From Aurantiacibacter zhengii (GTDB lineage: Bacteria > Pseudomonadota > Alphaproteobacteria > Sphingomonadales > Sphingomonadaceae), in NCBI RefSeq assembly GCF_003584125.1, contig NZ_QXFL01000008.1, positions 62,001 to 126,000 of the forward strand: a stretch of DNA of 64,000 bases. Direction: 5' to 3'. Below are positions 1 through 64,000 of the stretch, piece after piece; position 1 is the stretch's first letter; the number at the start of each line of letters is the position of its first letter. The position numbers were made by a program, and so were the translations under genes. The notes under the pieces are model-generated. The model did not search any database. It worked only from the letters and a program-made list of their open reading frames with translations, and was not told where the DNA came from.

Positions 1-80
1 TGCCTCCGCAGGTGCGTCCTCGCTAGATGCGCTCCGCTTCGCTGCGCGCCCGCTGCGGGCGGGCGTTCGCCCTTGCGGCC
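1..80 (+). repeat. Copy S of a dispersed structured repeat, cut by the window edge
   Basis: This stretch resembles two further stretches at 58461-58552 and, inverted, 58611-58694. Shared blocks are CCTCCGC, CGTCCTCGCTAGATGCGC, CTGCGGGCG and CTTGCGG. It contains the hairpin GGGCG-TT-CGCCC at 61-72. The other copies form the same hairpin with different but still complementary bases. It lies directly behind the stop codon of the thiE-like gene on the minus strand. The first hairpin of the element is only partly visible because the window starts inside it. Function unknown; a transcript end or REP-like role is inference. Confidence 0.7.
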
Positions 81-91
81 CTGTGGGCCGT

Positions 92-628
92 TCAGGAAAG
101 GCCGTCTATGGCGGCCCAGCGAAGCCAGCCAAGCCTGCGCGCGCTGGCGCTTGTCATTCCCCCCAGTGCGATGACGGGCATCCGGGCATGGTTGGCCAAT
201 GTGCGAAACCTCGCTGGTCCCAGCACCTTCCCGCCGGGGTGCGAGCGGGTGGGAAACACCGGGGAAAGCATCACCGCATCGGCACCAAGCCGGTTGGCCT
301 GCGCCATTTCGCGCATGTCGTGGACGGTGGCCACGGCGATCATGTCAGCCCTCGTCGGATAGATTGACAGCGGCGCGCCATAGACACCGTCCGCGCCCCA
401 TTCGCGCGCCGTCAGCGTCGAATCCGACAGGATGACGAGGTGCCCTGCGCGCCGGGCGATAGTAGCCAGCATGTCGAAGCGGGCGAGGCGTTCGGCAGGC
501 GGAAGGTGGTAATGGCGATAGACGAAACCCACCTGCTCTCGGAAATCGTCCAGCCGCGCTTCCAGCACCGCGTCGTTGCGCTCGTCCGAAAGCAGCCACA
601 GGTTCGGCAGGGACTGGAAACCATTCAT
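92..628 (-). CDS. Thiamine phosphate synthase family protein (ThiE-like)
   Basis: The 178-residue product has the layout of the thiamine-phosphate synthase/TenI TIM barrel. The segment MLSPVFPTRSHPGG matches the substrate loop and VIALGGM the late barrel strand with the phosphate-binding glycines. ThiE joins HMP-pyrophosphate and thiazole phosphate in the cytoplasm. This protein is shorter than the usual 200-220 residues and its N-terminal half is divergent, so it could be a TenI-type or altered-function paralogue. It is divergent from yggS with only 20 bp between start codons. No Shine-Dalgarno precedes its ATG, so a leaderless transcript is likely. Confidence 0.75.
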   Translation of the reverse strand: MNGFQSLPNLWLLSDERNDAVLEARLDDFREQVGFVYRHYHLPPAERLARFDMLATIARRAGHLVILSDSTLTAREWGADGVYGAPLSIYPTRADMIAVATVHDMREMAQANRLGADAVMLSPVFPTRSHPGGKVLGPARFRTLANHARMPVIALGGMTSASARRLGWLRWAAIDGLS

Positions 629-632
629 GGCA

Positions 633-644
633 GCGCTATAGCGC
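633..644. promoter_or_regulatory. Perfect 12-bp palindrome, probable bidirectional promoter core
   Basis: GCGCTATAGCGC is centred exactly between the two divergent ATG codons: position 628 on minus and 649 on plus lie the same distance from 638.5. Each strand carries the -10-like hexamer TATAGC ending 6 bases before its start codon. Transcription could therefore begin at or next to each ATG. A weak -35-like TGGAAA lies 17 bases upstream of the plus-strand hexamer; the minus-strand -35 is not convincing. Promoter function is inference from geometry. Confidence 0.5.
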
Positions 645-648
645 GCCC

Positions 649-1314
649 ATGAGCAAAAGCGCCACCGAACGACTGAACGAAGTGCAGGCCGAAATCGCCA
701 AGGCCTGCACCATCGCCCGCCGCAAGCCGGAGGAGGTGGCGCTTGTCGCCGTCAGCAAGACGCATCCCGCCGACGCGATCCGGCCCTTGCTGGAAGCAGG
801 CCAGCGCGTTTTCGGGGAGAATCGCGTGCAGGAAGCGCAGGACAAGTGGCCAGCGCTTCGCGAGGACTATGCCGATTTTCAGCTGCACCTCGTCGGCCAA
901 CTGCAATCCAACAAGGCGGAGGATGCAGCGGAGCTGTTCGACTGCATCCATTCGCTCGATCGGCCCAGCCTCGTCAAAGCGCTGGGCAAGGCTTTCGACA
1001 AGACTGGCAGGCGCGTACCGTGCTTCGTGCAGGTCGACATCGGGGAGGAAGAGCAGAAGGGCGGCTGCGCCATCACCGACCTGCCCGCCCTTCTGGACCA
1101 GGCGCGCGAGGCGGATATCCCTCTGGCGGGCCTGATGTGCGTTCCCCCTTTTGGCATCGAGCCAGCCCCTTACTTTGCGCTGATGGCGAAGATTGCCGAC
1201 GATCACGGGCTGGAAGGCCGGTCCATGGGGATGAGCGGCGATTTTCCCACCGCGATCATGCTGGGCGCAACCCACGTGCGGGTGGGCACCGCGCTGTTCG
1301 GCGACAGGGCCTGA
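649..1314 (+). CDS. yggS: YggS/PROSC family pyridoxal-phosphate homeostasis protein
   Basis: The 221-residue protein matches the YggS/PLPBP family throughout. It has AVSKTHP with the PLP-binding lysine near residue 37, GENRVQEA, HLVGQLQSNK and the C-terminal SMGMSGDF...GATHVRVGTALFG that binds the cofactor phosphate. The family fold is an alanine-racemase-like TIM barrel, and members buffer free PLP in the cytoplasm rather than catalyse a known reaction. Length is typical. The ATG follows the palindromic gap with no ribosome binding site, which suggests leaderless translation. A separate exported-protein gene follows after about 90 bp. Confidence 0.93.
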   Translation: MSKSATERLNEVQAEIAKACTIARRKPEEVALVAVSKTHPADAIRPLLEAGQRVFGENRVQEAQDKWPALREDYADFQLHLVGQLQSNKAEDAAELFDCIHSLDRPSLVKALGKAFDKTGRRVPCFVQVDIGEEEQKGGCAITDLPALLDQAREADIPLAGLMCVPPFGIEPAPYFALMAKIADDHGLEGRSMGMSGDFPTAIMLGATHVRVGTALFGDRA

Positions 1315-1401
1315 TTGCGGCATTAACCAGCAAGGCGGTTGACCTTTGCCACGGTTAGGATGGAGAAGGCGACCAGCGCCACCTTTGCCAGAGACCACAC
1401 C

Positions 1402-1872
1402 ATGATCCGTTCGATTGCCTGCATCCTTCCGGCCCTGCTGTTTGCCGCCCCCGCCTTGGCGCAGGACGATGATCCTTTCGCTGCCTGCGCGTCCATGACC
1501 GATGACGAAGCCCGGCTAGCCTGTTTCGACAGCACCTATGCCCGTCAGCAGGTGGTGATTGCAGAGCGCGAGATAGTGGAAGAGCGCGAGCGCGAGGAGG
1601 TCTTCGGCTTCCGCGAGGAGGATGCCGCGCTGGAACGCGCGCAGGATGATGTAGCCCTTACCGCCACGGTGGCGGAAGTCCTGCAGGGTTCGGGCCGTTC
1701 GCAGGTGCTGCTGCTCGATAACGGCCAGCTCTGGCGCGAGGTCAGCGGCTCCACCCTGCGCAACCGCGTGCGTGACGGCTGGGCCGCCAGCATCTCGCGC
1801 CACTGGAGCGGCGCCTACGAAATGCGTTTCGAGGGGCGCAGCGGATACCTGCGGGTCGCGCGCATGCGCTGA
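1402..1872 (+). CDS. Exported protein of unknown function
   Basis: The start at 1402 was chosen because it gives a clear Sec signal peptide, MIRSIACILPALLFAAPALAQ, with an Ala-Leu-Ala-Gln cleavage region. An upstream in-frame ATG at 1339 would bury it. The mature part of about 135 residues carries a short Cys pair (FAACASM and RLACFD), then a charged Glu/Arg helix with ERE repeats, then a beta-rich C-terminal half. The DEARLACFD pattern recurs in small periplasmic proteins of alphaproteobacteria. No catalytic motif is seen. It ends 3 bp before the convergent glnD stop. Confidence 0.75.
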   Translation: MIRSIACILPALLFAAPALAQDDDPFAACASMTDDEARLACFDSTYARQQVVIAEREIVEEREREEVFGFREEDAALERAQDDVALTATVAEVLQGSGRSQVLLLDNGQLWREVSGSTLRNRVRDGWAASISRHWSGAYEMRFEGRSGYLRVARMR

Positions 1873-1875
1873 CCG

Positions 1876-4635
1876 TCAGGCCGCCTCGGCGTTTTCGGGT
1901 TCTCCGGCCGCGATTGCATCGAGCAGCGCACGCTTGACCTTGTCGAGGCGTTCCTGCGCCACGATCTTCCCGCCCAGAAGGTCGGTGACGTAGAAAGTGT
2001 CCACCGCGCGCTCGCCATACTGGGTGATGTGCGCCGAGTTGATGATCAGGCTGGCCTCGAACATCGCCCGTGTCAGGCGGTTCAGCAGTGCCGGGCGGTC
2101 GGTCGCGTTCACTTCGATCACGGTATAGCGGTTAGAGGCGTCGTTATCGAACAACACCTGCGGGGCAACGTGAAAGGCCTCGGCCCGCGTCTGCTTCAGC
2201 GGCCGTTTGGCGAGGCGCGGCACCATGTCAATCTTGTTCGCCAGGGCATCCTCGATGCTCTTTTTCAGGCGGGCCAGCTGCTGATCCTCGCTGAATGGCT
2301 TGCCCAGCGGATCGAGCACCAGGAAATTGTCCACCGCCTTGCCCACCCTGTTGGTGTGGATGCGCGCATCGATGATGTTGCCGCCGGCCAGGTGAATGGC
2401 GCCCGCGATGCGGAAGAACAGGCCCGGATGGTCCTCGCCGATCACAGTTACCAGCGTGGCGCCCAGCGCCTCGTAGAACTGCGCGTGGATCGACAGGGCG
2501 TGGCCGGCCTGCCGTGCCGCTTCATAATGCGGCAGGTTGATGGCGATCACGTCCTCGGGCTCGGCAATCCAGTAGGCATCGTTGAAGCGGTCATCCAGCG
2601 ACTGCACAAGATTTCCCTGCTCACCCAGCATTTCCGCCACGACCTCTTTCTTGGCAGCAACGCGCTTTTCGCGCCCGTGGGCCTTGTGGCCAAGCCGCAG
2701 CCGCTCCACCGAATTTTCGTAGAGGTCACCGATCAGCTGGCGCTTCCAGCTGTTCCAGACGCCGGGGCCTACGGCGCGAATATCGACGATGGTCAGCACC
2801 GTCAGCAGCCGCAGACGCTCCAGGTTCTGCACCTCGGCGATAAAGTCGGTAATGGTCTTGGGATCGGACAGGTCGCGCTTGAAGGCCGTTGCGCTCATCA
2901 GCAGGTGATAGCGCACCAGCCAGGCGACCAGTTCGGTCTCGGCCTCGTCAAGCCCCAGCCTGGGGCAGACCTTGCGCGCCACTTCCGCGCCCAGCACCGA
3001 ATGATCGCCGCCCCGGCCCTTGGCGATATCGTGCAGCAGGACCGAGACATAGAGCGCGCGGCGGTTCTGGATCAGCGGCAGCATCTCGCTGGCAAGCGGA
3101 TGGTCCTCGGCCAGATTGCCGCGCTCGATCTCGCTCAGCAGGCCGATCGCGCGGATGGTGTGTTCGTCCACCGTGTAGTGGTGGTACATGTCGAACTGCA
3201 TTTGCGCGTTGACCTTGCCGAAATCGGGCACGAAGCGGCCGAACACGCCCGCCTCGTTCAGCCAGCGCAGCACCGTTTCGGGATCGCGCCTGCCGCTCAG
3301 CAGGTCGAGGAAAAGTTCATTGGCGCGCGGATCCTTGCGGACCTTGGCATCGATCAAGCCCGAATCGCGCCGGGCGATGCGGATCGTGGCGGGATGGACT
3401 TCCAGCCCTTCCCGCTCGGCAATGGCGAAAATCTCCAGCAGGCGGATTGGGTCTTGCTGGAACCAGTCATCCGACGGGGCGGCGATCTTGTCCGCCTGGA
3501 CGGGATAGCCCTCCACCGACTTTGCCGGTTTCAGCGCGGAGAAGAACTCGCTGATGCGGCTGCGCTCCTGCGTCTCTTCCTCGATGTGGGAGAGGAACAC
3601 GCCGGTCAGGTGGCCAACGTGCTTCACCTGCAGGAAATAGAACTGCATGAACCGCTCGACCGCGCTTTTTCCTGGGCGATCGGCGTAATTCATGCGCGCC
3701 GCGACCTCGCGCTGAAGGTCGAAGGTCAGCCGGTCTTCGCCGCGCTTGGCCAGCGTGTGCAGGTGCGCGCGCACCGCCAGCAGGAAGCCCTCGGCGCGGC
3801 GGAAACTGCGGTATTCTTCCTGCGTGAACAGCCCCTTGTCCACCAGTTCGCGCGCGCTTTTCACGCGGTGGGTGTACTTGCCGATCCAGTACAGCGTCTG
3901 CAGGTCGCGCAGGCCCCCTTTGCCGTCCTTCACGTTCGGCTCGACCACATAGCGGCTGTCGCCCATGCGCCTGTGCCGGGCATCGCGTTCGGCCAGTTTC
4001 TCGGACACGAACCGGCTTTCGGTGCCGGGTACGACCTCGGCCCAGAAGCGCCTGCTCGCGGCCTCGTATACCTCCTGGTCTCCCCACAGGAAGCGGCCTT
4101 CCAGCAGCGCGGTGCGGATGGTGATATCCTCACGCGCCATGCGCGTCACCTCGTTCAGCGAACGGCTGGAATGGCCCACCGTCAGGCTGAGGTCCCACAG
4201 GTAGTATAGGATCGCCTCAATCACCTGTTCGCACCAGGAAGTAGGCTTGTCCGGCGTGACGAAGGCGATATCGACATCCGAGTGCGGCGACATCTCACCG
4301 CGCCCGTAACCACCTACCGCGATCAGCGCCAGCCGCTCTCCCTTGCTGCGGTTGGCGACGGGGTAGACATGTTCGATCACGTGATCGTGCACGATGCGGA
4401 TAAGCTGATCGATCAGGAACGCGTAGCCGTGCGCGCTTTCGTGGCCGGAGCCCGGCTTTTCCACCAGCCGCCGTTCCAGTTCTGCGCGTCCGGCGTCAAG
4501 CGCCGTGCGCAATTGCTCTACGATCGCCTGCCGCCCGTCAGCCGCGCCTTTCTCGGCCACAATATCGTCGATTGCGGCGACGAGCTTGCGCCGGTCGAGT
4601 ATGGCGCGCTGCCTGGGAATAGCGGGAAGGCTCAC
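1876..4635 (-). CDS. glnD: Bifunctional [protein-PII] uridylyltransferase / uridylyl-removing enzyme
   Basis: GlnD uridylylates and deuridylylates PII signalling proteins in response to glutamine, the top of the nitrogen-control cascade. Visible domains in order: nucleotidyltransferase with GGYGRGEMSPHSDVDIAF, a GlnD-specific helical region, an HD hydrolase domain with VLLHDIAKGRGGDHS, and two C-terminal ACT domains (TVIGEDHPGLFFRIAG and EVNATDRPALLNRLTR). A GTG at 4635 is preferred: it gives 919 residues, the normal family length, beginning just before the conserved IPRQRAILDRR. Longer starts up to 4827 would include a low-complexity segment encoded by a 12-bp tandem repeat and would run into lgt. 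No clear Shine-Dalgarno is seen at the GTG, so the exact start is uncertain. Confidence 0.95.
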   Translation of the reverse strand: MSLPAIPRQRAILDRRKLVAAIDDIVAEKGAADGRQAIVEQLRTALDAGRAELERRLVEKPGSGHESAHGYAFLIDQLIRIVHDHVIEHVYPVANRSKGERLALIAVGGYGRGEMSPHSDVDIAFVTPDKPTSWCEQVIEAILYYLWDLSLTVGHSSRSLNEVTRMAREDITIRTALLEGRFLWGDQEVYEAASRRFWAEVVPGTESRFVSEKLAERDARHRRMGDSRYVVEPNVKDGKGGLRDLQTLYWIGKYTHRVKSARELVDKGLFTQEEYRSFRRAEGFLLAVRAHLHTLAKRGEDRLTFDLQREVAARMNYADRPGKSAVERFMQFYFLQVKHVGHLTGVFLSHIEEETQERSRISEFFSALKPAKSVEGYPVQADKIAAPSDDWFQQDPIRLLEIFAIAEREGLEVHPATIRIARRDSGLIDAKVRKDPRANELFLDLLSGRRDPETVLRWLNEAGVFGRFVPDFGKVNAQMQFDMYHHYTVDEHTIRAIGLLSEIERGNLAEDHPLASEMLPLIQNRRALYVSVLLHDIAKGRGGDHSVLGAEVARKVCPRLGLDEAETELVAWLVRYHLLMSATAFKRDLSDPKTITDFIAEVQNLERLRLLTVLTIVDIRAVGPGVWNSWKRQLIGDLYENSVERLRLGHKAHGREKRVAAKKEVVAEMLGEQGNLVQSLDDRFNDAYWIAEPEDVIAINLPHYEAARQAGHALSIHAQFYEALGATLVTVIGEDHPGLFFRIAGAIHLAGGNIIDARIHTNRVGKAVDNFLVLDPLGKPFSEDQQLARLKKSIEDALANKIDMVPRLAKRPLKQTRAEAFHVAPQVLFDNDASNRYTVIEVNATDRPALLNRLTRAMFEASLIINSAHITQYGERAVDTFYVTDLLGGKIVAQERLDKVKRALLDAIAAGEPENAEAA

Positions 4636-4680
4636 GCTGGCGGAGATAGGCGTGGGGGCAGGCCTTTGCAAAGGGGCATT

Positions 4681-4716
4681 CCAGATGCAGGGCCAGATGC
4701 GGGGCCAGATACGGGA
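4681..4716. repeat. Three tandem 12-bp repeats between glnD and lgt
   Basis: Three consecutive units read CCAGATGCAGGG, CCAGATGCGGGG and CCAGATACGGGA. They lie in the divergent intergenic region between the glnD GTG and the lgt GTG, 45 bp upstream of glnD. A little further on, at 4764-4782, is a nearly perfect palindrome with 9-bp arms, GGAGACGCG-C-CGCGTCTCC, just before the lgt ribosome binding site. The repeats could be operator sites or slipped-strand expansion; neither is shown. Confidence 0.75.
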
Positions 4717-4802
4717 GGGGGTTTCATGCGCGCGCGCCCTGTGCCAAAGCGCAGCCATTGCAAGGAGACGCGCCGCGTCTCCCCCATCCCGAGAGGCGCA
4801 GC

Positions 4803-5726
4803 GTGATTCTAGATGTTCTGGCAGCAACGGGCGGCGAAGTCCTGCGATGGAGCGACCTGGGCCTGCGCACCGGCATCGATCTCGGCTTCTTCGAGCTGAA
4901 ATACTATTCGCTCGCCTATCTTGCGGGCATCATCCTTGGCTATTGGCACCTGTCGAAAATGGTCAAGGCACCCGGCGCCCCGATGGCGCAGGTGCATGTC
5001 GACGACCTGTTCTTCTACTGCACGCTGGGCATCATCATCGGCGGACGGCTGGGCTACGTGACATTCTACGAACCGGGCCACTGGACGGACTTTTCCGGCG
5101 ACGGCTTCGTGAGCTGGAAAGTGCTGCGGCTGTGGGACGGGGGCATGAGCTTCCACGGCGGACTGGTGGGCGTGGTGACTGCCATCGCCTACGTCAGCTG
5201 GCGCGCCGGTCTGCCTTTCATCCGCGTGGCGGACTATATTGCCGTCAACGTGGGTTTCGGCATGATGTTCGGGCGTCTTGCCAACTTCATCAACGGGGAA
5301 CTGTGGGGCCGGCCCGCGGGCGAGGGTGTGCCCTGGGCGATGACGTTCTGCGACCAAGGGCGCGGCCCTGCCGGTGAATGCCTGTCCACTTTCATTCCTC
5401 GCCACCCCAGCCAGCTCTACCAGGCGCTGGGCGAAGGGCTGATCGTCGTGGTGGTGATGCTATGCCTGTTCTGGCTCACCCGCGCGCGCTACCGCCCGGC
5501 CATGCTGGTGGGCGTGTTCACCACGCTGATCGCCTGCGCACGGTTCTTCGTGGAATTCTACCGCGAACCCGATGCCCAGCTCGCCGAGTTCGCCGCCGAG
5601 ACGGGTCTCTCGATGGGCCAGTGGCTTACCATCCCGCTGATCCTGCTGGGTCTGGGGCTGGTGGCGTGGTCACTCACCCGCGCCCCGCTGGCGAGCGGGG
5701 GCAAGCGGCCAGTGGAGGCCACTTGA
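4803..5726 (+). CDS. lgt: Phosphatidylglycerol--prolipoprotein diacylglyceryl transferase
   Basis: Lgt adds diacylglycerol from phosphatidylglycerol to the lipobox cysteine of prolipoproteins at the inner membrane. The 307-residue product has about seven membrane segments and the family signature GRLANFINGELWGRP (about residues 157-171). His118 sits in the SFHGGLVG loop and Arg158 in the signature, matching the essential His and Arg of the family. The GTG start at 4803 follows GAGAGG by 6 bases and matches the family N-terminus; the ATG at 4758 is in frame but has no such site. The window encodes many lipoproteins that would be its substrates. It overlaps the next gene by 4 bp. Confidence 0.95.
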   Translation: MILDVLAATGGEVLRWSDLGLRTGIDLGFFELKYYSLAYLAGIILGYWHLSKMVKAPGAPMAQVHVDDLFFYCTLGIIIGGRLGYVTFYEPGHWTDFSGDGFVSWKVLRLWDGGMSFHGGLVGVVTAIAYVSWRAGLPFIRVADYIAVNVGFGMMFGRLANFINGELWGRPAGEGVPWAMTFCDQGRGPAGECLSTFIPRHPSQLYQALGEGLIVVVVMLCLFWLTRARYRPAMLVGVFTTLIACARFFVEFYREPDAQLAEFAAETGLSMGQWLTIPLILLGLGLVAWSLTRAPLASGGKRPVEAT

Positions 5727-6814
5727 GCGACCTGCGCGACGAGGACGCCAGACGCGATCTTGGCGATACCTTTCGCCGCCTGATTGCCGCGACCGGCCCG
5801 ATCAGCCTCATGCATTTCATGGGCGAATCGAACATGCGCTATTACAACGACAAGCGCGTGATCGGGGAAGGCGGCAGCACGGGCGGGGACTTCATCACCG
5901 CGCCCGAGATCAGCCAGATGTTCGGCGAACTGATCGGCCTGTGGCTGGCAGACATGTGGATCAGGGGCGGGCGCACCGAACCTGTCCATTACGTGGAACT
6001 GGGACCGGGCCGGGGCACTTTGGCGCGCGATGCGAGCCGCGCGATGAAGCGCTATGGGCTTGTCCCCAAGATGCACCTTGTCGAAACCTCGTGCCGGATG
6101 CGCGACGTGCAGCTGGCCAGCGTGCCCGACGCCATCCAGCACCGCGACCTTTCCACCGTGCCCATGGAAGGTCCGATCCTGCTGGTCGCCAACGAATTCC
6201 TCGACGCGCTGCCGGTACGCCAGCTGGTGAAGACGGTGGAGGGCTGGCGCGAAATCACGGTGGGCGTGGACGGCCTGGACAAGTTCGTGGAGATGCCGGG
6301 TCGCCAGCCGATGGATTCCGCCGTGCCGGAGGCGCGCCGCGACGATCCGCCGGGCACCGTCATCGAAACCTCCCCCGCCGGCGCCACGGTGATGTTCGAG
6401 GTGGCTGGCCGTCTCGCCAACCAGGGCGGTGCCGCGCTGTTCATCGACTATGGATACACCCACGGCCGCAGCGGATCGACGCTGCAGGCGGTGAAGGATC
6501 ACGAGAAGATCGGTGTGTTCGATGCGCCGGGCGCTGCCGATATCACTGCCCATGTCGACTTCGCCCAGATGGAGCAGATCGCCCGTTCGCGCGATGCCCG
6601 TGTGCTCGGCACGGTGACGCAGGGCGAATGGCTGACGCGGCTCGGCATCAACGCCCGCGCCGATGCGCTATCGGAATTCGCCCCCCACCACCACGATGCG
6701 CTGATGCGCGCGCGAGACCGGCTGGTGGAGCCGGACCAGATGGGCGAGCTGTTCAAGGTCATGGGCCTCGCTGGCCCCGACTGGCCCGACGGTGCGGGGT
6801 TCGATGAAGACTGA
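5723..6814 (+). CDS. SAM-dependent methyltransferase, NDUFAF7/MidA family
   Basis: The 363-residue protein matches the DUF185 family related to mitochondrial NDUFAF7, an arginine methyltransferase for complex I assembly. Seen are FMGESNMRYYND, GDFITAPEISQMFGELIG, the SAM-binding glycine loop VELGPGRGTL, ANEFLDALPVRQ and ALFIDYGYTH. The start is a TTG at 5723, which overlaps the lgt stop in a TTGA and follows GGAGG with 4 bases between. Translational coupling with lgt is therefore likely. A role in respiratory complex I assembly is inferred from the family. The gene ends 9 bp before the convergent transporter gene. Confidence 0.9.
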   Translation: MSDLRDEDARRDLGDTFRRLIAATGPISLMHFMGESNMRYYNDKRVIGEGGSTGGDFITAPEISQMFGELIGLWLADMWIRGGRTEPVHYVELGPGRGTLARDASRAMKRYGLVPKMHLVETSCRMRDVQLASVPDAIQHRDLSTVPMEGPILLVANEFLDALPVRQLVKTVEGWREITVGVDGLDKFVEMPGRQPMDSAVPEARRDDPPGTVIETSPAGATVMFEVAGRLANQGGAALFIDYGYTHGRSGSTLQAVKDHEKIGVFDAPGAADITAHVDFAQMEQIARSRDARVLGTVTQGEWLTRLGINARADALSEFAPHHHDALMRARDRLVEPDQMGELFKVMGLAGPDWPDGAGFDED

Positions 6815-6823
6815 CCGGAAGGG

Positions 6824-8365
6824 CTAGCGGGCGACCTGCTTCAGCAGCCAGTCGGCAGCGCGTTCGGGCGGCCACTTGTCGTCCTGGCGGTCCACCGCGT
6901 AGTTCGCCTGCCGCATGGTCGCCACGTCGACGCTGCCCAACAATGGCTGGAGGGCGTCGGCAATAGCATCATCCCCGGCCAGGCGCGGCGAAATCAGCAC
7001 GATGGCATCGTAGCTCGGCAGCGCTTCGCGCGGGTCCGACAGCACCACCAGGTTTTCCGCCGCGATGCGTCCGTCGGAGGTATAGGCGCTGATCGCGTCG
7101 GCCTCTCCCGAAATCAGGGCGTCGTACATAAAGGTGGGCGAGTAGGTCCGCTGTTCGCCAAAGCGAAGGCCGTAGGCGTCGCGCACAGCCGTCCATTCGG
7201 GCCGCTCGAACCATTCGGGATCGCCGCCGATGGTCAATTGCGGGGCGACGGCGGCAAGGTCGGCGATGCTTTCGAGCCCGTATCGCTCCGCTGTTTGCTG
7301 CGTCACCGCCAAGCCATAGGCATTCTCGAACCCCAGCCGCCCAAGCACCGCGACGCCGGTATTCTCCTTTTCCCAGCGCACGATTTCATCGTACATCGCC
7401 GCACGGCCCGGGTTGTCCGAACGGCCCAGTTCATTGGCCCAGAGCGTGCCGGTATAGTCCACCGACACGTCGATCGCGCCGCTGGCCACGGCGTTGTGAA
7501 CCACGGCAGATCCCAGCCCCTCGCGGTATTCGACGACGAAGCCTGCATCCTCAAGCAGTGTGCCGATGGCACGCCCCAGAATGTATTGCTCGGAAAAGCT
7601 CTTGGCCCCAATCACCACCGTCTCGCGTGATTCGCTGCGCCAGTCGACGAGTGAGAGTGCCGCGCCAGCAATCCCCGCCAGCGCCAGCAGCGCGCCGGTT
7701 ATTACGAGCGCCGGACGCCGTTTCGCGAAGCCGCGCTCGACAAGGCCGAACAGTCCGTCTGCCACCAGCGCCAGTCCCGCGCTGGCAAAGCACCCGGCCA
7801 GCACCAGCACCCAGTTCTGGGTCTGCAAACCGGCAAAGATCGGATCGCCGAGGCTACGCTGGCCGATGGTGGTGGCCAGCGTGGCCGCACCGATGGTCCA
7901 GACGCTGGCGGTGCGGATGCCCGCCATCACGTATGGCGCGGCGAGCGGCGCCTGCACCAGTCGCAGCTTCTGCCAGCTCGTCATGCCAAGGCCGTCCGCA
8001 GCCTCGATCAGTTCGTCGTCGAGATTGGCGAGCGCCGTCACTGCGTTCCTGAGGATCGGGAGCAGGGCATAGAGCGCCAGCGCCAGCCAAGCGGGCAGGA
8101 AGCCGAGCGTGGGCAGGTCCTCTCCGAACACGCTGCGCGCGGCGAGCAGGATGGGAAAGAACAACGCCAGCAGAGCGAGCGCGGGAATCGTCTGCACAAG
8201 GCTGGCAAAACCCAACGCGACGCGCGCGACGGGGGGAGAGCGGCTGGCCCAGACGGCGAGCGGCAGGGCAACGGCAATTCCCAGCGCCACGGCGGCCGCG
8301 CACAGCAGGACGTGTTCCGCCAGCTGCGGTCCAAGGTCGAGAATCGCATCGGGTAACGGGCTCAC
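6824..8365 (-). CDS. Osmoprotectant/OpuB-type ABC transporter, fused permease and substrate-binding protein
   Basis: One 513-residue chain holds both membrane and binding parts. Residues 1-235 are an OpuBB-like permease with about six helices and the EAA loop EAADGLGMTSWQKLRLVQAP (about 121-140) that contacts the ATPase. Residues 248-513 are an OpuBC/OsmF-like binding domain beginning VVIGAKSFSEQYILG. This fused layout is known for OpuB-type, OpuC-type and EgtU importers of betaine, choline, carnitine or ergothioneine. The substrate cannot be fixed from sequence alone. The start overlaps the ATPase stop by 4 bp (ATGA), so the two are translationally coupled. It is the last gene of a three-gene operon headed by a histidine kinase. 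Confidence 0.9.
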   Translation of the reverse strand: MSPLPDAILDLGPQLAEHVLLCAAAVALGIAVALPLAVWASRSPPVARVALGFASLVQTIPALALLALFFPILLAARSVFGEDLPTLGFLPAWLALALYALLPILRNAVTALANLDDELIEAADGLGMTSWQKLRLVQAPLAAPYVMAGIRTASVWTIGAATLATTIGQRSLGDPIFAGLQTQNWVLVLAGCFASAGLALVADGLFGLVERGFAKRRPALVITGALLALAGIAGAALSLVDWRSESRETVVIGAKSFSEQYILGRAIGTLLEDAGFVVEYREGLGSAVVHNAVASGAIDVSVDYTGTLWANELGRSDNPGRAAMYDEIVRWEKENTGVAVLGRLGFENAYGLAVTQQTAERYGLESIADLAAVAPQLTIGGDPEWFERPEWTAVRDAYGLRFGEQRTYSPTFMYDALISGEADAISAYTSDGRIAAENLVVLSDPREALPSYDAIVLISPRLAGDDAIADALQPLLGSVDVATMRQANYAVDRQDDKWPPERAADWLLKQVAR

Positions 8366-9129
8366 TTGCCGATACCCGCCAGCTGCCGGGCCTGCGCGCG
8401 CGGCACGTCGACCAGGGCCTGCGCAATGTCACCACCTTCGCCTGCCAGCAGCGCGGCGGGTGTTTCGTCGGCGACGATGCGCCCTGCGTCCATCACCAGC
8501 ACGCGCGTGGCAAGGAGCAGCGCCTCGGCCATGTCGTGAGTCACCATCACGGTGGTGAGATCCAGTTCGTCATGCAGGCGGCGCACGCGCTCGCCCAGTT
8601 GGCCGCGTGTAATCGGGTCGAGCGCGCCGAAGGGCTCGTCCATCAGCAGCAGGTGGCTGTCGCCCGCCAGTGCGCGGGCTACGCCGACGCGCTGGCGCTG
8701 TCCGCCTGAAAGCTCGGCAGGCAGGCGCTTGGCCATCGCCGGGTCGAGTTCGACCAGTTCCAGCAGTTCCGCGATGCGCTTATCGGGAAGGCGTTCGCCC
8801 TCAAGGCGCGCCGTAAGGGTGATGTTTTCCGCCACCCTCATATGCGGGAACAGGCCGATTCCCTGGAATACGTAGCCGATGCGGCGGCGCAGCGGTGCGG
8901 GCGGGCCGTCCAGTACGTCCTGCCCGTCCAGCAGCACGCGGCCCGAGCTGGGCTCCACCAGACGGTTGATGCATTTCAGGAGGGTGGACTTGCCCGATCC
9001 CGATGCGCCCACCAGCGCCACGAATTCCCCGCGCGCGATATCGAGCGAGACATCACGCACCGCATGGACTTCGTCGTAGGTTTTTCCCAACGCATCGAAG
9101 CGCAGGAAAGCGTGCGGCACGCTGCCCAT
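8362..9129 (-). CDS. Osmoprotectant/OpuB-type ABC transporter ATP-binding protein
   Basis: The 255-residue cytoplasmic ATPase carries Walker A GASGSGKST (residues 41-49), Q-loop YVFQGIGLFPHM, the ABC signature LSGGQRQR (140-147), Walker B LLLMDEP (160-166) and the H-loop VTHD. The pattern SGSGKSTLLKCINRL is that of ProV/OpuA/OpuB-type ATPases. No CBS domain follows, unlike classical OpuAA. Its ATG directly abuts the stop of the upstream HWE kinase and its stop overlaps the fused permease, so the three genes form one tight operon. Confidence 0.93.
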   Translation of the reverse strand: MGSVPHAFLRFDALGKTYDEVHAVRDVSLDIARGEFVALVGASGSGKSTLLKCINRLVEPSSGRVLLDGQDVLDGPPAPLRRRIGYVFQGIGLFPHMRVAENITLTARLEGERLPDKRIAELLELVELDPAMAKRLPAELSGGQRQRVGVARALAGDSHLLLMDEPFGALDPITRGQLGERVRRLHDELDLTTVMVTHDMAEALLLATRVLVMDAGRIVADETPAALLAGEGGDIAQALVDVPRAQARQLAGIGK

Positions 9130-10650
9130 TCAGGCGGAGAGCGCGGCTTTTGCCATGGTCAGGTGGGCCACCAGTCCTTCGGATGCGAATTCGCGCTCCC
9201 ACGTGCCCTGCAACTGGCCGCGCACGCTCATTTCGACTAGGCGCGAGCCGAAGCCCACTTCGCCGGTATCGCGGGTCGGCGGTCCGCCGTGTTCCTGCCA
9301 GCGCAAGTGAATGGCATCGCCGGCATCCTCCACCACCAGATCGACATGGCCGTTATCGGTGGAAAGCGCGCCGTACTTGGCGGAGTTGGTTGCCAGTTCG
9401 TGGAACACCAGCGCCAGCGGTGTGGCAGCGCGCGGGCCGATCGCCGCATCCACCCCGGACACGTGAACGCGCTGCGCTTCCTCGCCATCGGCATAGGGGG
9501 CAAACAGCGCTTCAAGCAGACCTTGCAGGCTGTCCTGGTGCGGACCTTGCTCCGGCCGTACGAATTCGTGGGCGCGGCCCAGTGATCGCAGCACCTTGTT
9601 CAGTTCATTGGCGAAAGGCTCGTGCTCGGGCGACTTGCGCGCTTTCAGCGTAGCCAAACCGATCACAACGGCAAAGATGTTCTTGATGCGGTGCGAAAGC
9701 TCGTTCGCCAGCAGGTCGCGCTCTTCCAGCGCGGCGCGCACTTCGTCGATATCGGTCAGCGTGCCGAACCAGCGCCGCTGCGCGCCGCCTTCTTCCGCGA
9801 CGGGCACGGCAAGGCCCAGCACCCATTTCCACGAACCGTCGGCGCGCTTCAGGCGGAACTCCGCGTCGAAACTCGTATTGGCGGCAAAGCTTTCCTGCCA
9901 CTCCGAGAAGACCTGATCGGCATCGTCGGGATGGATGAGTGGTCGCCAGTCATCTGAAGTGGTGGGCGCCGGGGTGCCGGTCACCTGCGTCCAGCGCTTG
10001 TTGAAATAGTCGAAATTGCCCTCGGCATCGGCAGACCAGGCGATCTGCGGCACGCCCTCGATCATGCGCAGCAGGCGCTGCTCGCGCTCTGCAATGATCT
10101 CTTCCGCCTGCATGGCCGAACGGCGCGCTTCCAGGCGTCGTACCGCTGCCTGCGCAAGTACTGCCAGGCCCTGCTTCTGGAAATCGCTCAGCGGCTGTTC
10201 GTGGGGCTTGGTGTCGATCACGCACAACGTGCCCAGCGATGCCCCTTCCTCCGACACCAGCGGCTGGCCGGCGTAGAAGCGCACACCGGGCTCATCGGTC
10301 ACCAGGGGATTCTTGCTGAACCTGGCATCGGCGGGCGCATCGGTGATTTCCAGCAGTTCGCCGCTGCCCAGAGTGTAATTGCAGAAAGCCACCTCGCGCG
10401 GGGTGTCTGGCTGGTCCAGCCCTTCGCGGGCGAGGAAATGCTGCTTGCGTTCGCCCAGAAGGGTGACAAGCGACACCGGTGCATCGCAGAGCTTCGCCGC
10501 GAACTCGACAATGGCCTGCAATTCGGGATCGTCTTCCAGCGCTGCCGCGTTAAAGCTGTCGATCACGCCAAGGCGGCGTGTCTCGTCGTCGAATTCGCTA
10601 ACCGGTCGGGGCATGACCGATGGCGGTGCCAGGGGATCTTCCAGAGCCAT
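9130..10650 (-). CDS. GAF-PAS sensor histidine kinase, HWE family
   Basis: The 506-residue soluble kinase has an N-terminal GAF domain (about 20-175) and a PAS fold (about 195-310, with FDYFNKRWTQVTG and GSWKWVLG). An HWE kinase core follows, with phospho-acceptor His320 in ELSHRIKNI, N-box FHELATNSAKYGAL and Trp451 in LRWQEHGG, the WxE motif that names the family. No membrane segment is seen. The start at 10650 follows AGGATAG and removes an unrelated N-terminal extension. HWE kinases often act without a linked response regulator, and none is nearby. It sits directly upstream of, and abuts, an OpuB-type transporter, hinting that signal and import are linked. Confidence 0.92.
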   Translation of the reverse strand: MALEDPLAPPSVMPRPVSEFDDETRRLGVIDSFNAAALEDDPELQAIVEFAAKLCDAPVSLVTLLGERKQHFLAREGLDQPDTPREVAFCNYTLGSGELLEITDAPADARFSKNPLVTDEPGVRFYAGQPLVSEEGASLGTLCVIDTKPHEQPLSDFQKQGLAVLAQAAVRRLEARRSAMQAEEIIAEREQRLLRMIEGVPQIAWSADAEGNFDYFNKRWTQVTGTPAPTTSDDWRPLIHPDDADQVFSEWQESFAANTSFDAEFRLKRADGSWKWVLGLAVPVAEEGGAQRRWFGTLTDIDEVRAALEERDLLANELSHRIKNIFAVVIGLATLKARKSPEHEPFANELNKVLRSLGRAHEFVRPEQGPHQDSLQGLLEALFAPYADGEEAQRVHVSGVDAAIGPRAATPLALVFHELATNSAKYGALSTDNGHVDLVVEDAGDAIHLRWQEHGGPPTRDTGEVGFGSRLVEMSVRGQLQGTWEREFASEGLVAHLTMAKAALSA

Positions 10651-10773
10651 ATCTATCCTGTGTAGCTGCGAAAGATCACGAATCCTAGCAAAGTCGGCAA
10701 GTTTCGATTGCAACCTGTTTGCCAGAATGGTGCCGCTTGCTATTGGCACACCCGATTAAAGGAGCAGTTTTCC

Positions 10774-11931
10774 ATGCGTGCCACGCCCGATTTCGACTTC
10801 GGCCTGACCGAAGAAGCCCAGATGATCCGCGAAACCGTCGCCCGGTTCGCCGACGAACGGATAGCGCCGCTGGCGGCAAAGGTGGATGCCGAGGACTGGT
10901 TCCCGATCGAGCTGTGGCCGGAAATGGGCGAACTGGGCCTGCACGGGATGACAGTGCGCGAGGCCGATGGCGGCACGGGCCTGGGCTACCTGGAACATAC
11001 CATCGCCATCGAGGAGGTGAGCCGCGCCAGCGCTTCGGTCGGCCTTTCCTACGGCGCGCATTCCAACCTGTGCGTCAACCAGATCGCCCGCTGGGGCAAT
11101 GCGCAGCAGAAGGCGAAGTACCTGCCTGGCCTCATCAGCGGCGAACATGTCGGGTCGCTGGCGATGAGCGAGCCGGCGGCGGGTTCGGATGTTGTTTCGA
11201 TGAAACTGAAAGCCGATGCAGTACAGGGCGGCTACCTGCTGAACGGCACGAAGTTCTGGATCACCAACGGGCACGTTGCAGAAACGCTGGTGGTCTATGC
11301 CAAGACAGATGCGGCAGGTGGCAGCAAGGGGATCACGGCCTTCCTGATCGAGAAGGACATGGAGGGTTTCTCGCCCGGCCAGAAGATCGAGAAGATGGGC
11401 ATGAAGGGCTCGATCACCAGCGAACTGGTGTTCGAGGACTGTCACGTTCCCGAAGAAAATGTGCTGGGTGAAGTCGGCCGGGGTGTGCAGGTATTGATGA
11501 GCGGCCTCGATTACGAGCGCGTGGTTCTCTCGGGCGTGCAGCTGGGTATCATGCAGGCCTGCCTCGATACTGTCATCCCCTACGTTCGCGAGCGCAACCA
11601 GTTCGGAAAACGCATCGGCGATTTTCAGCTGATCCAGGCCAAGGTGGCCGATATGTATGTGGCGCTGCAATCCGCGCGCGCCTACACCTATGCCGTGGCC
11701 AAGGCATGCGACAACGGCAAGACGACCCGCTTCGACGCGGCAGGAACGATCCTGCTCGCCAGCGAAAACGCGTTCCGCGTGGCGGGAGAGGCAGTGCAGG
11801 CGCTGGGCGGCGCGGGCTACACCACGGATTGGCCGGTGGAGCGCTACCTGCGCGACGCAAAGCTGCTGGACATCGGGGCCGGCACCAACGAGATCAGGCG
11901 CATGCTGATAGGGCGCGAATTGATCGGATGA
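10774..11931 (+). CDS. ivd: Isovaleryl-CoA dehydrogenase
   Basis: The 385-residue FAD enzyme oxidises isovaleryl-CoA to 3-methylcrotonyl-CoA in leucine breakdown. It shows acyl-CoA dehydrogenase motifs LAMSEPAAGSD and KFWITNGHVAE for FAD and substrate binding. The segment MSGLDYERVVLSG carries the catalytic Glu in the position used by isovaleryl- rather than short-chain dehydrogenases. The end reads LLDIGAGTNEIRRMLIGRELIG. ATG 10774 has AAAGGAG 10 bases upstream; a longer in-frame start at 10708 lacks this. mccB, the next pathway enzyme, lies two genes on. The kinase operon diverges from it. Confidence 0.95.
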   Translation: MRATPDFDFGLTEEAQMIRETVARFADERIAPLAAKVDAEDWFPIELWPEMGELGLHGMTVREADGGTGLGYLEHTIAIEEVSRASASVGLSYGAHSNLCVNQIARWGNAQQKAKYLPGLISGEHVGSLAMSEPAAGSDVVSMKLKADAVQGGYLLNGTKFWITNGHVAETLVVYAKTDAAGGSKGITAFLIEKDMEGFSPGQKIEKMGMKGSITSELVFEDCHVPEENVLGEVGRGVQVLMSGLDYERVVLSGVQLGIMQACLDTVIPYVRERNQFGKRIGDFQLIQAKVADMYVALQSARAYTYAVAKACDNGKTTRFDAAGTILLASENAFRVAGEAVQALGGAGYTTDWPVERYLRDAKLLDIGAGTNEIRRMLIGRELIG

Positions 11932-11967
11932 CAGTCGACCGGATACCGGAATTGCAGGAGGTGAGGC

Positions 11968-12816
11968 GTGGTTGAGCAGATCGGCGGCACACCCAACCCC
12001 CGCAGCGGTGTTCCCGACCTGGCGGGGGTGGACATCCACGCGCTGCCCGATTTCCAGGGCGACCCGCTGGCCGCCTACTACAGGCCGATGGAGTCCGGAT
12101 CATGGGCGCTCACCACGGTCGCCTTCGGCGTAGCCATGGGATATTTCTCAGGCCTGCAACGGGTCTGGAACATGCCCGTGCTGACTCGTGGTCAGGACGT
12201 GTGGATGTCGATTTGCCCGATGGAGGTCGAGAGCCAGTGGATCGGCATCGACAATGCCAGCGGCCATACGGTGATCGTCGGTCTGGGCATGGGCTGGGCC
12301 GCGGCCATGGCCGCCTTTCACCCGCTGGTTGAGCGCATCACCGTGATCGAACGCGATACCGAGGTCATCGAACTCAACCGCGAACTGGGCCTGTTCGACC
12401 GCCTGCCCGACGGGCTGGGGGCAAAGATCACCGTTGTGGAAGACGATGCCTTCACCTGGAAGCCCGACGCCCCGGTGGACCTGCTGATGCCGGATATCTG
12501 GCTGGATGTCGTGAGCGACGGCAGGGCCGAGGAGACGCGGCGGATGCAGGACAATATCGGAGCGAAAACCGTGTATTTCTGGGGGCAGGAGCTGGAACTT
12601 GCCCGCCATATCGTGCGCGACGGGAAGCCGATCTGCGATGCCACATTGGAAGAGGCGGCGGAGCAATTCGCCCTGCCGCTCATCGGCCTCGATACCGAAG
12701 ATTATGCCGCAAACACCATTACCGCCACCCGGCAATGGATGAAGGGCCGCTGGCTTGACGGGACAGACATTCCCGAAGACTTGCGCAGCAAGGCCGACAA
12801 TCCTGAAAGGTTCTGA
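11968..12816 (+). CDS. Spermidine-synthase-like SAM-binding protein of unknown role
   Basis: The 282-residue product has a Rossmann core resembling spermidine synthase and related methyltransferases: VIVGLGMGWAAAMAAFHP, then ITVIERDTEVIELN with an acidic residue ending the second strand, then VVEDDAFTWKPD. No polyamine-binding tyrosine pattern is obvious, so the substrate is unknown. The start is a GTG 6 bases after AGGAGGTGAGGC. It lies 36 bp after ivd and its stop directly abuts the mccB ATG, so it belongs to the leucine-catabolic operon. Its role in that pathway is not established. Confidence 0.75.
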   Translation: MVEQIGGTPNPRSGVPDLAGVDIHALPDFQGDPLAAYYRPMESGSWALTTVAFGVAMGYFSGLQRVWNMPVLTRGQDVWMSICPMEVESQWIGIDNASGHTVIVGLGMGWAAAMAAFHPLVERITVIERDTEVIELNRELGLFDRLPDGLGAKITVVEDDAFTWKPDAPVDLLMPDIWLDVVSDGRAEETRRMQDNIGAKTVYFWGQELELARHIVRDGKPICDATLEEAAEQFALPLIGLDTEDYAANTITATRQWMKGRWLDGTDIPEDLRSKADNPERF

Positions 12817-14418
12817 ATGACCGCACCCCCCCTTACCTCCACCCTCGACCGCGAAGCGCCCGACGCCAAGGCAAGGTTCGTCCATAACAAGGCGCTGGCC
12901 GAGGACCTCCGCGCCAAGGTGGCCGAAGCTGCGCTGGGCGGTAGCGAGAAACATCGCGAGCGGCACGTGTCGCGCGGCAAGCTGCTGCCGCGTGAAAGGG
13001 TCGAGCGCCTGCTCGATCCCGGCTCGCCTTTCCTCGAGATCGGCCAGCTGGCGGCGAACGGAATGTACGAAGGCGACGTGTCCGGCGCCTCTATGATTGC
13101 CGGGATTGGCCGCGTTTCTGGCCGGCAGGTGATGATCGCCGCCAACGATCCCACCGTGAAGGGTGGCAGCTACTACCCCATGACGGTGAAGAAGCACCTG
13201 CGCGCACAGGAGATCGCGCAGCAGAACCGCTTGCCGTGCGTGTACCTGGTGGACTCCGGCGGGGCGAACCTGCCGTACCAGGCAGAAGTCTTTCCCGACC
13301 GCGAGCATTTCGGGCGCATCTTCTACAACCAGGCGCAGATGAGCAGCATGGGTATCCCGCAAATTGCCTGCGTGATGGGCAGCTGCACCGCGGGGGGCGC
13401 CTACGTGCCCGCCATGAGCGACGAGAGCGTGATTGTGCGCGAGCAGGGCACCATCTTCCTTGCCGGGCCGCCTCTGGTGAAAGCCGCCACAGGCGAGGAA
13501 ATCAGCGCCGAAGACCTTGGCGGCGGCGCGCTGCATGCGAAAAAATCGGGCGTCGTCGATCACCTGGCCGAGAACGACGAGCACGCGCTTACCATCGTGC
13601 GCGATATAGTGTCCCACCTTGGCGCGGGCAATGCGGCGAAGCTGGAAGTGCAGCATCCCCGCCCGCCGAAATTCGATGCCGAAGATCTCTATGCGATCAT
13701 CCCGGACGACGTGCGCGCGCCCTACGACGTTCACGAGGTGATTGCGCGGCTGGTGGATGGCAGCGAGTTCCATGAGTTCAAGCGCGACTATGGCTCTACG
13801 CTGGTGTGCGGCTTTGCCCACGTGTGGGGCATGCCGGTAGCGATCCTTGCCAACAATGGCGTGCTGTTTTCCGAAAGCGCGCAGAAGGGCGCGCACTTCA
13901 TCGAACTGGCCTGCCAGCGCGGCATTCCGCTGCTGTTTTTGCAGAACATCTCCGGCTTCATGGTCGGCGGCAAGTACGAGGCGGAAGGCATCGCCAAGCA
14001 CGGCGCGAAGCTGGTGACTGCGGTCGCCACGGCGCAGGTGCCCAAGATCACCGTGGTGATCGGCGGCAGCTTCGGCGCGGGCAATTACGGCATGTGCGGC
14101 CGCGCCTATTCGCCCAATTTCATGTTCACCTGGCCCAATGCGCGCATCAGCGTAATGGGCGGCGAACAGGCGGCCAGCGTGCTCGCCACCGTCCACCGCG
14201 ACGCGGACAAGTGGAGCGAGGACGAGGCAGAGGAATTTAAGGCGCCCATCCGCCAGAAGTACGAGGACGAGGGTAATCCCTACTACGCCACGGCCCGCCT
14301 GTGGGATGACGGCGTGATCGACCCTGTGCAGACCCGCGACGTGCTGGGCCTGTCGCTGGCAGCCTGTCTCGAAGCACCGATACCGGAGCGTGCTCAGTTC
14401 GGCGTTTTCCGGATGTGA
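12817..14418 (+). CDS. mccB: Methylcrotonoyl-CoA carboxylase, carboxyltransferase (beta) subunit
   Basis: The 533-residue carboxyltransferase moves the carboxyl group from biotin to 3-methylcrotonyl-CoA, the step after isovaleryl-CoA dehydrogenase. Characteristic segments are [58 protein letters not shown] and [17 protein letters not shown]. The late core has [22 protein letters not shown] and [15 protein letters not shown]. These favour MCC over propionyl-CoA carboxylase. Length is standard. The biotin-carrying alpha subunit is not in the window. The stop overlaps the next small gene by 4 bp (GTGA). Confidence 0.95.
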
Positions 14419-14684
14419 CGACGATGGACGAGGAGCCGCTCGATATCATTCCCGTACCGGCATTGGTTGCAGTCCTGTTGCATGCCGAGCGGGAAAAGGG
14501 CGCGCCTCTGGAGGAAGCGGAAGTTTTGCATATTCGCGATAATGCTGAATGCATTGCGGCCCCGCGTTCTGCGCATATCGCGATGGTGCAGGAGCGCGGA
14601 TACGATGACCTGGATCCGGAGAATATCTGGGAAGAATGGCGGGCTTTTCGTGCTGCCAGTGACGACACCAGCGCCGCGCGATGA
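14415..14684 (+). CDS. Small protein of unknown function in the leucine-catabolic operon
   Basis: This 89-residue acidic protein begins at a GTG overlapping the mccB stop in GTGA; an in-frame ATG at 14424 is an equally possible start. The sequence contains [32 protein letters not shown], which looks like an amphipathic helical pair, and a short tail [14 protein letters not shown]. No membrane segment or catalytic motif is seen. It overlaps the downstream DUF3088 gene by 4 bp, so translation is coupled on both sides. I do not recognise the family. Confidence 0.7.
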
Positions 14685-14992
14685 GCCTTCCTCGCGACAC
14701 CCTCTTCCTCCTCCACGACTACGCCGACCCGGCGCACGGCGGGGATACCTTCTATTGCGAAGCGTGCATGACGGTGGAGGGCGTGCTGGCGACCTATCCC
14801 GATCTTGCGGCCAGGCTGGAGATCGTGCGCGTGCCGTGGCCGCGCCCGCGTGCAGAGGTGGTGGTGGCCATTGGGGAGGAGAACCAGAACTGCCCCGCGC
14901 TCGTCTTTGCGGAAGGCGGCTTCGTTAACGACCTGCCCGGCGTGCTGGAAGCCCTGCACGTCCGCCACGGTTTCCCCCGCCCCCATCCCTGA
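14681..14992 (+). CDS. DUF3088 family protein
   Basis: The 103-residue protein fits the DUF3088 pattern: RDTLFLLHDYADPAHGG, then FYCEACMTVEGVL, VPWPRPRAEVV, and the ending HVRHGFPRPHP. The CxxC in FYCEACM and the compact alpha/beta pattern suggest a thioredoxin-like or metal-binding fold; this is inference. It overlaps the preceding gene by 4 bp and ends the operon. The function of the family is not known to me. Confidence 0.8.
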   Translation: MSLPRDTLFLLHDYADPAHGGDTFYCEACMTVEGVLATYPDLAARLEIVRVPWPRPRAEVVVAIGEENQNCPALVFAEGGFVNDLPGVLEALHVRHGFPRPHP

Positions 14993-15070
14993 CCGCTTAC
15001 CGTGCGGCTGTCGCCGTTCGGGAAACTTGCCCCCTGCTTTCGCGTTGGGTTCCAACGAAGGAGAGAATTC

Positions 15071-15607
15071 ATGCGCAATTTCACCCTGTTGATGGCTGCG
15101 GCACCGCTGGCCTTGCTGGCTGCCTGCGGCGGCAACGATGCCGACGAAGCCGAAATGGATACCGACGCCGACATGACTGCCGAAGCGGATATGACCGCAA
15201 ACGATACGGCGATGAGTGCAGACAGTGAGCCGGGGCCGGCGACAAGCCAGGCCGAGGCCGGGGACTATTCTGGCGTCTACAGCTACACCGACGAACAGGG
15301 TGCGCAGAACGCGGTGCGCCTGAATTCCAGTGACAACACTTATGACTATGTCGGTGCCGACGGCGAGATGCGTAGCGGCAGCTACACCTGGGACGCTGAC
15401 GGCTATCGCCTGAATATCGAGGATTTCAACGGCGAACCCGCCTCGTTCGCGATCTCCAATGGCGACCTCGTGCGCCTGCAGAACGACACCGCGCTCGACA
15501 GCACGATGACGGTGACCGGTGATCGGTACCGTCGCGCCGAAGAGAGCGACGCGGTCTTCTCGCGCTTTCCCGAGCCGGGCAGTCCCGTGGCACCGGCGGG
15601 CGGTTGA
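15071..15607 (+). CDS. Small lipoprotein, unknown function
   Basis: ATG 15071 follows GAAGGAGAGAA and gives a lipoprotein signal peptide ending LLAAC with Cys21. An upstream GTG-type start would hide it. After the lipobox comes a Met/Asp/Ala-rich linker of about 40 residues with repeated DMTAEADMTA-like units, typical of an extended tether. A beta-rich domain follows, with YSGVYSYTDEQGAQ, YDYVGADGEMRSGSYTW and GYRLNIEDFNG. It should be anchored to the outer or inner membrane after processing by Lgt. No enzyme motif is seen. Confidence 0.85.
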   Translation: MRNFTLLMAAAPLALLAACGGNDADEAEMDTDADMTAEADMTANDTAMSADSEPGPATSQAEAGDYSGVYSYTDEQGAQNAVRLNSSDNTYDYVGADGEMRSGSYTWDADGYRLNIEDFNGEPASFAISNGDLVRLQNDTALDSTMTVTGDRYRRAEESDAVFSRFPEPGSPVAPAGG

Positions 15608-15640
15608 AGCCGGTCCGGTCTTGCGAGAACGGTAGCAATC

Positions 15641-15675
15641 CTCCCCCCGCCTGCTAGGCAGTCGGGGGGAGTTTT
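15641..15675 (+). terminator. Hairpin with T-run whose 3' arm contains the ribosome binding site of the next gene
   Basis: CTCCCCCCG (15641-15649) pairs with CGGGGGGAG (15663-15671). An inner CTGC/GCAG stem closes on a TAG loop, and TTTT follows. That fits an intrinsic terminator for the upstream lipoprotein gene. The 3' arm GGGGGGAG also ends 6 bases before the ATG at 15678, so the same hairpin would hide the Shine-Dalgarno of the acyltransferase. Confidence 0.75.
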
Positions 15676-15677
15676 CG

Positions 15678-16355
15678 ATGACTGCACGATCTGCACCCAG
15701 CCTGCTGTCGCGCTTCGTATGGTGGGTGCTGTTCCGGCTGTATCGCTGGAAGGGCTTTCACCTCGAAAACCACGTGCCCAGGCTCGACAAGTTCATCCTG
15801 GTCGGCGCGCCGCATACGTCGAACTGGGATTTCATCTATTTCGCCGGCGCGGTGCAGGAAATGGGGGTGAAGCCTCGCTTCATCGGTAAGCACACGCTGT
15901 TCAAATGGCCGATGACACGGTTCATGTACGACATGGGCGGGATGCCGATAAATCGCTCCTCCCCACGCGGATACGTCAACGCCGTGGTCGATCAGGTCAA
16001 CGCGGCGGAGCAGATCGCGCTGGTGATCGCGCCCGAGGGATCGCGCACGTCGGATGGCCGCTGGCGCAGCGGATTCTATCATATCGCCAGCGGCGCGGGC
16101 GTGCCCATCGTTCCGGCCTGGGTGAATGCCGAAACCGGGCAGGCCGGGTTTGGCGATCCGATCTATCCCTCGGGCGACTTCCACGCCGATCTTGCGAAGT
16201 TCGCGGCATTCTATCAGTCGGTCTTGCCCGATTGCCCGCGCTTCGAGGTGCTGGAGGAACAGGCACGCGGCGCAATCGCCACCCCCGCAAGGCCGGTGGA
16301 GCCGGACATGCTTGCGCCGGAGCCGGTGCCGACCCCGGACCCGTCACATGATTGA
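15678..16355 (+). CDS. 1-acyl-glycerol-3-phosphate acyltransferase-like protein (PlsC fold)
   Basis: The 225-residue protein has the acyltransferase HX4D motif HTSNWD (His46, Asp51) and the acceptor-binding APEGSRT motif (Glu120). A hydrophobic N-terminal segment (FVWWVLFRLYRW) probably anchors it in the membrane. It probably transfers an acyl chain to lysophosphatidate or a similar acceptor. The last 25 residues are proline-rich. Its ribosome binding site lies in the 3' arm of a strong hairpin with a T-run. The stop overlaps the next gene by 8 bp, so the two are co-translated. Confidence 0.87.
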   Translation: MTARSAPSLLSRFVWWVLFRLYRWKGFHLENHVPRLDKFILVGAPHTSNWDFIYFAGAVQEMGVKPRFIGKHTLFKWPMTRFMYDMGGMPINRSSPRGYVNAVVDQVNAAEQIALVIAPEGSRTSDGRWRSGFYHIASGAGVPIVPAWVNAETGQAGFGDPIYPSGDFHADLAKFAAFYQSVLPDCPRFEVLEEQARGAIATPARPVEPDMLAPEPVPTPDPSHD

Positions 16356-17139
16356 GAGCCTGCTGCACAACGCCGTTTGGCTGCTTGCTATGCTGCTGGT
16401 CTTGTGGGTGTTTTCCATGGGCTTGCGAGAAGCCAGCTTCATCGACAGCGTGTGGGGGTTCTCGATGGCGTGGCTCGCGTGGCTCAGCCTTTGGGGCACC
16501 AAATTTGGCTCTGCTGCACTGTTGGTCTTCGTGATGGCGTTTTTCTGGGGGGTGCGCCTCGGCATCCATCTCCTGCGCCGTTACCTGCGCAATGGTGAGG
16601 ACGACCGCTATCGCAAGATGCTGCCCGATCCCCAAAACCTTGCCGCGTTCGCCATAACCGCGCTGTGGAAGGTGTTCCTGCTGCAAGGCGCGCTGATCAT
16701 GCTGGTGAGCAGCCCGGCGCAGGTCGGCATCCTCGCCGCCTATTCCGAGCAGCCCCTATCCAACTGGGCATGGGCCGGCGTAGCGCTCTACCTCGTGGGG
16801 ATATTCTTCGAATGGGTGGGCGACTGGCAGCTTGCCCGGTTCAAGGCCGATCCCGATAACGAGGGCAAGGTGATGGACAAGGGGCTTTGGCGCTACACCC
16901 GCCACCCGAACTACTTTGGCGACGCCTGCGCGTGGTGGGGCATATTCACTGTCGCCATGACCATCGCCCCCGGCGCGGTGATCTGGACCCTGCCAGGTCC
17001 GCTGTTCCTGACCTTCACGCTGGTAAAATGGTCGGGCGCGGCCATGACCGAGAAGGGGATGCGCAACAAGTACGGCAAGGATTTCGCCGATTACACAAGG
17101 CGTACCTCCGCCTTTATCCCCCTGCCGCCCAGGACCTGA
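16348..17139 (+). CDS. DUF1295 / steroid 5-alpha-reductase-like membrane protein
   Basis: The 263-residue protein has about six hydrophobic segments. Its C-terminal half matches isoprenylcysteine methyltransferase/steroid reductase-like enzymes of the DUF1295 family: KGLWRYTRHPNYFGD, then WWGIFT, then EKGMRNKYGKDFADYTRRTS. The conserved RHPNY probably binds the cofactor. Enzymes with this fold reduce or methylate lipids in the membrane; the substrate here is unknown. The ATG at 16348 lies inside the preceding acyltransferase gene. Confidence 0.87.
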   Translation: MIESLLHNAVWLLAMLLVLWVFSMGLREASFIDSVWGFSMAWLAWLSLWGTKFGSAALLVFVMAFFWGVRLGIHLLRRYLRNGEDDRYRKMLPDPQNLAAFAITALWKVFLLQGALIMLVSSPAQVGILAAYSEQPLSNWAWAGVALYLVGIFFEWVGDWQLARFKADPDNEGKVMDKGLWRYTRHPNYFGDACAWWGIFTVAMTIAPGAVIWTLPGPLFLTFTLVKWSGAAMTEKGMRNKYGKDFADYTRRTSAFIPLPPRT

Positions 17140-17210
17140 CGCGGGGAACGCGCGCGGGCTGGCGGCGTTTTGTTGGCAATCGACGGGCAGGGCATAGATG
17201 GAGTTTCCTT

Positions 17211-17894
17211 ATGGACCAGAATACCTTGCTTGCCGTCCTCGTGATCCTTGTCCTGGTTGTCGCCATCGGCGTGTGGCTGTTCGTCAGCCGTCGCCGCACC
17301 GACCGCCTGCGTGACCGCTTCGGCGAAGAATACGATCGCACATTGGATGACACGGGCAACCGCGTGTCGGCGGAAAAGGCGCTGGAAGAACGCGAAAAGC
17401 GCGTCGAGGCGCTCGATATCCGTTCACTCACCGCCGACGAACACAGCCGTTTTGCAGAGGAATGGCGCGAGGTGAAAAGCGTGTTCGTAGATAGTCCGGT
17501 TGAGGCCGTGCTGCACGCTGACCGGATGCTGGCGAACATGATGAAGACCGTCGGTTATCCGATGGCCGACTTCGATCGTCGCTACGAAGACCTGACCGTC
17601 GACCATGCCGACGTTGCCCGCCACTACCGCGCCGGGCGCGACATCGCCGAGCGACATGGAAAGGGAAATGCGAGCACCGAGGACATGCGCCAGGCCATGA
17701 AGCATTACGAGGCGCTCTACGACCACCTCACGGCCAACAGCAACAATGCATCCGTGCAAACGCAAGACAGCCGGACCGCGGCCACCGGTACCACCAGGGT
17801 GACCGACGTGGACGGCGATGGCGATGCCGATATCGTGAGGCAAGATGTAAATGGCGACGGTCGTACAGACCGGGTCCGCACCACCCTCGACTGA
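17211..17894 (+). CDS. Membrane-anchored protein with C-terminal Asp-rich calcium-like repeats
   Basis: The 227-residue product starts with one hydrophobic helix, LLAVLVILVLVVAIGVWLFV, followed by RRR. A long charged alpha-helical domain comes next. It ends with two DxDGDGxxD-like loops (DVDGDGDAD and DVNGDGRTD) that resemble dockerin or EF-hand calcium sites. ATG 17211 was chosen because it begins right at the membrane segment. The N-out/C-in orientation implied by the following arginines would put the calcium-like loops in the cytoplasm. Function unknown. Confidence 0.78.
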   Translation: MDQNTLLAVLVILVLVVAIGVWLFVSRRRTDRLRDRFGEEYDRTLDDTGNRVSAEKALEEREKRVEALDIRSLTADEHSRFAEEWREVKSVFVDSPVEAVLHADRMLANMMKTVGYPMADFDRRYEDLTVDHADVARHYRAGRDIAERHGKGNASTEDMRQAMKHYEALYDHLTANSNNASVQTQDSRTAATGTTRVTDVDGDGDADIVRQDVNGDGRTDRVRTTLD

Positions 17895-17956
17895 GGCAGA
17901 TGGGCAGGCGGGCGATTAAGCCTGCCTGTCTGTCCCCCACCTGAGAGGCGTTGGGC

Positions 17957-18688
17957 CTAGCGATGCCCCTCGTGATTGAGGGCGTATTTCAGGCTCCCAC
18001 CGATCATCAGGCCGGAAATCACGATGATCAGTGTGGCCCAGATCCAGTGCGGCAGGAGCAGTTCCGCCTCGATCGCGCCGGTGTCGGACAGCATCGACTG
18101 ACCGCCGATCATCGCGCTTTCGGAAAACAGGTAATCCAGATCGTTGAACATCGATAGCGCGGCTAGCACGCCCAGGAATTGCAGCGCGAACAATTGCAGG
18201 CCGCGTGGTCCCCGCCAGGCCAGCCAGCCAAGGGCGGCTGCGATCAGCGGCAGGACGACAAAGCCGACTGTCGAGCGAACCCAGATGACGGTGGAGACGA
18301 CCAGCGCGCCCGCCAGCAGGACAAGCGCGGGCTTCCAGTACTTGCGCGCGCTGCTGGCAAGGATCAGCAGCGCGCCCATCGCGCTTGGCCCCAGCGGCCC
18401 GCCCATGGCGATCAGTGCGCGCGAAAGGCCGCCCCCATCCATCGCCGTGCGGGAGGAGGCATAGCCAGAGCCATTGGCGTAGATCACCAGTTCGTCGAAC
18501 GCATTGCCTGTCAGCAGCGCGGTCAGGCCGTGGCCCATCTCGTGAAACCATGTGGTGAGGATGACGAAGGGCCAGATCAGGTAATTGCCCAGCGGCAATG
18601 CCGGCAGCAACAGCACCAGTACGCCTGCCAGCACCAGTCTGCCGACCTGTTCTTCCTGGCTGCCCGGTCGCACGCCTCCGAATGCCAT
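17957..18688 (-). CDS. M50-like membrane metallopeptidase family protein
   Basis: The 243-residue integral membrane protein has HEMGH at about residues 49-53 inside a hydrophobic helix, the zinc-binding motif of site-2-protease-type (M50) enzymes. FNDLDYLFS near residue 185 may supply the third ligand (Asp). About six membrane segments are visible. Start 18688 (MAFGGVRPG) lies 4 bp after the upstream permease stop. The compact size and absence of a PDZ domain place it with the M50B-like group of unknown substrate. Proteolytic activity is inference. Confidence 0.8.
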   Translation of the reverse strand: MAFGGVRPGSQEEQVGRLVLAGVLVLLLPALPLGNYLIWPFVILTTWFHEMGHGLTALLTGNAFDELVIYANGSGYASSRTAMDGGGLSRALIAMGGPLGPSAMGALLILASSARKYWKPALVLLAGALVVSTVIWVRSTVGFVVLPLIAAALGWLAWRGPRGLQLFALQFLGVLAALSMFNDLDYLFSESAMIGGQSMLSDTGAIEAELLLPHWIWATLIIVISGLMIGGSLKYALNHEGHR

Positions 18689-18692
18689 CGCG

Positions 18693-19772
18693 TTACTCCG
18701 CCGCCACGGGTCGGGTGACGCCGCGCTGCTGGGCCAGCACGCCCCAAGCGGCGAGGAACAGGCCAGCCACCAGCGGGCCGACCACGATGCCGGAAAGACC
18801 CATCGCGGCAATTCCGCCAAGGGTAGTAACAAGGATGATCCAGTCGGGAATGCCGGTATCGCGGCCTACCAGGATCGGACGCAGCACGTTGTCCGCCATG
18901 CCGATCACCGCGAACCCGGACACAAGGACCACGACGCCCTGCCAGATGTCACCCACGGCCAGCAGGTAAAGAGCCACCGGTGCCCAGACCACGGCAGGGC
19001 CGATGGCCGGAACCAGGGAGAACAGCGCTGTCAGCAGCCCGAGGAGAACGATATTGGGCACCCCTGCGATCCAGTAGGTTATCGATCCCAGCGCGCCCTG
19101 GACGAGGCCGACCACGACCGAGCCTTTTATCGTGGCGCGCACGATGGCGAGGAATCGCTCGGCAAGCTCTGTCGCCACGTCGCTTGCCAATGGCAGGTGG
19201 GCGATAACCTGCCGCCCGATCTCTCTGCCGTCGCGCAGCAGGAAGTAGGCGACGTAGAGCCCGATGCCGAAAGCAAGGACGAAGCCAAGCGCGCTGCCGG
19301 TAATGGCCACCGCCTGTTGCGCAATCAGGCCGGAGCTTTCCAGCGCCAGGTCCTGTGCGCGCTGCTGCACCATCTCCGGCGTGCCAAAACCCGAAGCGTC
19401 GAGGTTTTGCCGGATCGCTTCGGGAAGCGCGGTATGGACTGCCTCGAACAGGGCGGCGATGTCGATGCGCCCCTCGCGAAAGGCGACCACCACGGCGGTT
19501 GCCTGTTCCACCACCACTCCGCCGATGAAGAAGGCGGGGATGATTATGGCGATTGTGATTACCAGCAAGGTGGCAATGGCCGCGCGGTTGCTGCCGCCCA
19601 TGCGCGCGCGGAACCACTGGTACAGCGGCTGGAACATGATCGCCGCCAGCGTCGCCCACAGCAGCGGTGCGACAAAGGGCCATACAATGTAGAGCAGCAC
19701 CAGCGAGACCAGCGCGAGGAAGACGAGAAAGCCCCCGTGCTCGACCGTACCCGACCTGTGCTGTCCGGTCAT
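18693..19772 (-). CDS. AI-2E family transporter (PerM/YdiK-like)
   Basis: The 359-residue protein has the eight-helix pattern of the AI-2E/PerM family. It starts LVSLVLLYIVWPFVAPLLWA, with a long soluble loop between the early helices. The conserved late segments are LPLASDVATELAERF, GLLTALFSLVPAIGPAVVW and FVSG-type glycine-rich helices before VIGMADNVLRPILVGR. Members have been linked to autoinducer-2 export and to Na+/H+ antiport; the substrate here is unknown. It lies between gyrB and an M50-like gene on the same strand with short gaps. Confidence 0.9.
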   Translation of the reverse strand: MTGQHRSGTVEHGGFLVFLALVSLVLLYIVWPFVAPLLWATLAAIMFQPLYQWFRARMGGSNRAAIATLLVITIAIIIPAFFIGGVVVEQATAVVVAFREGRIDIAALFEAVHTALPEAIRQNLDASGFGTPEMVQQRAQDLALESSGLIAQQAVAITGSALGFVLAFGIGLYVAYFLLRDGREIGRQVIAHLPLASDVATELAERFLAIVRATIKGSVVVGLVQGALGSITYWIAGVPNIVLLGLLTALFSLVPAIGPAVVWAPVALYLLAVGDIWQGVVVLVSGFAVIGMADNVLRPILVGRDTGIPDWIILVTTLGGIAAMGLSGIVVGPLVAGLFLAAWGVLAQQRGVTRPVAAE

Positions 19773-19781
19773 CGATGCGCC

Positions 19782-22376
<2,595 letters not shown>

Positions 22377-22588
22377 TCAGAGGGCGCTTTTCCACCAGTT
22401 ACCGTCACCAGGACGGTGTTTGGCCCGATTTGTGGTGCCACGAGGTACCGGAGGGTGCTCGGTACATCTTAAAGCGCACAGGAACGCGCGATTCGAAACG
22501 CGAACCGTAATTTGCCGCTCACCCACCCGATCCTACCCGGCACCAGCCGGGACCGGGGCCACGCCTTGTGCGTTTGGGAGGCATGACG

Positions 22589-23287
22589 ATGGTTCTGATT
22601 GTCGTGCTCGTAGTGTCCGGAGCGCTCGTTGCCGGGGCCGTGTGGGGTGCCTATGGCTCGATGGGAAAACAGACCGAGGGGTTCCTGGTGGCGCTGGCGG
22701 GCGGAGCCCTGCTGCTTTCCGTGACGACCGAGCTGATAGAACCGGCTGTCGAGCGGGCCGGGCTTTCAGTTGCCGCGCTGGCTGTGGCCACGGGTGCCGG
22801 GCTGTTCACTGGCATCGATTACCTGGTTTCCAGGAAGTGGGGCTCCGACAGCGGCGGCGGGCTGCTTGCATCCATCACCCTTGACGGGATTCCGGAAAAC
22901 CTGGCTCTTGGCGTTGCGCTGATCGGCGCTGGTGCACCCGAAGTCGCTGCGCTGGCCGGGTCCATCCTGCTGTCGAACCTGCCGGAAGCGGCGGGCGGCG
23001 CGAAGCAGATGGCGCAAGGCAGAATGTCGAAGGGGAAGGTCATCGCGCTTTGGGCGGCCACGGCAGCGCTGCTGTCGGTCGCCGCAATCGCGGGTAACAT
23101 CCTGCTCGCAAATGTCGGGGAGGGGCCGCTTTCCTTCATTCGCGGTCTTGCCGCAGGCGCGGTGGTTGCAAGCCTTGCCACCGAGGTATTCCCGCAGGGG
23201 TTCAAGGACGATCACCACTGGGCCGGCATAGCCACGGCCCTGGGCCTGCTGGCCGCACTGGCGCTGGGCCAGCTGGGAAGCGGATAG
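22589..23287 (+). CDS. ZIP-like divalent-metal permease
   Basis: The 232-residue membrane protein has about seven helices and the ZIP family pair of polar helices: DGIPENLALGVAL (about residue 94) and SNLPEAAGGAKQM. Histidines usually seen in the first metal site are replaced by D/N/E, so metal choice or even transport function may differ from ZupT. ATG 22589 is preferred because GGGAGG sits 7 bases upstream; ATG 22583 and GTG 22568 are in-frame alternatives. It diverges from gyrB across about 250 bp that hold small GC-rich hairpins but no gene. Confidence 0.82.
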   Translation: MVLIVVLVVSGALVAGAVWGAYGSMGKQTEGFLVALAGGALLLSVTTELIEPAVERAGLSVAALAVATGAGLFTGIDYLVSRKWGSDSGGGLLASITLDGIPENLALGVALIGAGAPEVAALAGSILLSNLPEAAGGAKQMAQGRMSKGKVIALWAATAALLSVAAIAGNILLANVGEGPLSFIRGLAAGAVVASLATEVFPQGFKDDHHWAGIATALGLLAALALGQLGSG

Positions 23288-23290
23288 AAA

Positions 23291-23369
23291 AATGACCGCC
23301 TCCGGGCTGGGGAGACGGCCATCTTGTCGGCCCGGAAACGGGGGGGAGGGGGGAGAGAAGTTTCCGGGC
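23291..23369 (-). terminator. Two consecutive hairpins and T-run downstream of a 26-codon ORF
   Basis: Read on the minus strand, GCCCGGAAAC (23369-23360) pairs perfectly with GTTTCCGGGC (23339-23330) around a C-rich 20-base loop. A second hairpin, GGCCGTCTCC with GGAGGCGGTC, follows and ends in ATTTTTC near 23286. The second hairpin with T-run is a normal intrinsic terminator. The first has no counterpart at most gene ends. On the plus strand its loop is a run of G residues. Together with the small ORF at 23395-23475 this defines a possible short transcript of about 190 bases. Confidence 0.65.
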
Positions 23370-23394
23370 TTCAGGGGTTCCTTGTTAATCGCGC

Positions 23395-23475
23395 CTAGAG
23401 AATGCCCATCAGCAGCGTGCTGCTGACGGTGATCGCGGCGAGCGAGGCAAGGATATTGGTTGCGTAATACCGCAT
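23395..23475 (-). CDS. Possible 26-residue membrane peptide
   Basis: The ORF encodes [20 protein letters not shown] followed by LLMGIL, one continuous hydrophobic helix after a short polar start. AGGACG lies 9 bases before the ATG. Downstream are two hairpins and a T-run, which make this a complete small transcription unit on the minus strand. Similar one-helix peptides are common in sphingomonads and are usually missed by gene callers. Function unknown; it could also be a spurious ORF inside a small RNA. Confidence 0.5.
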
Positions 23476-23556
23476 TGTTATTTTCGTCCTGTTTATGAGT
23501 TCGACGGGACGAATCTGTGTCGCCGCCCCGCGTCGATGGCGCAGATGGCGTGCGAA

Positions 23557-23608
23557 CGAATATATTACAAATGCGAAATATTCGACAAGTGTTGCGTGTT
23601 TTGCAACA
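23557..23608. promoter_or_regulatory. AT-rich inverted repeats in front of guaA
   Basis: CGAATAT (23557-23563) is repeated in inverse as ATATTCG (23578-23584). TGTTGC (23590-23595) is inverted as GCAACA (23603-23608) with a 7-base loop. The segment is clearly richer in A and T than its surroundings. It lies 66-117 bases upstream of the guaA ATG and upstream of the divergent 26-codon ORF. It probably contains promoters or operators for one or both; no specific regulator can be named. Confidence 0.5.
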
Positions 23609-23673
23609 TATCATCCTCAGCGGCATTCTGCCCGCTACTGGACTTGCGCTTCGCCTTTGGGCAATGCGCTGCC

Positions 23674-25248
23674 ATGCAGGCAGAGCTTATTCCCGATTCC
23701 ATCCTCATCGTCGATTTCGGCAGCCAGGTCACCCAGCTGATTGCGCGCCGCGTGCGCGAGGCGGGCGTCTATTCCGAGATTACCCCGTTCACCCAGGCCG
23801 AGGAAGCCTTCAACCGGATGAACCCCAAAGGCATCATCCTGTCGGGCAGCCCCGCCAGTGTGTGCGACGAAGGAAGCCCTCGGGCGCCGCAGGTGCTGTT
23901 CGACAGTGGCCTGCCGATCCTTGGCATCTGCTACGGCCAGCAGGTGATGACTACGCAACTGGGCGGCGAAGTGCGCCCCGGCCATGAAACCGGAGATGGC
24001 GGCGAATTCGGGCGCGCGTTCCTGACCGTGACCGAGGATTGCGCGCTGTTCGACGGCCTGTGGAAAGTGGGCGAGCGCCACCAGGTGTGGATGAGCCACG
24101 GCGACAAGGTGACGCGCTTTGCCGACGGGTTCGAGATCGTCGCCACCAGTGATGGCGCACCCTTTGCCGTGATCGCGGACGAGAGCCGCAAGTATTACGG
24201 CACGCAGTTCCACCCGGAAGTCTACCACACGCCCGACGGTGCGCGGCTGCTGGCCAACTTCGTACGCCACGTGTGCGGGCTGGCGGGCGACTGGACGATG
24301 GCCGCCTACCGCGAGACGAAGATTGCCGAAATCCGCGAGCAGGTGGGTGGCGGCAAGGTGATCTGCGGCCTTTCGGGCGGAGTCGACAGTTCCGTCGCCG
24401 CGATCCTCATCCACGAGGCCATCGGCGACCAGCTGACCTGCGTCTTCGTGGACCACGGCCTGCTGCGCCTGAACGAGCGGCAGCAGGTCGAGACGATGTT
24501 CCGCGACCATTACAACATTCCGCTGGTGGTGGTGGATGCGGAAGAACGCTTCATGGCGGGCCTCGCCGGCGTCACCGACCCGGAAAAGAAGCGAAAGTTC
24601 ATCGGCGCCGAGTTCATCAACGTGTTCGAGGCCGAGGCAGAGAAGATCGGCGGTGCAGATTTCCTCGCCCAGGGCACGCTCTACCCCGACGTGATCGAAA
24701 GCGTCAGCTTCACCGGCGGGCCGAGCGTGACGATCAAGAGCCACCACAACGTGGGCGGCCTGCCCGAACGCATGAACATGAAGCTGGTCGAACCCTTGCG
24801 CGAACTGTTCAAGGATGAGGTGCGCGAACTCGGCCGCGAACTGGGCCTGCCCGAGATGTTCGTAGGCCGTCATCCGTTCCCCGGACCCGGCCTTGCCATC
24901 CGGATCCCCGGCGAAGTGACCAAGGAGCGCTGCGACATCCTGCGCAAGGCCGACGCGATCTATCTCGAGGAGATCCGCAACGCGGGCCTCTACGATGCGA
25001 TCTGGCAGGCCTTTGCCGTGCTGCTGCCGGTAAAGACCGTGGGCGTGATGGGCGACGGGCGCACTTACGATAGCGTGTGCGGTCTGCGCGCCGTCACAAG
25101 CACAGACGGCATGACGGCGGATGTCTACCCCTTCGACGCCAGCTTCCTGACCGGCGTCGCCACCCGCATCGTGAACGAGGTGCAGGGCGTGAACCGCGTG
25201 GTCTACGACTATACCAGCAAGCCGCCCGGCACGATCGAGTGGGAGTAA
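23674..25248 (+). CDS. guaA: GMP synthase (glutamine-hydrolysing)
   Basis: GuaA converts XMP, ATP and glutamine to GMP, the last step of guanine nucleotide synthesis. The 524-residue chain has an N-terminal class I amidotransferase domain with nucleophile Cys86 in GICYGQQ and the His/Glu pair in TQFHPEVYH. The PP-loop ATPase follows with [10 protein letters not shown], then the dimer domain with [13 protein letters not shown] and the end [20 protein letters not shown] 23674 gives the normal family N-terminus; longer in-frame starts extend into the AT-rich promoter region. The following gene appears to start right behind its stop codon. Confidence 0.97.
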
Positions 25249-25249
25249 G

Positions 25250-26371
25250 CTGATCGCCCCGCGCGCAGCCTTCTGTCTCGCGCTCGCTGCTCTGGGCGCA
25301 GCTACCGCCATGCCTGCCCATGCACAGTCAGTCAGCGATGTTTTTTCACGCGGCTGCGGCGATGACAACGGCGTGGATCGATGCGCCGAGGACGTACAGG
25401 CGCGCATGCATACGCAGTACGGCATTGCCGATGCGCGTGATCTGCTGAATGCGAACATTACCACGCGCCGGGCAATGTTCGTCGATGGCTACGGCAACGA
25501 TGTTGCAGCGGTGGTGTTCAAGCGCGAACCGGGTGAGACGCCCTTTGTCGAAGTTCTTATCCCGGGAGAAGGACTGGCGGACGAGCGGGGCCACTTACGT
25601 GCAACGGTAAGCGATGTGACATGGCGCGAGGTGCTCGGCCGTTCATCCCATTTCGATCAGTTGCTCGCTCGCGAAGTGGCCGACAGCAATAGCGATGGCA
25701 CAAGTATCTGCCTGCATGGATGGTTCGTGGTGGTGGATGCGGTAGATGCACCGCGGGTTTCTCCCACGATTTTGGCGGGCACCGGCTCCATCGGCCAGGA
25801 ACGCGATCCGGCTCTCCCGGTCGATCCGCCGATGGAAGAAGGTGTCGTACGTAGCGATGCCGAGGGCGCCTGTGCTGGCGGTCTCGCAATGAGCTACGCC
25901 TTTGCACTGGCGGACATGGCGTACGAATCACTGCCACAATGCAGCACGCTATCGATGGACAATTTTCGCACGCGGGCAAACCTTCTCGCCGCCTGTCGCA
26001 TGCTGGATGGAGACAGGCTGGTTGCCGGCGAAGCCTACGGCGAGGTTGCAAGGCTGGAACGTTTGCTGCGCATGGAACGGCGCGGAACATCGTCACAGGA
26101 TCAGGAATTGCAGTGGCTGTTCGTCGGCTACGGCGATGCCCGCCTCCGGCTGCTGCGCGATGCGCTGGATGGCGGCTACCTGTCATTCACAAGGTTCGCA
26201 GGCATCGATCCCGATCATGCCGAAGCGCACGGGCAGGTTGCCTATGCCGGTGAGGACGGCATCCCTGTTGAAGTGGCCGATGTCACGCTGACAATGCTGC
26301 GCCAGACGGGCGAGTTCAAGATCGATACGGTAAGGGTATCGGACCGGAGGCCGTTCGAACCGGGAGACTAG
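25250..26371 (+). CDS. Exported protein of unknown function, apparent CTG start
   Basis: From an in-frame CTG at 25250 the reading frame gives LIAPRAAFCLALAALGAATA and then MPAHAQ, a normal Sec signal peptide cleaved after AHA or HAQ. The first ATG (25310) lies inside this signal and would leave no hydrophobic core. No ATG, GTG or TTG occurs upstream in frame before that point. GGGAG, overlapping the guaA stop region, sits 4 bases before the CTG. The mature protein of about 345 residues has six to eight cysteines and no motif I recognise. It is probably periplasmic. Confidence 0.68.
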   Translation: MIAPRAAFCLALAALGAATAMPAHAQSVSDVFSRGCGDDNGVDRCAEDVQARMHTQYGIADARDLLNANITTRRAMFVDGYGNDVAAVVFKREPGETPFVEVLIPGEGLADERGHLRATVSDVTWREVLGRSSHFDQLLAREVADSNSDGTSICLHGWFVVVDAVDAPRVSPTILAGTGSIGQERDPALPVDPPMEEGVVRSDAEGACAGGLAMSYAFALADMAYESLPQCSTLSMDNFRTRANLLAACRMLDGDRLVAGEAYGEVARLERLLRMERRGTSSQDQELQWLFVGYGDARLRLLRDALDGGYLSFTRFAGIDPDHAEAHGQVAYAGEDGIPVEVADVTLTMLRQTGEFKIDTVRVSDRRPFEPGD

Positions 26372-26460
26372 CCATGGCTTGCGCACACGTCTTTGCGGAA
26401 CAAGCGCCAGCGGACAGTGGTTGAACCGGCAACAACAGCTTTCGCCAGAGGATAATCGCC

Positions 26461-26904
26461 ATGCTTCTTCGTGCCGTCGCCATCAGCGCTGCCGCCCTTT
26501 CGCTTTCCGCCTGCGAGACCCTGGAGCAGACATACACCGAGGCGATCTCGTCCACCTACGACGCGGAACTGCGCGGCGCGAACCAGGTCGGCCCTGGCGA
26601 CCCGGACGGATACGGCACTGCGGAAATCAGCTTTTCCGACGAACTGACGCGGGTCTGCTGGGACCTGAACGACCTGCAGAATCTCGGCCCGATCACCGGC
26701 GCGCATATCCATCGCGGCGCAGCGGGCCAGAACGGCCCCGTGGTGCTGCCTTTCACACGCTCTACCGAGGGCGGCTGGCGCGGATGCAGCTCGGACACCG
26801 CCTGGGTCCAGCGCGCATTCTCCGAGGGGCTTTCGAACTATTACGTCAACGTCCACACGGCTGAATATCCCGAGGGCGCCATCCGCGGCCAGTTGCGGCA
26901 ATAG
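26461..26904 (+). CDS. CHRD domain lipoprotein
   Basis: The 147-residue product begins with a lipoprotein signal ending LSAC (Cys18). A single CHRD domain follows, named after chordin: AELRGANQVGPGDPDGYGTAEI, LGPITGAHIHRGAAGQNGPVVLP and YYVNVHTAEYPEGAIRGQL. CHRD domains are beta-rich and of unknown bacterial function, occurring in exported proteins. The ATG follows AGAGGATAATCGCC. It stands 11 bp before a DNA glycosylase gene but may be transcribed with it. Confidence 0.9.
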   Translation: MLLRAVAISAAALSLSACETLEQTYTEAISSTYDAELRGANQVGPGDPDGYGTAEISFSDELTRVCWDLNDLQNLGPITGAHIHRGAAGQNGPVVLPFTRSTEGGWRGCSSDTAWVQRAFSEGLSNYYVNVHTAEYPEGAIRGQLRQ

Positions 26905-26915
26905 CCCGGAAGAAA

Positions 26916-27626
26916 GTGGAACTGCCCTTCGATGACCCGCGACAGACACGGCTCGCGCGCATCCATGCGGCACTGATTGGCGCATTCGGGCGGATCGAAC
27001 GCCCGGACGACAAGCGTCGCGATCCCGCATGGACGCTGGTGCAGGGCGTGATCGGGGCGCAGACCAAGACGGCCATCTCCAACGCGTCCACCGATGCCTT
27101 GCTGGCGCGGTACGGGTCGTGGGAGGCCGTGGCCCGCGCAGACCTGGCCGAATTGCAGGCACTACTGGGCAACCAGACCTTTCCCTCCGTCGCGGCCGAG
27201 CGGCTGAAAGCATGCCTGCTTGCGATCATGGCGGAGCGTGGGGCGGTGGACATGCGCCACCTCTCGAACCTGCCGGACGAGATAGCGATGGACTGGCTCG
27301 AGGTGCTGCCGGGCGTCGGTCGCAAGATTGCCGCGGGCGTGATGAACACGTCTATGTTCGCGCGCCGCCAGCTGGTGATCGACGGCCATCATCGCAGGGT
27401 GATGCAGCGGGTCGGCCTGGTTCCGCCACGGGCGGATACCGCCCGCGCCTACACCGCGCTGATGCCGGTTTTGCCGGAGGAATGGAGCGCGGCGGACATC
27501 GACGAACATCACCTGCTCGTGAAATGGCTGGGCCAGGTGCATTGCCGCCCGTCGAAACCGCTTTGCGCAGCCTGCCCGATCCGTGCCGACTGCGATACCG
27601 GAACCGGCCGGACGCCAATACGCTGA
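26916..27626 (+). CDS. HhH-GPD DNA glycosylase/AP lyase, endonuclease III-like, [4Fe-4S]
   Basis: The 236-residue protein has the helix-hairpin-helix LPGVGRKIA with Lys137 and the downstream Asp156 in VIDGHHRRVMQR, the two catalytic residues of endonuclease III-type bifunctional glycosylases. The C-terminus holds the iron-sulfur ligands Cys210, Cys217, Cys220 and Cys226 with spacing C-x6-C-x2-C-x5-C. It differs clearly from the canonical Nth encoded two genes downstream, for example GHHRRV instead of AHVHRV, so its lesion spectrum may differ. The start is a GTG after GGAAGAAA. It lies 6 bp from the YrhK-like gene. Confidence 0.88.
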   Translation: MELPFDDPRQTRLARIHAALIGAFGRIERPDDKRRDPAWTLVQGVIGAQTKTAISNASTDALLARYGSWEAVARADLAELQALLGNQTFPSVAAERLKACLLAIMAERGAVDMRHLSNLPDEIAMDWLEVLPGVGRKIAAGVMNTSMFARRQLVIDGHHRRVMQRVGLVPPRADTARAYTALMPVLPEEWSAADIDEHHLLVKWLGQVHCRPSKPLCAACPIRADCDTGTGRTPIR

Positions 27627-27632
27627 GCCTGC

Positions 27633-27869
27633 ATGGGCAACCTTATCCGCACCATCGTGACCGACTTCGGCTGGATCCATCGCTCGCTCGGCCTTGGCGG
27701 CAATCTGACCTTTCTTGTCGGCAGCGTGCTGTTCCTGCCCCGCTTCGAGGAATGGAAGACGACGGGGGTCTGGCTGTTCATCGTCGGCGCTGCACTCATG
27801 CTGGTCGGTGCACTCGGCGAATTCCTCGTGCGCCTGCCCTCCGTCCGGGATGAAGCCGACGATGATTGA
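27633..27869 (+). CDS. Small YrhK-like membrane protein
   Basis: The 78-residue protein has two hydrophobic helices, GGNLTFLVGSVLFLP and VWLFIVGAALMLVGALGEFLV, linked by a short loop with RFEEWKTTG. This matches YrhK-domain proteins of unknown function. The stop lies inside the start region of the following nth gene (8-bp overlap), so the two are translated together. Its placement between two DNA repair enzymes is unexplained. Confidence 0.8.
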   Translation: MGNLIRTIVTDFGWIHRSLGLGGNLTFLVGSVLFLPRFEEWKTTGVWLFIVGAALMLVGALGEFLVRLPSVRDEADDD

Positions 27870-28521
27870 AATTGAAGAGGTCGAAGAGGTCTATCGCCGC
27901 CTCTCGCAGGCCATGCCGGGGCGGACGAAGGATGCCAAGGGCCCAAAGGGGCAGCCCGATGCCTTTCGATCCTGTATCTCTTGCATGTTGTCTGCCCAGT
28001 CGCTGGATCTCAATACGGCAGCGGCCACGAAAGCGCTGTTCGCACTGGCAACCACGCCGGAGGGCATGCTGGCGCTTTCCGACGACGCGATTGCGCAGGC
28101 CATCAAGCCATGCGGTCTCTACAACATGAAGACACGCAACATCCGCAGGTTCTGCGAGGCATTGTTGGCCGAACACGGCGGCAGGGTGCCGAACACACGG
28201 GAGGGCCTTCTGGCGCTGCCCGGCATCGGGCGCAAGTGCGCCGACATCGTGCTGAGCTTCACCTTCGGGAAAGACGTGATCGCGGTCGACGCCCATGTGC
28301 ACCGCGTGTGCAACCGCATCGGCCTGACCGAGGCGAAGACGGCGGACAAGACGGCGCAGCAACTGGAAGAGAGATCGCCCGACTGGGCTATGCGCGACGG
28401 GCACTTCTGGCTAATCCAGTTCGGCAAGCGGGTTTGCCGGGCACGCGCGCCGCAATGTGGCACCTGCCCGGTGAACGATCTGTGTGAATATTACGCCGGG
28501 AACGGCGAGGAGACGCAATGA
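27862..28521 (+). CDS. nth: Endonuclease III
   Basis: Nth removes oxidised pyrimidines and cleaves the abasic site. The 219-residue protein has LPGIGRKCADIV with Lys125 and VDAHVHRVCNRIG with Asp143, plus iron-sulfur cysteines 192, 199, 202 and 208 in the standard C-x6-C-x2-C-x5-C spacing. The early SCMLSAQSLD segment is the usual LSxQ(T/S)xD substrate motif. ATG 27862 or the in-frame ATG 27850 could be the start. It overlaps the previous small membrane protein by 8 bp and the next gene by 4 bp. Confidence 0.93.
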   Translation: MIEIEEVEEVYRRLSQAMPGRTKDAKGPKGQPDAFRSCISCMLSAQSLDLNTAAATKALFALATTPEGMLALSDDAIAQAIKPCGLYNMKTRNIRRFCEALLAEHGGRVPNTREGLLALPGIGRKCADIVLSFTFGKDVIAVDAHVHRVCNRIGLTEAKTADKTAQQLEERSPDWAMRDGHFWLIQFGKRVCRARAPQCGTCPVNDLCEYYAGNGEETQ

Positions 28522-29303
28522 GCTGGGATGATTACTTCGCCGAGGATGCCGGCGCGACCGAGGCCGAAACGCGCGGCAAGGCGCGTACGCTGACGGTGGG
28601 CTGGACGGTGAAATGGGATGCGAAGGGCAGCACGATCTGGGCCCCGCCCCAGTCCTTCAGCCGGTCCGACCCCAAGGCAAAGAGCGCCAAGTCCATTCAG
28701 GCCTGCCCCGCTGCCGTCGATTTCGACCGTCGCCATTTCGTCATCCCATGCCCGGTGGACCTCGAACTGGCCTTTGCCCGCAACGCGCAGGGCCAGTTGC
28801 AACTGATCGATAACAACGGCGAAAACTCCGCCATGCGTCCGCAGGGGCGCGCCAACCTGTTCATCGTCCAGCCCGCCAGCGAGTGGCGCCACCCGGAACG
28901 CCCGATCATCCAGTTCACCGCGCCCTACGTGTTCGTGGCGGACGAGCCGTGCTGGGTGGTGCAGACAGCGCCGCACCTGCACTGGTTTCCCGAGCCCCGG
29001 CCAGGCGTACAGATGGGCGGGCGCTATCCCGTGCATATCTGGCCGCGCCCGCTGGCATGGGCTTTCGAGTGGTACGACCTGTCGAAGCCGCTGAAACTGA
29101 CGCGCGGGGAGCCGTGGTTCTACGTCCATTTCGAGACCGAGAATCCCGGTGCGCGCGTGCGGCTGGTGGAGCAGGAGATGACGGAGGACCTCGACGGCTA
29201 CCTCAACTCGATTATGGACGTATCCAACTACGTCAACCGCACCTACGGACTGTTTTCCGAAGCGCAGCGGCAGCGCCCGGCCAAGCTGGTGAAGCCGAAG
29301 TAG
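28518..29303 (+). CDS. Protein of unknown function co-translated with nth
   Basis: The 261-residue soluble protein starts in an ATGA overlap with nth. It contains a conserved-looking core with ACPAAVDFDRRHFVIPCPVD, APYVFVADEPCWVVQTAPHLHW and WPRPLAWAFEWYDL, rich in Trp and Pro. There is no signal peptide or membrane helix. I do not recognise a catalytic motif. The ending is basic (QRPAKLVKPK). Similar proteins of unknown function occur in marine alphaproteobacteria. The coupling to nth is the only functional hint. Confidence 0.75.
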   Translation: MSWDDYFAEDAGATEAETRGKARTLTVGWTVKWDAKGSTIWAPPQSFSRSDPKAKSAKSIQACPAAVDFDRRHFVIPCPVDLELAFARNAQGQLQLIDNNGENSAMRPQGRANLFIVQPASEWRHPERPIIQFTAPYVFVADEPCWVVQTAPHLHWFPEPRPGVQMGGRYPVHIWPRPLAWAFEWYDLSKPLKLTRGEPWFYVHFETENPGARVRLVEQEMTEDLDGYLNSIMDVSNYVNRTYGLFSEAQRQRPAKLVKPK

Positions 29304-29858
29304 CTACCAGGAAAATCCCGCGTCGATAGCGCGCTGCTCTGCCGGCGTGCTGGTGCGGCCCAGCACCGCGTTGCGATGCGGATAGCGGCCGAAGCGGGCG
29401 ATCATCCGGGCATGGCTGCGCGCGAAGGGCAGGTTGGCCCCGCCATTGATGCGCGCGAACAACCGCAGGCTGAGCAGGTGATCGGCCATCGTCTCGCTGT
29501 GCATCAGCGGCATCGCCAGAAACTGCCGCTGCTGGCGCGCCAGCAAGGGCAGGTAACCGCGCCGCAGGGCGCCGTGGGTGATAGCCCGCGCCAGCGGATC
29601 GGTGGCAAAGGCACGCGGAGTGCCACGAAAGATATTGCGCGGCACCTGGTCGAACAGCAGCACGGCTGCGAGCGCAATCTGCGGACCGCCAAGGAAGCTA
29701 TGGGGCGGGCAAACAAAAAGCGCCTCCAGCCAGTGCCGGAAGCGCTTTTCGATACGCTTGTCGAGGCTATCCGAACCGCCCCACCAGTCGGCGGGGCCGA
29801 GTTCGTGAAACCAGAAGTGCGTCAGGTCGGCGGCCCACTGCCGGGGCATATGGGCCAC
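29304..29858 (-). CDS. DUF924 family protein
   Basis: The 184-residue protein matches DUF924: FWFHELGPADWWGGSDSLDKRIEKRF at the start, then VLLFDQVPRNIFRGTPRAFATDPLAR, MPLMHSE and FGRYPHRNAVLGR near the end. The family adopts an all-helical, TPR-like fold and has no known activity. The stop directly abuts the stop of the convergent gene. The start at 29858 could also be the second ATG three codons on. Confidence 0.9.
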   Translation of the reverse strand: MAHMPRQWAADLTHFWFHELGPADWWGGSDSLDKRIEKRFRHWLEALFVCPPHSFLGGPQIALAAVLLFDQVPRNIFRGTPRAFATDPLARAITHGALRRGYLPLLARQQRQFLAMPLMHSETMADHLLSLRLFARINGGANLPFARSHARMIARFGRYPHRNAVLGRTSTPAEQRAIDAGFSW

Positions 29859-29865
29859 GCGGCGG

Positions 29866-30273
29866 TCAGCCTTCGGTTTCGGTTCGCGTGTAGGGCACGA
29901 ATTCGTCGAGGAACAGCACGCCGCTGAACATCCCGGACGAACGATCGACCGTGCGCGTCACGTCGGTGCGGCAGAGGCGCGAGCCGCTGTAACGCTCGAT
30001 GATCGGCACATCCCAGCTGTCCAGCTGGTTGGGGTTGCGTGCGCGCGCCACCCACATGGTGTCGCCACGTTCGTAAACGAGGCCGACATTCTCCTCCACC
30101 CGCAGGCGGTTGGTGCTGACGGTATTGATGCAGCTTTGCGGCTCGCCTGCGGTGCGGCCTTCCACCAGTTCGGCGAAAGCCTGCTCTGCGCGGGCGTCGC
30201 GGTCCTGGGCAGAGGCGGGGAGTGCCAGCGTCATCGCGGCGGCTGCGGCGGAAACGGTAAGTGTTTTCAACAT
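29866..30273 (-). CDS. Exported protein of unknown function
   Basis: ATG 30273 gives a clean signal peptide, MLKTLTVSAAAAAMTLALPA ending ASAQ, and follows GAGAGA. The 115-residue mature domain has two cysteines (QSCINT and SRLCRTD) that could form a disulfide, and alternating beta-type segments. A longer in-frame start at 30297 would weaken the signal. It probably acts in the periplasm. No homologue with known role is recognised. Confidence 0.8.
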   Translation of the reverse strand: MLKTLTVSAAAAAMTLALPASAQDRDARAEQAFAELVEGRTAGEPQSCINTVSTNRLRVEENVGLVYERGDTMWVARARNPNQLDSWDVPIIERYSGSRLCRTDVTRTVDRSSGMFSGVLFLDEFVPYTRTETEG

Positions 30274-30360
30274 GGTATCTCTCCTGATGCCCGGCAACCT
30301 AGACCCTCCATCCTGAACCCGGAATGACCGCCTTTTGTTCCGCCCGCTAAGCTGCCTGGT

Positions 30361-30603
30361 TCAGGCGGCCGCACCGGAGACAGAGGCGTCGGGAACATTC
30401 CCGTCGTCGGCCGGGCCGCCTTCGAGGATGAAGCGCCGGTCGCAATAGCCGCAGTCGACATAGCCCTTCTCGTCGATCTGCATGTAGACCCGTGGGTGGC
30501 CCAGGCTGGCGGGGAGGTAATTCTCTCCGCCACGAATATCTCCGGCGCCGTCGCACCAGACGCGCGGCGTATCGACAATGGTGGTTTCAGGTACGTGATC
30601 CAT
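30361..30603 (-). CDS. CHCC-type zinc-finger protein (NDUFS6-like)
   Basis: The 80-residue protein has the zf-CHCC pattern: WCDG (Cys17), a following GHPRVY histidine, then DCGYCDRRF with a CxxC. This domain is the bacterial relative of the mitochondrial complex I subunit NDUFS6, which binds zinc. VYMQIDEKGYVDCGYCDRRF is typical. It diverges from an ABC ATPase gene with 55 bp between starts. A link to complex I assembly is inference from the family. Confidence 0.88.
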   Translation of the reverse strand: MDHVPETTIVDTPRVWCDGAGDIRGGENYLPASLGHPRVYMQIDEKGYVDCGYCDRRFILEGGPADDGNVPDASVSGAAA

Positions 30604-30658
30604 GGGCACCGTTCCTATCGCTTTACGCGGGCGGCGAAAAGCCCCTAAGAGCGCGGCC

Positions 30659-31606
30659 ATGGCACAAGCAGCAATCGAAATACGCGATCTCGTGAAGGAG
30701 TATGCCGGCAGCAAGGGCACCGGCCCCAAACTGGCACTGAAAGGCGTCAGCTTCGACGTGCCGCAGGGCAGCGTGTTCGGCCTGCTCGGCCCCAACGGGG
30801 CGGGCAAGTCTACCCTGATCAACATCATGGCGGGCCTGGTGAACAAGACCAGCGGCACGGTGAAGATCTGGGGTCACGACATCGACCACGATCATCGCAA
30901 TGCCAAGCTGAACATCGGCATCGTGCCGCAGGAGATCGTGTTCGATCCGTTCTTCACCCCGTTCGAGGTGCTGGAAAACCAGGGCGGTTTCTACGGCATT
31001 TCCAAGGCGCTGCGCCGGTCGGAGGAATTGCTGAAAGCCGTGCGCCTGGAAGACAAGCGCAATGCCTATGCCCGCACGCTGTCGGGCGGGATGAAGCGGC
31101 GGTTGCTGATCGCCAAGGCGATGGTCCACTCTCCGCCGATCCTGGTGCTGGACGAGCCGACCGCCGGCGTCGACGTGGAATTGCGCAAGCAGTTGTGGGA
31201 ACTTGTGGGCGAACTGAACGCCGAAGGCGTGACCGTGGTGCTTACCACCCATTACCTGGAAGAAGCCGAGGAGCTGTGCGAACAGATCGCCATCATCAAC
31301 CACGGCGAGCTGATCGCGAACAAGCCGACGCGCGAACTGGTGGGGATGATGGGCGAAAAAATCCTCGCCATTACGGTGGACAAGGATATCGTCCGGCTGC
31401 CCGATGACCCGCGCTTCCACAAGTGCGAGGTGGTGGGCGAAAAATCGATCGAGATCACCTTCGACAAGGGCGAGATGACTGCGGGGCAGGTTCTGGCCAA
31501 GGTGCAGGAACAGGGCTTTGCGATAGAAGACGTTTCCACCCGCGAGGCGGACCTGGAAGACGTGTTCGTGCAGCTGACCGGCGAGGATGACCGGGAAAAG
31601 GCGTGA
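30659..31606 (+). CDS. ABC transporter ATP-binding protein (ABC-2 type, YadG-like)
   Basis: The 315-residue ATPase has Walker A LLGPNGAGKST (about residues 42-52), Q-loop IGIVPQEIVFDPFFT, the signature LSGGMKRRLLIAKAM, Walker B PILVLDEPTAGVD and the switch histidine TTHYLEEAEELC. The C-terminal domain of about 90 residues ends with VSTREADLEDVFVQLTGEDD, the pattern of YadG-type exporters. The usual ABC-2 permease partner does not follow; instead an unrelated acyltransferase overlaps its 3' end region. The substrate is unknown. Confidence 0.92.
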   Translation: MAQAAIEIRDLVKEYAGSKGTGPKLALKGVSFDVPQGSVFGLLGPNGAGKSTLINIMAGLVNKTSGTVKIWGHDIDHDHRNAKLNIGIVPQEIVFDPFFTPFEVLENQGGFYGISKALRRSEELLKAVRLEDKRNAYARTLSGGMKRRLLIAKAMVHSPPILVLDEPTAGVDVELRKQLWELVGELNAEGVTVVLTTHYLEEAEELCEQIAIINHGELIANKPTRELVGMMGEKILAITVDKDIVRLPDDPRFHKCEVVGEKSIEITFDKGEMTAGQVLAKVQEQGFAIEDVSTREADLEDVFVQLTGEDDREKA

Positions 31607-31634
31607 GACACGCCGCTTAATTCAAATTTCAGCC

Positions 31635-32666
31635 ATGTCTGCCATGCAGACGTTCATGGCATCGAAGGGCAATCCGGAGCAGTACCTGTCGATCCACTAT
31701 CTGCGCGGACTCGCCGCGCTGATGGTGGTGGCGGTGCACTGTTTCACCTACGGCCTTGTTCCCGTCGCCCAGCTTTCGAGCGTGCTGTGGCTGAAGCATG
31801 GCGTGGCGCTGTTCTTCGTCATTTCGGGTTTCGTGATGGTCACCTCCACGCAAGGCCGCCGTACCGACCCGCGCAATTTCCTGCTGCGCCGCCTGGTCCG
31901 CATTGCTCCCCTCTACTGGGCGATGACACTTGCCTGGAGCATGGTTCAGCAAGGTTGGGATGGGCGGCAGCTGGCCGCGTCGCTTGCGTTCGTGCCCAGC
32001 CTCGATCCGGCCAGCGGGTCCGTTCGCTCGCCCGTGCTGGAACCGGGGTGGACGCTGAATTTCGAGATGTTCTTCTACGTCATCTTCGCACTGGGACTGT
32101 TCCTGCCCGAACGGTTTCGCTTCTGGAGTGTTGCTGCCGCTCTGGTCCTCATCACGCAGGCGGGCACCGTTATCGATCTCCCGCCACTGGCTGCGTTCTA
32201 TACCGATGGCCTGTTGCTGCTCTTCGTCGTGGGGATGGCGATCGCCCGGTTCGACCTGCGGCTTCCCGCGCTGTGGATGGCGCCTGCGTTTATCGCCCTG
32301 ATCCTGTTCTCCGACAGTCTGCCAATCTGGCAGGGCGTCTTCGTCCCGGTAACCGTCATCGTGCTGGCTGCACGTTCGCTGGATGGCAGATTGCCGCGCT
32401 GGCGCCTGCCCGCGATGCTGGGCGATGCGTCCTACAGCCTTTACCTTTCACACCTCTTCGTGTTGCAGTTCGGCAAGATCTTCATCGCCCCCTACCTGCC
32501 GGGGCCGCTGGTGTTCGCCCTCATGATCGCAGGCGCGTGCGTACTGGCCCTGCTGGTGTACCGTACCGTGGAGGTTCCGGCGTCCGCGTGGGGCCGTAGC
32601 CGGCTGACCCACCGAACGAAGGTCGCGGTTGAACAAGCCCCGGAGCCGGGTCCGGTACCGTCCTAA
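31635..32666 (+). CDS. Acyltransferase 3 family membrane protein (OafA/NodX-like)
   Basis: The 343-residue protein has about ten helices and acyltransferase-3 landmarks: YLRGLAALMVVAVHCFTYG with the conserved R-G and His, then VALFFVISGFVM, FLLRRLVRIAPLYW and late GDASYSLYLSHLFV. Members transfer acetyl or other acyl groups to sugars or lipids of the envelope. ATG 31635 is preferred; ATGs at 31644 and 31656 and a longer in-frame start at 31587 inside the ATPase gene exist. Its last 4 bp overlap the convergent small gene. Confidence 0.87.
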   Translation: MSAMQTFMASKGNPEQYLSIHYLRGLAALMVVAVHCFTYGLVPVAQLSSVLWLKHGVALFFVISGFVMVTSTQGRRTDPRNFLLRRLVRIAPLYWAMTLAWSMVQQGWDGRQLAASLAFVPSLDPASGSVRSPVLEPGWTLNFEMFFYVIFALGLFLPERFRFWSVAAALVLITQAGTVIDLPPLAAFYTDGLLLLFVVGMAIARFDLRLPALWMAPAFIALILFSDSLPIWQGVFVPVTVIVLAARSLDGRLPRWRLPAMLGDASYSLYLSHLFVLQFGKIFIAPYLPGPLVFALMIAGACVLALLVYRTVEVPASAWGRSRLTHRTKVAVEQAPEPGPVPS

Positions 32667-32818
32667 TCGCTTTCGACATCGCGACGCCACTTCCCCTTGC
32701 CGACGCGGCGAATGGGCTTGTGGCAATGCGCGCAGCGACTGACGAACGTAAGTCCGTCCCAGTCCGCACGGCGGCCGGGTGGCTCGTGACGATTGAAGAG
32801 GCACGCAAGTCGATGCAA
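32663..32818 (-). CDS. Small CxxC protein, TTG start
   Basis: A 51-codon ORF starts with TTG at 32818, 5 bases after AGGGGG, and directly follows an in-frame TAG, so no longer version exists. It encodes a basic protein with RLACLFNRHEP, WDGLTFVSRCAHCHKPIRR and KGKWRRDVESD. The RCAHCHKPIRR segment with Cys29 and Cys32 looks like half of a zinc ribbon. I recall similar short proteins with the NRHEP...CxxCxxPIRR pattern from other sphingomonads. The stop overlaps the acyltransferase stop. Confidence 0.72.
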   Translation of the reverse strand: MHRLACLFNRHEPPGRRADWDGLTFVSRCAHCHKPIRRVGKGKWRRDVESD

Positions 32819-32889
32819 AGGAACCCCCTATGGACTCGTGATGCGGATGCGACCCGTTATTGTGCGCTGCACCATCTCATAGGTATTTT

Positions 32890-32902
32890 CACTTAGCAAG
32901 TG
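32890..32902. promoter_or_regulatory. Inverted repeat upstream of nadB
   Basis: CACTT-AGC-AAGTG is a perfect 5-bp-arm inverted repeat in the 163-bp gap between the small CxxC gene and nadB. CAATAT, a possible -10 element, follows at 32903-32908. An operator for NAD-pathway control is possible but no known site was matched. Confidence 0.35.
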
Positions 32903-32981
32903 CAATATCGGTAGGTCTCGCCGCGCCCACGGATGTGTGCAGTCTTGCAGGTGACGAGGGGAGCGGGCAAAGCATCGCGCG

Positions 32982-34574
32982 ATGACAACACCTTCAACCG
33001 ATTACGATGTCCTAATCATCGGCTCTGGCGCCGCCGGATTGACCGCTGCGCTTACCCTGGCAACGCGGCTGCGCGTGCTGGTGCTGGCCAAGGGAAAGCT
33101 CACGAGCGGCTCCACCGCCTGGGCGCAGGGGGGCATTGCCGCCGTTCTCGACGCCGGCGATACCTTCGATGATCACATCCGCGACACGATGGTGGCAGGC
33201 GCGGGCCTGAACGATCGGGAAACGGTGGAATTCGTGATCGAGGGCGCACCTGCCGCGATTGACAGGCTGTGCGAGCTGGGCGTGCCGTTCAACCGCGAAA
33301 GCGGGGACCTGCACCTGACGCGCGAAGGCGGACATTCGCACCGCCGGATCGTACATGTGGACGATGCCACCGGCTGGGCCGTGCAGGCCGCCTTGCTGAA
33401 AGCGGCGGAGGAAAATCCAAACATCACACTGCTGCCCGATCATTCCTGCGTGGACCTGATTACCGGGCGGCACGAGGCGAAATATTCAGGCAGCGGGCGG
33501 GTGTGGGGCGCCTATGCGCTGGATACCACCACCGGCAAGGTGGAAGCCTTTACCGCCAGCGCCACCGTGCTGGCGGCAGGCGGGGCGGGGCGCGTCTACC
33601 AGTTCTCCACCGCGCCGCGCGGCGCGACGGGAGACGGCATCGCCATGGCCTGGCGCGCGGGCGCGCGCGTTTCAAATATGGAGATGATGCAATTCCACCC
33701 CACCTGCCTCTACAACCTCGACGTGAAGAACTTCCTCATTACCGAGGCCGTGCGCGGCGAGGGGGGCCACCTGCTGCACCCGGAAACCGGGCACCGCTTC
33801 ATGGTCGATTACGATGCAGAGCGGATGGAACTGGCTCCGCGCGACGTGGTGGCGCGCGCCATCGACGACCAGATCAAGCGCTATGGCCTCGATTACGTGC
33901 ATCTGGACATCAGCCACCAGCCCGCCGAATTCGTGAAGGGGCATTTCCCCACCATCTACGACAAGCTGCTGGGGCTGGGGATCGACATGACGAAGGAGCC
34001 GATCCCCGTCGTGCCCGCACAGCACTATACCTGCGGCGGCGTGGTGATCGACCTTGACGGACGCACCGACCTGCCTGGCCTCTGGGCCGCGGGAGAAGTG
34101 ACCGAAAGCGGCCTGCACGGGGCCAACCGCCTCGCATCAAACTCCCTGCTGGAATGCTTCGTCTTCGGCGATGCGGCGGCCCGCGATATCCTGGCCTGCT
34201 GGGACAAGCTCGATCCTTCTCCCGAAATCCGCCCGTGGGACGATACCCGCGTGACGGATTCGGACGAGGAAGTCGTCATCAAGCAGAACTGGACCGAGAT
34301 CCGCCGCATGATGTGGAACTACGTCGGCATCGTGCGCACCACGAAGCGGCTGGAGCGGGCCAAGCATCGCATCGACCTGCTGGCGACCGAGATCGACGAT
34401 TACTACGGCCATTTCCGCGTGACGACCGACCTGATCGAGTTGCGCAACCTGCATCAGTGTGCGGACCTGATCGTGCAAAGCGCCCTGAAACGGCACGAGA
34501 GCCGCGGGCTGCATTACACGCTGGACTATCCCGAACTGGACGCGGCTGCGCGCGATACCGTGCTGGTGCCCTAG
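32982..34574 (+). CDS. nadB: L-aspartate oxidase
   Basis: NadB oxidises L-aspartate to iminoaspartate, the first step of de novo NAD synthesis. The 530-residue flavoprotein has the FAD dinucleotide loop VLIIGSGAAGLTAAL, TSGSTAWAQGGIAAV, the substrate segments REGGHSHRRIVHVDD, MEMMQFHPTCLYN and EAVRGEGGHL, and late GLWAAGEVTESGLHGANRLASNSLLE. The helical C-terminal domain with LERAKHRID is present. Length is normal. The nadA and nadC partners are not adjacent; an alpha/beta hydrolase gene follows after 35 bp. Confidence 0.96.
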   Translation: MTTPSTDYDVLIIGSGAAGLTAALTLATRLRVLVLAKGKLTSGSTAWAQGGIAAVLDAGDTFDDHIRDTMVAGAGLNDRETVEFVIEGAPAAIDRLCELGVPFNRESGDLHLTREGGHSHRRIVHVDDATGWAVQAALLKAAEENPNITLLPDHSCVDLITGRHEAKYSGSGRVWGAYALDTTTGKVEAFTASATVLAAGGAGRVYQFSTAPRGATGDGIAMAWRAGARVSNMEMMQFHPTCLYNLDVKNFLITEAVRGEGGHLLHPETGHRFMVDYDAERMELAPRDVVARAIDDQIKRYGLDYVHLDISHQPAEFVKGHFPTIYDKLLGLGIDMTKEPIPVVPAQHYTCGGVVIDLDGRTDLPGLWAAGEVTESGLHGANRLASNSLLECFVFGDAAARDILACWDKLDPSPEIRPWDDTRVTDSDEEVVIKQNWTEIRRMMWNYVGIVRTTKRLERAKHRIDLLATEIDDYYGHFRVTTDLIELRNLHQCADLIVQSALKRHESRGLHYTLDYPELDAAARDTVLVP

Positions 34575-34609
34575 GAAAGCCTGCAAAAGCTCCGAGAAAG
34601 ATAAACGCC

Positions 34610-35494
34610 ATGCCCGAAATCACCGCCAACGGCATCACCATCCACTACGACGAGCATGGCCCTGCCGATGCGGAGCCCATGCTGCTGATCATGGGGCTTG
34701 GCGCGCAGATGATCCTGTGGCCCATGGAACTGGTGGAAGCGCTAGCGGGGCACGGCTTCCGGGTGATCCGGCACGATAATCGCGACATCGGCCTCAGCCA
34801 CAAATTCGACGGGGCGAAAGCGCCCGGCGCCGTGCGGCACACCCTGATGCGCAAGATCGGGCTGCGACCCAGCGTGCCCTATACCCTGGCCGACATGGCG
34901 GAAGACAGCGCCGGCGTGCTGGACGCGCTGGGCATCGAAAGCGCGCACGTGGTGGGCGGCAGCATGGGCGGGATGATTGCGCAGCACCTGGCCGCCAAGC
35001 ACCCGGAAAAGGTTCGCTCCCTCACCTCGATCTTCTCCACTACCGGCAACCCGAAGCTGCCATCGTCGAAGCGGGGGGCAATCAAGGCGCTGACCCAGCG
35101 GCCTGCCTCGGTAGAGGAGGAGGAACTGGTGAAACACGGGAAGAATGTGGCCCGCGTCATCGGTTCGCCGGGTTTTCCTGCGCCCGATGATCGGCTGGAT
35201 GCGCGCACCCGCGCGCTGGTGCAGCGCAGCGTCTATCTGCAGGGGCCGGTGCGGCAGATGGCGGCGATCATCGATGATGGGGAGCGGACCCGGATGCTCC
35301 GCCAGATCAAGGCGCCCACGCTGGTGCTGCACGGGGACGACGATCCGCTCATTCCCGTGGCTCATGGCCATGCCACGGCTGCAGCCATTCCCGGCGCGAA
35401 AATCAGGACCATCCCCGGCTGGGGCCATGACATACCGCTGGAACTGGTGGACGAGCTTGCAGACGAAATCGCCCGGCACGCGCGAGCGGTTTAG
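34610..35494 (+). CDS. Alpha/beta hydrolase
   Basis: The 294-residue enzyme has the catalytic elements of the alpha/beta-hydrolase fold: nucleophile elbow GGSMGGM, acid in LHGDDDPLIP and His in GWGHDIPLEL. The N-terminal NGITIHYDEHG and LIMGLGAQMILWP with the oxyanion region are typical of esterase/dehalogenase-like members. The substrate is unknown. ATG 34610 follows GAGAAAG. A decayed partial copy of its last 200 bp lies 1.2 kb downstream at 36541-36740, evidence of a past tandem duplication. Confidence 0.9.
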   Translation: MPEITANGITIHYDEHGPADAEPMLLIMGLGAQMILWPMELVEALAGHGFRVIRHDNRDIGLSHKFDGAKAPGAVRHTLMRKIGLRPSVPYTLADMAEDSAGVLDALGIESAHVVGGSMGGMIAQHLAAKHPEKVRSLTSIFSTTGNPKLPSSKRGAIKALTQRPASVEEEELVKHGKNVARVIGSPGFPAPDDRLDARTRALVQRSVYLQGPVRQMAAIIDDGERTRMLRQIKAPTLVLHGDDDPLIPVAHGHATAAAIPGAKIRTIPGWGHDIPLELVDELADEIARHARAV

Positions 35495-35581
35495 TCCAGC
35501 GTTATGGGAGCATCGTTGCGCTGCGATGCCATCATGTTGGCAAGCTGCCGTTCAACCAGTGTGCTACAGGGGAGGCCCGCC

Positions 35582-36532
35582 ATGAGACTATCCCCCCTTC
35601 TGCTTGCCGCGCTCGCCCCCATTGCCATCGCTCCTGCCGCCGCGGCGCAGGAACAGGTGCCTGCCAATTCCATCGTCGTCAGCGCGCAGCGGTCTGGCGC
35701 GCCGATGTGGACCATCGACACGCCCACCGGCACGGTAATCCTCGTCGGCGAGATTGTGGCCGTGCCCGAGTCCACCCCCTGGCAGCCGGACCGGCTGGAA
35801 GACGCGACGCAAGCGGCCACGCGTGTGATCCTGGGCTTTCGCAGCCGCGTTTCACCGGGCGATGTGTTGCGGCTGATCTTTGCCGGAGGACGGATCACCC
35901 GCCTGCCGGATGATACCGTGGCGAGCGACTACCTTGGCGCAGACCAGCTGGCGCGGCTGGCCGCGCTGGAGGAAGAGTACGATCAGGACTATGCGCGCAA
36001 GAGCTTCCTGATCACGTCTTACGACCTGCTGTCGCGCCGCCTGCGTTTCTCCCGCGATACCGGGCGTGACGCCAGCGACGTGGTGCGCCGCGCAGCCCGG
36101 CGCGCCGACGTTCCGGCAGAGCCGGTTGGCTCGGTGCGCGGTGAAGACATGCTCGACAATCTCGCCGAAGCAGACCCGCGCGACCATCTGCCCTGCCTCG
36201 ATGCAGCCATGACCGCGGCGGAGATCGGCCCCGACCTGATAGAGCGTCGCGGGGCGGACTGGCGCGCCTATGATGTGCCTGCGGTCATGGCCAACCCGCT
36301 GGAAGTGGCGCTGGGGCGATGCTGGCCGTGGACAGACGATGAACTGGGCACGGACCTGCGCGAACGGTGGGTCAGCGCGATAGACGGCGCAACGCGCGAA
36401 AGCGGCGTGACCCTGGCGGTCGTGCCGCTGCGCCTGCTGGCGGAAGACGACGGCGTGCTCGACCGTTTGCAGGCAGCCGGACACCTGATCGCCGGTCCGG
36501 CATGGCGCCAAGCCCCGATCGAGCCGCAGTAA
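35582..36532 (+). CDS. Exported TraB/GumN-like protein, divergent
   Basis: The 316-residue product starts with signal peptide MRLSPLLLAALAPIAIAPAA ending AAAQ. The mature part has the general layout of TraB/GumN proteins: MWTIDTPTGTVILVGEI where family members have a G-x-x-H motif, and a C-terminal AIDGATRESGVTLAVVPLRLL. The expected metal-binding histidine is missing (GEIV), so it may be an inactive or reassigned member. The assignment rests on layout only. It sits between the hydrolase and that hydrolase's decayed copy. Confidence 0.65.
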   Translation: MRLSPLLLAALAPIAIAPAAAAQEQVPANSIVVSAQRSGAPMWTIDTPTGTVILVGEIVAVPESTPWQPDRLEDATQAATRVILGFRSRVSPGDVLRLIFAGGRITRLPDDTVASDYLGADQLARLAALEEEYDQDYARKSFLITSYDLLSRRLRFSRDTGRDASDVVRRAARRADVPAEPVGSVRGEDMLDNLAEADPRDHLPCLDAAMTAAEIGPDLIERRGADWRAYDVPAVMANPLEVALGRCWPWTDDELGTDLRERWVSAIDGATRESGVTLAVVPLRLLAEDDGVLDRLQAAGHLIAGPAWRQAPIEPQ

Positions 36533-36540
36533 TTGACAGG

Positions 36541-36740
36541 CAGCGATTGATCGGAGGCGACTGACAGCGGGCGAGGATGCGTCGCCGGATCAAGGCGCCC
36601 ACGCTGGTGCTGCACCGGGAGGACGATCCGCTCATCCACATGCCCATGGCCCTGTCATCGCTGCCGCGATTCTCTGCGCAACCATCAGGACCATACCCGG
36701 GGGGGCACGATATACCGCTGGAATTGGCTGGTCTTGCGCG
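36541..36740 (+). pseudogene. Decayed partial duplicate of the alpha/beta hydrolase 3' end
   Basis: Bases from about 36574 onward closely follow the hydrolase coding sequence from about 35290: ATCAAGGCGCCCACGCTGGT is shared without change, and ATCAGGACCAT and ATACCGCTGGAA are also kept. The encoded fragment reads APTLVLHREDDPLI and then GGHDIPLELA, but the middle is shifted out of frame and back again. Upstream similarity fades near 36541. There is no promoter, N-terminus or nucleophile, so it cannot make a hydrolase. Confidence 0.85.
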
Positions 36741-36787
36741 CTGCCGGGCGCTGATGCCATAATCGGCGGCCGTGACAGGGGGCTTCC

Positions 36788-37816
36788 ATGCGAAAGATTG
36801 CGTCTGCGCTTACGGCTTTTTTGATAATCCTTTCTCTCGGCCCGCCTGCAGCGGCCCAGGAAAGCGAGCAGCATCGCCCCTATACCGGCCCCGTGATAGA
36901 CGTGCACCTTCACGCCTTTGCTGCTGATGCCAACGGCCCTGCTCCCAACGGCATATGCGTCGGCGCTGCGGCAAACCTGCAATACACCGGACAAGAGCCG
37001 TGGCCGGTCGCCATGAGCCGCCTCTCGCTCGATCCACCTTGCGAGGATCCGATTCGCGGCCCCGCCACCGACGCAGAAGTGCTCGCACAGACTATCGCCC
37101 AGATGGAGCGCTATGATGTGACCGGCATCCTGAGCTCTACGGCGGAAGAATTCGCGACATGGTCTGCCGCCGCCTCCGATCGCTTCATGCGCGGCCTTTC
37201 GCTGAACATCCGGCGCGACGGCGACCTTTCCGCCGAGGAGGCAGCCGCCGCATACGAGCGCGGCGAGTTCATGGTGATGGCAGAAGTCACCAACCAGTAT
37301 TCAGGCGTACTCGCGGACGATCCCGCGTTCGAACCTTACTGGCAGGTGGCAGCGGACAGGGGAATTCCGGTTGGTATCCATCTTGGCGTCGGGCCTCCGG
37401 GGGCGCCGATGCTCTATCCCGATTTTCGCGCCCAGTCGCCGCTGCGCATGGAAGAGGTGCTGAGCCGTCATCCCGACCTCCGGGTCTACCTGATGCATGC
37501 AGGCTTTCCCTTCGCCGACGACGTGAAGGCGCTGCTTTATCTCTATCCGCAACTTTACCTCGACACAGGGGTGCTGCAGATCGCCGCACCACGCGAGGAA
37601 TACTACGCGTTTCTCGAAGAGATCGTGCGCGCCGGCTTTGGTGACCGGATCATGTTCGGATCCGACCAGATGAATTGGCCGGGCCTGATCGGCGAGGGGA
37701 TCGATGCCATCAACGATGCGCCGTTCCTGACCTACGAGCAGAAAAAGGCCATCCTCTACGACAACGCTGCGCGCTTCTTCGCGCCCGAACTGGAGCCTCT
37801 CGCCGCACGCGACTGA
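36788..37816 (+). CDS. Exported amidohydrolase-family protein
   Basis: The 342-residue protein has a signal peptide ending AAAQ. The TIM-barrel amidohydrolase of the Amidohydro_2 type shows VIDVHLHAF (HxH metal pair), GIHLGVG, VYLMHAGFPF and FGSDQMNWPG with the late Asp. Such enzymes hydrolyse or decarboxylate small substrates; the exported location is less usual. An ending DNAARFFAPELEP is typical of the family's C-terminal helix. ATG 36788 follows AGGGGG. It begins 47 bp after the hydrolase pseudogene. Confidence 0.87.
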   Translation: MRKIASALTAFLIILSLGPPAAAQESEQHRPYTGPVIDVHLHAFAADANGPAPNGICVGAAANLQYTGQEPWPVAMSRLSLDPPCEDPIRGPATDAEVLAQTIAQMERYDVTGILSSTAEEFATWSAAASDRFMRGLSLNIRRDGDLSAEEAAAAYERGEFMVMAEVTNQYSGVLADDPAFEPYWQVAADRGIPVGIHLGVGPPGAPMLYPDFRAQSPLRMEEVLSRHPDLRVYLMHAGFPFADDVKALLYLYPQLYLDTGVLQIAAPREEYYAFLEEIVRAGFGDRIMFGSDQMNWPGLIGEGIDAINDAPFLTYEQKKAILYDNAARFFAPELEPLAARD

Positions 37817-38035
37817 CCGCGCCGGGTGAAATGCCGGGACAGGTGGGGCGAGGTGCCGCGCCTTAGGCGGCGAACTCCGCACGCTTGGCCATTCCTGTCG
37901 CCTTCCTGTCGCGCCCGTTCATCAGCCAGACTGCCTTTTTTTTGACTTTTTTCGAAACAAGCGCGCCTGCTGCCCGTTGATTGGGTGAAGTAGAAAAGAA
38001 GACGGCGGCCCAGGTCGCCGGGAAGGAATACAATT

Positions 38036-38311
38036 ATGAAGAAGCTGATCATCCTCGCCGCCGCGCCCGCCCTCGCACTTGGTGCCTGCGGCGAAGACAG
38101 TGCTGTCGAAGAGCGTGGTGACATGCTGGAAGAACAGGCTGACGCCATCGAGAACGTTGGTGATGACCGTGCCGGCCAGCTGGAAGAAATGGCCGACGAA
38201 GCAAATACCGACGCCCGTGAAGACATGCTCAACGAGCGTGCCGAGGAAGTCGACGACATCGGTGACGACGCTGCTGAAGCGATGAACGAGCGCGCCGACG
38301 AAATGGAATAA
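38036..38311 (+). CDS. Small acidic lipoprotein with internal duplication
   Basis: The 91-residue product has a lipoprotein signal ending LALGAC (Cys18). The mature part is highly acidic and helical. Residues 27-56 and 61-90 are two copies of one unit: RGDMLEEQADAIENVGDD and REDMLNERAEEVDDIGDD align with a period of 34 residues and about half identity. ATG 38036 follows GGAAGGAA. It ends before a good intrinsic terminator and is likely monocistronic. Function unknown; a periplasmic coiled-coil spacer or cation-binding role is possible. Confidence 0.85.
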   Translation: MKKLIILAAAPALALGACGEDSAVEERGDMLEEQADAIENVGDDRAGQLEEMADEANTDAREDMLNERAEEVDDIGDDAAEAMNERADEME

Positions 38312-38352
38312 ACCGGCTAGACCCGGATCCGACCGCAAGGTTGGTTGCAGGA

Positions 38353-38382
38353 AGGCCTCCGCAGCAGTGCGGGGGCCTTTCG
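38353..38382. terminator. Intrinsic terminator after the acidic lipoprotein gene
   Basis: AGGCCTCCGC (38353-38362) pairs with GCGGGGGCCT (38369-38378) with one G-T pair and a 6-base loop, followed by TTTCGCGTTT. It lies between two convergent genes and serves at least the plus-strand lipoprotein gene. Confidence 0.85.
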
Positions 38383-38402
38383 CGTTTCCGGCCCCCGGCC
38401 CG

Positions 38403-38621
38403 TCAGTCCATCATCAGGATGATGAAGAACGACAGCGCCGTGCCACCAAGGAACAGGCCCCAGCTCCAGTACAGGCGGAAATCCAGTCCCCAGTCCGCAT
38501 ATTGCACGTCGAACGGGAAGATATGCAGCATTCCGCCGCTGGTCCCGCCAGAGCCCATGAACAAGGCCACGAGTAGCGTCAGGAAAATCCCGAAGGGTAT
38601 CGCCTTGAACATTGCGATCAT
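38403..38621 (-). CDS. Small two-helix membrane protein of unknown function
   Basis: The 72-residue product has two membrane segments, AIPFGIFLTLLVALFMGSGG and WSWGLFLGGTALSFFIILMM, separated by a loop with FPFDVQYADWGLDFRLYW. The pattern is similar to small membrane proteins of Erythrobacter-like genomes. The gene stands alone between a terminator and a long intergenic region. Function unknown. Confidence 0.72.
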   Translation of the reverse strand: MIAMFKAIPFGIFLTLLVALFMGSGGTSGGMLHIFPFDVQYADWGLDFRLYWSWGLFLGGTALSFFIILMMD

Positions 38622-39269
38622 CGTTTGCGCTCCGTGTACGTCTTTCTATGCGTGAGTGGCCGCCAACGGCAGCCAGACATGACAGAGCGCCGCCATAGCA
38701 GGGCATGGTTACCACCGTCTTATCGCGCCAGATGGAAAAGCCCGTAACGCGCCGCGGGGCGATCCACGGCAGGCCTGCGGCAGCAATATTGCGCGCGCCG
38801 ATTCGATTGATTCGCGTTGCCGCACCTGGCGAGCTTTTTTTCCGCAGTTTGGTTTTTCCTCTTGCACAGCGCGGGAGTCGAGGAACATCCACGCGTCGCA
38901 CCGTGTTGCTGGCGCCAGACACCGGACCGACAGCCGTGTCTGCGCGGTAAATCGGGCTTAACCCTCTTGCGCCCGAGTCCCACCTGATTCACAACAGGTG
39001 GTGGTCGGCTTGCCGGGACGACCTACTAGACCTAGATTTACAGGACAGCGCGATACGCTTCGCGCAACAGGTCCGACAATCGTTCTGGTAGGCACGGATG
39101 GCACGCACGGCCGGTGCGGCGGGGGATAAGTAATCGCCCGCCGATGCATGTGAGCAAAGTCGCTGGCAGCGTGCCCGCTTCGATTCGCTCACATTGCGGG
39201 ATCAAGGCGCGGCGCGTGGGCACCCGGATGGTGTTCGTGCGTCCCACGACATTAGGGGCTAAGGGTCAG
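38622..39269. other. Long non-coding stretch between the small membrane protein and nrdA
   Basis: About 650 bp hold no ORF with convincing coding character. Visible elements are a T-rich tract around 38829-38836, an inverted repeat at 38980-39001 and a probable nrdA promoter at 39010-39038. The probable transcript start near 39045 leaves a 5' untranslated region of at least 220 bases. No B12 riboswitch is expected, since the reductase is class I, and none was recognised. Confidence 0.6.
38980..39038 (+). promoter_or_regulatory. Probable nrdA promoter with upstream inverted repeat
   Basis: TTGCCG (39010-39015) and TAGATT (39033-39038) form a -35/-10 pair with the ideal 17-base spacer. CTAGACCTAGA overlaps the -10 and loosely resembles an NrdR box, but the match is weak. 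Just upstream, CCACCTG (38980-38986) is inverted as CAGGTGG (38995-39001) with an 8-base loop, a good operator candidate. Confidence 0.5.
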
Positions 39270-41330
39270 ATGGAATTTCGGAACGGAGACAACGCAGCGA
39301 TGGGTCTGGACGAACACACTGCCGGTGCGGCCGAAGCCAGGCCCGCCCGAACCGATACCTCGGCTACCAAATCACCTAGCAATTCATCAGGAACGAAGAG
39401 TTCCGACGAGAAAGCAGTAAGCATGGAAAAGACGGACAAGGGCAGCGAAGACCTCGTGAGTGAGGCGGCCGCCGAAGCGCTGGCACAGGCGGCGAAAACC
39501 GCGCTGAAGCCGCAGAGCGATTCGAAGACGGTGAATCCGCGCCGGTTCACGATAGAGACCGATTCCTCCCGCGACGCGAACCTCACCGATTTCGGCAAGG
39601 AAACGCTGAACGATCGCTACCTGCTGCCGAACGAGACCTATCAGGACCTGTTCGCCCGCGTGGCCGATGCCTATGCGGACGATCAGGAGCATGCGCAGCG
39701 CCTGTACGACTACATCTCCAACCTGTGGTTCATGCCCGCAACGCCCGTCCTGTCGAACGGCGGCACCGGGCGTGGCCTGCCGATCTCGTGCTACCTCAAT
39801 TCCGTTTCGGACAGCCTCGACGGTATCGTGGGCACCTGGAACGAGAACGTGTGGCTGGCTTCCAAGGGCGGCGGCATCGGCACCTACTGGGGCAACGTGC
39901 GCGGCATTGGCGAGCCTGTTGGCCTCAACGGCAAGACCAGCGGCATCATCCCCTTCGTGCGGGTGATGGACAGCCTGACGCTGGCGATTTCGCAGGGCTC
40001 GCTGCGCCGTGGTTCGGCCGCCTGCTACATCGACGTGCACCACCCGGAAATCGAGGAGTTCCTCGAAATCCGCAAACCCTCGGGCGACTTCAACCGCAAG
40101 GCGCTGAACCTGCACCACGGCGTGTTGCTGACCGACGAATTCATGGAAGCGGTGCGTGCGGGCGAGAAGTTCGATCTCAAGTCGCCCAAGGATGGCTCCG
40201 TGCGCGGGCAGGTGGATGCGCGCTCGCTGTTCCAGAAGCTGGTCGAAACCCGCCTTGCCACGGGTGAGCCCTACATCGTGTTCTCCGACACGGTGAACCG
40301 CATGATGCCAAAGCACCACCGCGACCTGGGCCTGAAGGTGTCCACCTCCAACCTGTGCAGCGAAATCACCCTGCCGACCGGCGTCGATCACCTCGGCAAC
40401 GATCGCACGGCGGTGTGCTGCCTCTCTTCGCTCAACCTGGAAAAGTGGGAAGAATGGAACGGCGACAAGACCTTCATCGAGGACGTGATGCGCTTCCTCG
40501 ACAACGTGCTGCAGGACTATATCGACCGCGCGCCCGAAGAGATGGCACGCGCCAAGTATTCGGCCATGCGCGAACGCAGCGTCGGCATGGGCGTGATGGG
40601 CTTCCACTCCTTCCTGCAGGCCAAGGGTATCGGTTTCGAAAGCCCGATGGCCAAGGTGTGGAACCTGAAGATGTTCAAGCACATCAATGCCAAGGCGAAC
40701 GAGGCGAGCATGATGCTGGCCAAGGAACGCGGGCCCTGCCCCGATGCCGAGGAAATGGGCGCGATGGAGCGCTTCAGCTGCAAGATGGCCATCGCGCCGA
40801 CCGCGTCGATCTCCATCATCTGCGGCGGCACCAGCGCCTGTATCGAGCCGATCCCGGCCAACATCTACACACACAAGACGCTGTCGGGCAGCTTCGTGGT
40901 GAAGAACCCGTACCTGGAAAAGCTGCTCGACAAGAAGAGCAAGAACTCCACCGCGATCTGGAACTCGATCCTGGAAAAGGGCGGCTCCGTCCAGCACCTC
41001 GACTTCCTGACGCCGGAGGAAAAGGCGACGTTCAAGACCAGCTTCGAGATCGACCAGCGCTGGCTGCTCGAATTCGCCGCCGACCGGGCGCCGTTCATCG
41101 ATCAGGCGCAGTCGCTCAACCTCTTCATCCCGGCGGACGTCGACAAGTGGGACCTTGCCATGCTGCACTTCCAGGCGTGGGAGAAGGGTATCAAGTCGCT
41201 CTACTACCTGCGTTCGAAGAGCGTGCAGCGCGCAGGCTTCGCCGGCGGCGTGGAAGCGGACAACACGGGCGAACCGGCCAAGTACGAACTGCCGACGACC
41301 GACTACGACGAGTGTCTTGCGTGTCAGTAA
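39270..41330 (+). CDS. nrdA: Ribonucleoside-diphosphate reductase alpha subunit (class I)
   Basis: NrdA reduces ribonucleotides to deoxyribonucleotides with NrdB. The protein shows MPATPVLSNGGTGRGLPISCYLN, WLASKGGGIGTYWGNVR, SQGSLRRGSAACYIDVHHPEIEEFL, NLCSEITLPTG, the MAIAPTASISIICG loop and the C-terminal shuttle pair ECLACQ. No ATP-cone is visible ahead of the catalytic core, which begins near PRRFTIE. The start is uncertain: ATG 39270 follows AAGGG and adds a 50-residue low-complexity Ser/Thr/Ala/Lys-rich tail, ATG 39300 is in between, and ATG 39423 removes the tail (635 residues). Its partner nrdB is 5.8 kb away on the same strand. Confidence 0.95.
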   Translation: MEFRNGDNAAMGLDEHTAGAAEARPARTDTSATKSPSNSSGTKSSDEKAVSMEKTDKGSEDLVSEAAAEALAQAAKTALKPQSDSKTVNPRRFTIETDSSRDANLTDFGKETLNDRYLLPNETYQDLFARVADAYADDQEHAQRLYDYISNLWFMPATPVLSNGGTGRGLPISCYLNSVSDSLDGIVGTWNENVWLASKGGGIGTYWGNVRGIGEPVGLNGKTSGIIPFVRVMDSLTLAISQGSLRRGSAACYIDVHHPEIEEFLEIRKPSGDFNRKALNLHHGVLLTDEFMEAVRAGEKFDLKSPKDGSVRGQVDARSLFQKLVETRLATGEPYIVFSDTVNRMMPKHHRDLGLKVSTSNLCSEITLPTGVDHLGNDRTAVCCLSSLNLEKWEEWNGDKTFIEDVMRFLDNVLQDYIDRAPEEMARAKYSAMRERSVGMGVMGFHSFLQAKGIGFESPMAKVWNLKMFKHINAKANEASMMLAKERGPCPDAEEMGAMERFSCKMAIAPTASISIICGGTSACIEPIPANIYTHKTLSGSFVVKNPYLEKLLDKKSKNSTAIWNSILEKGGSVQHLDFLTPEEKATFKTSFEIDQRWLLEFAADRAPFIDQAQSLNLFIPADVDKWDLAMLHFQAWEKGIKSLYYLRSKSVQRAGFAGGVEADNTGEPAKYELPTTDYDECLACQ

Positions 41331-41343
41331 AAGGGGTGCTGCC

Positions 41344-41715
41344 ATGGGCTGGATGCCGATCTTTGCCGGTTCCCTCGCCTTTGGCGTAACAAACCTGTTG
41401 CTGGTCGTATCGCTTTACCGCCCGGTCGGCGATCTGCCCGGCACTGGCATGGCCGTCCTCCATCCGCTCTTTGGCTTCGCGGTCTACGTCTTGCTCGCCG
41501 TTCTTCTGTTCGACTGGACGGCGCGGAAGATGGGCAATGCATGGCAGGCTGCGCTGGCGCTGGGTCTAGCGCAATTCCTGCTGGTCAACGTCGATCTTGT
41601 CCTGCGCGGGGAGCGGGCGGTGCTAACCGCCGCGATGAGTACGATCGTGATGGTCGTCAGCTGGACTGCGCTGGCCGCCGCCTGGAACATGGCGTCAAAG
41701 AAGACAAGATCGTGA
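41344..41715 (+). CDS. Small multi-helix membrane protein, unknown function
   Basis: The 123-residue product has four hydrophobic segments, for example FAGSLAFGVTNLLLVVSLY, FGFAVYVLLAVLLF and AAMSTIVMVVSWTALAAAW. ATG 41344 follows AAAAGGGG and lies 13 bp after nrdA. The stop overlaps the next lipoprotein gene in a GTGA. It is probably transcribed with nrdA, but nothing ties it to nucleotide reduction. Confidence 0.75.
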   Translation: MGWMPIFAGSLAFGVTNLLLVVSLYRPVGDLPGTGMAVLHPLFGFAVYVLLAVLLFDWTARKMGNAWQAALALGLAQFLLVNVDLVLRGERAVLTAAMSTIVMVVSWTALAAAWNMASKKTRS

Positions 41716-42011
41716 TTCTGTCTACCGCACGCCTGGCGCGGGTTCTTCCTGCTCTCGCCCTGGCAACGCTCCTCTCTGCCTGCGCCAGCCAGATCGACGC
41801 GGGCGTCGTTCCAGAGGGCGCGGGGCCGGGCTTCTGGTGGGGCCTGTGGCACGGGTTCGTCTTCCCCTTCGCCTTCGTCGGTTCACTCTTCAACAACGAG
41901 ATCGCCGTCTACGCCGTGCCCAATTCGGGCGGGTGGTACGATTTCGGTTTCTTCCTCGGCATCACCGTGCTGGGCGGGGGCAGTGTCTTCGGATCGAAGA
42001 AACGCAAGTAA
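41712..42011 (+). CDS. Small lipoprotein, unknown function
   Basis: The start is a GTG at 41712 overlapping the preceding stop (GTGA). It gives a signal peptide with RLARVLPALALATLLSAC and lipobox Cys. The mature part of about 75 residues contains GFWWGLWHGFVFPFAFVGSLFN and ends in FGSKKRK. It is hydrophobic enough to contain one or two further membrane helices. I do not recognise a domain of known function. Confidence 0.8.
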   Translation: MILSTARLARVLPALALATLLSACASQIDAGVVPEGAGPGFWWGLWHGFVFPFAFVGSLFNNEIAVYAVPNSGGWYDFGFFLGITVLGGGSVFGSKKRK

Positions 42012-42079
42012 TTCCTCTTTATTTTCTCTCGCGGCTGGATAATCTACATTTCGGGTAGAGGGTTCTTCGGGGGAATTTC

Positions 42080-45010
42080 ATGACGCGCTATTTGGCGGCA
42101 ACGCGCGCCGGGCTGATGCTGGCGGCAGCGATGCTTGCTGCGCCCGCTTTGGCGCAGGAGGATGCGGCAGAAGCGCCCCCCGAAGCCGCGCCGCCTGCCG
42201 ATGCCCCGCTGGCAGAACGCATCCAGTACTGGGCCGATGCGGACCGCGATGGCGATCCTGCGGCAGCGCTGGCAGCGCTGATGGCCTTACAGACCGAAGT
42301 CGAGGCCGACCCCTCCGCCGTGTCTGCGCGCCAGCGTGGCGAGCTTCTGGCGATGATCGGCGTTGCCCACTACGCCCAGCAGCAGATGGACGATGCCGCG
42401 CTGTGGTTCGACCGCGCCGAGGCTGCTTATGCCGAGGATGGCAACGCACCCGACAAGGTGGCGGAAATGGCGATCAACCGCGCCGTGCTGATGCGCCGCG
42501 CGAACCGGCTGGGCGAGGCGGAGGAAGCCGCCCGTCTTGCGCTTGCCATCCGGCAGGATCTGTATGACGAGCCGCACGAGGAAGTGGCTTCCGCGCTCGG
42601 CACGCTGGGCAACGTGCTCTATTCCTCCGGACGGTACGAGGAGTCGCTGGACCTGATGCGGCAGGCGCTGGACGAGCAGCGCGCTGCCGGGCCGGACGAT
42701 GCCTTCGAGATCATCAAGCGCCTCGACAGCCTGGCCTCGCTGCTGGACGAGACCGGCCGCGATACCGAAGCGCTGCGCGTGGCGCGCGAATCCGAAGCGC
42801 TCGCCCGCGCTCACCTGGGGCGCGACCATGCGTGGTACGGCTATGTCCTCAACACGCTGGGACAGGTGCTGCTGGACCTCACGCTTTATGGCGAGGCGAT
42901 ACCGGTCATCCGGGAAACGCTGGACGTGCGCCGCCAGCAGCTGGGGCCGGAGCATCCCTATACCGCTGCCTCGCAAATGGTCCTCGCCGTGGCGCTGGAG
43001 GAAACCGGGCACCTGCGCGAAGCAAGCGCGCTGTCGGGCGCGGCGACGGAAATTCTCGAGCAGCACCGGGATCTGATGGACCCCAACACGCTGGCAGGCT
43101 TCCTGCGGACGCGGGCGCGGCTGGCGGCCTCGCTGGGCGAGTGGGACCTTTACGCCCAGCGCATTGCCGATGCGGAACCGGTGCTGGCCGAGATGCTGGA
43201 TTCGCAAAATCCCGCGCTGGCGATTTTCCATATCGATCACGCCTACCAGCTCTACCGCCGCGGCGAGACGGACGCCGCCCGCGAATTGGCGGAGCGCTGG
43301 GTGCCTATCCTCGCCCAGAAGCTGATCCCTGCCAATAACGATCGCGTCTTTGGCGAGTTGCTGCTTGCGCGCCTGCGCCAACTGGACGGTGATGCCGCGT
43401 CACAGGGCGACGCGCTGTGGCAAACGGTCGATCCGGTCGCGGCCCAGCTTGTGGCCAAGCTTTCCGATGTACGCGCCGCAGACCGCGATATTGCGCGGCA
43501 GGCAAGCGCGAATTCGGCAGCCATGCTGCTGTACCTCGAAACCGCGCTGGATGCGGGTGACGAGGATCGTGCCTTTGGCGCTGTGCAGATCCTCACCCTG
43601 TCGGAACTCGCGCTCACCCAGGGCCGCGCGACCGATGAGCGCGGCGGAGGGGAAAGCGAGGCTTTCGCCCTCCATCGCCAACTGGTCGATACCAACCGGC
43701 GGCTGCGGCTGGTGGAGCGGCGTATCGCGCTGGAGCTGTCGGCAGACAGCGAGGAAGGCGCGGCCGAAGCGCTCGACGCCCAGCGCGCGCAGCTGGACGC
43801 GCTGGCCGGGGAACTGCTGGCAACCCTCGTCGCCGATCATCCCGACTTCATCGCCCGTATCCGGCCGCAGCCCATCTCTCTCGAACGGCTGCGCCAGTCG
43901 CTGGGGGAGGGCGAACTGGTCACCATTCCGGTGGAGACAACGTTCGGCAGCTGGGTGGTGCAGGTCGATGGCCGTGGCATGGTGTGGACTTCGGTCGACG
44001 GCGAAAGCCTGCGCGCCAACGTGGCCGCGCTGCGCGACGCGGTCGCTCCCGACAGCGACCTCGGCGCTTTTCCGGCAGAGGCCGCTCACGCGCTTTTCAA
44101 ACAGCTGTTTCCCAGTGGGCTGGGCGATCACCGGCAGGTATTCCTCTACGGCGGCCAGTCGCTGGCGAGCTTGCCGCTGGCGATGCTGCTGACCGGGGAG
44201 GCGCGCGGCGACCTTGCCGGGGCACCATGGCTGGTGCGCGATGCTGCCTCGCAGGTCATCGGCAATCTTGCCGTGTTCGCAGCAGGGCGGGCGCAGGGGC
44301 CGCTTCGTGCCGGGGACATCTCGACCTTTGCCGGAATCGGCGGCGCGGAACTGCCGGGTGAGGCTGGAGGCGAAGTGCAGCTTGCCGGTCTGTTCCGCTC
44401 TGGCCGACCGGCGGCAGACAGCATTGCGGACCTGCCCCCGCTCGTCACCGCCGATGCCGAATTGCAGGCCCTGGCCGATGCCCTTCCCGGCGACGACGTG
44501 CTGCTTGTGGGCAGCGATGCAGCGGAAGAAAACTTCAAGCGGGCCGACCTTTCCGGGGCGCGCGTGATCGCCTTTGCCACCCATGGCCTGGTTGCAGGAG
44601 AGCTACGCAACCTGTGGGAGCCCGCGCTGCTGCTGGGCACCTTGGACAAGGACAGCGGCGAAGACGGGCTGCTGGGCGCGAGCGAGATTGCCCGGCTCAA
44701 GCTGGACGCAGACTGGGTTATCCTGTCCGCCTGCAACACCGCCGCCGGTGCCGATGGCGGCGCGCCGGTCTATTCCGGCCTGGCGACGGCCTTTGCCCAG
44801 GCCGGTGCGCGCAGCCTGATGCTGAGCCACTGGCGCGTGCGCGACGATGTCGCCTCCGTGCTGAGCGTGGAGACGGTGCGCGGCGCGGCCAGCGGCCTGT
44901 CACGGGCAGAGGCCTTGCGCCAGGCGCAACTGGCGCTGATGTCTCGTCCCGACATTGCCGACGCCGCGCACCCGGCAATCTGGGCACCGTTCGTGATCCT
45001 GGAGAACTAG
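42080..45010 (+). CDS. Exported TPR protein with C-terminal CHAT (caspase-like) domain
   Basis: The 976-residue protein begins with signal peptide MTRYLAATRAGLMLAAAMLA ending PALAQ. About residues 75-400 contain tetratricopeptide repeats of the kinesin-light-chain style (EVASALGTLGNVLYSSGRYEESL, GYVLNTLGQVLLDLTLYGEA). A helical linker follows, and the CHAT domain occupies about 680-976 with the dyad His835 in FATHGL and Cys885 in LSACNT. The final ATAFAQAGARSLMLSHWRV is typical. CHAT domains are caspase-like peptidases; exported TPR-CHAT proteins are common in alphaproteobacteria but their targets are unknown. It stands between nrdA and nrdB and overlaps the convergent NAT gene by 4 bp. Confidence 0.92.
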   Translation: MTRYLAATRAGLMLAAAMLAAPALAQEDAAEAPPEAAPPADAPLAERIQYWADADRDGDPAAALAALMALQTEVEADPSAVSARQRGELLAMIGVAHYAQQQMDDAALWFDRAEAAYAEDGNAPDKVAEMAINRAVLMRRANRLGEAEEAARLALAIRQDLYDEPHEEVASALGTLGNVLYSSGRYEESLDLMRQALDEQRAAGPDDAFEIIKRLDSLASLLDETGRDTEALRVARESEALARAHLGRDHAWYGYVLNTLGQVLLDLTLYGEAIPVIRETLDVRRQQLGPEHPYTAASQMVLAVALEETGHLREASALSGAATEILEQHRDLMDPNTLAGFLRTRARLAASLGEWDLYAQRIADAEPVLAEMLDSQNPALAIFHIDHAYQLYRRGETDAARELAERWVPILAQKLIPANNDRVFGELLLARLRQLDGDAASQGDALWQTVDPVAAQLVAKLSDVRAADRDIARQASANSAAMLLYLETALDAGDEDRAFGAVQILTLSELALTQGRATDERGGGESEAFALHRQLVDTNRRLRLVERRIALELSADSEEGAAEALDAQRAQLDALAGELLATLVADHPDFIARIRPQPISLERLRQSLGEGELVTIPVETTFGSWVVQVDGRGMVWTSVDGESLRANVAALRDAVAPDSDLGAFPAEAAHALFKQLFPSGLGDHRQVFLYGGQSLASLPLAMLLTGEARGDLAGAPWLVRDAASQVIGNLAVFAAGRAQGPLRAGDISTFAGIGGAELPGEAGGEVQLAGLFRSGRPAADSIADLPPLVTADAELQALADALPGDDVLLVGSDAAEENFKRADLSGARVIAFATHGLVAGELRNLWEPALLLGTLDKDSGEDGLLGASEIARLKLDADWVILSACNTAAGADGGAPVYSGLATAFAQAGARSLMLSHWRVRDDVASVLSVETVRGAASGLSRAEALRQAQLALMSRPDIADAAHPAIWAPFVILEN

Positions 45011-45873
45011 AACAGCGCGAGGCGGCCTATCTCTGCGCTGTCCAGCGAAAGGCCGAACCGTTCTTGCAGAACCGCGGCGTATTGCGCAGGCGTTTCCAGC
45101 GTCAGGCGCTCGGCGTCGTGCCCCATGCGCCACACGGTCAGCTTGCGGTCCACAAGGCTGGTGAACCCATCGGGCAGGCACAGGCTGATTACGGTCGCAT
45201 TGGTGAAACGCGAGGTTGGATGGGTGGCGGCCCAGTGGTTGCCCAGCGCGAGGTCGGCATCGGCCACTTGCGCGGTGTCGAAAGCGAATTGCGGCTCCCA
45301 CGCATCGTCGCTGGCCGCGCGGCCATCGGTGGCGAGGCGCGGTCCCTTGCGTTCCAACAGCCAACTGCCCGGCAGATCGCCATCGCTGCCGATGCGGGTG
45401 AGGCGATGCTCCGCCCCGTCGCCGGACATCGCCCGGGCACCATCGGCCAGCAGCATGGGCGGCGCATAGGCGCCGCCAAAGCCCGCATCGGCGATCCATT
45501 GCTCGCCCGCAAAATCTACCAGCACCAGGCAGTGGGTACGCGGGGTAGGTGCAGGCGGACTGCCCAGCAGCACGCGCGCCAGCAGCAGGCGATTGGCGAA
45601 ACCCAGCGCGGACAGCATGTCGGCCAGCAAGCGGTTGTGTTCAAAGCAGTATCCGCCCCGCTTGGCGGTGACCAGCTTGGCAAAGGCACTGGACGTATCG
45701 CAGGCAATGCCGCGTCCCAGACGGACATCCAGGTTCTCGAACGGGATCGAGCGTCGGTGCGCGGCCTGCACCATGGCGAGGCCTGCCGGACCGGTCTCTG
45801 GCGGTTCGGACAGGCCGATGCGGGCGAGGTAGGCCGACTTCTGCGGTTCGGAAGGCTTCTGCTGGGTGGACAT
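45007..45873 (-). CDS. Arylamine N-acetyltransferase
   Basis: NAT enzymes acetylate arylamines or hydrazines using acetyl-CoA. The 288-residue protein has the cysteine-protease-like triad Cys76 in RGGYCFEHN, His114 in RTHCLVLV and Asp129 in WIADAGFGG, and the early IPFENLDVRLG segment of the family. Length is normal. ATG 45873 was chosen because upstream in-frame codons give no homology; a GTG two codons earlier is possible. The last 4 bp overlap the convergent CHAT gene. Confidence 0.95.
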   Translation of the reverse strand: MSTQQKPSEPQKSAYLARIGLSEPPETGPAGLAMVQAAHRRSIPFENLDVRLGRGIACDTSSAFAKLVTAKRGGYCFEHNRLLADMLSALGFANRLLLARVLLGSPPAPTPRTHCLVLVDFAGEQWIADAGFGGAYAPPMLLADGARAMSGDGAEHRLTRIGSDGDLPGSWLLERKGPRLATDGRAASDDAWEPQFAFDTAQVADADLALGNHWAATHPTSRFTNATVISLCLPDGFTSLVDRKLTVWRMGHDAERLTLETPAQYAAVLQERFGLSLDSAEIGRLALF

Positions 45874-46040
45874 GAACACGCCATAGGGCAGCCGCGCGTG
45901 CGCGACAATTTGCCTCTTGTCCCGGGTGCGCGTCTGCGTGCAAGCCCCTGAAAGGTCTGATGTTCTGCAAATGAGATCCGCAATATATCCGGGCGCGCGG
46001 TAAGGTGATGCTAACCAATTGCGCCCTATAGGCTGCAACC

Positions 46041-46346
46041 ATGAAACAGCGCGGCAACAACCGGTATCCGACGCACTACGGCTACGGCGAAATCAAGGTT
46101 TCGCGGTATTTCGTGCTGTACCTATCGCAGATTGCGTGGGTCTTACTGGGGGTATACCTCTATTCCGGCGCATACTGGCCAAGCACCTGCATGCCGGAAA
46201 ACCTGCTGGAAATTTATGCCTGCTCCATGCGCCTGCCCGAAGATGGCGGAGGCTGGCGCGAAGCTGCGCTGCTCACATGGCTGTGGGCAACGCCGATCCT
46301 CGTAATGCTGGAAATTTCACGCCGCTGGGGCCAGTCGAAGGACTGA
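46041..46346 (+). CDS. Small membrane protein, unknown function
   Basis: The 101-residue protein has two hydrophobic helices, FVLYLSQIAWVLLGVYLYSG and EAALLTWLWATPILVMLEI, joined by a loop with two cysteines (STCMPENLLEIYACSM) that would face the periplasm and could bond. The N-terminus is polar and basic. No family recognised. It diverges from the NAT gene across 167 bp. Confidence 0.68.
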   Translation: MKQRGNNRYPTHYGYGEIKVSRYFVLYLSQIAWVLLGVYLYSGAYWPSTCMPENLLEIYACSMRLPEDGGGWREAALLTWLWATPILVMLEISRRWGQSKD

Positions 46347-46363
46347 GCGAGGTAGCGCCGCGC

Positions 46364-46645
46364 TCAGTCCGCGTCGTCGTCCAGCTTTTCCTCGCGCTTT
46401 TTCGAGGCATCGCCGTATCCGCGATCTTCCGCGTCCTGCGCGCCCGTGCCAAGCCCCTGATCGGACTGCTGCGCAGCCTGCTGGCGTCGCTCTTCCGTAT
46501 CCTTGGGGCGTGCCTGATTTTCCATCTGCGCACCCGCCTGCTTCGCCTCGGTCATGACGGCCGGTGCGGGCGTTTGCTGGATCTTCTGGTTCTGCACGGG
46601 CGGCGTGGTGCCCGAATAACGGTCGTTTCCGGTCTGCTGGTTCAT
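46364..46645 (-). CDS. Glutamine-rich disordered protein
   Basis: The 93-residue product is almost entirely hydrophilic: many Gln, Glu, Ala, Asp and Pro, no hydrophobic core and no cysteine. Segments such as TTPPVQNQKIQQTPAPAVM and ERRQQAAQQSDQGLG indicate intrinsic disorder. It is similar in style to the neighbouring 46701-46913 product, and both lie on the minus strand before nrdB. Possibly a desiccation or stress protein; this is a guess from composition. ATG 46645 was chosen as the first start after an upstream non-coding stretch. Confidence 0.65.
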   Translation of the reverse strand: MNQQTGNDRYSGTTPPVQNQKIQQTPAPAVMTEAKQAGAQMENQARPKDTEERRQQAAQQSDQGLGTGAQDAEDRGYGDASKKREEKLDDDAD

Positions 46646-46700
46646 GGGGGCGTTCTTTCTGAATGAGGGGCGGTGGATGTGGGGGGTATCCCCACAAGCC

Positions 46701-46913
46701 CTAGCCGCTGGTGCGTTCTGCGGGATCGTACTGCGACTGGCGCGCGGCATCGTCGCGCTCGGTCTTGGTGGCTTTCTTCTCCTCGGCCTTTTCGCGGGCA
46801 ATGGCCTCGCGGCGGACTTCGTCCTCCTTGGGACCGGTGCGCTCGGCGCTGCCGGGTTCGTTGCCTTGCTTCAATGTGACATCGCGGGAATCGCGGGGTT
46901 CGTACTCGCCCAT
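46701..46913 (-). CDS. Small charged disordered protein
   Basis: The 70-residue product is rich in Glu, Lys and Arg with EVRREAIAREKAEEKKATK as a probable single helix, flanked by DVTLKQGNEPGSAERTG and SQYDPAERTSG. It has no hydrophobic core. ATG 46913 follows AGGAGG. It neighbours another disordered protein and diverges from nrdB. Function unknown. Confidence 0.65.
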   Translation of the reverse strand: MGEYEPRDSRDVTLKQGNEPGSAERTGPKEDEVRREAIAREKAEEKKATKTERDDAARQSQYDPAERTSG

Positions 46914-47098
46914 GGCGGGCCTCCTGGTGTAAAGTGCGTTCACGTAATCAACACCCACGCCAGCCCTTGCGTTCCGCGCCCCGCCGCCCGCCAGCCGCCG
47001 GTTACCGGATTTATCCACGACACAAAGGTCAGGCTTGCTATCGAATCGGGTTAATGATTCCCTATGTAGGACATTCGCACACAAGCCGGAGATACCAG

Positions 47099-48169
47099 AT
47101 GTCGTTGCTCGAAGCCCGCAAGACCTACAAGCCGTTTGAATATCCGTGGGCATACGAGTTCTGGAAGCGGCAGCAGCAGGTCCACTGGATGCCCGAGGAA
47201 GTGCCGCTGGGCGAGGACTGCCGCGACTGGGCGCAGAACCTGACCGAGCACGAGCGCAACCTGCTGACGCAGATCTTCCGCTTCTTCACCCAGGCCGACG
47301 TGGAAGTGCAGGATTGCTACCACGAGAAATACGGCCGCGTGTTCAAGCCGACCGAGGTGAAGATGATGCTGGCCGCGTTCAGCAACATGGAAACGGTGCA
47401 CATCGCCGCCTATTCCCACCTGCTCGACACCATCGGCATGCCCGAAAGCGAATATGGCATGTTCCTCGAATACGAAGAGATGAAGGCCAAGCACGACTAC
47501 CTGCAGGAATTCGGCGTCGACAACGACGAGGATATTGCCCGCACGCTGGCCATGTTCGGCGGCTTTACCGAAGGGCTGCAGCTGTTCGCCAGCTTCGCCA
47601 TGCTGATGAACTTCCCGCGCTTCAACAAGATGAAGGGCATGGGGCAGATCGTCAGCTGGTCCGTGCGCGACGAATCGCTGCACTGCGAAGGCATCACCCG
47701 CCTGTTCCACGCCTTCTGCGCGGAGCGGGACTGCCTGACCAAGTCCGTGAAGGAAGACATCATGGACATGTGCCAGAAGACGGTGCGCCTGGAAGACGCC
47801 TTCATCGACCTTGCATTCGAGCAGGGCCCCGTGCCCGGCATGACGGCGAAGGAAATCAAGAAGTACATCCGCTACATCGCCGACTGGCGCCTGTCGCAGC
47901 TGGGCCTGCCCGCCATCTACATGGTGGACGACCACCCGCTGCCCTGGCTCGCCCCGCTGCTGAACGGCGTGGAGCACGCCAACTTCTTCGAAACCCGCGC
48001 GACGGAATATTCCAAGGGCGCGACCAAGGGCAACTGGCAGGACGTGTGGTCCAGCTTCGACAAGCGCCAGAAAGCCAAGGCCGCAAACGAGGAAGACGCA
48101 GCGGACGAAGGTCCGGACATGTTCGGTGAAACGAGCGGCGGCGGTGCCGGGAGCGTTGCGGCGGAGTAA
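47099..48169 (+). CDS. nrdB: Ribonucleoside-diphosphate reductase beta subunit (class I)
   Basis: NrdB houses the diiron-tyrosyl radical site that activates NrdA. The 356-residue protein has metal ligands Glu98 and His101 with the radical tyrosine Tyr105 in METVHIAAY, then Glu158 in FTEGLQ and Glu192/His195 in DESLHCE. The radical Tyr is present, so class Ia-type chemistry is expected rather than the Tyr-less subclass Ic. ATG 47099 follows CGGAG. The C-terminal tail is Gly/Ala/Glu-rich. The alpha subunit gene lies 5.8 kb upstream, an unusual separation. Confidence 0.96.
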   Translation: MSLLEARKTYKPFEYPWAYEFWKRQQQVHWMPEEVPLGEDCRDWAQNLTEHERNLLTQIFRFFTQADVEVQDCYHEKYGRVFKPTEVKMMLAAFSNMETVHIAAYSHLLDTIGMPESEYGMFLEYEEMKAKHDYLQEFGVDNDEDIARTLAMFGGFTEGLQLFASFAMLMNFPRFNKMKGMGQIVSWSVRDESLHCEGITRLFHAFCAERDCLTKSVKEDIMDMCQKTVRLEDAFIDLAFEQGPVPGMTAKEIKKYIRYIADWRLSQLGLPAIYMVDDHPLPWLAPLLNGVEHANFFETRATEYSKGATKGNWQDVWSSFDKRQKAKAANEEDAADEGPDMFGETSGGGAGSVAAE

Positions 48170-48688
48170 CTAGCGGCCGTACACGTTCTGAATTCTGTAG
48201 CCAATTGCTGCTGTGCTCACGCCAAACTTGGCTGCCAGTTCAATTAGCTGCGAATCATCCTGCAAATCGAAATCGGGGCCCACAAACTGCCGAAGTTGCT
48301 TTTTCGGCATCAATAGCTCGGCCGCAAAGTGATTTGCTTCGATCTCGTAAGGCCTCGTTCCGCTCGCGGCATGTAGGTCTCGACGAAAAATAGCCTTATC
48401 GACATGCACACCCTTTTCGAGCAGCGGTAAATGAAGCTGATGATGTGCGAGTTCGTGCGCTATTGTAAATCTTTGCCTGTTCGGATGATGTAGAGAATTT
48501 ACAACGATCGCTTTCACCCCGTCCTTCAAGAAGGCCATTCCTGAGAGATCGTCATCGAGGGGGGTGAGTTTAACCGTGCATCCAGCGGCGCGAGCCAATG
48601 CGCGCACAGGGACCCGCGCTTCCGAGATCGTGTGAGTCGAAAGCAGCTTCAATGCAGCTCGCTCAGCCCTTTTTTTGTCGGGTGTCAC
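48170..48688 (-). CDS. ImmA/IrrE family metallo-endopeptidase
   Basis: The 172-residue protein has the zinc motif IAHELAHH (HExxH) and the downstream Glu in YEIEANHFAAELLMP, as in ImmA and IrrE/PprI. N-terminal residues may form a short helical module; the C-terminal ELAAKFGVSTAAIGYRIQN is the family's helix-turn end. Such proteases cleave a partner repressor to trigger derepression. It lies 4 bp downstream of an XRE repressor gene on the same strand, the standard partnership. Codon use and GC are lower than in nearby housekeeping genes, suggesting transfer. It ends directly after the nrdB stop. Confidence 0.9.
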   Translation of the reverse strand: MTPDKKRAERAALKLLSTHTISEARVPVRALARAAGCTVKLTPLDDDLSGMAFLKDGVKAIVVNSLHHPNRQRFTIAHELAHHQLHLPLLEKGVHVDKAIFRRDLHAASGTRPYEIEANHFAAELLMPKKQLRQFVGPDFDLQDDSQLIELAAKFGVSTAAIGYRIQNVYGR

Positions 48689-48692
48689 GACT

Positions 48693-49028
48693 TCAATCTT
48701 CGCCTAAACTGTCGAAAATATCTGCCACTTGTTTCTGTTGCCTCACACTAAGTCTAGATCCTGTGGTTTCGACCTTGGAACTTTGCGTTGCATTTTGCGG
48801 TACCCAAAAATTAGCAGGCAACAGCGCCTCAATTGAGTGCGCGCCGAGGGCGTTTGCTATTTCCACCAATTGATGGACGTGAACGCTCTGCCGTCCGGTT
48901 TCAACGTTCGCCAAACGCGTCCGGGGCACACCAATCCGATCAGCCAATTGAGTTTGCGTAAGGCCCTTGGCCCTTCTCCTCTCTGCGAGGATTGACCCCA
49001 ACTGCTTATAGAACTGCTCTGCTTCCAC
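48693..49028 (-). CDS. XRE family transcriptional regulator
   Basis: The 111-residue protein has an N-terminal helix-turn-helix: RRAKGLTQTQLADRIGVPRTRLANVETGR. A C-terminal segment of about 40 residues ending QQKQVADIFDSLGED may be the cleavage or dimer part. The start is a GTG at 49028 with no Shine-Dalgarno; a good promoter ends 8 bases before it, so the mRNA is probably leaderless. It precedes the ImmA-type protease with a 4-bp gap, forming a repressor-protease pair that may control itself and the divergent small genes. Confidence 0.9.
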   Translation of the reverse strand: MEAEQFYKQLGSILAERRRAKGLTQTQLADRIGVPRTRLANVETGRQSVHVHQLVEIANALGAHSIEALLPANFWVPQNATQSSKVETTGSRLSVRQQKQVADIFDSLGED

Positions 49029-49036
49029 AGGCTTGG

Positions 49037-49065
49037 CAGATATGCCTCATAGCGACATCTGTCAA
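49037..49065 (-). promoter_or_regulatory. Sigma-70-type promoter of the XRE-ImmA operon
   Basis: On the minus strand TTGACA (49065-49060) and TATCTG (49042-49037) are spaced by exactly 17 bases. The expected transcript start near 49030 coincides with the GTG start codon at 49028, which has no ribosome binding site. The geometry points to a leaderless mRNA. Confidence 0.6.
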
Positions 49066-49076
49066 TCTCGTGCCAC

Positions 49077-49100
49077 TGTGCACACCATGCACACTTGTGT
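49077..49100. promoter_or_regulatory. Inverted repeats between divergent genes, possible XRE operator
   Basis: TGTGC-ACACCAT-GCACA (49077-49093) is an inverted repeat, and ACACTTGTGT (49091-49100) is a near-palindrome with mirrored CA/GT blocks. They lie between the XRE promoter and the divergent small genes, where an XRE repressor would bind. Confidence 0.4.
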
Positions 49101-49114
49101 GTCAGGAGTTGACC

Positions 49115-49201
49115 ATGTTGGATTCCTATGGCCTAGTGCTCTCGCCTCGATTCGGAGGCAGATCAAAAAAGAGGTCACGAAATGAAGAAGCCTGGAAGTA
49201 A
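49115..49201 (+). CDS. Possible 28-residue leader ORF
   Basis: The ORF starts at ATG 49115, seven bases after AGGAG, and runs to the TAA at 49199, overlapping the start of the YjzC-like gene out of frame. It encodes a short basic peptide ending in GGRSKKRSRNEEAWK. It may be a translational leader for the next gene or simply chance. No homologue recognised. Confidence 0.3.
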   Translation: MLDSYGLVLSPRFGGRSKKRSRNEEAWK

Positions 49202-49358
49202 TACCGGTCGCGACGGAGGCATTTTCCAAGAGGTCGGTCCGCGAGGGGGTCGCTACGACAACTACACCACGGTTCGCGACAACGAACGGATGCCTCCGAC
49301 GTCCCAGCCGGGTCGCGGATGGGTTCCGGTTCGCCGCACCCCCGATAGTTCACGCTAG
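49182..49358 (+). CDS. YjzC-like small protein
   Basis: The 58-residue protein has the pattern of YjzC-family proteins: GRDGGIFQEVGPRGG, then a middle strand, then ERMPPTSQPGRGWVPVRRTP. The family name comes from Bacillus; function is unknown. The ATG follows AGAGG. It overlaps a possible leader ORF and lies 9 bp before the Cys-rich gene. The two small genes together with the divergent XRE pair form an accessory patch. Confidence 0.78.
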   Translation: MKKPGSNTGRDGGIFQEVGPRGGRYDNYTTVRDNERMPPTSQPGRGWVPVRRTPDSSR

Positions 49359-49367
49359 GAGTGCGAG

Positions 49368-49580
49368 ATGCCGAATTATATTGTAAACAAGAACGCACAA
49401 TCGAACGGCGATCATGAGGTGCATAATGCCACCTCGGGCTGCAATTGGATGCCCGCCAAGATCAATCAGAAGGATCTGGGCTGGCATTCAAACTGCCACG
49501 GGGCTGTTTCGGGAGCGAAAAAGACCTATCCGCAGTCCAACGGATGTTACCATTGCTGCAACGCTTGCCACACTGGCTAA
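49368..49580 (+). CDS. Cys-rich conserved small protein
   Basis: The 70-residue protein reads MPNYIVNKNAQSNGDHEVHN, then a GCNWMPA, then KKTYPQSNGCYHCCNACHTG. The ending with five cysteines and histidines looks like a metal-binding knuckle. I recall similar proteins (YIVNKNAQxNGDHEVH...YxQSNGCxxCxxACH) in many unrelated bacteria; function unknown. GGAGTGCGAG precedes the ATG. Composition is lower in GC than neighbouring core genes. Confidence 0.8.
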   Translation: MPNYIVNKNAQSNGDHEVHNATSGCNWMPAKINQKDLGWHSNCHGAVSGAKKTYPQSNGCYHCCNACHTG

Positions 49581-49687
49581 CTTGAGGGCGGCTAGGAGAG
49601 GGGCCGCTCTCATAACTTTCGCCGATCAGGATTTTCGTACTCACAGAGCTATTTCCTACGCGCCCTTGCTCGTCGCAGCCTTTTGCA

Positions 49688-50098
49688 ATGTCAAAGTGCC
49701 GCTTCAAGACCCGCCGCCGCATCCCGGCTTTTCATCCCGTCCCCGTTACCCCGCGCCGCGATGGGTGGACGCCTGAGCGGCAGGCAATGTTCATCGGTTA
49801 TCTCGCGCAGACCCGGTGCGTCACCATGGCGGCAGCCATGGTAGGCAAGGATAAGACCAGCGCCTATCGCCTTCGTAAGCGCGCCGGTGCGGAAGGGTTC
49901 GCGGCGGCGTGGGACGTGGCGCCAGGGAAAGCGAAGCAGAGCGTCACGCTTGCCTCTGCGAAGTCCACGGGTCTGTCTGCCGGATATCGCTTCCGCGCAG
50001 GGCTTGCACAAGTCGTGATGTATCGCGGCAAATACCGCGCAACCAACTGGAAAACTGACGATAATGCGCTAGTTCAGCTCGTCGCGCAGCTATCGTGA
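49688..50098 (+). CDS. HTH-like conserved protein
   Basis: The 136-residue protein has a basic, Pro-rich start and then DGWTPERQAMFIGYLAQTRCVTMAAAMVGKDKTSAYRLRKR, which looks like a helix-turn-helix with a homeodomain-like pattern (WTPERQxxFI...A...V). The remainder carries RNWKTDDNALVQ-like segments. It may bind DNA, but the role is unknown. I associate this type with sphingomonads. It closes the lower-GC accessory patch. Confidence 0.72.
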   Translation: MSKCRFKTRRRIPAFHPVPVTPRRDGWTPERQAMFIGYLAQTRCVTMAAAMVGKDKTSAYRLRKRAGAEGFAAAWDVAPGKAKQSVTLASAKSTGLSAGYRFRAGLAQVVMYRGKYRATNWKTDDNALVQLVAQLS

Positions 50099-50174
50099 AC
50101 GGGCGGGATCGATGATTAGGCGGGGGTTCGGCCAGCCGCGTTACAGATGCGAAGGGCGTTCCACGTTCCGCCCC

Positions 50175-50819
50175 TCACCACCCCCACGCAGGCGGCGGCG
50201 TGTCCACCGGGTCGTTTGCGTCGAACTCCACCCGGAACAGGCGGGTCGGGTCGTTGCGGCGGGTGAGCTGGTAGGCGAACATGGCGCCGGGCGCGTCGGC
50301 CGGGCTGACTTCCACGCGCCAGACGTTGGTGAGCGACACGTCCAGTCCCTCGCGCTCGAACATCGCGATCGAATAGGCGTCGACGGGGAAATCCTGCACG
50401 CGCGCGGTTCCGGCGGACAGGGTGTCGCCGCCGTACTGCGTCACCGCGTCCTCGCTGCCGTCTTCGTGGCGGTGGTCGTGCTTCAGGCGCAGGCCATCGG
50501 CGTTGCGCGTGATCAGCCAGGTGCGGCTGCGGTCCCACCCGCCCGGCGCGCCTGCGTCCTCGACATGGAAGGCAATCGCCACGCGGTTGTCGCTGCACTG
50601 CGCCCAGTGGGCCAGCATCTGGCGGCCTTCGAAATCCTCGTCCCGCTCGTCCGAACTGGCAAGCCCGCCTGCGTAGGTGTTGCCGCAGTGGCTGGTCAGG
50701 TTGTCCCAGAACGCTTCTTGCGTGGCGGGCAGGGCGGGCGGCTCGTCCATGCTGGCGCAGGCGGAAAGCAGGACGGTGGCGAGTGCTCCCGGGGCGAGGC
50801 GGTTTATGGCTGGGTGCAT
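50175..50819 (-). CDS. Lipoprotein of unknown function
   Basis: The 214-residue product has a signal peptide ending LLSAC with the lipobox Cys. The mature domain has NLTSHCGNTYAGGL, WDRSRTWLITRNADGLRLKHDHRHEDGSEDAVTQYGG and VWRVEVSPADAPGAM. The His/Asp-rich stretch DHRHEDGSED could bind metal. ATG 50819 was chosen because it begins the signal peptide. Similar proteins of unknown function occur in alphaproteobacteria. Confidence 0.82.
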   Translation of the reverse strand: MHPAINRLAPGALATVLLSACASMDEPPALPATQEAFWDNLTSHCGNTYAGGLASSDERDEDFEGRQMLAHWAQCSDNRVAIAFHVEDAGAPGGWDRSRTWLITRNADGLRLKHDHRHEDGSEDAVTQYGGDTLSAGTARVQDFPVDAYSIAMFEREGLDVSLTNVWRVEVSPADAPGAMFAYQLTRRNDPTRLFRVEFDANDPVDTPPPAWGW

Positions 50820-51011
50820 GGGCGCATCCTGCCCCAGCGGGCCCGCATGCGCCACACCTTTCCCGCGCTCGGCGGATTGCGAGGGCGCGATCCTGCCCAG
50901 TGCGTACAATTTGACCGGACGCCGATGCGGCAGAAGGCTTGCCATTGCCGCCCGCGCGGTCACTATGGCGTGGCCCACAGGGTCGCCCGGTACAGGAAAG
51001 GAGACACGACC

Positions 51012-51287
51012 ATGACTGACACTTCACTTGCCCGCACCATCCTTGCCACCCTCTCGCTATCGGCGGCGCTGGCGCTGTCCGCCTGCGGCGGGGCCGAGGA
51101 GGAGGACGCGCCCGAGCAGATGTCCGAGCGGCCGCTCGACACGCCGGACCTTTCGGGCGGGGAGCTGATCGCCGTCGATCCGGAGGCTGACAGCGTGCCG
51201 GTCGACCTGCCGCAGACGCAGATGACCAACGCCAGCGAGGAAGAGATCGAGGCAGCAGCAGCAGAGGAAAGCGCGGCGCAGGAATAG
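51012..51287 (+). CDS. Small acidic lipoprotein
   Basis: The 91-residue product has a signal peptide ending ALSAC (Cys25) and a strongly acidic, Ala/Glu/Asp-rich mature part with no evident fold (EEEDAPEQMSERPLDTPDLSGGELI and EEIEAAAAEESAAQE). AGGAAAGGAG precedes the ATG at good distance. It is one of several short acidic lipoproteins in the window. Function unknown. Confidence 0.78.
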   Translation: MTDTSLARTILATLSLSAALALSACGGAEEEDAPEQMSERPLDTPDLSGGELIAVDPEADSVPVDLPQTQMTNASEEEIEAAAAEESAAQE

Positions 51288-51423
51288 GCCTGCGGCAGGG
51301 GCGGGCCTATATTCGCCTCACCGGGGAACTTTCGCGGCGGCCATCCGCTTGGAGGCCCACAGGGCCACGATCTTTCGCGCACCATGCGTCAGGCGCTTTG
51401 GCTCCAATCCGAGAGGCCTCTTC

Positions 51424-51951
51424 ATGGCCCTATTCTCCGCAGACAAGAAATCCCTGCCGGCATGGCTTCCGTGGCTGCTGGCCGCCGCCGGTATCATCGC
51501 CGCGTTCTGGATCGTCATGGCGCTGACCGCCGATCCCGATCCCGACGCCGCCCGCTATGACGGCACGGCCAATTCCGGCCGCAACCCCGGTTACAGCGAT
51601 GCCGCCACGGGTGAAGGGGGCACGACGCCCAACGGCCCGGTGGCCATCTACGGCTCCGCAGGGCTGCGCAGCCTTGGCAGCATGACCGGGCGCGAGGTGG
51701 AACTGTCGGACGTACCGGTGAACGAGGTGGTGGGCGATATCGGCTTCACCGTCGGCCGCGGCACGAACGAGACGCTGGTGATCGTCGATAGCGACTACGC
51801 ACAGGGCACCGCGATCGAGGGCGGCGCCAATGTCAGCGTGACCGGCATGGTCCAGGCCTTTCCGGGAGACCTGCCGGCCGACATCAGTGAACAGGTCGAT
51901 GCGGACAATCCGGCCATGATCGTCGCCAGCGCCGTCACCCCGGCGGGCTAG
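51424..51951 (+). CDS. Membrane-anchored protein of unknown function
   Basis: The 175-residue product has one N-terminal helix, LPAWLPWLLAAAGIIAAFWIVM, then a Gly/Pro/Asp-rich linker. A C-terminal beta-type domain follows with GREVELSDVPVNEVVGDIGFTVG, ETLVIVDSD and VSVTGMVQAFPGDL. ATG 51424 follows GAGAGG. The exported domain resembles an OB-like or stress-linked fold, but I cannot assign a family. Confidence 0.72.
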   Translation: MALFSADKKSLPAWLPWLLAAAGIIAAFWIVMALTADPDPDAARYDGTANSGRNPGYSDAATGEGGTTPNGPVAIYGSAGLRSLGSMTGREVELSDVPVNEVVGDIGFTVGRGTNETLVIVDSDYAQGTAIEGGANVSVTGMVQAFPGDLPADISEQVDADNPAMIVASAVTPAG

Positions 51952-52086
51952 GCGGGCAAGTCAGCGCTTTGTGGGCGATTGTGTGCAATTTTCCTTGAAA
52001 CCAAACGCGACGATCATCATTATGAATATTGCGGACCGGGCCCCTCTGGCGCGCGCTCTCATTTGGCGCTCGTGATGTCGGACCGC

Positions 52087-52167
52087 ATCGGACAGCCGGT
52101 GCGTGTTTGACGGGGCCTCTTCCCCCTCCCCACAGACCCCGGCAAAAAACGATACCGGCCGTCCGAT
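52087..52167 (+). other. Strong hairpin element in front of ydcH, candidate structured leader RNA
   Basis: ATCGGACAGCCGGT (52087-52100) pairs with ACCGGCCGTCCGAT (52154-52167) over 14 positions with one mismatch. Inside, CGGGG (52111-52115) pairs with CCCCG (52137-52141). The element lies between two genes, 32 bases before the ydcH ATG. It shares the words CCTCTTCCCC and CGTCCGATC with the hairpin at 52401-52485. It may be the leader of the ydcH-nhaA mRNA. Confidence 0.6.
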
Positions 52168-52198
52168 CCTACCAACTCCCTGTTTAAGGAGACGAAGG

Positions 52199-52384
52199 AT
52201 GACGGCCCGTTTTTACAAACTCACCGAGCTTCATGCGAGGCTGGACGACGCGGTGCGACGCGAGATCAATCGCCGCGCCCCCGACCAGTTCAAGGTCATG
52301 GCCTTGAAGCGACGCAAGCTGCGCGTGCGCGATCTGCTTGCCCGCCTCTCTCCCCAAAGCCGCAGACGACCCAGCGGCGCCTGA
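52199..52384 (+). CDS. YdcH/DUF465 family protein
   Basis: The 61-residue protein is a short helical hairpin: KLTELHARLDDAVRREINRRAPDQFKVMALKRRKLRVRDLLARLS, matching DUF465/YdcH. Function unknown; members are small soluble coiled-coils. AAGGAGACGAAGG precedes the ATG. It sits between two hairpin elements and directly upstream of nhaA, likely on the same mRNA. Confidence 0.85.
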   Translation: MTARFYKLTELHARLDDAVRREINRRAPDQFKVMALKRRKLRVRDLLARLSPQSRRRPSGA

Positions 52385-52400
52385 GAGAAAGGTGAGCAAG

Positions 52401-52485
52401 GCGAGGGGCGGGCGGGGCATTCACGTCCCTTCCTCTTCCCCGAACCGAAACGTCCGATCGGGGAATGCCCCGCCTTGCCTCTCGC
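52401..52485 (+). other. Long hairpin between ydcH and nhaA, candidate regulatory RNA
   Basis: GCGAGGGGCGGGCGGGGCATTC (52401-52422) pairs with GAATGCCCCGCCTTGCCTCTCGC (52463-52485), written here as two arms of 22-23 bases each; the inner 12 pairs GGCGGGGCATTC/GAATGCCCCGCC are perfect. The 40-base loop repeats words seen in the element at 52087-52167. No T-run follows. Its place 34 bases before the nhaA ATG recalls the Li+/Na+ riboswitches (nhaA motifs) known upstream of this gene family. Whether it fits their consensus could not be checked. Confidence 0.65.
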
Positions 52486-52519
52486 ACCCCTTTGAATACC
52501 TGATGGAAGTACCCACTCG

Positions 52520-53740
52520 ATGATTGCCAGAGCCATTGCCAAGCCCGTTACGCAAGTGATCGCACCTGCCATGCGCGACTTCCTGCAGAAGGAAAGCGCG
52601 GGCGGCATCACCCTGATCGTCGCTGCGGCACTGGCTCTGGTGATTGCGAATTCGCCGTTCGCCGCAAGCTACTTCGCCCTGCTGGACGTGCCGGTGGTGG
52701 CGGGCATAGGCGACGGCGTGATCGACAAGCCCCTGCTGCTGTGGATCAACGACGGGCTGATGGCGGTGTTCTTCTTCCTCGTCGGACTGGAGGTCAAGCG
52801 GGAGGCGCTGGTGGGCCAGCTCAACTCCTGGAACAAGGCCTCGCTCCCGCTGATGGCAGCCATCGGCGGCATGGCGCTGCCCGCCGCGATCTATCTTGGC
52901 ATCAATTCAGGTTCGCCAGAGAACCTGGGCGGCTGGGCGATCCCGGCGGCGACCGATATTGCCTTTGCGCTGGGCATCCTCACCCTGCTCGGCCCGCGCG
53001 TGCCGGTGGCGCTGAAGGCGCTGCTGCTGGCCATTGCGGTGATCGACGATATCGGCGCAATCACAATTATCGCGCTGTTCTATACCGCCGAAACCAGCGT
53101 GGGCATGCTGATCGGCGCTGCCATTACGCTGGCGGTGCTGGCAATGTTCGGGCGCGGCAAGGTGGCTTCGTCCATCCCCTACGTACTGCTGGGTGTGGTG
53201 CTGTGGGTCTTTGTGCTGAAGTCCGGGGTCCACGCCACGCTGGCGGGCGTTGCAGCCGCCATGTGCGTGCCGATTGCCGGGCGCAACGGCGAGGCCCCGC
53301 TGGAGCGGATGGAGCACGCGCTGCACCCCTATGTCGCTTTCCTGGTGATCCCGGTGTTCGGCTTTGCCAACGCCGGTGTCTCGCTGTCGGGCGTGGGACT
53401 CGACACGCTGTTCTCGCCGCTGCCGCTGGGCATCGCTGCAGGGCTGGTGATCGGCAAGCAGATCGGCATCGTGGGCTTTGCCTGGGCCGCGGTGAAGGCC
53501 GGGTTCGCCACCCTGCCCGAAGGGGTGAACTGGCGCCAGATCCACGCGCTGTCGCTGCTGGCGGCCATCGGCTTCACCATGAGCCTGTTCATCGGCAACC
53601 TCGCCTTTGCCGATCCGGCACAGGTGGATGCGGTGAAGATCGGCGTGCTGTCGGGTTCGCTGGTGGCGGCGATCGCAGGATACCTGATGCTGCGCGCTAC
53701 CCTGCCGCAGCCTGCCGAAGCGGAGCCGCAACCGGGTTAG
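52520..53740 (+). CDS. nhaA: Na+/H+ antiporter NhaA
   Basis: NhaA exchanges sodium or lithium for protons and supports salt and alkali tolerance. The 406-residue protein has 12 hydrophobic segments and family landmarks: FLQKESAGGITLIVAAALALVIAN, FFFLVGLEVKRE, AIPAATDIAFALGILTLLG, the ion-binding Asp pair in AVIDDIGAI and the late SLLAAIGFTMSLFIGNLAF. Length is typical. The upstream leader holds strong hairpins. A small basic gene overlaps its stop by 4 bp on the other strand. Confidence 0.95.
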   Translation: MIARAIAKPVTQVIAPAMRDFLQKESAGGITLIVAAALALVIANSPFAASYFALLDVPVVAGIGDGVIDKPLLLWINDGLMAVFFFLVGLEVKREALVGQLNSWNKASLPLMAAIGGMALPAAIYLGINSGSPENLGGWAIPAATDIAFALGILTLLGPRVPVALKALLLAIAVIDDIGAITIIALFYTAETSVGMLIGAAITLAVLAMFGRGKVASSIPYVLLGVVLWVFVLKSGVHATLAGVAAAMCVPIAGRNGEAPLERMEHALHPYVAFLVIPVFGFANAGVSLSGVGLDTLFSPLPLGIAAGLVIGKQIGIVGFAWAAVKAGFATLPEGVNWRQIHALSLLAAIGFTMSLFIGNLAFADPAQVDAVKIGVLSGSLVAAIAGYLMLRATLPQPAEAEPQPG

Positions 53741-53883
53741 ATGCGCGGATGGCTCCGGCGGTCTTCGCCGCTGCGACGCTCGCCCGCGCGGCGGTCGGGA
53801 AAATCAATGGGGACCTGCTGCTTGCGGCGACCGCTCCCCTTGCGGCGATCCCCGTCGTTCACTTTGATGTCACTGGCGGCCAT
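53737..53883 (-). CDS. Small Arg/Asp-rich protein
   Basis: The 48-residue product is very basic and ordered in RR-D blocks: DGDRRKGSGRRKQQVP, then FPDRRAGERRSGEDRRSH. Related short proteins carry the same DRRxGERRxGxDRR signature in alphaproteobacteria, and the motif also occurs near PilZ domains. GGAGGCGGAC precedes the ATG. Its 4-bp overlap with the nhaA stop is convergent. Function unknown; it could bind nucleic acid. Confidence 0.6.
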   Translation of the reverse strand: MAASDIKVNDGDRRKGSGRRKQQVPIDFPDRRAGERRSGEDRRSHPRI

Positions 53884-54059
53884 GTCCGCCTCCCTTTGCT
53901 GGCCGGACACAATACCCGGACAATTACCTAGTGTCTGACAGCTAACGCTTTTAAATTCGTTAACCCTGTCTGCGCCTCCATTTGTGGGACTTGGCGAAAT
54001 TCGGAACATTGCGGCGGTGCTCCGGGTTGAAACCGGAGAAGACACGGAGAACCAACGAC

Positions 54060-54347
54060 ATGTCCGAACCCGGCAACAACAACCGCAACCTGTGGTTTCT
54101 CGTCATCGCTCTGCTGGCGGTGGTAGCCATCATCTTCGTCCTGAACCCCACCCGCGGGGATGACGAGGCTCAGATCGAGGCCGCAGTCGACGAGGCCCAG
54201 ATCGACCGCGATGATACGCTACAGGATTATCCCGTGGAAGCCGAGCCCTACACCCAGGGTGAGGATGGCGATGTCACGCTGGACATTCCCGAAAGCGAAG
54301 AGACGGGCGTACTCGATCCTGACATGGAAGGTGTGACCACCGAGTAG
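54060..54347 (+). CDS. Membrane-anchored acidic protein
   Basis: The 95-residue product has one N-terminal helix, NLWFLVIALLAVVAIIFVL, then a strongly acidic tail of about 65 residues (EAQIEAAVDEAQIDRDD, then EDGDVTLDIPESEETG). A hairpin CTCCGG-N7-CCGGAG at 54020-54038 lies in its leader, 22 bases before the ATG. Orientation with the acidic tail outside is likely. Function unknown. Confidence 0.72.
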   Translation: MSEPGNNNRNLWFLVIALLAVVAIIFVLNPTRGDDEAQIEAAVDEAQIDRDDTLQDYPVEAEPYTQGEDGDVTLDIPESEETGVLDPDMEGVTTE

Positions 54348-54352
54348 GTGCG

Positions 54353-54772
54353 CTAGGCGCACCAGTCCCTGGCACTCCCGCTGCGGCGGGCCAGGCCGCG
54401 CTCGGCCATGGTGTCGGCCAGCGCCTCGCCCCCGCGGCGAATGGCGCGGAGCTCGCGGCCATAATCATCGCGCGGTGGATTTGTGCCGCCATCCATCTCA
54501 AACCTGCCCAGGTTTAGCCAGGCGGCGAGTTCATCACGCGCAACGCGGGCCAGCCGGCGCTCTGCATCGCAGGCACCGTCCATTTCCGGCGCATCGAAAC
54601 CGGTCAGCCGGATGCGCCGGTCGCCGATACGCAGCGTGTCCCCGTCCACGACGCAGGCGGGCGACGAACCCTGTCCGCACACGCTGAACTGTCGCTCTAC
54701 CGCGTCCCATTCGCCGGTGCCCCAGTCGAAATGGCGTGCGAGGATGTAGGCGCCGAAAAGCAGCGCCAGCAC
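54353..54772 (-). CDS. Thermonuclease family protein (SNase-like), start uncertain
   Basis: The core VVDGDTLRIGDRRIRLTGFDAPE holds the nuclease Arg and Glu, and DDYGRELRAI the second Arg, matching the catalytic residues Arg35, Glu43 and Arg87 of staphylococcal nuclease. An N-terminal helix (LALLFGAYILARHF) anchors or exports it. The only standard start is GTG 54772, which cuts the helix short. The frame remains open upstream to a CTG at 54856 preceded by GGAGG, adding the basic segment WQRRRRWRAAWQRWRW. That version gives 167 residues and a better membrane signal. It ends 5 bp after the convergent acidic-protein gene's stop. Confidence 0.85.
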   Translation of the reverse strand: MLALLFGAYILARHFDWGTGEWDAVERQFSVCGQGSSPACVVDGDTLRIGDRRIRLTGFDAPEMDGACDAERRLARVARDELAAWLNLGRFEMDGGTNPPRDDYGRELRAIRRGGEALADTMAERGLARRSGSARDWCA

Positions 54773-54860
54773 GGGTACCCAGCGCCAGCGTTGCCATGCC
54801 GCGCGCCAGCGGCGACGGCGCTGCCAGGCGGCATCGAAACGCGGGGCCTTTGCCAGCGGT

Positions 54861-55634
54861 TCAGTCCTCCAGCGGGAACGGCGCGATGGGCTGGAGCAGC
54901 CTGAATTCCTCCTCCAGCGGGGCGTGGCCTAGTTCGGGCCAATCCAGCTCTTCATGCGGCACGCGGGTGTCGGGCAAGCGGTCCAGCAGGTCGCGAATCA
55001 GGGTGAGGCGGCCGTGCTTTTGGTCGTTGTAATCGACCACCGTCCACGGCGCGTGCTCCGTATGGGTGGCAGCGAACATGGCCTCCCGCGCGGCGGAATA
55101 CTCGGCAAACTTGGTGCGGCTGGCGACATCGATGGGGGAGAGCTTCCAGCGTTTCAACGGGTCTTCCAGCCGTTCGGCAAAGCGCTCCTCCTGCGCCTCC
55201 TGACTGGCTGACAGCCAGTATTTGAACAGGCGAATGCCGTCGTCCACCAGCAGCTTTTCGAACACCGGCGTCTCGCGCAGGAACTTGTCCACCTGCTGCT
55301 CGCTCGCGAAACCCATCACCTTTTCCACGCCGGCCCGGTTGTACCAGCTGCGGTCGAACAGCACGATCTCTCCTGCCGATGGCAGGTGCGGGACGTAGCG
55401 CTGGAAATACCACTGCGTGCGTTCGGCATCGCTCGGCTTGGGCAGGGCAACCACGCGGCACTGGCGCGGGCTGATACGCTCGCTGATGGCCTTGATCGTG
55501 CCGCCCTTGCCCGCCGTGTCACGCCCTTCGAACAGCACGACGATGCGCTCCCCCGTGGCCCTGGCCCAGTGCGCCATGGCGACAAGTTCAAGTTCCAGCG
55601 GCTCCAGCAGGTCTTCGTATTGCTTGCGTTTCAT
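54861..55634 (-). CDS. ppk2: Polyphosphate kinase 2
   Basis: PPK2 transfers phosphate between polyphosphate and nucleoside diphosphates. The 257-residue single-domain protein has Walker A-like [16 protein letters not shown], lid and Walker B region [17 protein letters not shown], and [23 protein letters not shown]. Length fits the single-domain class. ATG 55634 is the family-like start; the frame is open to 55751 but this would overlap the argB promoter. The stop lies 5 bp before a CTG possible start of the nuclease gene, so the two may be coupled. Confidence 0.93.
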
Positions 55635-55716
55635 GAGGCCATCTCTTCCACCATGCAGCCTCGCTAGCAAGCCGCTATTGGCGGGAAGGGCGCGCGCGGC
55701 TAAGCGATTCGCCGAC

Positions 55717-56613
55717 ATGACCAATTCGACAAACGACAGGATGCTGGCCAAGGCCGAGACCCTTATCGAGGCGCTGCCCTATTTCCAGCGGTACGCCGGG
55801 CGCAGCTTCGTGGTGAAATACGGCGGCCATGCCATGGGCGACCCTGAGGCGGCGCAGGATTTTGCCGAGGATATCGTCCTGCTGAAGGCGGTCGGCATCA
55901 ACCCGGTGGTGGTCCACGGCGGTGGCCCGCAGATCGGCGCCATGCTCAAGAAGCTGGGCGTGGAAAGCCGTTTTGTCGACGGGCTGCGCGTGACCGACAA
56001 GGAAACCGCGACGATTGCCGAAATGGTGCTGTCTGGCGCGATCAACAAGGAACTGGTCGGCTGGATAACCCAGGCAGGTGGCAAGGCCATCGGCATCTCC
56101 GGCAAGGACGGTAAAATGGTGGTGGCCGAAAAGGTCAGCCGCACGGTGAAGGACCCGGACAGCCAGATCGAGCAGGCGGTGGACCTGGGGTTCGTGGGGG
56201 AGCCCAAAGAGGTCGATACCACCATCCTCGAAACCGCCAGCAAGGCCGGGATGATCCCCATCATTGCCCCCATCGCCAGCGACGCGCAGGGCCACACCTA
56301 CAACATCAATGCCGATACCATGGCGGGCGCGATCGCATCGGCGCTGGGCGCGGCGCGGCTGTTCCTGCTGACTGATGTTGCGGGCGTGCTGGACAAGGAC
56401 GGCACGTTGATGACCGACCTGAAGCCTGTCGACATCGCCCGGATGCGCGCGGACGGCACCATCAGCGGGGGCATGATCCCCAAGCTGGAAACCTGCGTTC
56501 ATGCGGTGGAAGGCGGGTGCGAGGCGGCCGTGGTGCTGGACGGGCGCGTGCCCCATGCCATGCTGCTGGAATTCTTCACTAGCCGCGGCGCAGGCACGCT
56601 GATCAGCGCCTGA
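55717..56613 (+). CDS. argB: Acetylglutamate kinase
   Basis: ArgB phosphorylates N-acetylglutamate, the second step of arginine synthesis. The 298-residue enzyme has [30 protein letters not shown] with the substrate loop, GLRVTDKET and [29 protein letters not shown]. The N-terminal helix before FVVKYGG is of the arginine-sensitive, hexameric type, so feedback inhibition by arginine is likely. ATG 55717 begins that helix. It diverges from ppk2 with 82 bp between starts. Confidence 0.96.
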
Positions 56614-56632
56614 CCACCCACTTGACCTGCGC

Positions 56633-56660
56633 TTGACGCGTATTACCTCGGTGATACACT
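56633..56660 (+). promoter_or_regulatory. Sigma-70-type promoter of the yggT-like gene
   Basis: TTGACG (56633-56638) and TACACT (56655-56660) are separated by 16 bases, and the start codon lies 31 bases on, after CGGAG. It fits a housekeeping promoter and suggests that the gene is transcribed separately from argB. Confidence 0.55.
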
Positions 56661-56691
56661 TTCCTGAAACGCTTATACTGCGGAGAATTTC

Positions 56692-56970
56692 GTGCTCGCC
56701 CTGATCCAGATTTTGTCGATGATTGCCCAGGCCATCGTGTTCCTGGTCATCATCCAGTTCATTATCGGGCTGCTGTTCTCCTTTAACGTGATCAGCCCGC
56801 GCAACGATTTCCTCGTGCAGGTCTACAACTCGATCAACTCGCTGCTCGATCCGCTGCTGAAGCCGATCCGCCGCCTGTTGCCCGATACCGGGGCAATCGA
56901 TTTCTCGCCGCTGGTGCTGATCCTGGCGCTGAATGCGGTGATCTATATCCTCGCCGACATCGCGATTTAA
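56692..56970 (+). CDS. YggT family membrane protein
   Basis: The 92-residue protein has two hydrophobic helices (MIAQAIVFLVIIQFIIGLLF and FSPLVLILALNAVIYILADIAI) around a loop with YNSINSLLDPLLKPIRRLLP, the YggT signature. The family is linked by context to cell-division or osmotic functions in other bacteria; mechanism unknown. The GTG start follows CGGAG at good distance. Confidence 0.93.
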   Translation: MLALIQILSMIAQAIVFLVIIQFIIGLLFSFNVISPRNDFLVQVYNSINSLLDPLLKPIRRLLPDTGAIDFSPLVLILALNAVIYILADIAI

Positions 56971-57023
56971 TCCGGGCGACCTGACCCTTTGACAAACCGG
57001 CGGGGCAAGAGCAGGGCGCGAAC

Positions 57024-57794
57024 ATGATTTCGCGCGCCACCATCGCTCTAGCCGTCTTTGCCACGCTGGCCGCGTGCACCAGTCCGCAGCAGCAGCGGAT
57101 GAACCGGGAGTCGCGCGCGGCGGAGCGATTCCTCGAGCGACAGGGCAGCGTGGGCGATCCCGGCCGGGTCGCTGCCGCCGACTTCGCCTTTGCCAAGATG
57201 GCGCGCGAGGAAGGCCAGTGGACGGCCTTTCGCGAGTACGCCGCCGACGATGCAGTGATCCACGGACAGAACGGCCTGATCCCCGCGCAGCCGTGGCTGG
57301 CGAGCATGGAAGATCCCGAAGAGGCCGTGGCCTGGGCGCCCAACGCCGTCTGGTCGAGCTGCGACGGCACGCTGGCGGCGACCTTTGGCCGCTTCATCGA
57401 GCCGGAAGGCATGGTGGGCAGCTACGTTTCCATCTGGGAACTGCAGCGCGACAACAGCTACAGGTACACTTACGACCTCGGCGCGCCCGACGATCCGCAG
57501 CCCGCACCACGGCCCGAGGAAGACATTCCGGAAGGCGCGATCGTGGTGCCCGGGCTGGCCTCGATCGAGGGCCGGGTGGCCGATTGTGCGCAGGCCGTAC
57601 CGCTGTCGCCCGACGTTACCGTACCTGCAGGCACTGCGTCCGACACGACACGCTCCGCCGATGGCACGCTGGAATGGACATGGCTGCACGGGGCCGACGG
57701 CACGCGCACTGTCGTGGTGAACTGGCTGCGCGACGGGGATTGGCAGGAAGCCGTTCGCTTGGTTGCGCCCGCCGGGTCGCAGGTGGGGGAATAG
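57024..57794 (+). CDS. Lipoprotein with SnoaL/NTF2-like appearance
   Basis: The 256-residue product has a lipoprotein signal ending LAAC (Cys18). The following ADFAFAKMAREEGQWTAFREYAADDAVIHGQNGLIPAQPWLA has the helix-turn-strand start of an NTF2/SnoaL-like domain, and the later SYVSIWELQRDNSYRYTYDLG continues it. The proline-rich middle (DDPQPAPRPEEDIPEG) is a linker. Function unknown. It lies 3 bp upstream of marC and is probably co-transcribed. Confidence 0.8.
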   Translation: MISRATIALAVFATLAACTSPQQQRMNRESRAAERFLERQGSVGDPGRVAAADFAFAKMAREEGQWTAFREYAADDAVIHGQNGLIPAQPWLASMEDPEEAVAWAPNAVWSSCDGTLAATFGRFIEPEGMVGSYVSIWELQRDNSYRYTYDLGAPDDPQPAPRPEEDIPEGAIVVPGLASIEGRVADCAQAVPLSPDVTVPAGTASDTTRSADGTLEWTWLHGADGTRTVVVNWLRDGDWQEAVRLVAPAGSQVGE

Positions 57795-57797
57795 GCC

Positions 57798-58418
57798 ATG
57801 GAACAGCTTTTTCTCTCCGCCTTCATCACCCTGTTCGTGGTGATCGATCCGCCCGGCTGCGCGCCGATCTATGCGGGCCTCACCAAGGGCGCGACCACCG
57901 CAGAGCGCCGGATCATGGCGATCCGCGCCTCGATCATCGCTTTCGTGATCCTGCTGGTGTTCGCGCTGTTCGGGCAGGACCTGCTGTCCGCGCTGCATAT
58001 CGAGCTGGACAGTTTCCGCATCGCGGGCGGGCTGATGCTGTTCTGGATCGCGTGGGAAATGGTGTTCGAGAAACGCACCCAGCGCCGCGAGGAGCGCGCC
58101 GAACGCGCCGCGCGCGAACATGTGGAGGATGTCTCCGTCTTCCCCATGGCCATGCCCATGCTGGCAGGCCCCGGCGCGATTGCCGCGATCATGCTGCTGA
58201 TGAACGAGGCCGTTGGGCTGGAACAGTCGCTGGTCGTGATGGGCGCGCTGGTATCGGTGCTGCTGATCACCATGATCGCGCTGATCGCGGCAGGCCCGCT
58301 GATCAAGCTGCTGGGAGAGCGCGTCGAGGCCGTCATCACCCGCCTGCTGGGTGTGCTGCTGGCGGCACTGGCGGCGCAGTACGTGATCGACGGGCTGCGG
58401 GGTAGCTTCGGGGTATAG
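57798..58418 (+). CDS. MarC family membrane protein
   Basis: The 206-residue protein has six helices of the MarC family: FITLFVVIDPPGCAPIYAGLTKG at the start, FRIAGGLMLFWIAWEMVF in the middle and MPMLAGPGAIAAIMLLM. The family was once linked to multiple antibiotic resistance, but a transport role is unproven. It has a charged loop RRERA-like between helices 3 and 4. Its stop lies just ahead of the inverted repeat pair. Confidence 0.92.
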   Translation: MEQLFLSAFITLFVVIDPPGCAPIYAGLTKGATTAERRIMAIRASIIAFVILLVFALFGQDLLSALHIELDSFRIAGGLMLFWIAWEMVFEKRTQRREERAERAAREHVEDVSVFPMAMPMLAGPGAIAAIMLLMNEAVGLEQSLVVMGALVSVLLITMIALIAAGPLIKLLGERVEAVITRLLGVLLAALAAQYVIDGLRGSFGV

Positions 58419-58460
58419 TTCCCTCGGCGGTGGACCAAGGGGCCGCGGGATTGTTTGTTT

Positions 58461-58552
58461 TGCGAAAGCGCCTCCGCGCTTTCGTCCTCGGTGCTGTTCG
58501 CTCCGCTTCGCTGCGCGGCACCTGCGGGCGGCCGTTCGGCCTTGCGGTCCGC
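58461..58552 (+). repeat. Copy A of the dispersed structured repeat
   Basis: This copy carries the first hairpin GAAAGCGC-CTCC-GCGCTTTC (58464-58483) and the second hairpin GGCCG-TT-CGGCC (58530-58541). Copy S at the window start and inverted copy B keep the same shapes with other base pairs. It faces copy B across 58 bp. Together they fill the space between the convergent marC and Lon-domain genes. Confidence 0.8.
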
Positions 58553-58610
58553 TAGTCGTGGACCGAGCCAGTCCTGTCCCTCTCGTCCAGCGCACGATAC
58601 GGTCGCGCCA

Positions 58611-58694
58611 GCGACCGCAAGCGCGAATGCGCGCCCGCAGCGGGCGCAGCTTGCTGCGCATCTAGCGAGGACGAAGCCGCGGAGGCGGCTTCGA
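58611..58694 (-). repeat. Copy B of the dispersed structured repeat, inverted
   Basis: On the minus strand it starts with CGAAGCCGC-CTCC-GCGGCTTCG and continues with GTCCTCGCTAGATGCGC and a hairpin around ATT (GCGC-ATT-CGCGC). CGTCCTCGCTAGATGCGC is identical to copy S. The pairing bases of the first hairpin differ from copy A at two positions on each side but still match. It is placed right at the stop of the Lon-domain gene. Confidence 0.8.
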
Positions 58695-58702
58695 AAAACA
58701 AA

Positions 58703-59314
58703 TTACTGAAGAGTCACATGCTCGTCGTCCGGGTCGCCCCGGCCGAAGAACTCCATCAGTTGCACCAGCAGGTCGCACCGCTCGCGAAGGTTGGGCGCTT
58801 CCAGCAGCGCCTGCTTGGCGGCGGCGTCGAACGGGGCGATCTGACTGACTCCGTTGATCAGGGAGACATCGTCCAGCCGGGCGACCGAATCCCAGTCGAT
58901 GGCATAGCCCTGGCTGTCGGCAAACTTGCGCGCTTCGTGCTCGAAGCTGGCACGCTCGCCCAGCGAGAGGTATTCCTCGGTCGGCTCCTCGATCATTTCG
59001 GCTTCGACCTGGCGGAACGGCGTCGTCACTTCCAGTTCGCGCAGCACGCGGAAACGGGTGAGGCCCGTCAGCACGATATTGTACCGTCCGTCCTCGCTGG
59101 TCTCGACATCCTCGATCTTGCCCACGCAGCCGACGTCGTACAGCGGCGCGCTTTCCATGGAATCCTGCGGCTGGATCATGCCGATTCGCCGGTCTCGCGC
59201 CAGCGCGTCGCCCACCATGGCGCGGTATCGCGGCTCGAAGATGTGCAGCGGCAGCTGCAGGCCGGGAAACAGGATCGCGCCGGTCAGCGGGAAGATGGAG
59301 AGCTTGCCCTTCAT
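58703..59314 (-). CDS. Lon-protease substrate-binding (LON) domain protein
   Basis: The 203-residue protein is the isolated LON/PUA-like domain: IFPLTGAILFPGLQLPLHIFEPRYRAMVGDALARDRRIGM is the family's conserved start, followed by YNIVLTGLTRFRVLREL and ending in a helical DAAAKQALLEAPNLRERCDLLVQ. No AAA or protease part is present. Such single-domain proteins are common in alphaproteobacteria; function unknown, perhaps substrate binding. ATG 59314 overlaps the previous gene's stop by 4 bp. Confidence 0.92.
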   Translation of the reverse strand: MKGKLSIFPLTGAILFPGLQLPLHIFEPRYRAMVGDALARDRRIGMIQPQDSMESAPLYDVGCVGKIEDVETSEDGRYNIVLTGLTRFRVLRELEVTTPFRQVEAEMIEEPTEEYLSLGERASFEHEARKFADSQGYAIDWDSVARLDDVSLINGVSQIAPFDAAAKQALLEAPNLRERCDLLVQLMEFFGRGDPDDEHVTLQ

Positions 59315-60240
59315 CCGAACAGGATCAACGACAGCTTGCGGCGCTGGGTCGAAACCCACGGGTCTTCCATGCCAACCGCCTCGAATATCTTGAGCAGCTT
59401 TTCCTTGGCGGCCTCGTTGCCTTCCTCGCCGCCTCCCTGGATGGAGCGCAGCAGCACTTCGGCAGCCTCGTCGCGCTCGCCGGCGGCGAAGGCGGCCTCG
59501 GCAAAGGCGATTTGCGCTTCGGTATCGGCAGGGCGTTCGGCCGCGGCCTTGCGCAGGTTATCCAGCTCTGCGGTGTCGACCTGGGTGCCCGCCAGTTCCA
59601 GCGCGGAATGGCCCTGCTGCACCAGCGGATCGTCTTTCATTTCCTGCGGCAGCGCGTCGTAGGCCTGCTGTGCCGCCTCGGTCTGGCCGGCGGCCACCAG
59701 CGCGCGGATCAGGCCGGACTGCACTTCGGCCTTGTCGGGCGCCATCTGCGCCAGCTGCATGAAAACGGACGCCGCACGTTCGGCATCGCCATCGGCCAGC
59801 ACCTGCTCGCCCATGGCCACAAGCTGGTCGAGGTCGGGGGCCTGCTGGCCTTGCTGCTGCCCATCCTGGCCATCGGCGGCTCCGGCCTGTACCGGCACCT
59901 GCTGCAGGATCTGGTCAAGCGCCTGCTTCAGCTGCGATTCGCTGCGCATGGGCGTGAGGTCCGCCACCGGCTGCCCCTGGAACATCGCATAGACGGTGGG
60001 GATCGACTGCACCTGGAACTGGCTGGCGATGAACTTCTGTTCGTCGACGTTGATCTTGGCGAGGATCACGCCCTTGTCGGCATATTCGGCGCAAACTTTT
60101 TCCAGCACCGGGGTCAGCGCCTTGCACGGCCCGCACCACTCGGCCCAAAAGTCGAGCACGACCAGCTTGGTCTGGCTGGGATCGACCACGTCCTTGCGGA
60201 ATTGTTCGACTGCCTTTTGCTCTTCGATGCTGAGGCCCAT
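59311..60240 (-). CDS. Thioredoxin-TPR co-chaperone (CnoX/YbbN-like)
   Basis: The 309-residue protein joins a thioredoxin domain (residues 1-115, active site WCGPC at Cys36 and Cys39) to TPR-type helices. CnoX-family proteins hold unfolded or oxidised clients for GroEL. This one keeps a full CxxC, so it may also be a thiol oxidoreductase. A Gln/Gly/Ala-rich linker (QDGQQQGQQAPDLDQ) separates the domains. ATG 60240 was chosen as the start of the thioredoxin domain. The stop overlaps the LON-domain gene, and both form one operon. Confidence 0.93.
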   Translation of the reverse strand: MGLSIEEQKAVEQFRKDVVDPSQTKLVVLDFWAEWCGPCKALTPVLEKVCAEYADKGVILAKINVDEQKFIASQFQVQSIPTVYAMFQGQPVADLTPMRSESQLKQALDQILQQVPVQAGAADGQDGQQQGQQAPDLDQLVAMGEQVLADGDAERAASVFMQLAQMAPDKAEVQSGLIRALVAAGQTEAAQQAYDALPQEMKDDPLVQQGHSALELAGTQVDTAELDNLRKAAAERPADTEAQIAFAEAAFAAGERDEAAEVLLRSIQGGGEEGNEAAKEKLLKIFEAVGMEDPWVSTQRRKLSLILFG

Positions 60241-60448
60241 GCTTGCCAAGTGTCTGCTCCTGCTTTGCGCTATTCGTGTGATGTCACAATGTGGCGCTTC
60301 TATGCCGAATGTGAAGGGGAAAGAGGGGCCGCGATCCAATAGGTGCAAGCTTTCTGATTGCGCGGCAATTTTGCCCTTGCGGGGTTCGAGACTCGCTGCT
60401 AACTGCGCCGCTCCCCACCCGGACACGAGCCGGGAATGGCGCCAGTGA

Positions 60449-60523
60449 GCGGGCGTAGCTCAGGGGTAGAGCACAACCTTGCCAAGGTTGGGGTCGGGCG
60501 TTCGAATCGCCTCGCCCGCTCCA
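60449..60523 (+). tRNA. tRNA-Gly (anticodon GCC)
   Basis: GCGGGCG (60449-60455) pairs with CGCCCGC (60513-60519); the D-arm GCTC/GAGC, anticodon stem CAACC/GGTTG with loop TTGCCAA, and T-arm with TTCGAAT follow. The anticodon is GCC. CCA is encoded at the end. A T-rich stretch follows. It lies upstream of the CnoX operon on the opposite strand. Confidence 0.97.
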
Positions 60524-60981
60524 TTTTTCTTTAGAAAATTGAACCGCTTAAGCGGATCGCAAGTTGGCGAATTCTGCTTCCCCGCTCTGTCGGTTGCTCC
60601 GAGGAAGCGCGGGGGAAGCACAAATCGGAGTTTCGTGGCGCACTCTGGCGTTTGCATTGCGACACACTGAACCTCCCGATTCCAAGGTGCAAGGATTGGT
60701 TTGGCGTGTGTCCAGCTTGGAGTGCGATCAGTGAAGGTGTCCAATCTGATTGCCCAATTCGCTTGTAATTTGAAGCGGCGGAATTTGGGCCGTTTCCGGA
60801 ATGTCGGCTGTGAAGCTCCGGACAGGGCAAAGCTGACGGTCCGTTGGGTTTCTGCCTCGGCCAGTAGCCTCTCTTATTTTACACCAGACATGCCCCGCCA
60901 CATTGCCGGCAAAATTCGCCGGTCATTTGTGCGGCGTCGATGCGATTTACACGGATGCCCTTCTGCAATATCCAGCAGTAT
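60524..60981. other. Non-coding, lower-GC stretch downstream of tRNA-Gly
   Basis: About 460 bp show no ORF with convincing coding signals on either strand. GC is lower than in the neighbouring operons. A hairpin CCGGC-AAAATTC-GCCGG lies near 60906-60922. The 3' flanks of tRNA genes are common insertion sites, and this stretch may be debris from an old element. No integrase gene and no direct repeat of the tRNA end were found within the window. Confidence 0.5.
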
Positions 60982-61251
60982 ATGAGCAAACGCGACCCTA
61001 ACCTTGTCACTTCCGGCCTATCGGGTAGCCAATCGAAAGATGGGGTTTCTGTCGAGGTGAACATTTTTCGTCTGGAGGACGAAGGTCAATGGACCCTCGA
61101 AGTCGTCAATGAGAAGGGTACCTCGATCGTTTGGGATGACCAGTTCGCAGATGATGACGCGGCATTCAGGGCGTTCGAGCAGGTAGTCGCTGATGAAGGT
61201 ATGGCGACCTTTCTTGATAGCGCCAATGTCATCCCATTTCCCGGCCAGTGA
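60982..61251 (+). CDS. Small acidic conserved protein
   Basis: The 89-residue protein has SKRDPNLVTSGLSGSQ, then VEVNIFRLEDEGQWTLEVVNEKGTSIVWDDQFADDDAAFRAFEQ, ending with NVIPFPGQ. I recall similar proteins beginning DPNLVTS and containing LEVVxxxGTSxVWD in alphaproteobacterial accessory regions. No function known. ATG 60982 was chosen because the frame upstream is not conserved. The gene lies in a lower-GC region after tRNA-Gly. Confidence 0.72.
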   Translation: MSKRDPNLVTSGLSGSQSKDGVSVEVNIFRLEDEGQWTLEVVNEKGTSIVWDDQFADDDAAFRAFEQVVADEGMATFLDSANVIPFPGQ

Positions 61252-61570
61252 AAGTGACCAGAATTCCCGTGAACCAATCCGACGTATGAATCGTCTGACC
61301 GGCTTGGTTTCGGGCGCCGGTAGTTTAGCTGCCATATCGTGGCGAGTTCTGGGCCGCTTCGAGACAGTCTGGTTTCGGGAGCTTTCCTAAGAAAACGGAC
61401 AATCCGGTCGCGATTCAAATCGCGGCGCCGTGTCCCATCCACATCGCATTCAAAGACAAGCCCACCAGCTAGCGACATAACTCACGTTCCCTGCCATTTC
61501 GAAGACAATGCCTGTCGCAATGAGGTGCAAGCGATCGCTGCCTTACTGATTTTTATCGGAATGGTTGCGC
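61252..61570. other. Stretch without recognised gene
   Basis: About 320 bp between the small acidic gene and the DUF1259 gene. Short open frames exist, the longest starting at ATG 61288 with 34 codons, but none has a convincing ribosome binding site or a recognisable product. No tRNA, hairpin with T-run or repeat was seen. It continues the lower-GC stretch that follows tRNA-Gly. Confidence 0.45.
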
Positions 61571-62488
61571 CTATCCGGTTTCGGCCTGTGCGTTACGGGC
61601 AGCAGCAATCGCCGCTGCAAGCTCTTTTGCTGGACCCACTCCCCAGTAGTGGAGGAAGTAAAACATCGGTTCACCGCCGATCATGTGGTTATGCAATGCT
61701 ACGATATGGATATCCCGCTCGCGCAGTGCGCGGAGCACGGGCTGGACTTCGTCCTCGGTCATGATGAAGTCACCATCCACGGCGGCAAGGTCGTTGGTGC
61801 CCGAGAACGCCGCCCAGGTCGTAAGCCCCATCGAACCACCGATCTCAACGCCGTGCATGCGGCCTTGGCGAGCGAAGGTGTATTTCACGACACCATCGGC
61901 GATGCTTGGCTCGGTGCCCAAGATTTCGCTCAGCGCCAGGGCTTCGATCGTGCCGTTTGCATCCGGCGTCATGCCACCGAAACTGCGCTGCGGCGTCGGC
62001 GAGGCGGCGCGCACTTCCTTGATGGCATCCCAGACGGCTTTTACACCCGCTGCCATCTTGGCGGTTTCCCCATGCCCGCCGATATGCATAAAATAGACCG
62101 GCGGATCGTCGAATATGAAATGATTGTGCAGCGCGGTGACGGTCAACCCGTTGGCGAGGGCAGCGTCCATCGCGGCTGTTATCTCATCCTCGAATACGAC
62201 CGTGTCGCCCATGACCATCACTCCGCCATCGACGGGTTTGAAGGCAGCCCATGAGCCGAGACCTGCCGGGGGATCGAGGCGCATGCCGTCGACCATCACC
62301 GGCACGTCGGCGCGCGTCCAACCGATGCGTGCGACCCCATCGTCGGTCATGGTGACCTCCGAGTGCGATGCCTCGAAAATCAGTGCCTCGAGATTGCCGA
62401 GATTATCCTGCGCGTGAAGAGCCGCCGACATCGCTGATAGCGATAGAGCCAAGCCGCCGACGAACAATGTTCTGCGTAATTGCTTCAT
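61571..62488 (-). CDS. DUF1259 family exported protein, internally duplicated
   Basis: The 305-residue protein has a signal peptide ending LHAQ. Two DUF1259 repeats follow. The first contains LGSWAAFKPVDGGVMVMGDTVVFEDEI and VTALHNHFIFDDPPVYFMHIGGHG; the second contains LTTWAAFSGTNDLAAVDGDFIMTEDEV and IVALHNHMIGGEPMFYFLHYWGVG. The His/Asn/Glu pattern in each repeat could bind a metal. The family has no established function. It follows chrA after 23 bp, so it may contribute to chromate or metal handling. Confidence 0.88.
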   Translation of the reverse strand: MKQLRRTLFVGGLALSLSAMSAALHAQDNLGNLEALIFEASHSEVTMTDDGVARIGWTRADVPVMVDGMRLDPPAGLGSWAAFKPVDGGVMVMGDTVVFEDEITAAMDAALANGLTVTALHNHFIFDDPPVYFMHIGGHGETAKMAAGVKAVWDAIKEVRAASPTPQRSFGGMTPDANGTIEALALSEILGTEPSIADGVVKYTFARQGRMHGVEIGGSMGLTTWAAFSGTNDLAAVDGDFIMTEDEVQPVLRALRERDIHIVALHNHMIGGEPMFYFLHYWGVGPAKELAAAIAAARNAQAETG

Positions 62489-62511
62489 CTTAGTTCTCCT
62501 TGGATGTGATT

Positions 62512-63906
62512 TCAGGTGCCAGCCATCATTGCGAGGTAATACAGCGACCCAATGAGTGCGCTCACGAAGAGAACGAGCAACATCCCGATCTTGAAGCGCA
62601 GCATGGCGATCAGGGCCGCAGCGGCAATGACGACGGAGGCGACGTCGATCGTGGCGAAGTCCGGCACGAGCAGGCGTGCGCCGTAACCTCGAACCTCGTC
62701 AAGCCGTGCGAAGGCAACGTGCAGCGCAAACCAGATGGCAAGGTTTAGGATCACACCGACGACTGCTGCCGTCACCGCCGAAAGCGCCGCTGTCAGAAGC
62801 TTCACGCCGCGCAGTTTTTCGATAAATGGCGCACCAAGGAAAATCCATAGGAAGCACGGCACGAACGTGACCCACGTGACGATGACCGAAGCCGCGATGC
62901 CCGAAGCCACCGGGCCTAACATGTCTGCTTCGCGATATCCCCCCATGAACCCCACGAATTGGACGACCTGGATCAGTGGACCCGGCGTGGTCTCCGCCAT
63001 GCCCAACCCATCGAGCATTTCACCGGGGGCAAGCCAGCCATGCGTCTGCACGGCTTCCTGCGCCATATAGGCCAGCACGGCATACGCGCCCCCGAATGTC
63101 ACGACCGCGAGCTTGGAGAAGAAAACCGCCAGTTCCGTGAACACGTGATTTGGGCCAACAAGAAGGATCAGCGCAATTATGGGAGCTGCCCAGATGCTGC
63201 CCCAGATCAAGGCCGTGCGGACTGCTCCGCGCCATGTAGGCTGCGCTTTCGCCATACCGCCTGTATGAAGCACGGCTTCCGGCTCGCTCTCCCCGTCCTC
63301 GGTCGTTTCACGGGCGCGAATGACCAGAAACCGTGCAGGATCGAAATGCCCTCCAAGAAAACCGACCAACGCGGCGGCCGCGATAATCAGCGGGAAAGGT
63401 GCATCGAATGCGAATATCGCCACGAAGGCTGCGGCGGCAATCAGATACATGGGCCAAGTTTTCAATGCCCTTTTCCCGATGCGCAGCAGGGCCTCGATGA
63501 CTATGGCGAGCACCGCCGCCTTAATGCCGAAGAAAATCGCCTGGACGAAGCTGGCCTCCTGAAAACTGGCATAGAGCACGCTAAGCGCCATAATGCTGAG
63601 GAAGCCGGGAAGGACGAACAGGCATCCTGCGACGAGGCCACCGCGAACGCCGTGGAGCAACCAGCCAATATAGGTGGCAAGCTGCATGGCTTCCGGTCCG
63701 GGCAGGAGCATGCAGTAATTGAGCGCATGCAGGAACCGGTTCTCCCCGATCCAGCGCTTTTCATCGACTAGAATGCGGTGCATCACCGCGATCTGGCCCG
63801 CTGGTCCACCAAAGCTCAACACGGCCACGCGCGCCCAGACACGCACCCCTTCGGAAAACGGGATCGGAGTTTGTTCTACGGAACCTGAATTAGCGGGAGA
63901 ATTCAT
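62512..63906 (-). CDS. chrA: Chromate efflux transporter, long-chain CHR family
   Basis: ChrA exports chromate across the inner membrane. The 464-residue protein is of the long two-domain type: the N-terminal domain has LSFGGPAGQIAVMHRILVDEKRWI and MLLPGPEAMQLATYIGW, and the C-terminal domain has VTFGGAYAVLAYMAQEAVQTHGWL and ETTPGPLIQVVQFVGFMGGYR. Eleven or twelve membrane segments are visible. ATG 63906 lies one codon after a TTG and is preferred, with AAGGA upstream. A chrB-type regulator is not visible in the 94 bp that remain. Confidence 0.95.
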   Translation of the reverse strand: MNSPANSGSVEQTPIPFSEGVRVWARVAVLSFGGPAGQIAVMHRILVDEKRWIGENRFLHALNYCMLLPGPEAMQLATYIGWLLHGVRGGLVAGCLFVLPGFLSIMALSVLYASFQEASFVQAIFFGIKAAVLAIVIEALLRIGKRALKTWPMYLIAAAAFVAIFAFDAPFPLIIAAAALVGFLGGHFDPARFLVIRARETTEDGESEPEAVLHTGGMAKAQPTWRGAVRTALIWGSIWAAPIIALILLVGPNHVFTELAVFFSKLAVVTFGGAYAVLAYMAQEAVQTHGWLAPGEMLDGLGMAETTPGPLIQVVQFVGFMGGYREADMLGPVASGIAASVIVTWVTFVPCFLWIFLGAPFIEKLRGVKLLTAALSAVTAAVVGVILNLAIWFALHVAFARLDEVRGYGARLLVPDFATIDVASVVIAAAALIAMLRFKIGMLLVLFVSALIGSLYYLAMMAGT

Positions 63907-64000
63907 CAACGCGTCCTTCGCACACAGCTCATCGAGCCGGACTTGGGCGCATTGCCTTACCGGGCGCCGGAATAAGTGCCCGAAGTCAAACTGCTAGATC
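63907..64000. other. Upstream region of chrA, window edge
   Basis: The last 94 bp carry the ribosome binding site of chrA (AAGGA on the minus strand near 63915-63919). No other gene is identifiable. A minus-strand reading frame continues from chrA to a TAG close to the edge, without a start codon other than the TTG at 63909. Confidence 0.5.

Follow-up and report, generated by a model that had tools for sequence, protein, structure and literature searches.

What keeps the arms of a hairpin matched while the bases of both change: selection on a folded RNA, or events acting on the DNA itself? The question is raised by three repeat copies in the window analysed here (the whole stretch of 64 kb, bases 62001-126000 of contig C28, in a genome of 3.80 Mb and 29 contigs). 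An earlier note had described them as three copies of an element of roughly 85 bp lying at gene 3' ends and had assigned them to an uncharacterised REP-like family; from hairpins that stay paired despite changes on both sides it had reasoned that selection acts on structure. Strong covariation is routinely taken as evidence of RNA structure, but the stem interiors of this repeat do not pass a simple test for wobble pairs, and much of its covariation signal looks DNA-made. We favour, with a probability of about 0.56, a REP/BIME-like mosaic DNA element that is reshuffled at the DNA level and has been locally exapted, in a terminator-like manner, behind rpmH.

Results

The three copies were read directly where the earlier note had placed them and were scored with a covariance model (E values of 1.7e-23 for copy B, 8.8e-22 for copy A and 9.2e-17 for the cut copy S); as S, A and B are all among the eight copies from which the model was built, independent evidence comes from further copies. 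Copy S (type a, 1..90, + strand) is truncated by the window edge: its true start lies 14 nt before window base 1 (G000:C28:61986), leaving an H1 remnant at 1-16 with the loop at 4-7, followed on direct reading of the + strand by hairpins H3 (48-60), H4 (61-72) and H5 (76-90), with the model match extending to 104. Copy S directly follows, in antisense orientation, the end of a thiamine monophosphate synthase-like gene (PF02581, 92..628, - strand), whose stop codon lies 1 nt past base 90, where the copy ends.

Copies A and B are the halves of one heterotypic composite (58454..58702), in which copy A (type b half-element, 58454..58565, + strand; H1 58463-58484, H5 58545-58565) and copy B (type a half-element, 58600..58702, - strand; H1 58672-58693) are joined tail to tail by a 34-nt spacer (58566..58599), the commonest length in the family, the spacer sequence not being conserved. 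The composite lies between two convergent genes, a MarC-family gene (PF01914, 57798..58418, + strand) whose stop codon at 58418 is 35 nt ahead of copy A, and a LON substrate-binding-domain gene (PF02190, 58703..59359, - strand) whose stop codon at 58703 adjoins copy B (0 nt). Location at gene 3' ends holds for A and B, and for S with the reservation that it follows the gene end in antisense. The H4 sequences were found as claimed (GGGC-GTTC-GCCC in S, GGCC-GTTC-GGCC in A and GCGC-ATTC-GCGC in B); of the blocks said to be common to all three copies, the exact word GTCCTCGCTAGATG is confined to S and B, A carrying a second type, GTCCTCGGTGCTGTTC. Elsewhere in the window, at 52028-52090 (+ strand), lies a terC RNA (Rfam RF03067; 61.5 bits, gathering score 39.9); 35 of the 40 same-genus genomes have a match to this family, and many have at least two.

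Alignment of the copies in this genome defines a half-element of about 100-125 nt, composed of a T-rich start that typically resembles TTTGTTTT, the H1 hairpin (a 9-bp stem with loop CTCC), GTCCTCG, a variable middle, H3, H4, CTTGCG and H5. This length was observed in 257 of 304 distinct model-matched copies, so that the figure of 85 bp, which had missed H1 and H5, was too small. In type a GTCCTCG is followed by CTAGATGCGC and in type b by GTGCTGTTC; type II has a start resembling CCTCAAGCGCCGG and carries GGCTTTCCTCGC in place of GTCCTCG. At least seven of the nine H1 pairs are Watson-Crick in 292 of the 304 copies, and the loop reads CTCC at 99 of 172 anchored places. Folding of five copies as single-stranded DNA (S without H5) gave z-scores of -2.7 to -4.1 relative to shuffles. 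One copy in this genome (L012 1501-1623; G000:C22:223373-223495) has an extra palindrome, CCCCGGATCAAGTCCGGGG, inside its variable middle, which looks like a nested REP.

The element is dispersed far beyond the window. This genome contains 21 model matches at E up to 1, of which 19 are at E<0.001, and at E up to 0.01 the model matched 37 of 61 genomes, comprising all 37 of the same genus (this one included) and none of the 24 from other families of the same order. Within the GTDB family, mostly aquatic bacteria, 47 of the 149 genomes searched, from 31 of the 91 genera, have matches at E up to 1e-4. Because at most 62 candidates per genome were scored in the 61-genome search and at most 25 in the family search, copy numbers are lower bounds. 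Types other than a are under-counted, because seven of the eight model copies are of type a and one of type b, and because some copies were gathered, among the matches listed, by a pattern that fixed part of the H1 loop plus GTCCTCGCTAG. Of the 102 loci in the set L059-L160, 98 were taken in, L061, L074, L107 and L135 being left out. Three copies (L059 3998-4104, L122 2633-2737 and L156 3099-3200) are on contigs that carry the names Gammaproteobacteria MAG Ww125 and Nostoc sp. CHAB 5836, and probably represent contaminating Erythrobacteraceae sequence in those assemblies. Carriage by plasmids or phages was rejected, since the A-B region had no match in 72,556 plasmid and 50,697 phage records at the sensitivity used.

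Where copies are neighbours, the tail-to-tail architecture of A and B is the rule. Of the neighbour pairs of distinct model-matched copies at most 400 nt apart, 85 of 89 are tail to tail, and 34 of these 85 have a spacer of 34 or 35 nt (range -70 to 134). By motif scan, 74 of 79 distinct composites are heterotypic (56 a-b, 15 a-II and 3 b-II); the five homotypic ones (4 b-b, 1 a-a) compare with 31.8 expected and a minimum of 17 in 10,000 shuffles. Solitary copies, with no partner motif within 170 nt, are nonetheless numerous: 84 among the 181 of type a and 18 among the 93 of type b. A common H1 arm in both halves of one composite was also looked for and dismissed, being present in 3 of 79 with 2.4 expected by chance. 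Avoidance of long perfect palindromes is a likely reason for the pairing of different halves, by analogy with REP heterodimers, for which Di Nocera and colleagues proposed the same (PMC3733652).

Gene context was obtained with our own codon-usage gene caller and was usable for 265 copies: 104 lie between convergent genes, 74 are sense and 58 antisense to both neighbours, 23 lie between divergent genes, 4 are within an ORF and 2 have one side unknown. Counts of orientation and stop-codon distance bear out a habit of following genes closely, as 128 of the 179 copies with an upstream sense gene start no more than 12 nt past its stop codon, 45 exactly at the stop, and the stop codons of these 128 are TGA in 60, TAG in 53 and TAA in 15. 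Where the upstream neighbour runs in the opposite direction (82 copies), 8 overlap it or lie at most 12 nt away. A similar preference is known for convergent REPs, most of which are separated by under 20 bp from the gene 3' end on either side (PMC3733652). Of the 35 copies at rpmH loci (L178-L207, L018), 18 have TTTT directly after H5, vs 6 of 267 elsewhere, a pattern in the sequence which suggests that H5 may be used as an intrinsic terminator behind rpmH; a general intrinsic terminator was rejected, the T run after H5 occurring mainly at rpmH loci.

The covariation noticed in three copies stayed strong when more were aligned: among 145 distinct copies, 94.8% of cells formed pairs vs 71.8% in shuffles and 33-42% when slid one to three columns, and 23 of 26 pairs had changes on both sides. 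This alignment was fitted to the model; H1, however, lies between fixed blocks, and a model-free anchored reading gave 7.06 of 9 H1 pairs vs 4.68 with the arms re-dealt. All nine pairs were formed at 103 of the 172 anchored places; the remaining 69 probably include many false hits.

In an RNA under selection, G.U is expected to be tolerated far more than A.C. In 292 copies, G.T:A.C was 22:27 for the inner eight H1 pairs, 10:14 for H4 and 43:38 for the inner six H5 pairs, or 75:79 in sum; for stop-adjacent sense copies, 126 of 128 of which passed the H1 filter, it was 37:34 over the same pairs. Over all 26 pairs, G.T did exceed A.C (185:129, p 0.002; 88:55 in stop-adjacent copies), the excess being located in H3 (57:37), the pairing of which is poorly kept, in the outer H1 pair (28:7) and in the two H5 end pairs (25:6). 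As this excess is present in stop-adjacent copies too, there may be some RNA-level constraint. Among RNA controls from the same genomes, 18 tRNAs gave 19:0, and show no non-standard pair; because ARAGORN may not draw such pairs, terC RNA was added, which gave 74:4 (29 distinct copies, Rfam structure), or 17:4 once two fixed positions holding 57 of the 74 G.T cells were removed. The all-pairs ratio of the repeat differed from those of terC (p 6.5e-11) and tRNA (p 1e-4), these values being rough, since cells are non-independent; copies sharing descent were counted separately throughout. We conclude that pairing within the stems is probably kept mainly by processes acting on DNA; at helix ends, RNA may contribute to a minor degree. 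Pairing does survive changes on both sides, as the earlier note had observed; its step from there to selection on structure is not borne out, given that the inner stems have no preference for G.U over A.C and that H1 often changes several pairs at once.

One could nonetheless envision a 3'-UTR element that works as structured RNA, with a role in processing, stability or termination, to which the sense orientation behind stop codons, the strong covariation, the all-pairs G.T excess (mostly helix ends and H3) and the T run at rpmH loci would all be congenial. We consider this highly improbable: inner H1, H4 and inner H5 show no surplus of G.T relative to A.C, also when the count is limited to stop-adjacent sense copies; terC RNA and tRNA both have a far higher overall ratio; and in many cases a copy is the antisense member of its pair. 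Rfam families were rejected for want of a credible match, as nothing reached the gathering score over S, A or B, and a search of the A-B region relaxed to E 10 gave two miRNA models and nothing else, both scoring far under their gathering cut-offs.

The H1 stem is by far the fastest-changing part of the element and often alters by several pairs at once, with 115 distinct arms in 283 copies; in alignments, both arms are altered and the loop between them is unaltered. Of 105 non-orthologous pairs with bodies at least 90% identical (a 25% sample), 8 share the inner arm and 84 differ at 2-5 of 7 positions. For the 31 orthologous pairs whose bodies share at least 90% identity, the arm is the same in 14, differs at one position in 1 and at two to five in 16, so that the mean H1 difference is 1.74, vs 0.45 predicted from body divergence; for bodies of 85-90% (44 pairs) it is 2.80 vs 0.94, and for bodies of 80-85% (66 pairs) 2.26 vs 1.30. 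Many of these orthologous pairs come from common sites; with one pair per site and bodies at least 85% identical, 20 of 44 sites qualify, and the inner H1 differences number 0 at 9 sites, 1 at 2, and 2, 3 and 4 at 3 sites each. H1 differences between G000 and G012 are overdispersed (p 0.004, nine values collected by hand). These multi-pair changes point to DNA-level exchange or arm copying. In seven orthologous pairs with changed H1, the closest body among all copies is that of the ortholog in four; in the other three a non-orthologous copy is at least as close, and replacement of the whole half is possible there. Arms are shared by 112 of 1422 pairs within genomes vs 907 of 18587 between them (202 copies, 18 genomes; none of 500 label shuffles was as high), a modest hint of within-genome exchange.

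A tentative interpretation is that H1 might behave as a hairpin cassette, its arms being replaced jointly, with loop and surroundings intact, by inter-copy exchange or hairpin-specific DNA repair. If this were true, apparent compensatory evolution in a palindrome family would be DNA-level stem shuffling. Alternatively, the repeat could be a selfish or neutral palindrome whose stems are perfected by template switching at replication, its structure being unconstrained. The equality of G.T and A.C inside stems is what such a process would leave, and hairpin creation and upkeep by template switching are reported in PMC8794818; however, H1 changes of three to five pairs with few imperfect intermediates fit whole-hairpin exchange better, and H1 positions retain base-pair preferences (outer pairs C-G and G-C, the next mostly A-T or C-G), which makes this alternative quite doubtful. 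With its many orthologous hairpins, the family could serve as a test bed for palindrome upkeep, be it by template switching, inter-copy exchange or selection.

At orthologous sites the elements come and go. Behind the LON-domain gene, sampled in 38 of 40 genomes, a model match is present at 22 of 38 loci; the composite there reads by eye a-b, b-a, II-b, II-a or a-II, differing by species, and in some genomes only a few bases separate the two stop codons. At one such locus (L271, genome G005) a remnant of about 30 bases resembles both outer ends only, as would be left of a composite that had lost its interior. The rpmH, NDUS4 and nadC loci represent 30 of 39, 30 of 38 and 30 of 41 matches above the family cut-off, respectively. 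Within the rpmH loci (about 3 kb) a model match is present in 26 of 30, in most cases abutting the stop codon. Ahead of the NDUS4 gene (28 loci inspected, one wrongly placed), one element is common to G000 and G012, G001 has another type, a few genomes have other repeats and many have nothing (e.g., G013, G003 and G018). Upstream of nadC (28 loci inspected; L347-L375), several unrelated repeat families occupy one place, close behind the upstream stop codon, and differ by species. The differences in presence and type at orthologous sites indicate that elements are gained, lost and replaced, the changes being unpolarised. No target duplication was seen by eye at the LON, rpmH, nadC and NDUS4 loci inspected, a set that includes no close strain pair.

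Discussion

The regular placement of the elements invites the view that they are DNA sites at gene ends selected by the host, for example gyrase or nucleoid-protein sites that absorb supercoiling between convergent genes, or transcription barriers. The share of convergent contexts, the heterotypic pairing, the preferred spacer length and the frequent occupation of the LON site are in keeping with this, and the matches at most rpmH loci together with exact abutment on stop codons would fit host function too; PMC3733652 discusses how gyrase acts on E. coli REPs located at the 3' ends of ORFs. A host site would not be expected to be almost absent from some same-genus genomes (one match in G016, two in G035), nor to have element-free orthologous sites so commonly, nor to differ in type among species at a single site, and we therefore regard this explanation as unlikely.

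Under the preferred reading of a mosaic element reshuffled as DNA, the palindromes would fold as DNA when single-stranded or supercoiled, and copies would spread and swap segments through processes acting on folded or near-identical DNA, such that hairpin arms stay matched. Different halves might be paired because a perfect palindrome of 250 bp would be unstable. Insertions would survive at the least harmful places, directly behind stop codons, and some sites could later have been co-opted, the terminator-like hairpin behind rpmH being a candidate.

How does this element relate to known repeats? The label REP-like fits its dispersal and its preference for gene 3' ends, but the element is not a simple REP, with its length of about 100-125 nt, no conserved GTAG and a genome without a Y1 match. 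The REPs of E. coli BIMEs are units of 29-37 nt with GTAG in front (PMC8266576), and the halves described here fall outside that definition, being mostly 100-125 nt long, with several hairpins and no conserved GTAG before H1. They do resemble BIMEs in joining different types in inverse orientation with a linker, as in the y-z1 and y-z2 mosaics of E. coli (PMC8266576), although BIMEs consist of REP units and these halves do not qualify as such. Association with a RAYT was rejected, as this genome has no match to a Y1 (RAYT) transposase; one is present in 3 of 40 same-genus genomes. REPINs, which go with RAYT transposases, are likewise inverted repeat pairs that act as units; the halves here are much longer, and this genome has no Y1 transposase match. 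The RIME of rhizobia are intergenic mosaic elements with palindromes in alphaproteobacteria, and the present repeat, an intergenic palindromic mosaic in an alphaproteobacterium, is likened to them by description. RIME elements (Osteras 1995) are named in PMC2573895.

CGTC REPs occur mostly in alphaproteobacteria and lack an association with transposase genes (PMC3733652, Di Nocera 2013). Both CGTC and GTAG REPs are 20-40 bp long with an unpaired tag at one end, and form inverted dimers, often preferring heterodimers, near ORF 3' ends (PMC3733652). The element described here shares with them its palindromes, its inverted and often heterotypic pairs and its place at ORF 3' ends, and with some REP families spacers of similar length but different sequence. 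The stem and loop of CGTC REPs (8-9 bp and 4-5 nt) are matched by H1 alone, with 9 bp and the loop CTCC. The CGTC tag appears only where the H1 3' arm runs into TC, so that its CG is paired, unlike the unpaired tag of REPs, and the outer pairs are mostly C-G and G-C, those of CGTC REPs being A-T at the first and second positions (PMC3733652). Membership of H1 among CGTC REPs was accordingly rejected on the paired tag, the differing outer pairs and the half-element length of about 100-125 nt. GT pairs are frequent in GTAG REP stems (PMC3733652), unlike the stems of this element, inside which G.T is no commoner than A.C.

The term uncharacterised was apt, since the literature searched holds no description of this repeat in Erythrobacter or relatives; Erythrobacter cryptus is listed in a table of REP counts in PMC12306157, and smaller palindromic repeats that behave very similarly are known from PMC3733652. 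What is new is the build, namely long multi-hairpin halves, the pairing of different halves and a fast-changing H1, and the kind is already known: these are BIME-like repeats that follow a rule of different halves, in genomes mostly without a RAYT.
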